In this document: one piece after another, positions 1 to 35,202 of the stretch
Position numbering within the stretch: the first letter of the stretch is position 1
How the letters are laid out: each line of letters opens with the position of its first letter
Origin: an uncultured Eubacterium sp.
GTDB lineage: Bacteria > Bacillota > Clostridia > Lachnospirales > Lachnospiraceae
Reading direction: 5' to 3'
Length of the DNA: 35,202 nucleotides
NCBI GenBank assembly: GCA_945648485.1
Contig: CALZFR010000003.1
Coordinates: forward strand, 1 to 35,202
Notes under the pieces: model-generated
Told to the model about the DNA's origin: nothing
The model's database searches: none
What the model saw: only the letters and a program-made list of their open reading frames with translations
Program-made: the position numbers and the translations under genes

Positions 1-2
1 AA

Positions 3-42
3 TATCGGAAAAAGCTATGAAAAACTTTAGCTTTTTCCGATA
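3..42. repeat. Strong 15-bp perfect hairpin downstream of the motE-like gene
   Basis: TATCGGAAAAAGCTA / TAGCTTTTTCCGATA (3-17/28-42), 10-nt loop; truncated at window edge so the T-tract is not visible. Confidence 0.7.
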
Positions 43-80
43 AAAATAACCATAAATCGTTATATAAAAATTAATTACCG

Positions 81-857
81 TCAATAATCAACTGTTGGGG
101 AAGGGAACATTATTGCAGTAAGCTTACCCGCATATATTGGGTCCATCTCCTGCATAACAGCAGCCCTCTGCTTCGGTGTCATACACAGAAGAATTCTGGT
201 GACAACATAGGCATCTCCAGTCATTTCCTCCATAATAGATGCCGCGTTCTCTGGATCCATATTAGCATAGGTAGTTGCCCAGTCCTGAACCTGCTGCGAG
301 AACTGAAGTCTCTCGCATACTTCCTTGTATATCTTGGCAGCATTATCAGGATATATTTTATCATACCATGATTTGTATTCTGATATATCAGGAGCATTCT
401 CTGCAAAAACCACCTGATTATCAAAATCCTCTTTCTGCTTCAGAAATGTTTCCTGATTTTCCTCATATACCTTCAGCCTTGCCACCTCTGCCTGAAGCTG
501 TTGAACCTGTTCTGAAGAAGTATTACCACTATTCTGATATTCAGCTACCTCTTTCTCAAGTTCCTTAATCCTCTCAATAGCCTCAGCAAGACTTTTATAC
601 TTATATCCTGTCTCCTCCATCAGTTCTTCATCACTCATCTCAGGCAGAATATTGCTTACCACAGGAACATTCTTTAAGACAGGTCGGAGCATTGTACCTA
701 TCCCACCCACGTCCATCTTAATAAGCAGTGCAAATATAACAAGCCATATTATTATAATAAGAACAGCCAGCAGAAATCCCACAAAGCCTCCGCTCTTCTC
801 ATCATCATTATCTACATCAGCGCCTAATCCGCCAGCAGACTTTTCCTTCTTAGCCAT
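81..857 (-). CDS. Flagellar MotE/YlxF-like protein (TM + coiled coil + MgtE_N-like C-terminal domain)
   Basis: 258 aa ORF; N-terminal TM, central coiled coil, C-terminal 'ANMDPENAASIMEEMTGDAYVVTRILLCMTPKQRAAVMQEMDP' typical of MgtE_N-like domains; immediately downstream of fliJ. Confidence 0.8.
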   Translation of the reverse strand: MAKKEKSAGGLGADVDNDDEKSGGFVGFLLAVLIIIIWLVIFALLIKMDVGGIGTMLRPVLKNVPVVSNILPEMSDEELMEETGYKYKSLAEAIERIKELEKEVAEYQNSGNTSSEQVQQLQAEVARLKVYEENQETFLKQKEDFDNQVVFAENAPDISEYKSWYDKIYPDNAAKIYKEVCERLQFSQQVQDWATTYANMDPENAASIMEEMTGDAYVVTRILLCMTPKQRAAVMQEMDPIYAGKLTAIMFPSPTVDY

Positions 858-881
858 GCCAAAAGTCCCTTTCCTGTATTA

Positions 882-1337
882 TCAATCAGTATCTTTTCCT
901 TTATCATTATAAGTAAAACTTACTAATTGGTCAATTTCCTTCTTTTCCTCATTATTAAGTTCAGCCTTAAACTCTTCAAATGCTTTTTCTTTCAGTTTCT
1001 CATGAACCTTCCTGTCAGCCACAGCCTCATTAAGCTTTTCTCTGGCCTTGTCCAGATTTCTCTGGGCAGTCCTAAGCCTTACAGCCTGCTGTTTCATCAG
1101 TTCTTCCACAGCTTTAATCGAATCATTGCTTATCTTTAATCTGGCAACATCAATCTTGCCTGTTGAGTATTGCCTTATCTCATCCTGATATCCTCTTCTT
1201 CTGGCAATCAAAGCCCTCATCTTATCTTCTTCCGCCATAACTTTACTCATGGCAGCAGCAAATTCAGTCTTTGCCTGGGTTTCCAGCCGGATTTTAATAT
1301 CAAGGACATTCTGGAGACGATAAACAAATTTTGCCAT
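882..1337 (-). CDS. fliJ: Flagellar export chaperone FliJ
   Basis: 151 aa coiled-coil protein 'MAKFVYRLQNVLDIKIRLETQAKTEFA' in fliI-fliJ position. Confidence 0.85.
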   Translation of the reverse strand: MAKFVYRLQNVLDIKIRLETQAKTEFAAAMSKVMAEEDKMRALIARRRGYQDEIRQYSTGKIDVARLKISNDSIKAVEELMKQQAVRLRTAQRNLDKAREKLNEAVADRKVHEKLKEKAFEEFKAELNNEEKKEIDQLVSFTYNDKGKDTD

Positions 1338-1360
1338 CTAATGTCATCCCCCACACTCTG

Positions 1361-2686
1361 CTATTCGGATTCAGAATCGGCAAATATATTATTAAGCATT
1401 GCCATTTCTTCCTCAAATGTGAATTTTTCATCTGTCTGCTGCATAAGAAATTCATTAACAGCATCTATCTTAGAAATTGCATAATCAATATTCTTATTGC
1501 TGCCCTTCTTATAGGCTCCTATATTAATCAAATCTTCAGCTTCATTGTACGTAGCCAGGACATTCTTAAGCCGTCCAGCCACCTTCTTATGCTCTTTGGT
1601 AACAATCTGGCTCATGCATCTGGAAATACTCTGTAAAACATCAATGGCCGGATAATGATTTTTGTGTCCCAGTTTTCGTGACAGCATAATGTGTCCATCA
1701 AGAATACTTCGTGCAGTATCTGTTATAGGCTCATTAAAATCATCTCCATCTACAAGCACTGTATACAAACCTGTTATAGAACCCTTTTCCGCCATTCCGG
1801 CTCTCTCAAGCAGTTTTGGCATCTCACTGTAAACACTTGGCGGATATCCCCTGGTAACTGGTGGCTCACCAGATGCCAGTCCTATTTCTCTCTGAGCCAT
1901 AGAAAATCTGGTAAGGGAATCCATCATCAGAAGTACATCTTTACCCTGGTCACGGAAATATTCTGCAATAGCTGTGGCAGTCTTTGCAGCTTTATTTCTT
2001 ATAAGTGCCGGCTTGTCAGACGTTGCCACAACAAGAACACTTCTCTTCATTCCCTCTGGTCCTAAGTCTCTCTCTGCAAATTCCCTGACCTCACGTCCCC
2101 GCTCTCCGATAAGGGCTATTACATTAATGTCAGCCTTAGTATTACGTGCAAACATACCCATGAGTGTGCTCTTACCCACACCACTTCCTGCAAATATACC
2201 AATTCTCTGTCCCTTGCCAACTGTCAGAAGTCCATCAACAGCTTTAACGCCTAAAGGAAGGACCTCATTGATGATTACTCTGGACATAGGGTCTGGGGGA
2301 GCTGCCTCAACAGAATATTCTTCAGTAAGCCCCAGGTCTTCACCATCAACAGGATTGCCAAGACCATCAAGTGTATGTCCCAGAATCCCGAATCCAACCT
2401 TCACACCAAGAGGCTTACCTGTATTCTCCACAATACAGCCTGGACCAATTCCATCAACAGTATCAAAAGGCATCAGAAGAACCACTGACTCTCTGAACCC
2501 AACAACCTCTGCATTAACCACCTGGCTTCTGTCTGCCGAATATATTCTGCACAAATCATTAAGCTTTGCATCAGGTCCTACAGACTCAACTGTAAGTCCA
2601 ACAATCTTGGATACTTTTCCCAGCTTCTTATAAAATGTTTCCTGGGTTAATTCAAGATATTTATTAGTGTCAACAGCAAACATCAT
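1361..2686 (-). CDS. fliI: Flagellum-specific ATPase FliI
   Basis: 441 aa; Walker A 'GIFAGSGVGKSTLMGMFARN', 'LMMDSLTRFSMAQREIGLASGEPPVTRGYPPSVY'. Confidence 0.97.
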   Translation of the reverse strand: MMFAVDTNKYLELTQETFYKKLGKVSKIVGLTVESVGPDAKLNDLCRIYSADRSQVVNAEVVGFRESVVLLMPFDTVDGIGPGCIVENTGKPLGVKVGFGILGHTLDGLGNPVDGEDLGLTEEYSVEAAPPDPMSRVIINEVLPLGVKAVDGLLTVGKGQRIGIFAGSGVGKSTLMGMFARNTKADINVIALIGERGREVREFAERDLGPEGMKRSVLVVATSDKPALIRNKAAKTATAIAEYFRDQGKDVLLMMDSLTRFSMAQREIGLASGEPPVTRGYPPSVYSEMPKLLERAGMAEKGSITGLYTVLVDGDDFNEPITDTARSILDGHIMLSRKLGHKNHYPAIDVLQSISRCMSQIVTKEHKKVAGRLKNVLATYNEAEDLINIGAYKKGSNKNIDYAISKIDAVNEFLMQQTDEKFTFEEEMAMLNNIFADSESE

Positions 2687-2736
2687 AAGCCCCCTTATTG
2701 CCAGAAAATCTTCATATCATTCACTTAATAATTTAA

Positions 2737-3567
2737 TTAATTCATGCAGCTTAATTCTCTGATTCTTTTAATCAGATTATCAAGTTCTACATCAAGACTG
2801 CAGTTAAACACAGCACCATCTGACTCGATTACACACTGGTTCTGTGATAAAGACTGATCCTCAACAACATCAATATCAATATCCTTATTGACCCTGCAGC
2901 TGATTTTACCCTGATTAGACGAGACATAATCAAAATCGTCTGGTGAAACCCTAATTACATAATCCTGGTTCTTATCAGCTTCTGATAAACACCTGCTGAT
3001 AAGATGCATTATTATGTCATGATTATCCAGTGCCTCCGAAGAAATAACTGATTTAAACACCTCGGTAATAACCTGAACCAGCTCCGGTTCTACATTATTC
3101 TTCTTTTCAATATATTCAGATTCAAGCTGTTTAAACCGGCTCTGGTACTGGTTTTCCAGCTCATTTATATGAGTCTGGAGTTCCTGGTCTGCCTGGTTTA
3201 ATCCATCCTGATATCCCTGCTGTCTTGCCTGATTGAAAGATTCTTCAACCTGCTCATTGGCATCATTAATTATACTTTCAGCCTGTCTGTTTGCCTCTTC
3301 AATAATCTTTCCGGCTTCCTCTCTTGCATTCTGGAGAATTTCCTGGTTCTGGGCCGGATCAGAAACCTGTCCTGCATCTTCCTCCGAATCAGAAATCAGC
3401 TCTTCCACCACTTCTGCTGTCAAGCCATTGACAAACCCATCAGGGTCAGCCTTCTGTTTATCATTGGCATCCATGATATTCTGTAATTTTGTTTTAATAA
3501 GCTCATTATAATCAATAATCCGTTCCTCTTTACTGATTGCCGAGCCTCTTTTAAGCAGATTAGACAA
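2737..3567 (-). CDS. fliH: Flagellar assembly protein FliH
   Basis: 276 aa; Gln/Glu-rich coiled coil plus C-terminal FliH/YscL-like region; between fliG and fliI; overlaps fliG stop by 8 nt. Confidence 0.88.
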   Translation of the reverse strand: MSNLLKRGSAISKEERIIDYNELIKTKLQNIMDANDKQKADPDGFVNGLTAEVVEELISDSEEDAGQVSDPAQNQEILQNAREEAGKIIEEANRQAESIINDANEQVEESFNQARQQGYQDGLNQADQELQTHINELENQYQSRFKQLESEYIEKKNNVEPELVQVITEVFKSVISSEALDNHDIIMHLISRCLSEADKNQDYVIRVSPDDFDYVSSNQGKISCRVNKDIDIDVVEDQSLSQNQCVIESDGAVFNCSLDVELDNLIKRIRELSCMN

Positions 3568-4585
3568 TTATTTCGTCACCTCCGCCTCTTGCAATAACAA
3601 TTTCAGCTGAATCTTCCAGCTTTCTTATGATATTAACAATCTTCTGCTGTGCTTCTTCAACATCCTTCATACGAACAGGTCCCATGAATTCCATATCTTC
3701 CTTAATCATTACAGCAAGACGGCTTGAAAGATTATTAAGGATAATATTCTGAACCTCTTCTGTGGCACCCTTAAGGGCAAGGGCAAGGTCACTGTTATCA
3801 ACATCACGAAGCACTCTCTGGATTGCTCTGTCATCAAGAGAAAGAATATCCTCGAATACGAACATCTTCTTCCTGATTTCATCAGCAAGTTCTGGCTCTT
3901 CAACTTCCAGAGTCTCCATAATATGCTTCTCTGTTCCTCTGTCTACAGAATTCAGAATACTTACAATCGCATCTACACCACCCACAATAGTGTAATCCTG
4001 GTTAACAAGAGATGAAAGCTTACGTTCCAGCACCTTCTCAACCTGTTTGATTACATCTGGAGATGTTCTGTCCATCTGTGCTATTCTCTTGGCAACATCA
4101 GCCTGCTTCTCAGGTGGAAGTGATGATATAACAAGTGATGACTGGGATGGAGGAAGATACGACAAAATAAGAGCAATCGTCTGTGGATGCTCATCCTGAA
4201 TAAAGTTAAGAAGCTGGCTTGGGTCTGTCTTTCTGATAAACTCAAACGGTCTTACCTGAAGGCTGGCAGTTAATTTTCCAATAACAGTCTTTGCCTTCTC
4301 CTCTCCCAGAGCCTTTTCCAGAAGTTCCTTTGCATATCCAATACCACCTTCAGCAATATACTGCTGTGCGAGACATATCTCATAAAACTCATTGAGAACC
4401 ATCTCTTTTGTCTGTGGAGATACACTGCTTGTGTTAGCAATCTCCAGTGTAAGCTGCTCAATCTCTTCTTCCTTCAAATGTTTGAATATCTGGGCAGATT
4501 TCTCTGGTCCCAAAGCAATTAATAAAGTAGCAGCTTTTTCAACCCCATCCATCTCCTTGTCAGAGGATGCCATCTGTCTAGCCAT
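3560..4585 (-). CDS. fliG: Flagellar motor switch protein FliG
   Basis: 341 aa; 'DEHPQTIALILSYLPP', 'FEDILSLDDRAIQRVLRDVDNSDLALALKG', 'MEFMGPVRMKDVEEAQQKIV'. Confidence 0.98.
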   Translation of the reverse strand: MARQMASSDKEMDGVEKAATLLIALGPEKSAQIFKHLKEEEIEQLTLEIANTSSVSPQTKEMVLNEFYEICLAQQYIAEGGIGYAKELLEKALGEEKAKTVIGKLTASLQVRPFEFIRKTDPSQLLNFIQDEHPQTIALILSYLPPSQSSLVISSLPPEKQADVAKRIAQMDRTSPDVIKQVEKVLERKLSSLVNQDYTIVGGVDAIVSILNSVDRGTEKHIMETLEVEEPELADEIRKKMFVFEDILSLDDRAIQRVLRDVDNSDLALALKGATEEVQNIILNNLSSRLAVMIKEDMEFMGPVRMKDVEEAQQKIVNIIRKLEDSAEIVIARGGGDEIIV

Positions 4586-4602
4586 ATATAATCACGCCTT
4601 TC

Positions 4603-6216
4603 TTAGTCCCATCCGTCATTAAGCCAGTTGCGTAAAAGAAGCGCAACTGCCTCCGGATTCTCATCAACAAATTTTTCAATAGCTTTTCTCGTTTCAGATT
4701 TCTCCTGAACATCAATCTCTTCAACTGAAGGCTGCTTTTCTCTTGTAGTAGCAAGCATCTCCTCAACAGACAGTTCAGGCTCCTTCTCGCTTACAGTAAG
4801 CGGAACTGCACTTCTTATAACAACTAATGCCAGAAGTCCCAATATTACAAGGGCAAGGGCAATCTGAAGCCAGAATGTTACATTGCTTAATATATTTCCT
4901 GTAGGCTTATCCTGGAAATATGGACGCTGGTATGCAATTACAGAAATATTAGCTGTTGAAATTCCTGTACCTCTTGATATATTATCAATAACTCCCTGAT
5001 CCACTTCAAGGGTAGTTGTTTCACCATTCTGGGCCTTAAACTCATCCCAGCTTACATTATCCAGATATCCCAGCTTCTGGCACTCTTCTTCTGAATATAT
5101 CATATTCTTAATAAATGTAACCGCAATACTTGAAGAATCCCTGACGATTTCACCTGGTTCTTTAACTGTTGTAGTTACAATAGAGTTAGGCAGATATGAG
5201 TATTTCTCCACCTCATATGTAGAAGTGCTTCCATTGCCTGTATTAATATTATACGTAGTATCGTCATTATTAGAGGTTGTTCCTGGTGTACCACTGGCAC
5301 CGGAAGTTCCCTCGGATACCTCATGGTATGATTCACCAAATATGGCCTGTTCACCGCCCTGGGTTGAATACTCTGTAGCAATTGTAGTTACTGCATCCCA
5401 GTCCATATCCATATTAAGCGTAAAATACGCATCATCATACAATCCAGTAGCAAGCCATCCATCTTTAATGCTGTTCTTTATTGTGGCTTCAATTTCATTC
5501 TTATACTTCATCTTACCACTGTAGCTTACACCTGAACTATTGGAAGCATTACTTGGTCCGGAAAACAGTGTATTACCACTTGTATCTACAATTGTAACAC
5601 TATTCGTCGTACTGTTTCCCACTGCATTGGCAAGAAAAACAGCAATAGACTCTGCAGCATCACTATTCATAGCCCTGGTTGTATCAAGAACCACGCTCAC
5701 GGAATTCTCAGATGTAGTTGCATAGAAGGATGATGTGGTATCATTAAGCTTAACAGTTACAGAAGCACTCTTGATGCCATCCATACTCTCCAGATCATCC
5801 TTAAACTTATTCTCAAGATAATGGGCATGCATCTTAGTTCTGTCCGATTCAGTAGTTGTGAAACTTGTATTCATTGAATCCTCAAATGAATATCCTGCTG
5901 GCCTTATATCTTCAGATGCTATAAGCATCTTTGAATTAGTCAAATCACTCTTCTTTACTTTTACAGTAAGTGAGCCGTCATCTACCACATAAGGGATATT
6001 ATTGCTGGTAAGCAGTGATGTAACACTGTTCATCTCCTTATAATCCTCACAGGTTGTCAGTACATTATATACCGGTCTTGAAGCCACAAAGGCGATAATA
6101 CCAACAGCAATAAGGACAGCAGCCACAGAGCTGACAATTACAACTCTCTGCTTGGCAGTCCATCCCTTCCATATATCTATTATTCTGTTAATAACTGCTC
6201 TAAAACGCTCAGCCAT
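4603..6216 (-). CDS. fliF: Flagellar MS-ring protein FliF
   Basis: 537 aa; two TM segments flanking YscJ/FliF domains; C-terminal FliG-binding tail. Confidence 0.96.
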   Translation of the reverse strand: MAERFRAVINRIIDIWKGWTAKQRVVIVSSVAAVLIAVGIIAFVASRPVYNVLTTCEDYKEMNSVTSLLTSNNIPYVVDDGSLTVKVKKSDLTNSKMLIASEDIRPAGYSFEDSMNTSFTTTESDRTKMHAHYLENKFKDDLESMDGIKSASVTVKLNDTTSSFYATTSENSVSVVLDTTRAMNSDAAESIAVFLANAVGNSTTNSVTIVDTSGNTLFSGPSNASNSSGVSYSGKMKYKNEIEATIKNSIKDGWLATGLYDDAYFTLNMDMDWDAVTTIATEYSTQGGEQAIFGESYHEVSEGTSGASGTPGTTSNNDDTTYNINTGNGSTSTYEVEKYSYLPNSIVTTTVKEPGEIVRDSSSIAVTFIKNMIYSEEECQKLGYLDNVSWDEFKAQNGETTTLEVDQGVIDNISRGTGISTANISVIAYQRPYFQDKPTGNILSNVTFWLQIALALVILGLLALVVIRSAVPLTVSEKEPELSVEEMLATTREKQPSVEEIDVQEKSETRKAIEKFVDENPEAVALLLRNWLNDGWD

Positions 6217-6236
6217 TGTTATGTAAACTCCTTAAA

Positions 6237-6575
6237 TTAAATCTGCATGTTCATAATCTGATTATACGCTTCAAGTGCTTTGTCTCTTACAGCTACAGTA
6301 AATTCCAATGCAATATTAGCCTGTTGCTGGTATACCCCAAGCTCATGTGTGTTAGTCAGATTACCCAGGGCAAAATCAATCTCAGCCTGCTGTGCCTGCT
6401 GTATATAATCATTAGTGCTGGAAAGAAGCCCTGACACTGAATTAAATACTGAGTCAAATGTCTTATCCCCATCTGTTCCATCTGGGACATTAAGTGTAGC
6501 TGACTGCTTCATGGCATCAGTAACCTTATTAATATAATCTGCTCCCAGAGTGTTAACTGCCTGTGTAATATTCAT
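6237..6575 (-). CDS. fliE: Flagellar hook-basal body protein FliE
   Basis: 112 aa; C-terminal 'ALEFTVAVRDKALEAYNQIMNMQI' signature. Confidence 0.95.
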   Translation of the reverse strand: MNITQAVNTLGADYINKVTDAMKQSATLNVPDGTDGDKTFDSVFNSVSGLLSSTNDYIQQAQQAEIDFALGNLTNTHELGVYQQQANIALEFTVAVRDKALEAYNQIMNMQI

Positions 6576-6622
6576 ACTTTACCCCATTCCTTATACTACT
6601 TATCACGATATACATGTATCAA

Positions 6623-7105
6623 TTAAACTGAACCAATAGTAAGTCCCTTCTGTGCCATGGACTTGCTGGCATTAAATGCTGATATATTAGCCTCATATGA
6701 CCTTGATGCATCAATTAAATCAGTCATCTCCTGCACAATATTAACGTTAGGATATGTTACATATCCATTCTCATCTGCATCAGGGTGTGATGGATCATAC
6801 ACAAGATTCATATCTGTGGAATCGTCCTCATAAACAGATGTAACCTTAACTCCATCTCCCAGTCTTCCTCCGCTGGCATTATGTAGAATACTTGCAAAGG
6901 AAGAACCTGCCGCACTTGCACCCTTAACGTATGTAGCAGGAGATAATGTCTTCTCTGTGAAAACTACTGCTTTTCTCACATATGGTGTGCCATCCGATGT
7001 CCTTGTTGTATTGGCGTTGGCAATATTCTCAGAAATAACATCTGTTCTTAACTGCTGTGCAGTCATACCTGATGCACTAATATTAAAAGATGTGAACATT
7101 GACAT
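6623..7105 (-). CDS. flgC: Flagellar basal-body rod protein FlgC
   Basis: 160 aa; 'FNISASGMTAQQLRTDVISENIANANTTRT...YEANISAFNASKSMAQKGLTIG'. Confidence 0.96.
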   Translation of the reverse strand: MSMFTSFNISASGMTAQQLRTDVISENIANANTTRTSDGTPYVRKAVVFTEKTLSPATYVKGASAAGSSFASILHNASGGRLGDGVKVTSVYEDDSTDMNLVYDPSHPDADENGYVTYPNVNIVQEMTDLIDASRSYEANISAFNASKSMAQKGLTIGSV

Positions 7106-7145
7106 AATGTTTTCCTCCTTAACATCAAAAAATCAAATTAATATG

Positions 7146-7538
7146 TTACTTTATAACCGCCTTGAATCTTGAAAACTCATTATTCATACTGTCAATCAGT
7201 GCATTATAGTTAATCTGCTCTGCAGCCAGTTCAACATTCTCTGTTGAAAGATCAACATTATTACCGTCAAGTCTGTATGAAAGAGCTGTATTATCTGTAT
7301 ATGTCCTGTATGTAACTGTTGATGTATCAACACTGTTTATCTTCTGTGTAAGAGTTGCCCTTGGTCTTCCAGCCTGTTCAATGGCAGAATTAAGGTAAGT
7401 CCTAAATTCAATATCCTGTCTCTTATAATTAGGCGTGTCCACATTGGCAATATTATTGGTAAGCACCTCTTCTCTTGCCCAGCTGGCATCAGCTGCAGTC
7501 TTTAAAACGTTAACATATCCAAATATTCCTGAGCCCAT
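7146..7538 (-). CDS. flgB: Flagellar basal-body rod protein FlgB
   Basis: 130 aa; 'REEVLTNNIANVDTPNYKRQDIEF'. Confidence 0.96.
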   Translation of the reverse strand: MGSGIFGYVNVLKTAADASWAREEVLTNNIANVDTPNYKRQDIEFRTYLNSAIEQAGRPRATLTQKINSVDTSTVTYRTYTDNTALSYRLDGNNVDLSTENVELAAEQINYNALIDSMNNEFSRFKAVIK

Positions 7539-7667
7539 ATAACTCCCCCATTTCTCCGTAAACTATTAATTCTTACAGTCTTAATAACAGACATTTAGTT
7601 ATATCTTACAGCAAAGTCATTAATATATATACAAAATGCACACAATAAACCTAACCTACATTATAGA

Positions 7668-7694
7668 TTATCGTCCAATAAAAATAAAGTCTTA
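7668..7694 (-). promoter_or_regulatory. Sigma28/SigD-type promoter upstream of flgB
   Basis: Minus strand TAAG (7694-7691) - 15 nt - GACGATAA (7675-7668), compared with consensus TAAA-N15-GCCGATAA; 130 nt upstream of flgB. A TATAAT (7665-7660) follows directly. Confidence 0.6.
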
Positions 7695-7752
7695 ATTTGT
7701 GAAATGTGGTGAATTATGTAAAATTATATCCAACCTGCCATAAAACAAGGAA

Positions 7753-7778
7753 AGCCCACATACTAACGTATGCAGGCT
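7753..7778 (-). terminator. Rho-independent terminator downstream of codY
   Basis: Minus-strand RNA AGCCUGCAUAC-GUUA-GUAUGUGGGCU: 11-bp stem with 2 G-U pairs, followed by UUUCCUUGUUUU. The G-U pairs would be mismatches on the plus strand, which supports minus orientation. Confidence 0.7.
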
Positions 7779-7811
7779 CCATCCCTTTATTATCCATCCT
7801 GTTATCATGCT

Positions 7812-8582
7812 CTAATCTTCCAGTTTCTTAAGTTCCTCAAAAACCTCATCATTAACTACCTTAATGTATGTACCCTTCATTCCTGAAGATCTGGATTCAA
7901 TTACCCCGGCACTCTCAAACTTACGTAAGGCATTAACAATAACAGATCTTGTTATCCCTACTCTGTCAGCAATCTTACTTGCAACAAGAATTCCCTCTGT
8001 GCCATCCAGTTCCTTGAAAATATGCTTAATAGCTTCCATTTCTGATGATGACAGAGTGCTGATTGCAGATTTCACAATCTGCTTATTTCTGACAATTTCT
8101 GCATTTTCCTCATTAACAGAGCGCATCATCTCAAGTCCCACTACGGTTGCCCCGTACTCACACAGAATAATATCGTCAATCTCATAGGAATTGTCACTCT
8201 TATATAAGAATAATGTTCCAAGGCGTTCTCCTGCAATCTCAACAGGAGCAATAAGAGCTTCAAACTTCTTAACATTATCTGTTGCGAAACCCAATGTGGC
8301 AAGATTAACATTCTCCTTGGTAGACAGTATACTTAAAAGTCTTTCATTAAGCATATTATCTACAAAACCACCTACCCTGTCATATATCAGTTCGTCAATA
8401 ACGTCAACTCCTCTAAAGAAGCCAGTTCCCAGCACTTTGCCCTTCTTGCTTATAACAAGAATATTCGATTCAAGTATACCGCTTAACACATCACAGATAT
8501 CATTAAACTCTACACGCTGCGAATGATTGTTGTGCAATAACTTGTTAATCTTTCTTGTTTTATCTAATAACTGCACGCTCAT
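7812..8582 (-). CDS. codY: GTP-sensing pleiotropic transcriptional repressor CodY
   Basis: 256 aa; N-terminal GAF and C-terminal wHTH 'ASKIADRVGITRSVIVNALRKFESAGVIESRSSGMKGTYIKV'. Confidence 0.97.
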   Translation of the reverse strand: MSVQLLDKTRKINKLLHNNHSQRVEFNDICDVLSGILESNILVISKKGKVLGTGFFRGVDVIDELIYDRVGGFVDNMLNERLLSILSTKENVNLATLGFATDNVKKFEALIAPVEIAGERLGTLFLYKSDNSYEIDDIILCEYGATVVGLEMMRSVNEENAEIVRNKQIVKSAISTLSSSEMEAIKHIFKELDGTEGILVASKIADRVGITRSVIVNALRKFESAGVIESRSSGMKGTYIKVVNDEVFEELKKLED

Positions 8583-8644
8583 CAGAATTACCTCCGCTTC
8601 CAGTCTGCATTACAACACGAACAAACGAAATAATCTCTGATAGA

Positions 8645-8673
8645 ATATTAGCATTTTAAACAGTTTATTTCAA
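8645..8673 (-). promoter_or_regulatory. SigmaA promoter for codY
   Basis: TTGAAA (8673-8668) - 17 nt - TAATAT (8650-8645) with extended -10 TGC directly upstream. Confidence 0.6.
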
Positions 8674-8674
8674 T

Positions 8675-8689
8675 AGTTTTCTGACAATT
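8675..8689 (-). promoter_or_regulatory. CodY box upstream of codY
   Basis: Minus strand AATTGTCAGAAAACT matches 13/15 positions of the CodY consensus AATTTTCWGAAAATT and lies one base from the -35 box. Confidence 0.6.
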
Positions 8690-8699
8690 AATTCCATTA

Positions 8700-10754
8700 T
8701 CATTCAATGTAGCCACAATTTTCATCAGCACATACTGTCTTGCTTCCCTTTTCCACCATATAACCGCCACATTGTGGACATTTTCTGGCTACAGGCTTCT
8801 GCCATGACATAAAATCACAGTCAGGATTGTTCTCACAGCCAAAATATCTTCTGCCTTTTTTCGTCTTCTTAAGAACAATTTCCTTGCCACACTTTGGACA
8901 GGCAACCCCGATTTTTTCATAATATGGTTTAGTATTTCTACACTCTGGGAAACCGGGACAGCCAAGGAATTTACCATGAGGACCGTATTTTATTACCATA
9001 TTCCGTCCACACAGCTCGCACACAACATCGCTTACCTCATCCTCTATCTTGACATTTTCCAGTTCCTTCTCTGCCGCCTTGACAGCCTCCTCAAGATCAG
9101 GATAGAAATTCCTTATAACTTCTTTCCACTTTACCTCGCCTTCAGCAACACCATCCAGCAAAGCTTCCATGTTTGCAGTAAAATTAACATCCACAATAGT
9201 CGGAAAGGCTTTCTTCATTATATCATTAACTGCCTCACCAAGTTCAGTGACATACAGGTTCTTATTCTCCTTGGCAATATAATGTCTCGCAATAATTGTT
9301 GTGATAGTAGGTGCATAGGTACTTGGTCTTCCTATTCCCAGTTCCTCAAGCTGTTTAACTAAGGATGCCTCTGTAAAATGTGCAGGTGGCTGGGTAAAAT
9401 GCTGGCTGCTTTCCAGATTATCCAGAGAAAGAACAGAGTCAGTATTAATACTCTTTACAAGTGTATTTCCATCCTTTTCCTCATCCTCATCTTTATATAC
9501 CGACATAAATCCGTCAAATATAATCTTAGATGCAGAAACATTAAAACGATATTTACCAGCAGCAATCTTAACAGAAGTGGTCTCATACACAGCACCACTC
9601 ATCTGACTTGCAGTAAATCTTTTCCATATAAGCTGGTAGAGCCTGAACTGGTCCCTTGACAGTGATTCCTTTACTACAACAGGAGACAGTGCAATATCAG
9701 TAGGTCTTATAGCCTCATGGGCATCCTGTATCTTCTTTGCGTCCTTTCCACCGGTTTTAGCTGTAGAAAGGTATTTTTCGCCATAATTATCCTTAATATA
9801 ATCTGCTGCCATTGTCACAGCCTCATCGGCAACTCTTGTTGAATCAGTACGAAGGTAAGTGATTATACCTATTGTTCCTTTTCCTGCAATATCAACACCT
9901 TCATAAAGCTGCTGTGCCAGTCTCATAGTCTTCTGTGTTGAGAAATTAAGCTGTTTTGCCGCCTCCTGCTGAAGAGTACTTGTTGTAAATGGAAGGGGTA
10001 CCTTCTTAATCTTTTCCCCCTGCTTAACACTTTCCACCTTATAAGAACTTTTCTTTAAATCAGAAAGAATCTTGTTCATCTGTGCTTCATTCTTAATATC
10101 AATCTTTCCTGATTCATCGCCATAAAATCTGGCAATCACAGGCTTTTTCTCGCCTGATACATTGAGCTTCGCCTCAAGAGTCCAATACTCCTCTGGAATA
10201 AATGAATTAATCTCATCTTCTCTGTCACATATTATTCTTAATGCAACAGACTGGACACGACCTGCACTTAATCCTCTCTTAACCTTTGCCCACAAAACTG
10301 GACTTATCTCATAACCCACAATTCTGTCAAGAATTCTTCTTGACTGCTGGGCATCAACAAGATTCATGTTAATCTCTCTTGGTTCCTTAAGTGAAGCTTT
10401 AACAGCATTCTTGGTAATCTCATTAAATGTTATTCTGTATATATCCTTGTCTTCCAGCTTCAGGGCTTTGGCAAGATGCCATGAAATAGCCTCTCCCTCA
10501 CGGTCCGGGTCCGTTGCAAGATATATCTTATCTGCTTTTTTAGCTTCCTTCTTCAATGCAGCAAGTATGTCTCCCTTGCCTCTTATAGTTATATACTTTG
10601 GCTCAAAATCATGCTCTACGTCAACTCCCATCTGACTCTTAGGAAGATCTCTTATATGTCCCTGAGAAGCCATAACCTCATAATTAGATCCAAGAAACTT
10701 CTTAATTGTCTTCACTTTTGCTGGAGACTCAACAATAACAAGATACTTATGCAT
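8700..10754 (-). CDS. topA: DNA topoisomerase I (type IA)
   Basis: 684 aa; Toprim 'YLVIVESPAKVKTIKKFLG', 'GIITYLRTDSTRV', three C-terminal Cys4-type zinc-ribbon modules. Confidence 0.98.
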   Translation of the reverse strand: MHKYLVIVESPAKVKTIKKFLGSNYEVMASQGHIRDLPKSQMGVDVEHDFEPKYITIRGKGDILAALKKEAKKADKIYLATDPDREGEAISWHLAKALKLEDKDIYRITFNEITKNAVKASLKEPREINMNLVDAQQSRRILDRIVGYEISPVLWAKVKRGLSAGRVQSVALRIICDREDEINSFIPEEYWTLEAKLNVSGEKKPVIARFYGDESGKIDIKNEAQMNKILSDLKKSSYKVESVKQGEKIKKVPLPFTTSTLQQEAAKQLNFSTQKTMRLAQQLYEGVDIAGKGTIGIITYLRTDSTRVADEAVTMAADYIKDNYGEKYLSTAKTGGKDAKKIQDAHEAIRPTDIALSPVVVKESLSRDQFRLYQLIWKRFTASQMSGAVYETTSVKIAAGKYRFNVSASKIIFDGFMSVYKDEDEEKDGNTLVKSINTDSVLSLDNLESSQHFTQPPAHFTEASLVKQLEELGIGRPSTYAPTITTIIARHYIAKENKNLYVTELGEAVNDIMKKAFPTIVDVNFTANMEALLDGVAEGEVKWKEVIRNFYPDLEEAVKAAEKELENVKIEDEVSDVVCELCGRNMVIKYGPHGKFLGCPGFPECRNTKPYYEKIGVACPKCGKEIVLKKTKKGRRYFGCENNPDCDFMSWQKPVARKCPQCGGYMVEKGSKTVCADENCGYIE

Positions 10755-10785
10755 AGCAAAACCTTTCCATAATCATTATTACAAT

Positions 10786-11955
10786 TTATATACCACATCT
10801 GACATAACAGTTCTTGCTCACTTCCCTGATTACCCCCTGAAGCTGCAAATCAAGCAGCAGCTGGCTCACAACTGTCACATCAAGACCTGTCTCTTTTGAA
10901 ATCGTATCCAAATCTTTCGGATACAAATTAGTCTGACTATACACCATATTTTTTGCACTGGCAAGAGAATTTATTGCAGAATCCAGTGAAAATTTTGTGT
11001 CAATATCACCATTGCACTGGGTTTTGTCGTCATCAAAATATTTTTTTCCGGCAACATAGGATTCCATCCATCTCTCCACCACAGATGACTGTTTTATATC
11101 CTCAGGGCAGGTTATTACCATTGCTCCCATTTTAATCAGTTCATTACAGCCTTTACTTAAAGGATCACCTATTCTTCCCGGTACTGCCATTATCTCCTTA
11201 TTCTGTTCTAACGCCTGATCCACTGTAATAAGAGAACCGCTTTTCTGCCTCGCTTCCACCACAATCACCACGTCAGAAAGACCACTTATTATCCTGTTTC
11301 TCTCAGGAAAAAATCCACTTAAGGGATTCATCCCAAGTGGATATTCTGAAATTATTCCTCCTGATTCCACCAGTCTTGTATACAAATCAATATTTTCCCG
11401 TGGATAACATATATCTGCACCACACCCCAGCACACCAACTGAAAAACCGCCTCCATCAAGACATCCTCTCTGCCCTGCTCCATCAATCCCCAGAGCCATA
11501 CCGCTAACAACCTGTATTCCCATATAGGCAAAGCTTTTTCCAAATTCATAAGCAACCTGTCTGCCATAATCTGTGCATCCTCTTGCTCCTATTATTGCAA
11601 CTGTAATTCTATGTTCATCTACAAGTTTTCCTCTCACATACAATCCTACAGGGCTGTCATGTATGTGTCTTAATCTTTCAGGATAATCATCTGATTCTCT
11701 GTGTACAAATCTTACGCCATGTTTTTCTAATTCTAGAAATTCATTATATATTGACTTATCTGCTCTTGAATCCGAAATCAGTCTGCACTCCCTGTCTTCA
11801 ATCCCGTATATACTTCTCAAAGTCCTGTCATCTGCACCATATATTGCTTTGGCACTTCCAAGCCCATCAAGCAGACTGGTGATCTTCCTTCTTCCTATTC
11901 CCGGTATATTACACAGCCAGTACCAGTAATAATCTGCATTATTATTTAATCCCAT
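10786..11955 (-). CDS. dprA: DNA-processing protein DprA
   Basis: 'VAIIGARGCTDYGRQVAYEFG', 'VSGMALGIDGAGQRGCLDGGG', 'FPERNRIISGLSDVVIVVEARQKSGSLITVDQALEQNKEIMAVPGRI'. ATG at 11955 preferred over the ORF-track GTG at 11979. Confidence 0.95.
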   Translation of the reverse strand: MGLNNNADYYWYWLCNIPGIGRRKITSLLDGLGSAKAIYGADDRTLRSIYGIEDRECRLISDSRADKSIYNEFLELEKHGVRFVHRESDDYPERLRHIHDSPVGLYVRGKLVDEHRITVAIIGARGCTDYGRQVAYEFGKSFAYMGIQVVSGMALGIDGAGQRGCLDGGGFSVGVLGCGADICYPRENIDLYTRLVESGGIISEYPLGMNPLSGFFPERNRIISGLSDVVIVVEARQKSGSLITVDQALEQNKEIMAVPGRIGDPLSKGCNELIKMGAMVITCPEDIKQSSVVERWMESYVAGKKYFDDDKTQCNGDIDTKFSLDSAINSLASAKNMVYSQTNLYPKDLDTISKETGLDVTVVSQLLLDLQLQGVIREVSKNCYVRCGI

Positions 11956-13468
11956 TATTCCTGTAAGATATAGCTTCACTCAGATGACTGACAGCTATAT
12001 TCTCCTCTCCTTCCATATCAGCAATAGTTCTGGCAGTTTTAAGCACCTTTTCATACCCTCTGGCTGTCATATTGAAGGTACAATAAGCTTTCTCCATTAT
12101 ATCTTTTTCTCTGTTACCCAGACCGCAATACTTCTTTACCTGTCTGGAACTCATCTGGGAATTAAAATGTATGTTGTCATTCTTAAACCTGTCCTTCTGG
12201 ATATCTCTTGCCCTGCCAATAAAAGACCTCATCTGTTCTGAAGTCATCTGGCTGTCATTATCCTCTTCGTCCTGGGAAAGCATTGAGAATTCAACCTTGT
12301 TAACCTTAACATTCAAATCAAACCTGTCCCATATAGGCTGGCTTATCCTTCCCATATATCGTAATATGTCATGTTCAGTACAAAAGCACCTCGTTCTGTC
12401 AGGATAATATCCACATTTACACGGATTCATTGCAGCGACAAGCATAAAATCCGCTGGATATATATATTCTGCAGCAGCTCTTACAATTCTTATCTTCCTG
12501 TCTTCCAGAGGCTGTCTTAATGACTCTAATATAGCCTGTGGAAATTCTGTTAATTCATCAAGGAAAAGAACACCTTTAGTTGCAAGGGTAATCTCTCCTG
12601 GTCGTGGCACACTGCCCCCTCCTAATAATCCCGCTCTGGTGACACTGTGGTGAGGTGCACGGAAAGGCCGCTCATTCATCAGGATACCATCATTAAGACA
12701 GCCTGCCACACTGTATATTTTAGTCAGTTCCATTATTTCATCAGATTCCAGGGCAGGCATAATAGTAGGCATTCTCTTTGCCATCATTGTTTTACCACTG
12801 CCTGGCGGTCCCACATACAGAATATTATGCATTCCTGCAGCAGCAATCATCGAAGCTCTCTTCGCCGCCATCTGCCCTTTAATATCTGCAAAGTCAATCT
12901 GGTAACCATTATGCTCTGATACTGCAATTCCCTGATATGTTAATGCCTGCATATCTGTATTACCATTAAGAAAATCAATAAGCTGCCTTAAGCTTTCCAC
13001 ACCGTATACATTAATCCCATCAATCATGCTTCCTTCATTAGAATTACAGGCTGGTATTATGCATGAAGTAAAGCCCCTCTCAACAGCAGCCATAACAGAA
13101 GGCATTACCCCCTTTACTCCGTTAACCTTGCCATCAAGACTCAGCTCCCCTAAAACAACAGTATTCTTAAGATTAGAAGAATCAATTATTCCGTTAGCTG
13201 CAAGAATCCCCACTGCTATTGGCAGGTCAAATCCAGTTCCTGCCTTCCTTACGTCTGCCGGGGATATATTAACAACAATCCTTTCTGGACGAAGCTCTAT
13301 CCCTGAATTCTTAATAGCAACCCTCACCCTGTCTTTTGACTCTCTTACCTGGGATGCCAGATATCCGCTCATCTCAAAATATGGCAGTCCATCCCCTGCA
13401 TCTGTCTCCACATTGACTATAACAGCTTCAAGCCCTGCCATAGTCACACTGAAAACTTCACTGTACAT
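11942..13468 (-). CDS. comM: YifB/ComM family Mg-chelatase-like AAA ATPase
   Basis: 508 aa; 'GPPGSGKTMMAKRMPTIMP', 'FRAPHHSVTRAGLLGGG', 'AMNPCKCGYYPD'. Confidence 0.95.
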   Translation of the reverse strand: MYSEVFSVTMAGLEAVIVNVETDAGDGLPYFEMSGYLASQVRESKDRVRVAIKNSGIELRPERIVVNISPADVRKAGTGFDLPIAVGILAANGIIDSSNLKNTVVLGELSLDGKVNGVKGVMPSVMAAVERGFTSCIIPACNSNEGSMIDGINVYGVESLRQLIDFLNGNTDMQALTYQGIAVSEHNGYQIDFADIKGQMAAKRASMIAAAGMHNILYVGPPGSGKTMMAKRMPTIMPALESDEIMELTKIYSVAGCLNDGILMNERPFRAPHHSVTRAGLLGGGSVPRPGEITLATKGVLFLDELTEFPQAILESLRQPLEDRKIRIVRAAAEYIYPADFMLVAAMNPCKCGYYPDRTRCFCTEHDILRYMGRISQPIWDRFDLNVKVNKVEFSMLSQDEEDNDSQMTSEQMRSFIGRARDIQKDRFKNDNIHFNSQMSSRQVKKYCGLGNREKDIMEKAYCTFNMTARGYEKVLKTARTIADMEGEENIAVSHLSEAISYRNNGIK

Positions 13469-13533
13469 TTTCCTCCTTCTTGTTATCTATAGTGTGCATT
13501 ATCAATTATAAATATATACCAGTAAGATAAATA

Positions 13534-13575
13534 TAACCGGCAATATCTACTGTCAACTAATAAATATGCCGGTTA
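13534..13575 (-). promoter_or_regulatory. Candidate comM-dprA-topA promoter/operator
   Basis: Perfect 9-nt inverted repeat TAACCGGCA...TGCCGGTTA (13575-13567/13542-13534) with a consensus -35 TTGACA (13556-13551) between the arms; the -10 is weak (TATATT at N15 or TATTTA at N17). Confidence 0.4.
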
Positions 13576-13628
13576 CATTATTATAATATCATATATACTT
13601 ATAATATACAATATTAATTTTTATATAT

Positions 13629-14921
13629 TTAATTATCAGGCATAAAACCCCATATATCATATGGAAGGTCATCATGGCTGTGTTCCTCCAATTCAGCTTT
13701 TGATATGTCATCACCATTTTCGCCAGCACTATCATGGCTGTTATCCGAATCAATTCCCATGATTTCATCCATCATTTCATCAATATTTACGTTACAGTAA
13801 TATAACTCACTGTAATCAGTGAATGCCACATTAAATTCATTGTTACAGGTTATATATCCATTAGGAAAAACAAATGCAAAATACACTTCACTGGTTTCAC
13901 CACCGCACAACAAATCTGCTGTAAACAGAAGAACTATCTTGTTATCGTCTGCTACATTCTCACCTGCTTTACGTTTAAGAAGCTTTCCCTCCATAAACGC
14001 AATGTTTTCCGCAGATTCATTATTTGCCTCATGAAGATATTTCTTGTCTTTCGTCGCTTTATACATCATTCTGAATGTTGTATCAGCAGTTTCGTCAACA
14101 ATAGTTTTTTTACAGCCTGAAATCAGATTATTAATTACGCCCATATCTATCTGTTTAACATCTTTGACGTATGAGCTTAATTTATCAGCTTTGTAGGTGT
14201 GTGAAAAATTATCTGTAACATAACCCTTACGCCCCAACAAGACCTTATCGGTAACACAGGTAAGTGTCACCTCATCCCCAACTGTTATCCCTTCCGGTTT
14301 ATCAGCTTTATAATCCAGGGCAGCCAGAAATTCTTCATTCCAGTTATTTTTCACAACAACATAGGCATCAGGGCTTATTCCTGCGAAAACCACTTCTATA
14401 TTCTGAAACAAATCAATGTAAGTACCACTTTGTATTCCTTTCGCCCTTACATTAAATGTTCCATTACTCACAGACAAGCCTGCTTCCTTTGCTATAGCTT
14501 TGTCATATGATACTTTTACCTGAATCTTGTCACCATTGGATATTCCATCAGGATGTTCTTCCATATCATAGGTAACAGATGCAGCCATAGAATCAACAAA
14601 CTGTTTATAAAGCGCTTCTTTATCTGTATTCTTATCAGCCCTTACAAGCATATCAACAAGCTCTTCTTTTTTTATCTCATATCCAGGAACAGCATATCCA
14701 TTAGCACCGGTAAAGTTTACCACCACATAATCCTCAAGAGGAACATGCTTTTTCCCCATATTCCATGCTGTAACCACAAGAAACATAATAACTGCCACAC
14801 CAGCCATGGCAATTATAAATCTCGCCTTTTCAATATCTGATTGAGATGCTTCTTTCCTGGTTATTTCTTTATTATCACCGTACCTTTTTGTAAGGCTCTT
14901 TTTATTATTAATAGCTTTCAC
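13629..14921 (-). CDS. Membrane-anchored hypothetical protein with two related extracellular beta-type repeats and acidic C-terminus
   Basis: 430 aa; one N-terminal TM (FIIAMAGVAVIMFLVVTAW); repeats aligned on 'PDGISNGDKIQVKV' and 'PEGITVGDEVTLTC'; start codon uncertain. Confidence 0.75.
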   Translation of the reverse strand: MKAINNKKSLTKRYGDNKEITRKEASQSDIEKARFIIAMAGVAVIMFLVVTAWNMGKKHVPLEDYVVVNFTGANGYAVPGYEIKKEELVDMLVRADKNTDKEALYKQFVDSMAASVTYDMEEHPDGISNGDKIQVKVSYDKAIAKEAGLSVSNGTFNVRAKGIQSGTYIDLFQNIEVVFAGISPDAYVVVKNNWNEEFLAALDYKADKPEGITVGDEVTLTCVTDKVLLGRKGYVTDNFSHTYKADKLSSYVKDVKQIDMGVINNLISGCKKTIVDETADTTFRMMYKATKDKKYLHEANNESAENIAFMEGKLLKRKAGENVADDNKIVLLFTADLLCGGETSEVYFAFVFPNGYITCNNEFNVAFTDYSELYYCNVNIDEMMDEIMGIDSDNSHDSAGENGDDISKAELEEHSHDDLPYDIWGFMPDN

Positions 14922-14945
14922 CTCCCAAATATAATCTGTGATTTT

Positions 14946-16730
14946 CTATATATTTCTCGTTGCTTCATTAAGCCAGGCTAATTCCTCACCTGTAAAATAA
15001 GGAGAAAGTTTGTCCCTTACCATGCTGTGGTATGAATTCAGTGCATTCCTTTCCTCATCCTGCAATAAAGACACATTTACAGCATCAAGCTCTACTGGCA
15101 CAAGTGTAAGAGTCGCAAATTTAAGCCATGTGCCATATTCGTTATCATAATCTTTTTCAACTATTATCTCATTCTCAATGCGGATTCCGTATTTTCCTTC
15201 AACATACACACCTGGTTCATTAGATGTCACCATTCCAGGCTCAAGTACGCACAAATCATTCTTCCCAGGTACATGTCTCCATCTGAAGCCATTAGGTGCC
15301 TCATGGACATTGAGAAGATAACCAATACCATGCCCCGTTCCACATCTATAGTCAATTCCTTTCTCCCAGAGTGATGCCCTGGCAAGAATATCAAGGTTGT
15401 ATCCCGTACATCCGTAGAGAAAATGAGCCCCTGACAGTTTTAACATTCCCTTCAGTGTAAGAGTATAGTTATCTATTTCCTCCTGTGTCAGTTCTCCCAT
15501 TGCAATTGTTCTTGTCACATCAGTTGTGCCTCTAAGATACTGCCCTCCAGAATCAACTAACAGCATTCCCCTGTTTTCAATAAGACTAGAGTCATCCCCT
15601 GCATGATAATGCATCATGGCAGCATTAGCTCCATAAGCACTTATCGTATCAAAACTAGGTTCCAGGAAATCCTGTATCTGCCCCCGCAGGGAATCAAGAT
15701 ACCTTGCAGCCTGTGCTTCTGTTACCTGTTCCCCATTTTTAACCATTTTCTTAATCCAGTATATAAATTTTGTGACCGCAGCGCCGTCTTCCACGTGGAC
15801 ATCCTTAAGATTTCTTATTTCTACAGAATTCTTTACAGCCTTCATATGAACTTCCGGATTCTGCCCTTCAATGATACATGCGCCAGCTTTTTCCAGTTCT
15901 TTATATATGCACAGATTAACTCTCTTCAAATCAATAAGGATTTTAAATCCCTTAAATGTTTCAATATCGCTATATATCTGTTCATATGGTTTTACATGAA
16001 TGCTCTCTTCATCAAAACGTGACAGCACATTCTCTGGAAGCCTGTCTATGTCAGTATATATAATGGCTTCCTCCTTTGAAATATATCCATAAGCCATAAT
16101 AACGGGATTGCATGGAATATCTCTTCCCCTTATATTAAAGAGCCAGCACACATCATCAAGAGATGCTGCTATGTGTCCATCTGCACCTTTCATATTCTGT
16201 CTTAAACATCTGATTTTATCACTGCTGCTTTGTCCATACTCTGCATCAAATGCCTTGCTTGACGGAAATGCAGGTCTGTCCTTCCAGATAACTTTAGTGG
16301 GATTAAACTGATAATTAATACTGCCATTTTTGCATGATGCCTTCCTTTCAAGTTCAAGGCCCAGTACCGCCTCTACCATCTTTCCATCCATTCCGATAAC
16401 ACCACCCTCTGGAAGTATATCAATGCAATACTCCTCCAGTTCAGGAACACCTGCACATCCCATCTGCATAAGCTTTATTCCAGTACCCTCAAGCTGATGT
16501 TTTGCCTGTACAAAATATCTTCCATCCGTAAACAGTACAGCTTCTTTCATTGATACAACAAGAGTTCCTGCCGAGCCATCGAAGCCTGACAGGAATTCTC
16601 TTTCATTAAAATAAGCCCCAGTATACTCTGACATGTGGTAGTCATTAGTACATACAATATATACATCAACACCAGCTTCCTTCATAAGTTTTCTGGTCTC
16701 ATTAATTCTGTCAATAATAACGTGATTCAT
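14946..16730 (-). CDS. pepP: Xaa-Pro aminopeptidase (M24B family)
   Basis: 594 aa; 'LLVDSGGQYLRGTTDVTRTIAMG', 'DYRCGTGHGIGYLLNVHEAPNGFRW', 'VTSNEPGVYVEGKYGIRIENEIIV'; ATG overlaps sigK stop (ATGA). Confidence 0.95.
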   Translation of the reverse strand: MNHVIIDRINETRKLMKEAGVDVYIVCTNDYHMSEYTGAYFNEREFLSGFDGSAGTLVVSMKEAVLFTDGRYFVQAKHQLEGTGIKLMQMGCAGVPELEEYCIDILPEGGVIGMDGKMVEAVLGLELERKASCKNGSINYQFNPTKVIWKDRPAFPSSKAFDAEYGQSSSDKIRCLRQNMKGADGHIAASLDDVCWLFNIRGRDIPCNPVIMAYGYISKEEAIIYTDIDRLPENVLSRFDEESIHVKPYEQIYSDIETFKGFKILIDLKRVNLCIYKELEKAGACIIEGQNPEVHMKAVKNSVEIRNLKDVHVEDGAAVTKFIYWIKKMVKNGEQVTEAQAARYLDSLRGQIQDFLEPSFDTISAYGANAAMMHYHAGDDSSLIENRGMLLVDSGGQYLRGTTDVTRTIAMGELTQEEIDNYTLTLKGMLKLSGAHFLYGCTGYNLDILARASLWEKGIDYRCGTGHGIGYLLNVHEAPNGFRWRHVPGKNDLCVLEPGMVTSNEPGVYVEGKYGIRIENEIIVEKDYDNEYGTWLKFATLTLVPVELDAVNVSLLQDEERNALNSYHSMVRDKLSPYFTGEELAWLNEATRNI

Positions 16731-17359
16731 AGTCCCTTTTCCTCTAATACTTTTTTCAGCTTCTCCAGGGATTTCTTCTCAATCCTGCTGACATAGCTGC
16801 GGCTTATATTAAGATTGTCTGCAATCTGGCTCTGGGTAAGCTCTTTGTTGCCCCACAAGCCATATCTGTGTTTGATGATGTAGGCTTCCCTCTTGGTCAG
16901 CACGCAATCCATACATTCCCTTACAGCCGCTACCCTTTGATTAAAAACCATATCATCAACAATGTCAACAGGCTCACAGCTCACTGTTTCCATTATGCTG
17001 ATTTCATTTCCCTCTTTGTCTTTGCCTATAGACTCATATATCGAAACCTCCCTGCTTACCTTTCTCTCAGCCCTAAGCATCATCAGGAGTTCATTATCAA
17101 TACATTTTGCAGCATAGGTAGCAAGTCGTATACCTTTATCCGGGTTAAATGAGTTAATAGCTTTAATAAGCCCGATAGTGCCAACCGAAATCAAATCAGA
17201 TATATCTCTATCAGGTACTGAATATTTCTTAGTCATGTGAGCAACAAGCCGCATATTTTTTTCAATAAGGATATTCCTTGCTTTGATATCCCCATTGTGA
17301 TACGCCCTAAGCATCTGCTGTTCCTCATCCTGTGTTAATGGTTTAGCAAAACTTTTCAA
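16727..17359 (-). CDS. sigK: Sporulation sigma-K-like sigma factor, no pro-sequence
   Basis: 210 aa; 'ARNILIEKNMRLVAHMTKKY', 'DLISVGTIGLIKAINSF', 'DKEGNEISIMETV', 'QIADNLNISRSYVSRIEKKSLEKL'; TTG start. Confidence 0.85.
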   Translation of the reverse strand: MKSFAKPLTQDEEQQMLRAYHNGDIKARNILIEKNMRLVAHMTKKYSVPDRDISDLISVGTIGLIKAINSFNPDKGIRLATYAAKCIDNELLMMLRAERKVSREVSIYESIGKDKEGNEISIMETVSCEPVDIVDDMVFNQRVAAVRECMDCVLTKREAYIIKHRYGLWGNKELTQSQIADNLNISRSYVSRIEKKSLEKLKKVLEEKGL

Positions 17360-17361
17360 AG

Positions 17362-17413
17362 AAAAGGCACCCCAGACACATATTTATATATATTATGTGC
17401 CAAAGTGCCTTTT
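17362..17413 (-). terminator. Terminator-like hairpin between the U32/trhP gene and sigK
   Basis: Minus strand AAAAGGCAC...GTGCCTTTT (17413-17405/17370-17362) with inner GCACATA/TATGTGT stem, followed by CTTTG. Confidence 0.75.
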
Positions 17414-17437
17414 ATTGCTTTTCCAAGGGGTTAAATA

Positions 17438-18682
17438 TTATTCCCTGCGCCTTAATATATCATATTCATCAAGCTTAATTCCCAAATCAACAAACAGCTT
17501 CTGCTTAGGATGTGGTGCACTTTCCATATCTTTTCCAGACTCGTCTGTAATTCTTTTAACAGTTACAGTGATATTATCTCCATCCGGCTTCATAACCTCA
17601 ATTTCTTCTCCAACACTGAACTTGTTTCTCTGCTCAATTCCGTACAGACCAGAGGAATTAGTTTCTCCCACCACTCCCAGATAAGTATACTCCTTAACAT
17701 ATGTGTTAGTGTCATATATCTGTGTATTCTCATCTGGTTTACCGAAGAAGAAGCCTGTAGTGTACTGCCTGTATGTGCATTTGCTGATTTCAGACTTATA
17801 GAATGGAATCCTGCTTCTGTATAGTTCGGGGTCCTTTAAATATTCATCAATAGCCAGGCCATATGTTCTTGCCACTGTTGCAACATAGAGGGCTGTCTTC
17901 ATTCTTCCTTCAATCTTAAAGCTGTCAATACCTGCATCAAGCATCTCAGGAATATGTTCAATCATGCACAAATCCTTTGAATTAAATATATATGTTCCTC
18001 TTTCATTCTCATATACAGGCATATATTGTCCTGGTCTTTGTTCCTCAACCACAGAATACTTCCATCTGCATGGATGGGTACATTCTCCTCTGTTGGCATC
18101 CCTCCCAGCCATAAAACTGCTGAGAAGACATCTTCCTGAGTATGATATACACATTGCGCCATGCATAAATGACTCAATCTCCATCTCATCAGGTATATTA
18201 TCTCTTATCTGTCTTATTTCCTTTAAAGAAAGCTCTCTTGCAGATACAACTCTCTTTGCTCCCTGCTTCCACCAGAACTGATATGTCAAATAGTTAGTAT
18301 TATTTGCCTGGGTACTTATATGAATATCCACCTCAGGCCATACTTCTTTTGCTATGGTAAACATTCCCGGATCAGATATTATCAATGCATCAGGTCCTAT
18401 CTGCTTAAGTTCCTGAAAATACTCTCTGGCTCCATCAAGGTCATAATTATGGGCAAGAATATTAGCTGTGACATATACCTTGCATCCTCTCTCATGAGCA
18501 AACTCAATTCCCTCTTTCATATCCTCAAGAGAAAAATTCTTTGCCTTGGCTCTTAATCCAAATGCTTCTCCACCAATGTAAACTGCATCAGCGCCATACA
18601 TTACCGCAACCTTTAAAACCTCAAGATTACTGGCAGGAATCAGCAATTCAAGCTTTCGTCCCTTATATATTCTGTTATTCAT
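17438..18682 (-). CDS. trhP: Peptidase U32 family protein; likely tRNA uridine 5-hydroxylation protein TrhP (YrrO-like)
   Basis: 414 aa; 'LELLIPASNLEVLKVAVMYGADAVYIGGEAFGLRAKAKNFS', 'ESFMHGAMCISYSGRCLLSSFMAGRDANRGECTHPCRWKY'; adjacent to trmR. Confidence 0.9.
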   Translation of the reverse strand: MNNRIYKGRKLELLIPASNLEVLKVAVMYGADAVYIGGEAFGLRAKAKNFSLEDMKEGIEFAHERGCKVYVTANILAHNYDLDGAREYFQELKQIGPDALIISDPGMFTIAKEVWPEVDIHISTQANNTNYLTYQFWWKQGAKRVVSARELSLKEIRQIRDNIPDEMEIESFMHGAMCISYSGRCLLSSFMAGRDANRGECTHPCRWKYSVVEEQRPGQYMPVYENERGTYIFNSKDLCMIEHIPEMLDAGIDSFKIEGRMKTALYVATVARTYGLAIDEYLKDPELYRSRIPFYKSEISKCTYRQYTTGFFFGKPDENTQIYDTNTYVKEYTYLGVVGETNSSGLYGIEQRNKFSVGEEIEVMKPDGDNITVTVKRITDESGKDMESAPHPKQKLFVDLGIKLDEYDILRRRE

Positions 18683-18689
18683 AAATCAG

Positions 18690-19370
18690 TTACCTTTCCT
18701 TCTTAACACTTAATGTAATTCCATCACCAATAGGAACTACAGAGGTTACCATGTTCTCATCATGAGTCAGCATATAAATATACTCTCTCATTCTTTCATG
18801 AATTGTCCTGTTACGCCTTGTAACACCATATTTAGACTGAACAATCTGCCCCTCCTGAAGCACATTATCAGATATAAGCAGTCCTCCCTCTGACAGAAGC
18901 CTGTATACATGAGGATAATAATTAATATACTGTCCCTTGGCCGCATCCATAAATATAAAATCAAAGCTGCCTTCAAGCTCCTTAAGAACCTCCAGAGCAT
19001 CTCCTTCTATAAGTGTTATCTTATCTTCCTTTCCGGCTCTCTTAAAATTATTTCTTGCCACAGGAATTCTCTTATCATAATTCTCTATAGTAGTTATATG
19101 ACAATTCTCCGGCATATTCTCACTCATAAGAATAGATGAGTAACCCACTGCCGTTCCAACCTCCAGTATACTGTGAGGCTTCGTAAGGGCTAACAGCACC
19201 TTCAGCAGGTTCCCCATCTCTTTCCTGATAATTGGCACATCATCTGCAAGAGCCTCTTGCTCAATTATGTCACATATTTCAGAGTTACCTTTATCCAGAG
19301 AATTAATATATGAAACAATCCTTGGTTCTACAATCATACTAATCCTCATTTCTACCAGACTTTCGTCCAC
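18690..19370 (-). CDS. trmR: SAM-dependent O-methyltransferase, TrmR/YrrM-like (tRNA 5-hydroxyuridine methyltransferase)
   Basis: 226 aa; 'ILEVGTAVGYSSILMSE', 'FDFIFMDAAKGQYINYYPHVYRLLSEGGLLISDNVL'; GTG start overlaps the previous stop. Confidence 0.85.
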   Translation of the reverse strand: MDESLVEMRISMIVEPRIVSYINSLDKGNSEICDIIEQEALADDVPIIRKEMGNLLKVLLALTKPHSILEVGTAVGYSSILMSENMPENCHITTIENYDKRIPVARNNFKRAGKEDKITLIEGDALEVLKELEGSFDFIFMDAAKGQYINYYPHVYRLLSEGGLLISDNVLQEGQIVQSKYGVTRRNRTIHERMREYIYMLTHDENMVTSVVPIGDGITLSVKKER

Positions 19371-19738
19371 TACTCCTGTTCTTTACTCATTATCTCAAAC
19401 ATCTCAGTGGGCTTCATGGATGTATCCAGCTGATATGTTCCTGCTTTAAAATCACCTTTGTAATCTGACAGTACTATCTGAAGATGAGCTATAGTCTCAT
19501 CCTTTACCAGACCCTTGTCATACAGTATCTTTGCAATATCGCCTGACTTTTCAGAACCAGTCAGAGTAATCTCAACCTGCCTTGCATCAGCCTGACTTGT
19601 TACCGACTCCTCATTGAATATGTTATGTCCAAAGGAATAAGCTTTGTTGCCCATGACAAATATAAGATAAATACCAGCCAGAATAATTAAAGCATTAAGT
19701 GTAAATGAAACTATAAATCTAATTGTTTTATTATCCAT
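19370..19738 (-). CDS. MltG (YceG/YrrL)-like N-terminal fragment: TM + LysM-like domain only
   Basis: 122 aa; TM then 'SGDIAKILYDKGLVKDETIAHLQIVLSDYKGDFKAGTYQLDTSMKPTEMFEIMS'; the downstream catalytic YceG domain is absent. Confidence 0.75.
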   Translation of the reverse strand: MDNKTIRFIVSFTLNALIILAGIYLIFVMGNKAYSFGHNIFNEESVTSQADARQVEITLTGSEKSGDIAKILYDKGLVKDETIAHLQIVLSDYKGDFKAGTYQLDTSMKPTEMFEIMSKEQE

Positions 19739-19767
19739 ATCTTCCTCTTTTCATGCAATACGCTGTC

Positions 19768-20118
19768 CTAGAATTCGTCATAAAGGAAATCAACGTTAAA
19801 ATCAACAGCTCCAACTATATTCATGCAAATTCCCTGAATCATCCTGCATACACACATCTCAGCTCTCAGATACTGCTCCACAAAGGGCTGCTTCTTAACA
19901 TCTTCATACCTTTTTGCAAGATCCTGTGTGGCAGACATAACATCGTCCACATCATCTGAATACTGGAAGAAGAAATTCTCCCTGCGGTAGTCATCAACTG
20001 CCCTCTTAATATCAGGGTATTTATCAATAATCTCAGAAAGCCGCAAAAACTCTTTATACTCATCGCTTTCAATTATAGTTTTTTTTAACTCTTCTGTTAA
20101 TGTGTCTATCTGGCTCAT
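19768..20118 (-). CDS. YlbF/YmcA family protein
   Basis: 116 aa helical; 'SDEYKEFLRLSEIIDKYPDIKRAVDDYRRENF'; C-terminal Cys cluster 'EMCVCRMIQGIC'. Confidence 0.8.
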   Translation of the reverse strand: MSQIDTLTEELKKTIIESDEYKEFLRLSEIIDKYPDIKRAVDDYRRENFFFQYSDDVDDVMSATQDLAKRYEDVKKQPFVEQYLRAEMCVCRMIQGICMNIVGAVDFNVDFLYDEF

Positions 20119-20176
20119 AAAGTAATCTCCTAAGTTCTTCCTGCTACTTAATACTGTAACTAATCAAAAACTGTAT

Positions 20177-21847
20177 CTACAAGGTTGCCTCCATGATAAT
20201 TGGAAGAATAACCGGATTTCTCTTCATCTTTTTCCAGAGATAGTCCCCAAGATCATCCTTAATAGTATTCTTTATCTTACTCCAGTCTGTTATATTCTTA
20301 TCCATACATTCAGATACAGATTCCCATACAACAGATTTAGCCTCATCAAGAAGTTCCTCTGCCTCTCTTACATACACAAATCCTCTTGTAACAATGTCAG
20401 GTCCGGCAATAAGCTGTCCTGAATACTTCTCCAGTGTAAGAACCACTATGATAATACCATTCTCAGCCAGATTCTGTCTGTCTCTCAATACGATATTACC
20501 AACGTCACCAACACCAAGACCATCAACCATGATTGCCCCTGTTGGAACCTTACCTGTAATATCTGCTTTCTCCTGGCTTAATTCAATAACATCTCCTGAT
20601 TTGGCAATGATAACATCTTCCTTAGCATATCCAAGTGACATCACACATTCCTTCTGTGCCATAAGATGTCTGTACTCTCCATGGACAGGAATTGAATACT
20701 TAGGCTTAACCAGTGAATATATAAGCTTAATCTCCTCCTGACATGCATGACCAGAAACATGGGTATCCTGGAAAATAACCTTAGCACCTTTCATTCCCAG
20801 TTCATTAATAACCTTAGCTACAGATTTCTCATTACCAGGAATAGGTGTAGAAGAAAATACCACACAATCACCTGGCATAATAGAAACTTTTCTGTGAAGA
20901 TTAGCTGCCATTCTTGAAAGAGCTGCCATGGATTCTCCTTGAGAACCTGTTGTAATAAGAACTATCTGGTCTGGGGTGTAATTCTTCATCTCTTCAGTAT
21001 CAATCAGCGTTCCGTCAGGAATAGAAAGATACTCAAGTTCTTCAGCAACCTCAATTATATTAACCATGCTGCGTCCTTCAACGCAGACCTTTCTTCCATA
21101 TTTGACAGCAGAATTAATTATCTGCTGGACACGGTCAACATTAGATGCAAATGTAGCAATGATAAGCCTGCTGTTCTTATTATCAGCAAAAATCTTATCA
21201 AATGTGGCCCCAACTGTACTCTCTGACATGGTAAATCCCTGTCTTAAAGCATTAGTACTGTCACACATCAACGCAAGAACGCCCTTCTTGCCCAGTTCAC
21301 CAAGCCGCTGAAGGTCAATAGGTGCGCCGAATACAGGTGTATAATCCACTTTAAAATCACCTGTATGAATAATTGTTCCTGCCGGTGTAAACAAAGCCAG
21401 TGCCGCAGCATCAGCGATACTGTGGTTTGTCCTTATGAATTCAACCCTGATACAGCCAAGATTAATTGACTGTCCGTAGTTTACTACCTTTCTCTTAACT
21501 GATTTGGTAAGATTATGCTCCTTAAGCTTGGCATCAATAAGACCCATAGTAAGCTTGGTAGCATATATAGGTACATTAACATCCTTAATAACATATGGAA
21601 TAGCACCAATATGGTCCTCATGACCATGAGTAATAACGAACCCCTTAACCTTGTCAATATTCTCCTTAAGATATGTGACGTCTGGAATTACAAGATCAAT
21701 TCCAAGCATCTCTTCTTCAGGAAATGACAGGCCGCAGTCCACAACAACAATACTGTCATCGCATTCAATGGCAGTTATGTTCATTCCTATCTGTTCAAGG
21801 CCTCCAAGGGGAATAACCTTAACAGAACCTGTAATTTCTTTTTTCAT
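20177..21847 (-). CDS. rnj: Ribonuclease J
   Basis: 556 aa; metallo-beta-lactamase 'THGHEDHIGAIPYV', 'HTGDFKVDYTPVFG', 'TGSQGESMAALSRMA', 'HVSGHACQEEIKLI', 'PVHGEYRHL'. Confidence 0.97.
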   Translation of the reverse strand: MKKEITGSVKVIPLGGLEQIGMNITAIECDDSIVVVDCGLSFPEEEMLGIDLVIPDVTYLKENIDKVKGFVITHGHEDHIGAIPYVIKDVNVPIYATKLTMGLIDAKLKEHNLTKSVKRKVVNYGQSINLGCIRVEFIRTNHSIADAAALALFTPAGTIIHTGDFKVDYTPVFGAPIDLQRLGELGKKGVLALMCDSTNALRQGFTMSESTVGATFDKIFADNKNSRLIIATFASNVDRVQQIINSAVKYGRKVCVEGRSMVNIIEVAEELEYLSIPDGTLIDTEEMKNYTPDQIVLITTGSQGESMAALSRMAANLHRKVSIMPGDCVVFSSTPIPGNEKSVAKVINELGMKGAKVIFQDTHVSGHACQEEIKLIYSLVKPKYSIPVHGEYRHLMAQKECVMSLGYAKEDVIIAKSGDVIELSQEKADITGKVPTGAIMVDGLGVGDVGNIVLRDRQNLAENGIIIVVLTLEKYSGQLIAGPDIVTRGFVYVREAEELLDEAKSVVWESVSECMDKNITDWSKIKNTIKDDLGDYLWKKMKRNPVILPIIMEATL

Positions 21848-21888
21848 TTAACACCTCATAAATATCATAATAAACAGCTTCCCCGCTG

Positions 21889-22140
21889 TTAAACTTCCTC
21901 GTCATCCACTAATTCCTGAAAAATCTTAAATACGCTGTCCAGTTCATTATCATCTTCAACAAACTCATAGGCAGCTTCAGCAGATTCCTGTGATGAAACA
22001 TCTTTAAGTATGTAGCATTCAGCATCCAGGCTGTCCTGCTCTGATACAAGGAGATAATTCACGCCATTAACCCTTGTCTCCTCCAGTACATAAAATGAAA
22101 CCTTCTCATTGTCATCAGTCAAAAATTCCAGCTGCTCCAT
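21889..22140 (-). CDS. DUF1292 family protein
   Basis: 'MEQLEFLTDDNEKVSFYVLEETRVNGVNYLLVSEQD'; ATG at 22140 preferred over the long ORF-track start; follows yqgF. Confidence 0.88.
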   Translation of the reverse strand: MEQLEFLTDDNEKVSFYVLEETRVNGVNYLLVSEQDSLDAECYILKDVSSQESAEAAYEFVEDDNELDSVFKIFQELVDDEEV

Positions 22141-22153
22141 ATCACTACACCTT

Positions 22154-22600
22154 TCAAATATCATTCTGTATATTACCTGAATTGCTCTTATAATCCAGAT
22201 ATCCCTGCAAAATAAATACAGCTGCAATCTTATCAACTACAGCTTTCCTGTTCTCTCTTCTTACTCCGCACTCTTTCAGTACATTATCCGCCGAAACTGT
22301 GGTCAGCCGCTCATCCCACATTATCACAGGAAGACCTGTACGACGTTCAAGCTTGTCCGCAAAATCCCTGCAGGCTTCTGCTCTCTCACCTATAGTATTA
22401 TTCATATTCTTAGGAAGTCCAACAACAATCTCTTCTACATTATATTCATCAATTAATGCTTCAATTCTTGCTAATGTCTGTCTGAGCTTATTTTCTTCCT
22501 TGCGGGTAATAGTCTCTACAGCCTGTGCTGTTATGCCAAGACTGTCACTTACAGCTACACCAACAGTTTTGGTACCATAATCTAATCCAATTATTCTCAT
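22154..22600 (-). CDS. yqgF: YqgF/RuvX family RNase H-like (pre-16S rRNA/Holliday junction nuclease)
   Basis: 148 aa; '[22 protein letters not shown]', '[19 protein letters not shown]', 'MWDERLTT'. Confidence 0.96.
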
Positions 22601-22624
22601 AAATCACAATAATATTCAATACAT

Positions 22625-22879
22625 TTACAGACCTTTACCATCAATAAAGTAACGAATAACCTCCTCAACAAGTTCGTCACGCTCAACTTTCATAATAAGA
22701 CTTCTGGCATTATTATGACTTGTAATATATGTAGGATCACCTGACATAATATATCCAACCATCTGGTTAACAGGGTTATACCCCTTCTCCTTAAGTGCAA
22801 GATATACCTGCTCAAGTATTCCCTCCACAGAGATTGTCTTCTCTGGCTGTTTAAAAAACTGTGTATTATTATCCACCAT
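22625..22879 (-). CDS. ireB: IreB family regulatory phosphoprotein (UPF0297)
   Basis: 84 aa; 'ILEQVYLALKEKGYNPVNQMVGYIMSGDPTYITSHNNARSLI'. Confidence 0.95.
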   Translation of the reverse strand: MVDNNTQFFKQPEKTISVEGILEQVYLALKEKGYNPVNQMVGYIMSGDPTYITSHNNARSLIMKVERDELVEEVIRYFIDGKGL

Positions 22880-22930
22880 AACTTCCTCACTTTCGTGTAT
22901 TACATCACGTACTTACTCGTATACAACAAT

Positions 22931-22959
22931 ATAATATACCAAAAACATGTATAAAACAA
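22931..22959 (-). promoter_or_regulatory. Candidate sigmaA promoter for the ireB-yqgF operon
   Basis: TTGTTT (22959-22954) - 17 nt - TATTAT (22936-22931); just downstream of the preceding terminator. Confidence 0.45.
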
Positions 22960-22961
22960 GT

Positions 22962-22992
22962 AAAAAAACAGCTGGTTTTTAGCCAGCTGTTT
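22962..22992 (-). terminator. Rho-independent terminator after the VTC/DUF4956 pair
   Basis: AAACAGCTGG / CCAGCTGTTT 10-bp stem (22992-22983/22975-22966), then T-run on minus strand. Confidence 0.88.
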
Positions 22993-23024
22993 GGAGAAAA
23001 TGCCCATTTTATGTAAATTACAAA

Positions 23025-23717
23025 TCAATTCAGAATCTCCTGATTGGTTTCCGCATATCCAAGGATGATATTCAGATTTCCATTTCTCATTCTAAGGTCG
23101 TCAATAAAAGCCTTTTCGTCAGTACCTGATTTCATGAAAACATTGTATGTAAGTTCAAACATCGTTCCCATATTAGTTGTTTTTACTTTTCTCAAATCAA
23201 ATGAGCTTAAGTATTTATCAAACAAATCATTAAATGCGCTGGTGTAATTCAAAGTTTCCGGAATTGTAATCTTAAGCTGTCTTGCCCCATCCTTTTTCTC
23301 TCCAAAATGAACTGCAGAAAGAACCATCATTACAATAACCATAATTGCCACAAAAACACAGGCAAAAGTAATATATCCAAGTCCACATGCCAGGCCTGCC
23401 GCCATGGAGAAGAATACAACAGCTATATCTCTTGCATTACCAGGAGCACTTCTGAATCTTACCAGGGCAAAGGCGCCTGCCATGGAAAATGCCCTGGCAA
23501 CATTACTGCCAATAAGGAGAATTACTGCTGCTACAATTGCAGGAAGGATAACAAGACCAATAATAAAATTTCTGCCGTATCCATCTTTTCTACAAATATA
23601 CATGTATACCACACCAATGACTAATCCTAATATAACTGCCACACATATTCCTAACATTGATGAGCCTATGCTGATGGCATTATCTGTTGCTGAAGTTGTA
23701 AATATTGATTCAAACAT
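23025..23717 (-). CDS. DUF4956 multi-pass membrane protein
   Basis: 'GSNVARAFSMAGAFALVRFRSAPGNARDIAVVFFSMAAGLACGLGY'; ATG at 23717 preceded by GGAAGAGGAATT; overlaps the upstream VTC gene by about 52 nt. Confidence 0.88.
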   Translation of the reverse strand: MFESIFTTSATDNAISIGSSMLGICVAVILGLVIGVVYMYICRKDGYGRNFIIGLVILPAIVAAVILLIGSNVARAFSMAGAFALVRFRSAPGNARDIAVVFFSMAAGLACGLGYITFACVFVAIMVIVMMVLSAVHFGEKKDGARQLKITIPETLNYTSAFNDLFDKYLSSFDLRKVKTTNMGTMFELTYNVFMKSGTDEKAFIDDLRMRNGNLNIILGYAETNQEILN

Positions 23718-24481
23718 AATTCCTCTTCCTTTCTTTCCCTTATTGTTCCGCTGGTATTTCCAGCTGACATATATTTTTTGTACTCTGTTCCATATTTTGA
23801 AAACGATGCCGGATAAATATTTAATCCTGATATAATTTTTGCAAACCACATTGGCACTGCCCCTGAAACCTTAATTTCCATAAGATAAGAATCTGCCGGC
23901 AGCAGCTGTTCACCAAAGCTTCCATCTTCCAGCCTTACATCTTTTCTTCTCGTTGTTATATTAGTATCAAAAGTCACCCTGAAGTCTCCGTCATCTTTCT
24001 CAAAATACGCAATTCTGTCATAGGATATATAAACCTTTGGAACTATTTTATAGTGATTTTTAAAGAAATCTATTTCCCTTAACACCTGTCTGTTTATCTC
24101 CGGATAATCATCCATAATACTGTCCATACTTATCTTTCCATCCATATATCCATAAGCATCCTCCAGTTTCATGGATGTTCTTCTTTTATTAACCACTCCA
24201 TTATACTTTTTCTTAATTTCCACAAAAACACTTTCATTTAAGCCAGGTACTCCATAGCTTCGTACCCTGAGTTTTTCTTTATATACAGGCTTTTCAATAG
24301 ACGCACTTATCAATCTGTCATCCCAGGTATCATAATATATATTGCATATTTTATAAGATTCGCCATTCTCATTGTATCTGTCTAACACCATATGATTTTT
24401 CATGGCAGCAATAATTGAATCATACTGCTGTCTGGTAATCAAATATTTTTTCTCATATCTGTTAAACACTTCAATTGCCAT
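23666..24481 (-). CDS. VTC-domain (polyphosphate polymerase / triphosphate tunnel metalloenzyme superfamily) protein
   Basis: 271 aa; 'NRYEKKYLITRQQY', 'EKLRVRSYG', 'VFVEIKKKYNGVVNKRR', 'YDRIAYF', 'VTFDTNITTRR', 'LMEIKVSG'. Confidence 0.9.
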   Translation of the reverse strand: MAIEVFNRYEKKYLITRQQYDSIIAAMKNHMVLDRYNENGESYKICNIYYDTWDDRLISASIEKPVYKEKLRVRSYGVPGLNESVFVEIKKKYNGVVNKRRTSMKLEDAYGYMDGKISMDSIMDDYPEINRQVLREIDFFKNHYKIVPKVYISYDRIAYFEKDDGDFRVTFDTNITTRRKDVRLEDGSFGEQLLPADSYLMEIKVSGAVPMWFAKIISGLNIYPASFSKYGTEYKKYMSAGNTSGTIRERKEEELCLNQYLQLQQQIMPSA

Positions 24482-24551
24482 AATCTTACCTCCCTTCTTA
24501 TTATTTCTAGATAATAATGGAAAAGTGTGACCAAATTATGTAAAAAATGCG

Positions 24552-24589
24552 TAAAAAAAGTGACCTTTTGAAAACTATCAAAAGGTCAC
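24552..24589 (-). terminator. Rho-independent terminator after the MscS gene
   Basis: GTGACCTTTTGA / TCAAAAGGTCAC 12-bp perfect stem (24560-24571/24578-24589), T7 on minus strand. Confidence 0.92.
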
Positions 24590-24629
24590 CTGTGTATTTC
24601 CAGATATTAATTACAGTCCATAGTGAGAA

Positions 24630-25571
24630 TCAGGACATTGTCTCTTCATTCTTAAGGTGTACATCCAGCTTATTATATGGGATTTCAATTCCATTCCTGT
24701 CAAATTCCTGTTTGAATTTCTCAAGAAAGATGAACCTTGTATCCCAGTATGTATCCTGGCTTACCCAGCATCTTGTCTCCAGTGTAACACAGGAATCATC
24801 AAGAGATTTAACTACAACATCAATCCCCTTGTCTTTCATGACTGATGGATATTCTGAAATAATATCACGGAGTATCTCTTTGGCTTTAGTAACGTCACTT
24901 CCATACGAAATTCCCACATTAATATCCAGCCTTCTTATACCCTCAGCGCCAACATTAACGATGTTAGAATTTGACAGAGCGCCATTAGGCATCATAACAA
25001 CCTTGTTATCAATTGTCCTTAACTTAGTATAAAGTATGTCAACAGACACTACATTACCTTCACAGCTGTTGGAAATAATATAATCCCCTACCTTAAATGG
25101 CTTAAATATAAGAATAAGAATTCCTCCAGCCATATTAGAAAGACTACCCTGCAAAGACATACTTAAAGCCAGGGCTGCTGAACCAAATACTGCAATAAGA
25201 GATGCTGTCTGGAAACCTAAAATATCAAGAATTACCAGTATTACAACGGCGTATACTCCGAACTTTGCAAAGGAGCATATGAACTTAATAACTCCCACAT
25301 CGAATCCGGCTCTCTCCATTCCCCTGTTAATTATCTTTAAAAGCCATTTTGTAAGATACTTTGACAACTTCCATATAATAATGGCAATAACTATATCAAT
25401 AATCTTGCCCAGGGCTCCATTAATAAAATTGGTAAAAAGCTGGTTTAAATTCTCGGTAGTAAAAAACGCTCTTGCTTCCTCTGCTTTCGCAGCAACATCA
25501 GAAGTTGCTGGAACATCCAGGGCAAAGCTGGCAGGAACCGGCACTCCGCCCATCCTTAAAAAACTCATCAC
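24630..25571 (-). CDS. MscS-family small-conductance mechanosensitive channel
   Basis: 313 aa; 'AVFGSAALALSMSLQGSLSNMAGGILILIFKPFKVGDYI', 'NKVVMMPNGALSNSNIVN'. Confidence 0.95.
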   Translation of the reverse strand: MMSFLRMGGVPVPASFALDVPATSDVAAKAEEARAFFTTENLNQLFTNFINGALGKIIDIVIAIIIWKLSKYLTKWLLKIINRGMERAGFDVGVIKFICSFAKFGVYAVVILVILDILGFQTASLIAVFGSAALALSMSLQGSLSNMAGGILILIFKPFKVGDYIISNSCEGNVVSVDILYTKLRTIDNKVVMMPNGALSNSNIVNVGAEGIRRLDINVGISYGSDVTKAKEILRDIISEYPSVMKDKGIDVVVKSLDDSCVTLETRCWVSQDTYWDTRFIFLEKFKQEFDRNGIEIPYNKLDVHLKNEETMS

Positions 25572-25580
25572 ATCACCTTC

Positions 25581-27863
25581 CTATATCCCTTTTCCTCTTA
25601 ATGCAGCCAGCTTCTTTTTTGCCTCTGCCTCAATCTGCTGACACTTCAGTTTGGCTGCCTCCGCCTGTTTAGTGGCATACTCGCTTGCTTTTGCTGCTTC
25701 TTTAGCCGCCTTTTGTGCTATATCTCTTGCTTCTGCAGCCGCTCTGGCAGTTTCCTTCGCCTCTGTTTCAATTATCTTGGCATCCAGTGCTTTTTTCTTT
25801 GCTTCCTCAAGAGCAATCTTTGCCTCTTTCATTATGGCATTTTCTTCAATTTCAATTTCTGTGAAGGGCTCAAATGTAAAGAAGCTCACGCTTAATCCTG
25901 GAAGGTCTGCTTTTATAGAATCATCAAAGCCATCTGATTCCTGATCAGTTGATTTGTATGTCTTTGCAGTTGTCATATCTGTATATTTTCCAGCCTGGGG
26001 CACTCCAAGAACATAACCCTTTCTATCAACAGGAGTAAAATTAGCGATGGCCATAATCATTGTACCATCTGCTGATTTTCTGTAGAACGAAAGAATTGTT
26101 TCCACTGCCGCCGAATCATTAATCCATCCGAAGCCCTCTGCTTTATTATCCAGCTGATACAGAGGTTCATTACCGGAATATATACCGTTAAGCCATGTCA
26201 CATAATCCTCAACGCCCTCGCATTCCCTGAAATTAACCAGCTTCTTTCCAGGATATGCATACATATATGCCAGGGCATTCTTAACATGGCACATTTTCTT
26301 ATCTTCTGGAACAGGTGCTGTATCCCTAAGAAGTCCTTTTTCCCATCCATAGCCATCCCTGGAGAACTCAAGTATGAAATCTTCACTGTACTGGTATAGC
26401 ATACTATGGCTTAATTTATCATATTTCCCTTTCCTGAACAGTGGATCTGTGTAGTAAAAATCCATGAAATCCTTTTTCCATCCATCATTCCACTTATAGT
26501 CAAAACCAAGGCCTTCCCTCTTAATCTCTCCGGTAACCATGTCCCAGATGCTGCTTTCCTCTGCAATAAGAAGAACCTTCTTATCCTGCTTGTCAGCAAT
26601 CTTTCTCAATCCTTTTATGAATTCCACTCCAGCCAGGTTTTCTTTACTGCCGTACATGTTAAAACTCCACTCCCCTGGATTCCTTCCGTAATCCAGATAC
26701 AGCATTGAAGCCACTTCCTTAAGTCGCAGTCCATCAGCATGGAACTCCTTAATCCAGTAAACTGCTGTCGAATTAAGATATGATCTGACCTCTTTGCAGT
26801 CAAAATTATAGAGTGCACATTTTACATCAGGATGATTACTTAATGATGACGAGCCAGAATCCAGCAAATGGGTTCCGTCATAATATATAAAACTCCCCAG
26901 TCCTTCTTCCATATAAGCCATATTACAATCAACAATTACGCCAATTCCCTGATTGTGAAACTCGTTAATTATACCCTTAAGCCTGTCACTTCCCAGCTTT
27001 CTGTCAACGCAGAAATTACCTGCTGCAATACCATTTTCCTTATCAATTGTTGATGTAAGCCCTGATAACTCAATGTAATTGAATCCCATATTCTTCACAG
27101 AACGGACTATATCGTCACTGATTAATTCATCGATTCCAAGTTCACAGATAGCCAATGGTTTGTCCTTATCTGTATCAGGATTCCATTCCTCATCATTCCA
27201 TATAAAATCACAAATCAGGTCATTATCTCCAATATAATAAGGGTCTGCTTTCCTTACAATCTGCCCATTGCTAAGCTTTATTTCATAACAATAATCAGAG
27301 GCATCCTCCAGACCAGGAATAAATAATTCAAATATACCACTCTCATCATTCCTGTTCATCTGGAAACTTCTTCCATCCCAGTCATTAAAAGTTCCTACAA
27401 CGCTGACTCTTCTTGCATTAGGGGCATACACAGCAAAACGTACTCCACTGATGCCATTAACCTCAATCTGTCTTGCTCCCATAAACTTGTAGGAATCCTC
27501 AGAAGCTCCTGATAAAAACTTCCTGATATCTTCCTTCTTTAATGTTGTACCAAAGCAGTATGGGTCAATATACTCAGTACTTCTGCCTTTAACATCCTCA
27601 ACCCTTACAGTATATTCTACCTTTTTCTTTCCAGGAATAAGCACAGCAAAATAACCAGCTTCATCCACCTTGTCACATGTGTATTTCCTGTTAACTCCAG
27701 ATACGCTCACCTTTACATCCACAGCATCTGGTCTGAAAATCTGGATTAGAAAACCTTCTTTAACAAGATGTCCGCCAAGAAGTTCCCCCGGCTTATCACT
27801 TTCACAGTATGTAATACCCTCTATCTCAGGCCAGTTCATAAGATTATATACTTTACCATTCAT
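25581..27863 (-). CDS. GlgB-like (GH13/CBM48) protein with degenerate catalytic motifs; probable pseudoenzyme with helical C-terminal tail
   Basis: 760 aa; CBM48 'VRFAVYAPNARRVSVVGTFNDWDGRSFQM'; GlgB signatures 'VASMLYLDYGRNPGEW', 'LLIAEESSIWDMVT', 'GLGFDYKWNDGW'; nucleophile Asp replaced by Lys; about 85-aa Ala/Lys/Glu tail. Confidence 0.9.
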   Translation of the reverse strand: MNGKVYNLMNWPEIEGITYCESDKPGELLGGHLVKEGFLIQIFRPDAVDVKVSVSGVNRKYTCDKVDEAGYFAVLIPGKKKVEYTVRVEDVKGRSTEYIDPYCFGTTLKKEDIRKFLSGASEDSYKFMGARQIEVNGISGVRFAVYAPNARRVSVVGTFNDWDGRSFQMNRNDESGIFELFIPGLEDASDYCYEIKLSNGQIVRKADPYYIGDNDLICDFIWNDEEWNPDTDKDKPLAICELGIDELISDDIVRSVKNMGFNYIELSGLTSTIDKENGIAAGNFCVDRKLGSDRLKGIINEFHNQGIGVIVDCNMAYMEEGLGSFIYYDGTHLLDSGSSSLSNHPDVKCALYNFDCKEVRSYLNSTAVYWIKEFHADGLRLKEVASMLYLDYGRNPGEWSFNMYGSKENLAGVEFIKGLRKIADKQDKKVLLIAEESSIWDMVTGEIKREGLGFDYKWNDGWKKDFMDFYYTDPLFRKGKYDKLSHSMLYQYSEDFILEFSRDGYGWEKGLLRDTAPVPEDKKMCHVKNALAYMYAYPGKKLVNFRECEGVEDYVTWLNGIYSGNEPLYQLDNKAEGFGWINDSAAVETILSFYRKSADGTMIMAIANFTPVDRKGYVLGVPQAGKYTDMTTAKTYKSTDQESDGFDDSIKADLPGLSVSFFTFEPFTEIEIEENAIMKEAKIALEEAKKKALDAKIIETEAKETARAAAEARDIAQKAAKEAAKASEYATKQAEAAKLKCQQIEAEAKKKLAALRGKGI

Positions 27864-27886
27864 AAGTCCACCCCCTGACTACTATC

Positions 27887-28732
27887 TTACATATTAATAT
27901 CAGCCCATGTCTTAAAAAGTCCTGTCCATGCATTAACTTCCGGTTGATAATGTTTTCCGTCTATTGTATCTGTCTCTTTCGTTCCCAAACCAATACCATG
28001 GTTACCATTAGGAAATATATGCAGCTCAAATGGTACATTATTCTGTCTTAACGCAGCTGCAAAAAGGAGCGTATTCTCCACTGGAACAGAACCATCTGAA
28101 AATGTATGCCATAAAAATGTCTTTGGCGTACCTGCATTAACTCTCTTAACAAGATTCACACTGGCAAGCAGTTCGTCATGCCTGTCACCCAGCAGTCTTT
28201 CAAAAGAAGCTTTATGGGCATGTTCACCGCTGGTAAGAACAGAGTACCCCAACAGCATTGCATCAGGTTTCACTCTGTCAGAATCCAGTCCAGCATACGA
28301 AAGAAATGGCTTTAATTCTTCCTGGTCATACATAGTTCCAAGAGAGGCCGCCACATGTCCACCTGCTGAGAATCCTGCCACAATTATTTTATCAGGGTCT
28401 ACATCCCACTCTCCTGCATGAGTTCTTACGTAATCCATTGTGTATGCAATCTCATACAACTGACATGGAAATTCATTAGGGCAAAGGCTGTATCTCAAAA
28501 CCACCGCATTCATTCCCATATTCAGCATAGTTATTGCCATAGCCTCTCCCTCCCTTGGAGAGTGATGATGATATCCACCACCAGGACATATTATAACAAG
28601 AGGTCTTCTGAAAGGCAGCTGGTCCTTAGGAAAGATATCTTTGATATATGTAGTAATTGTTGCTTTGGAATCATCGTGATTAATTCCCAATTTTTCATAG
28701 TCAATATCAATATTAATAACTTCGTGTAACAT
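27887..28732 (-). CDS. Alpha/beta-hydrolase, BD-FAE/acetylesterase-like
   Basis: 'LVIICPGGGYHHHSPREGEAMA', nucleophile 'GFSAGGHVAAS', 'SDGSVPVENT', 'NGNHGIG'; ATG at 28732 with GGAGG 6-7 nt upstream. Confidence 0.9.
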   Translation of the reverse strand: MLHEVINIDIDYEKLGINHDDSKATITTYIKDIFPKDQLPFRRPLVIICPGGGYHHHSPREGEAMAITMLNMGMNAVVLRYSLCPNEFPCQLYEIAYTMDYVRTHAGEWDVDPDKIIVAGFSAGGHVAASLGTMYDQEELKPFLSYAGLDSDRVKPDAMLLGYSVLTSGEHAHKASFERLLGDRHDELLASVNLVKRVNAGTPKTFLWHTFSDGSVPVENTLLFAAALRQNNVPFELHIFPNGNHGIGLGTKETDTIDGKHYQPEVNAWTGLFKTWADINM

Positions 28733-28767
28733 TGTTTTCCTCCATTTTACATTAATCAAACTTAATA

Positions 28768-28797
28768 ATGGCAAAGTCTTTAGACAGACTTTGCCAT
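28768..28797 (-). terminator. Hairpin/possible terminator after the DUF1015 gene
   Basis: ATGGCAAAGTCT / AGACTTTGCCAT 12-bp perfect stem; poor T-tract on minus strand. Confidence 0.55.
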
Positions 28798-28804
28798 ATA
28801 AATA

Positions 28805-30037
28805 CTATATTCTGTGTATAAATAAGCCACTTCTTAACTTAGGTTCAAACCATGTTGATTTAGGTGGCATAAGCCTGTTATTATCTGAAACTGCAAACAA
28901 TTCAGAAATAGAAGTTGGATACATAGAAAATGCAACAACACAATCAAGGCTGCATCTTCTCTCCAATTCCTTCAAGCCTCTGATTCCGCCAACAAAATCA
29001 ATTCTTTTATCAGTCTTGGGATCAGTAATTCCAAGAACTGGTTCAAGAAGACTATTCTGAAGCACTGCCACATCCAGTCCGTCTACAGCATCATCTGATA
29101 GAATCTTTCCTTTTGCCTTAAGCAGATACCATGTATTGTCAAGGAACATTCCATATGTACCCTTCTTATCAGGACTAACAGGAACATCACTCATGCTAAG
29201 TTCAAAATTGTCTTCAACTTTACTAAGAAACGCTTCCTTGGAAAGCCCATTAAGATCCTTTACGACTCTGTTATATGGAAGTATCTTTAACTCTTCATCA
29301 GGGAAAAGGACTGCCAGAAAGAAGTTGAATTCCTCATCACCGGTAAACCCTGGATTCTCCTCTCTTCTCTTCAATCCTACTTTAACAGCAGAAGCAGCTC
29401 TGTGATGTCCATCTGCAATATAGATTGAATCAATAGATTCAAAAGCCTTGGCAACATCACTCACCATGCTCTCATCCGTCATCTTCCATACCTGATGCCT
29501 TATTCCATCAGGAGAGACAAAATCATACAGGCATGGAGACTCTTTAGTACTATTAACTGCACCTGTAATCACTTCATCAGCTCTATACGCAAGAAAAATA
29601 GGCCCAGTCTGTGCAGATAATGTATCAACATGTTTTATTCTGTCAACTTCCTTTTCAGCTCTGGTATTCTCATGCTTTTTAATTACGTTGTTGAGATAAT
29701 CATCAATAGATGCACAGGCCACCAGACCTGTCTGAGTCCTGCCATCCATAGTCAGCGCGTATATGTAATAAGTCTTATCCTGGTCAGTAATAAATGTCTT
29801 ATCAGCCACCCTGGCTTCAAATAAATCCTTTGCCTTATTATAGACCTGGGGTGAGTACATATCCACAGAATCATCAAACTGGGTCTCTGCCCTGTCAATT
29901 GCCAAAAACGATAAAGGTTCTCTGTTTACCTCAATTTTTGCCTCAGCCCTGTCATACACATCATATGGAAGAGCCGCAACTCTGCTTGCAAGATCAGCAT
30001 CTGGTCTTACACATGAAAAAGGTTTTACTACTGCCAT
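28805..30037 (-). CDS. DUF1015 family protein
   Basis: 410 aa; 'MAVVKPFSCVRPDADLASRVAALPYDVYDRAEA', 'YIADGHHRAASAVKV'; frequent genomic neighbour of serA/serC. Confidence 0.92.
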   Translation of the reverse strand: MAVVKPFSCVRPDADLASRVAALPYDVYDRAEAKIEVNREPLSFLAIDRAETQFDDSVDMYSPQVYNKAKDLFEARVADKTFITDQDKTYYIYALTMDGRTQTGLVACASIDDYLNNVIKKHENTRAEKEVDRIKHVDTLSAQTGPIFLAYRADEVITGAVNSTKESPCLYDFVSPDGIRHQVWKMTDESMVSDVAKAFESIDSIYIADGHHRAASAVKVGLKRREENPGFTGDEEFNFFLAVLFPDEELKILPYNRVVKDLNGLSKEAFLSKVEDNFELSMSDVPVSPDKKGTYGMFLDNTWYLLKAKGKILSDDAVDGLDVAVLQNSLLEPVLGITDPKTDKRIDFVGGIRGLKELERRCSLDCVVAFSMYPTSISELFAVSDNNRLMPPKSTWFEPKLRSGLFIHRI

Positions 30038-30060
30038 AATATTCCTCCGAAGTATATATT

Positions 30061-31575
30061 CTATGCATTTAACTGTGCAGTAAGATTCTTCAATTCAGTA
30101 GAAATTGCAACTACCTCACCAACAACCTGGCTGTTTTTCTCACTAATTGAATATGTGTCATTAGCGTGAGCAGAAACCTCCTCAGAAATTGCTGAGATTG
30201 TTGAAATACTGTCAATAATCTCGCTGTTGGCTGAAGAAAGATGCTCAATTATTTCTGATAAGTACCTTGAATTATCTTCAATATCAGCTGAATTTCTTTC
30301 AATATTCTTAAAGCTTTCCTCTGTCTTCGCTGCAGAATCATGCTGTCCGTCAATATCATTAACCATCTGTGTTGTTACATCAACAACCTTATTAATTGCC
30401 TCAGACACACTGCCAATCATATCAGTAATCTTAACAGTTGCGTCCTGTGTTTCATTAGCCATCTTGGAAATCTCTGAAGCAACAACCGCAAAACCCTTTC
30501 CAGCTTCACCGGCTCTTGCAGCCTCAATACTGGCATTAAGTGCAAGAAGGCTGGTCTGGGATGTAATATTAGTAATAATATCAACAACAGAATTCATATT
30601 AGCCATAATAGCTTTCAAATCACTAAGCTGTGCCGTAACAGTCTTTCCAGATTCAACAGAATGGTTAACCTGCTGCATGAGGGTATTAAGGTTCTCATTA
30701 CCAGCAAAAACTGCATCTTTGGCACTACTAACATTACTTATAATCTGGTCTGCACCATTCTTAACATCATTAACTCTCTTCTGGATATTCTCAGTCATCT
30801 CAAGCTGTTTCTGTACTGCCTCTGCTGTATCTCCTGAACCTTCTGTAACATCCTGCATCGCCTCTCTTGTTGCATTAACAGCCTCATCAAGGTCACTGAT
30901 TTTAGAACTGATAGTGTCTATTCTTGCACTGATCTGTTCTGAAATATTCATAGTCTTATTAAGAAGATTTTCTGTTTTACTGCCCTGTTCCTCAATCTGA
31001 AGGACCTTTTCTTTCTTGTTAATCTCAAGTGCTCTTGATGTGTATATTGAGTAACATGCAATAATAACCATAACAAGCACCTGAATTTCCAATCCGGCGA
31101 GAGAATCAACTGTATACAGACCTAACTTGAAAAACCACGCTGCCTGAATACAATTAACAATAACAACACCGACATTAACAGGAATAGAATATTTAAAATC
31201 ATTATATACTGAAATTGCAATAATCATCGGAATTGCATATACGAAGGCAAACAAATTGTTAGTTGTAAACATAATAAATATGTAAAATACTGCAAATCCA
31301 TATCCGGCACAATGCTTTACAGCTGTTGCATCTTTCTTCTTACTATAAAAAATCCATTCAAGAACTGGTGCGGAAATACCAATTAAAATTGTTAAAAGAA
31401 CATAACTTATAGTTCTTGCACCTTTGATAAACTCCACAAAATATGCAATAGAAATAACAGCAATTTCAATAGTATGACATAAAGCAACTACTTTATTACA
31501 TCTTGCAACCTCACGGTCATATGCTGCCACATTTTTTCCTTCTTCGTTGTTATTTTTTTCTTTCATGTTCTTCAC
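30061..31575 (-). CDS. Methyl-accepting chemotaxis protein with multi-TM N-terminal sensor
   Basis: 504 aa; about 6 hydrophobic segments, no obvious HAMP; hairpin tip 'ITSQTSLLALNASIEAARAGEAGKGFAVVASEISKMANET'. Confidence 0.95.
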   Translation of the reverse strand: MKNMKEKNNNEEGKNVAAYDREVARCNKVVALCHTIEIAVISIAYFVEFIKGARTISYVLLTILIGISAPVLEWIFYSKKKDATAVKHCAGYGFAVFYIFIMFTTNNLFAFVYAIPMIIAISVYNDFKYSIPVNVGVVIVNCIQAAWFFKLGLYTVDSLAGLEIQVLVMVIIACYSIYTSRALEINKKEKVLQIEEQGSKTENLLNKTMNISEQISARIDTISSKISDLDEAVNATREAMQDVTEGSGDTAEAVQKQLEMTENIQKRVNDVKNGADQIISNVSSAKDAVFAGNENLNTLMQQVNHSVESGKTVTAQLSDLKAIMANMNSVVDIITNITSQTSLLALNASIEAARAGEAGKGFAVVASEISKMANETQDATVKITDMIGSVSEAINKVVDVTTQMVNDIDGQHDSAAKTEESFKNIERNSADIEDNSRYLSEIIEHLSSANSEIIDSISTISAISEEVSAHANDTYSISEKNSQVVGEVVAISTELKNLTAQLNA

Positions 31576-31638
31576 TTAATTATCCCCCTCCGTATACAAG
31601 TTCAATAAAAGCTTACCATTTTACACATTTATGGAATA

Positions 31639-31667
31639 ATTATACAATATGCTTTTGGGAAAGTAAA
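31639..31667 (-). promoter_or_regulatory. SigmaA promoter for the MCP-DUF1015 operon
   Basis: TTTACT (31667-31662) - 17 nt - TATAAT (31644-31639). Confidence 0.6.
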
Positions 31668-31678
31668 GAAAATAAAAA

Positions 31679-31711
31679 TGGCTCTACAGGACAAAAAAGC
31701 CTGTAAAGCCA
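31679..31711 (-). terminator. Rho-independent terminator after serC-serA
   Basis: 12-bp stem with one mismatch (TGGCTcTACAGG / CCTGTaAAGCCA), followed by ATTTTTATTTT on minus strand. Confidence 0.8.
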
Positions 31712-31774
31712 TAAAAAACATTATAAAATTAATCTGTGTATCTGGCAGAAAATCTTTCAGAAAGGTATCAATTC

Positions 31775-32938
31775 TTACTTTATAACACGAACCTTGATAA
31801 CACCCTCAATAGCTGAAAGTTTACCAACTACATCATCTGAAACTGGTGTCGCTGTATCAAGAAGAGAATATGCATAATCCCCTCTTGACTTGTTAGCCAT
31901 CTCTTCAATATTAATTCCAGCATCGCCCATAACACTTGTTATCTTGCTTATTACAGCTGGCACATTCTTATGGCAGATAGCTACACGGCCTGCCGTATTG
32001 CATACACCCATGTCACATGCAGGATAGTTTACAGAATTAATAATATTACCATTCTCAATGTAATTTCTTAATTCCTTAACTGCCATTACTGCACAGTTAT
32101 CCTCTGCTTCCTCTGTAGAAGCTCCAAGATGTGGAAGAACTATTACGCCATCCTGTCCTGCAACTGTAGAGTTAGGGAAATCCGTTACATACTTTGCAAC
32201 CTTTCCAGACTTAATTGCATCAAGAATAGCCGGCTCATCAACAAGGATATCTCTGGCACAGTTAATTACAACTGTTCCCTTCTTCATCATGTCGAATGCA
32301 GCCTTGTTAATCATTCCCTTAGTGTTATCAAGGGCTGGAACATGGATTGTTATATAATCACATTCCTTATATATATCTTCTACATTAACAATATGCTTAA
32401 CTTTTCTTGAAAGGTTCCATGCTGCATTAACAGAAAGATATGGATCATAACCGTATACTTCCATTCCAAGATTGATCGCTGCATTAGCAACAAGCTGGCC
32501 AATTGCACCAAGGCCAATTACACCAAGCTTCTTTCCTGATATTTCCTTACCAGCAAATGCTTTCTTAGCCTTCTCTGCTGACTTGGCAATATCAGCATCG
32601 TCCTTGTTAGCCTTAACCCACTCAATACCACCAACAATATCTCTTGAAGAGATAAGCATTGCAGCAATTACATGCTCCTTAACAGCATTAGCATTAGCAC
32701 CTGGTGTATTAAATACAACTACACCTGCATCTGCACATTTGTCCAGAGGAATATTATTAACACCTGCACCTGCTCTTGCAATAGCAAGTAATCCTGCTGG
32801 AAGCTCCATATCATGCATCTTTGCACTTCTTACAAGAACAGCCTGTGAATCCTCAAAGCTGGCAGAAGTATTGTAATCACTTGAAAATAAATCAAGACCT
32901 ACAGAAGATATATTATTAAGACAATTAACGTTAACCAT
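31775..32938 (-). CDS. serA: D-3-phosphoglycerate dehydrogenase
   Basis: 387 aa; 'GKKLGVIGLGAIGQLVANAAINLGMEVYGYDPYLS', 'VINCARDILVDE', 'LPHLGASTEEAEDNCA', C-terminal ACT domain; start overlaps serC stop (TAATG). Confidence 0.96.
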   Translation of the reverse strand: MVNVNCLNNISSVGLDLFSSDYNTSASFEDSQAVLVRSAKMHDMELPAGLLAIARAGAGVNNIPLDKCADAGVVVFNTPGANANAVKEHVIAAMLISSRDIVGGIEWVKANKDDADIAKSAEKAKKAFAGKEISGKKLGVIGLGAIGQLVANAAINLGMEVYGYDPYLSVNAAWNLSRKVKHIVNVEDIYKECDYITIHVPALDNTKGMINKAAFDMMKKGTVVINCARDILVDEPAILDAIKSGKVAKYVTDFPNSTVAGQDGVIVLPHLGASTEEAEDNCAVMAVKELRNYIENGNIINSVNYPACDMGVCNTAGRVAICHKNVPAVISKITSVMGDAGINIEEMANKSRGDYAYSLLDTATPVSDDVVGKLSAIEGVIKVRVIK

Positions 32939-34023
32939 TACTTTGTATTCTCCTTTTCGAAGTTTCTCATAAACTCAACAAGCTTCTCAACGCCTTCAAT
33001 TGGCATAGCATTATAGATAGATGCTCTCATTCCGCCAACTGTTCTGTGTCCCTTAAGATTTACAAAGCCTGCCTTAGTTGCCTCTTCAACGAATTTAGCA
33101 TCAAGTTCCTTATCACCTGTCACAAATGGAACATTCATAAGAGAACGGTCTTCTTTCCTTACTGTTCCCTTGAACATCTTGCTCTCATCAAGGAAATCAT
33201 ATAAAATCTTTGCCTTCTTCTCATTGTGTTCCTTCATTGCTGAAAGACCACCCATCTTCTTAATCCACTTAAATACCTTGCCACAGATATATATATTATA
33301 GCATGGAGGTGTATTGTATAATGAATCATTATCTGCCTGAGTCTTCCACTTAAGCATTGTTGGTGTGCCTGGAAGTACATCATCAGTAATAAGGTCCTCT
33401 CTGATAATAGCAATTACCACACCTGCTGGTCCGATATTCTTCTGTACACCACCATATACAACACCATACTTAGTAACATCCATTGGCTCTGAAAGGAAAC
33501 ATGATGAAACATCAGAAACAAGGATATGACCCTTAGTATTTGGAAGAGTCTTATATTTAGTTCCATAAATTGTGTTATTCTCACAGATATATACGTAATC
33601 TGCATCCTCTGGAATATCAAGATCTGAACAGTCAGGTATGTAAGAGTATGTCTCATCCTCAGATGAAGCTACTGCAACTGCCTCACCATAGATCTTAGCC
33701 TCCTGGAAAGCCTTCTTAGCCCACTGACCTGTAATAATGTAAGCTGCTTTCTTATTCTTCATAAGGTTCATAGGAACCTCTGCAAAGAACTGTGATGCGC
33801 CACCCTGAAGGAATAATACCTTGTAATTATCAGGGATGTTAAGAAGATCTCTTAAATCAGCCTCTGCCTCCTTAATGATATTGTCATACACTTTAGAACG
33901 ATGGCTCATCTCCATTACAGACTGTCCACTGCCCTTGTAATCAAGCATCTCGTCTGCTGCTTCACGTAATACCTCTTCTGGTAAAACTGCTGGACCTGCG
34001 CTAAAATTATAAACTCTTGCCAC
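32938..34023 (-). CDS. serC: Phosphoserine aminotransferase
   Basis: 361 aa; 'VYNFSAGPAVLPEEVLREAADEMLDY', 'DVSSCFLSEPMDVTKYGVVYGGVQKNIGPAGV'. Confidence 0.97.
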   Translation of the reverse strand: MARVYNFSAGPAVLPEEVLREAADEMLDYKGSGQSVMEMSHRSKVYDNIIKEAEADLRDLLNIPDNYKVLFLQGGASQFFAEVPMNLMKNKKAAYIITGQWAKKAFQEAKIYGEAVAVASSEDETYSYIPDCSDLDIPEDADYVYICENNTIYGTKYKTLPNTKGHILVSDVSSCFLSEPMDVTKYGVVYGGVQKNIGPAGVVIAIIREDLITDDVLPGTPTMLKWKTQADNDSLYNTPPCYNIYICGKVFKWIKKMGGLSAMKEHNEKKAKILYDFLDESKMFKGTVRKEDRSLMNVPFVTGDKELDAKFVEEATKAGFVNLKGHRTVGGMRASIYNAMPIEGVEKLVEFMRNFEKENTK

Positions 34024-34076
34024 TTTTCTTTCCTCCTATAATTATACGCTTTCGCGTTTTTTAACATCTACATGCT

Positions 34077-34105
34077 ATAATACATCTAATTAAAAAAAGT
34101 TACAA
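34077..34105 (-). promoter_or_regulatory. SigmaA promoter for serC-serA
   Basis: TTGTAA (34105-34100) - 17 nt - TATTAT (34082-34077). Confidence 0.6.
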
Positions 34106-34133
34106 CATTATTAAGCACTATATTTAACCCATT

Positions 34134-35202
34134 TTACTTATTATTCTTAAGCTCAAGGTCTGCCCTGTCAAAAGCTTCTGAAATAGCAGCACCCGGCGCA
34201 ACCATTGGGAACACCTTGTCATCCTTGCCTATTACGCATTCAATCACACAAGGTATATTTAATTCAATAGCTTCCTTTAAGGCATTATCAAATGATTCAG
34301 AATCAGTTACTCTGTAAGCCTTTGCTCCCATTCCTTCTGATACTTTAACAAAATCAGTAACATCCTCAAGAACAGTTGCTGAATATCTCTGACCATAGAA
34401 CAAATCCTGCCACTGTCTTACCATACCAAGAACATGATTATTAAGAATAACCTCAATTACCGGAATATTATATCTTGTAGCTGTTGCCAGTTCATTCATG
34501 TTCATTCTGAAGCATCCGTCTCCGGCTATATTAATAACAACCTTATCCCTGCATCCAACTTTGGCGCCTATCGCTGCTCCAAGTCCATATCCCATTGTTC
34601 CAAGTCCTCCTGATGTCAGGAGCGTTCTTGGCTTCTTATAAGTATAATGCTGTGCAGCCCACATCTGATGCTGTCCTACATCTGTAGATATAATCGCTTC
34701 TCCCTTGGTAATGTCATATATATGTTCCATAACCAGCGGTCCATTAAGAATATCTTTTCTGTATGCCATTGGGAACTTAACCTTAAGTTCCTCAATCTCA
34801 TTAACCCAATCAGAATGATCCATCTGCTCGAGCTTGGCGTTAACACGCTTTAATACTTCAAGGGCATCTCCAATCACAGTAGCATCTGCCTTAATATTCT
34901 TATTAATCTCAGCAGGGTCTACGTCAAACTGGAGAATCTTCGCATTGCTTGCAAACTTCTTGGCATTACCTGTTACTCTGTCTGAGAAACGGGCACCAAT
35001 AACAATAAGAAGATCACATCGTGATACACCATAGTTAGATGCTTTTGTTCCATGCATACCCAGCATTCCTGAATATAATGGATCGGAACCGTCAAATGCG
35101 CCTTTACCCATAAGAGAATCCGTAACTGGAGCATTGATTTTATGTACAAATCTGCCAAGCTCCTCTGAAGCTCCCGAAGCAATTACTCCTCCACCTACAA
35201 AT
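34134..35202 (-). CDS. ilvB: Acetolactate synthase large subunit (5'-partial at window edge)
   Basis: ORF continues past 35111 to the window edge (VGGGVIASGASEELGRFVHKINAPVTDSLMGKGAFDG); 'IGARFSDRVTGNAKKFA', 'INIAGDGCFRMNMNELATATRYNIPV', 'LNNHVLGMVRQWQDLFYGQRYS'. Confidence 0.95.
   Translation of the reverse strand, partial: FVGGGVIASGASEELGRFVHKINAPVTDSLMGKGAFDGSDPLYSGMLGMHGTKASNYGVSRCDLLIVIGARFSDRVTGNAKKFASNAKILQFDVDPAEINKNIKADATVIGDALEVLKRVNAKLEQMDHSDWVNEIEELKVKFPMAYRKDILNGPLVMEHIYDITKGEAIISTDVGQHQMWAAQHYTYKKPRTLLTSGGLGTMGYGLGAAIGAKVGCRDKVVINIAGDGCFRMNMNELATATRYNIPVIEVILNNHVLGMVRQWQDLFYGQRYSATVLEDVTDFVKVSEGMGAKAYRVTDSESFDNALKEAIELNIPCVIECVIGKDDKVFPMVAPGAAISEAFDRADLELKNNK

Follow-up and report, generated by a model that had tools for sequence, protein, structure and literature searches.

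The question raised by this locus is why a gut bacterium maintains a second protein of the glycogen branching enzyme (GlgB) family in which the catalytic nucleophile has been replaced by lysine. The locus lies in a window of 35,202 nucleotides, the whole stretch of DNA analysed here, from a genome that apparently belongs to the genus Lachnospira. The open reading frame at 25581-27863 on the minus strand encodes a GlgB-like putative pseudoenzyme of 760 aa, here called GlgB2, as identified by ORF, profile and alignment evidence. The first-pass annotation had described its 760-codon frame as intact, and the frame is indeed open from end to end without internal stop.

The domain structure of GlgB2 was defined by profile searches and alignment. 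GlgB_N (aa 12-112; 27528-27830, minus strand) matched Pfam PF22019 over aa 12-102 (E=1.3e-26), and its end was set at aa 112 by alignment. CBM48 (aa 129-209; 27237-27479, minus strand), which had been claimed to be preserved, was confirmed by PF02922 (E=5.2e-26) and by alignment, with Trp162 at the position of the site-IV Trp159 of E. coli GlgB. The C-terminal all-beta domain (aa 580-663; 25875-26126, minus strand) matched PF02806 (Alpha-amylase_C) and starts with Trp580 at the position of the E. coli site-VI Trp628. The Pfam catalytic-domain model gave no match on GlgB2, and the eroded GH13 barrel (aa 249-542; 26238-27119, minus strand) was located using phmmer against solved GlgB structures, which were also the best solved relatives of the protein (Cyanothece 5gr1, E=7e-95). 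The presence of GlgB_N, CBM48 and the C domain, and an extended similarity to solved GlgB, place GlgB2 in the GlgB family by descent. It shares with the GH13_9 enzymes of E. coli, Cyanothece and M. tuberculosis the order GlgB_N-CBM48-barrel-C domain and many invariant residues; the YLDYG...W..N.YG..EN segment, W628 and the aromatic CBM48 site are among these. Against the NCBIfam GlgB equivalog models it scored below all cut-offs (426.6 vs 741, 403.5 vs 463.95 and 398.6 vs 577 bits). An AlphaFold2 model with two-sequence input had a pLDDT of 35; we infer from the sequence that the fold is retained. GlgB2 differs from GlgB by an added Ala-heptad coiled-coil tail (aa 673-757; 25593-25847, minus strand) with a period of 3.5 (p about 0.0005 against shuffles), in which the orthologs have an invariant Ala every 7 residues. 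The idea that this tail is a novelty coupled to inactivation was rejected, since intact GlgB2 in other genera also carry charged coiled or Lys-rich tails.

The catalytic residues were compared by alignment with E. coli GlgB. At the signature positions D335-H340-R403-D405-E458-H525-D526, GlgB2 has D-Y-R-K-E-R-D; D335 (D312), R403 (R380), the acid/base E458 (E435) and the stabiliser D526 (D503) are kept, while H340 is changed to Y317, the nucleophile D405 to K382, H525 to R502 and E527 to G504. The Asp-Glu-Asp triad of a functional GH13_9 enzyme is thus broken at Lys382, with Glu435 and Asp503 retained, and the His residues of motifs I and IV are both missing. Replacement of the nucleophile by a Lys codon AAG had been noticed before and is confirmed; the codon occupies 26720-26718 of the minus strand, one base away from the position first given (26721-26719). 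Motif I reads DCNMAYM (aa 312-318; 26910-26930, minus strand), with Tyr317 at the His340 position, and motif IV reads SRDGYGWEK (aa 501-509; 26337-26363, minus strand). Other first-pass statements on this region also held: the quoted branching-enzyme motifs were all found, motif I has lost its His and motif IV its His and Glu, the acid/base Glu and motif-IV Asp remain, and the GSWGYQ and FMGNEF segments are both gone in comparison with known GlgB. Compared with the Cyanothece enzyme, the protein lacks a stretch of about 40 residues lying between CBM48 and the barrel, and another of about 24 that follows the PGKK motif (FMGNEFAQ..EW). The segment YLDYGRNPGEWSFNMYGSKENLAGVEF (26619-26699; P0001 aa 389-415), directly after the lost nucleophile, is among the most conserved in both intact and eroded GlgB2.

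The retaining chemistry of GH13 requires the Asp nucleophile. The window protein has lost the nucleophile, the motif-I His and most of the shell around the active site, and is therefore predicted to be unable to perform the GH13 double-displacement reaction. A weak branching activity independent of the classical nucleophile could be imagined from the retained acid/base Glu and stabiliser Asp, but besides the nucleophile the protein has lost GSWGYQ, the motif-I His and the post-PGKK segment, and we regard such activity as very improbable.

The window genome is a MAG (78% complete, 222 contigs) and GlgB2 evolves faster than its canonical paralog, both of which could point to a decaying pseudogene or an assembly error. 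This explanation is hardly credible and was rejected, because the frames are open in the genus genomes, dN/dS is near 0.08, and Lys is shared by three genomes, whose AAG or AAA codons lie two or more substitutions away from any codon for Asp. The dN/dS of GlgB2 (NG86) was 0.079 in the closest species pair and ranged from 0.058 to 0.103 across five further close pairs, bearing out the expectation of a ratio below 1, while canonical GlgB gave 0.029-0.079 in the same pairs. In divergent pairs, where dS is near-saturated, the GlgB2 values were 0.14-0.21. By domain, the window pair gave 0.03-0.13, purifying in every domain tested. GlgB2 is clearly under purifying selection, but is less constrained than canonical GlgB. 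The active paralog is present in the same genome: the second, canonical glgB that had been suggested as a check was found intact, as a 651-codon frame, on contig C95. Canonical GlgB is a separate gene in nearly all of the 22 genus genomes (G006 has a weak fragment only) and was intact in 10/10 examples examined, and glgA was over its cut-off in 20/22. A plasmid search returned ordinary GlgB matches only.

A contig scan with the single window protein returned one close relative only, and a GlgB2 ortholog was found in 22/22 genus genomes searched, with 35-95% identity to the window protein. Each of the 21 readable genus orthologs has Tyr or Phe instead of the motif-I His. The nucleophile position has Lys in three of them (G000, G018 and G019), Ser in two (G015 and G021), Thr in two (G005 and G007) and Asp in 14. 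Five of the 21 have Asp or Gln in place of the acid/base Glu, and most have an eroded motif IV. For Lys, G000 and G018 use AAG, whereas G019 uses AAA. Orthologs carrying Asp had been named as evidence that the substitution is a private mutation; such orthologs exist (14/21), but the change is not private, since Lys is common to three genomes, Ser, Thr and, in a nested genome, Pro occur elsewhere, and every ortholog is without the motif-I His. Lys itself is conserved in three genomes, and the rest have Ser, Thr or Asp. Eleven genus members retain both the Asp nucleophile and the Glu acid/base, eight of them also with the motif-IV Asp, so some residual activity may persist in these members, as judged from their residues.

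Several changes are common to the clade. Among its 22 sequences, V337 is changed to N in 21/22, H340 to Y or F in 22/22 and T461 to S in 22/22, and N at 337, S at 461 and the Ala-heptad tail are conserved features gained in the genus. Changes of motif I in step, together with the acid/base Glu retained in the window protein, would be expected if the genus GlgB2 were a repurposed enzyme or a small-ligand sensor with a new pocket. We consider this unlikely, because the pocket erodes in a lineage-specific manner (nucleophile K, S, P or T; acid/base E, D or Q), unlike a conserved new active site.

The columns that erode were compared with those that stay. Of the columns invariant in active GlgB2, the 22 clade sequences retained 39% in the active-site motifs vs 67% elsewhere, with 93% in GlgB_N and 77% in CBM48. 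In total, 192 columns are invariant in intact GlgB2, and those least retained in 61 altered sequences belong almost all to the active-site shell (A406, W298, H530, M483, M486, V529, T461, H340, E577 and Q301); as the seven signature residues defined the altered set, only their neighbouring residues provide an independent test. The nucleophile is still Asp in 22/61 altered sequences. In E. coli GlgB, W159 and W628 make contact with glucan (PMC10254366). The W628 position (surface site VI) has Trp in 61/61 altered sequences and the W159 position (CBM48, site IV) is aromatic in 60/61, while W586 (site I) is mostly lost, among other surface sites. Ranked by retention among the invariant columns, W628 is at the 91st percentile and W159 at the 57th; they are not exceptional, and their retention could reflect glucan binding or a structural role. 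From the retained surface-site aromatics we infer that GlgB2 may bind glucan.

To place GlgB2 in the family, about one genome per genus was sampled from 298 Lachnospiraceae genera, and the long GlgB paralog was widespread. The window protein branches with GlgB2 sequences, apart from canonical GlgB. In a tree of 61 sequences, the genus forms one group with G254, a genome of another genus with Pro at the nucleophile position, and near this group lie the intact G105, the eroded G319 and the partly eroded G296. The pseudoenzyme thus descends from an intact GlgB2. The GlgB2 of G319 (L107 / L091) has motif I deleted in-frame and a Thr nucleophile; in its genus (g85), G105 has an intact GlgB2 and no GlgB2 was found in G320.

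Outside the genus, 162 GlgB2-like loci were collected, 122 with the intact signature and 40 altered; sampling followed a ranking by similarity to the window family, and the intact loci include some of canonical type, so 40/162 is not an unbiased frequency. The altered nucleophiles were S, N, T, A, P, C, I, V, H, E, R or G, while E. coli GlgB and all canonical GlgB have Asp. With the motif columns excluded from the tree, parsimony requires no fewer than 8 changes for the altered state and no fewer than 12 for the nucleophile; it gives no direction, and FastTree with long branches tends to unite eroded sequences, so these numbers are probably lower bounds. Five g190 species (L263-L265, L119-L123) share the pattern DFRSKHE, with Ser as nucleophile and Lys as acid/base, and two pairs in that genus gave dN/dS of 0.038 and 0.080, values of purifying selection. 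A separate canonical GlgB was present in 38/38 altered genomes re-searched, 56-76% identical to that of the window genome (two fragmentary). GlgB2 has thus lost catalytic residues many times in related bacteria, and its role on glycogen is probably non-enzymatic.

The gene order serC-serA-DUF1015-hydrolase-GlgB2-mscS is co-linear across the genus, and by position the window locus falls in the GlgB2 orthologous group of Lachnospiraceae. An alpha/beta-hydrolase (BD-FAE / Abhydrolase_3; 27887-28774, minus strand), identified by domain match and conserved in the genus, is immediately upstream of GlgB2; its true start is probably downstream of the listed TTG. A BD-FAE-like hydrolase occupies the place between DUF1015 and GlgB2 in the genus and in the genomes closest to it (G254, G105, G319 and G296). 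The eight further genera in the synteny comparison, whose GlgB2 is intact, lack it at this position. An MscS-family mechanosensitive channel (24630-25571, minus strand; Pfam MS_channel) starts 9 bases past the GlgB2 stop. A terminator-like hairpin of 14 pairs with a T run follows mscS (24558-24591, minus strand) and a second one precedes the hydrolase (28797-28768), in a consensus scan that found 6 against 4.3 expected. The hairpins at both ends suggest that hydrolase, GlgB2 and MscS form one unit. The first hairpin is two-way and separates mscS from a conserved downstream pair encoding a VTC-domain protein and a DUF4956 protein (23025-24481). Between serA and DUF1015 lies a methyl-accepting chemotaxis protein (30061-31575) found in some genus members only. 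At 81-7538 a flagellar cluster was recognised by eye (fliJ-, fliI-, fliH-, fliG-, fliF-, fliE-, flgC- and flgB-like), adjoining a CodY-like regulator and a topA-like gene.

The neighbouring channel offers another explanation. The animal proteins 4F2hc and rBAT are GH13-fold pseudoenzymes serving membrane proteins, the amino-acid transporters, and GlgB2 might support or regulate MscS in the same manner, although 4F2hc and rBAT differ from it in being membrane-anchored and without CBM48. In the first synteny survey mscS directly followed GlgB2 in 32/32 loci (20 genus, 12 other genera), most of them behind serC-serA-DUF1015. It also lies directly behind GlgB2 in 92/162 non-Lachnospira loci (72 intact, 20 altered, in 20 genera), and the hairpin after mscS agrees with a shared unit. 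Gene order alone does not demonstrate an interaction, and GlgB2 also occurs without the channel gene: no recognisable mscS was present at 19 altered loci for which 900 or more downstream bases were read, and none was found behind the g190 loci L263-L265 and L119-L123. An obligatory GlgB2-MscS pair was thus rejected, and a role of GlgB2 as channel partner appears quite unlikely.

We favour, as a fairly probable explanation, that GlgB2 is a maintained non-catalytic pseudoenzyme acting as a glucan-binding scaffold or partner for glycogen enzymes, similar to plant ISA2 or PTST. The first-pass proposal of a maintained non-catalytic GlgB-like protein is strongly supported by the genus-wide conservation, the dN/dS of 0.06-0.10 in close pairs, the fixed synteny and the intact second GlgB; it did not include the coiled-coil tail, the GlgB2-mscS locus or the recurrent catalytic loss in the family. 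GlgB2 is a branching-enzyme paralog derived from a catalytically intact form that persists in most Lachnospiraceae. The genus GlgB2 has kept the N-terminal, CBM48 and C-terminal beta domains and the coiled-coil tail and has lost the catalytic machinery; it would bind alpha-glucan chains via CBM48 and C-domain surface sites, oligomerise through the tail, and serve as scaffold, targeting or regulatory partner of active glycogen enzymes, most simply canonical GlgB or GlgA.

Similar proteins are known from other systems. Plant ISA2 is a noncatalytic isoamylase and GH13 paralog complexed with ISA1, it affects alpha-glucan structure noncatalytically, and why it stays selected is not understood (PMC12510319). 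Like GlgB2, it has lost catalytic residues including the nucleophile, and has been kept by selection alongside an active paralog; however, it is a paralog of a debranching enzyme and has been noncatalytic since the Chloroplastida ancestor, whereas GlgB2 is a branching-enzyme paralog that was repeatedly inactivated. Plant PTST proteins are noncatalytic and combine a coiled coil with CBM48 (PMC6243121), as GlgB2 does, but have no described GH13 barrel and a separate origin. The GlgA-GlgB fusions of some Chlamydiae contain an inactive branching-enzyme domain (PMC11046441), a bacterial GlgB domain without activity as proposed for GlgB2, but this domain is part of a gene fusion with a defective GlgC-GlgA pathway, whereas GlgB2 is a free-standing paralog beside an intact GlgB. 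Literature searches in open-access papers returned no description of a GlgB pseudoenzyme.

In conclusion, an ISA2-type event, the retention of a noncatalytic paralog, would recur in the bacterial family Lachnospiraceae. For the family as a whole, we hold tentatively, at somewhat less than even chances, that selection maintains GlgB2 mainly for a non-catalytic function (a glucan-binding scaffold, possibly mscS-linked); branching chemistry would then be dispensable and was lost independently many times. GlgB2-like proteins probably carry branching-enzyme annotations, and models of gut-bacterial glycogen should leave them out when branching enzymes are counted. Since one orthologous gene exists in intact, partly eroded and fully eroded form, often at one locus, the non-catalytic role of a glucan enzyme becomes directly testable, and, if this reading is true, GlgB2 would provide naturally replicated cases of an enzyme turning into a scaffold in bacteria.
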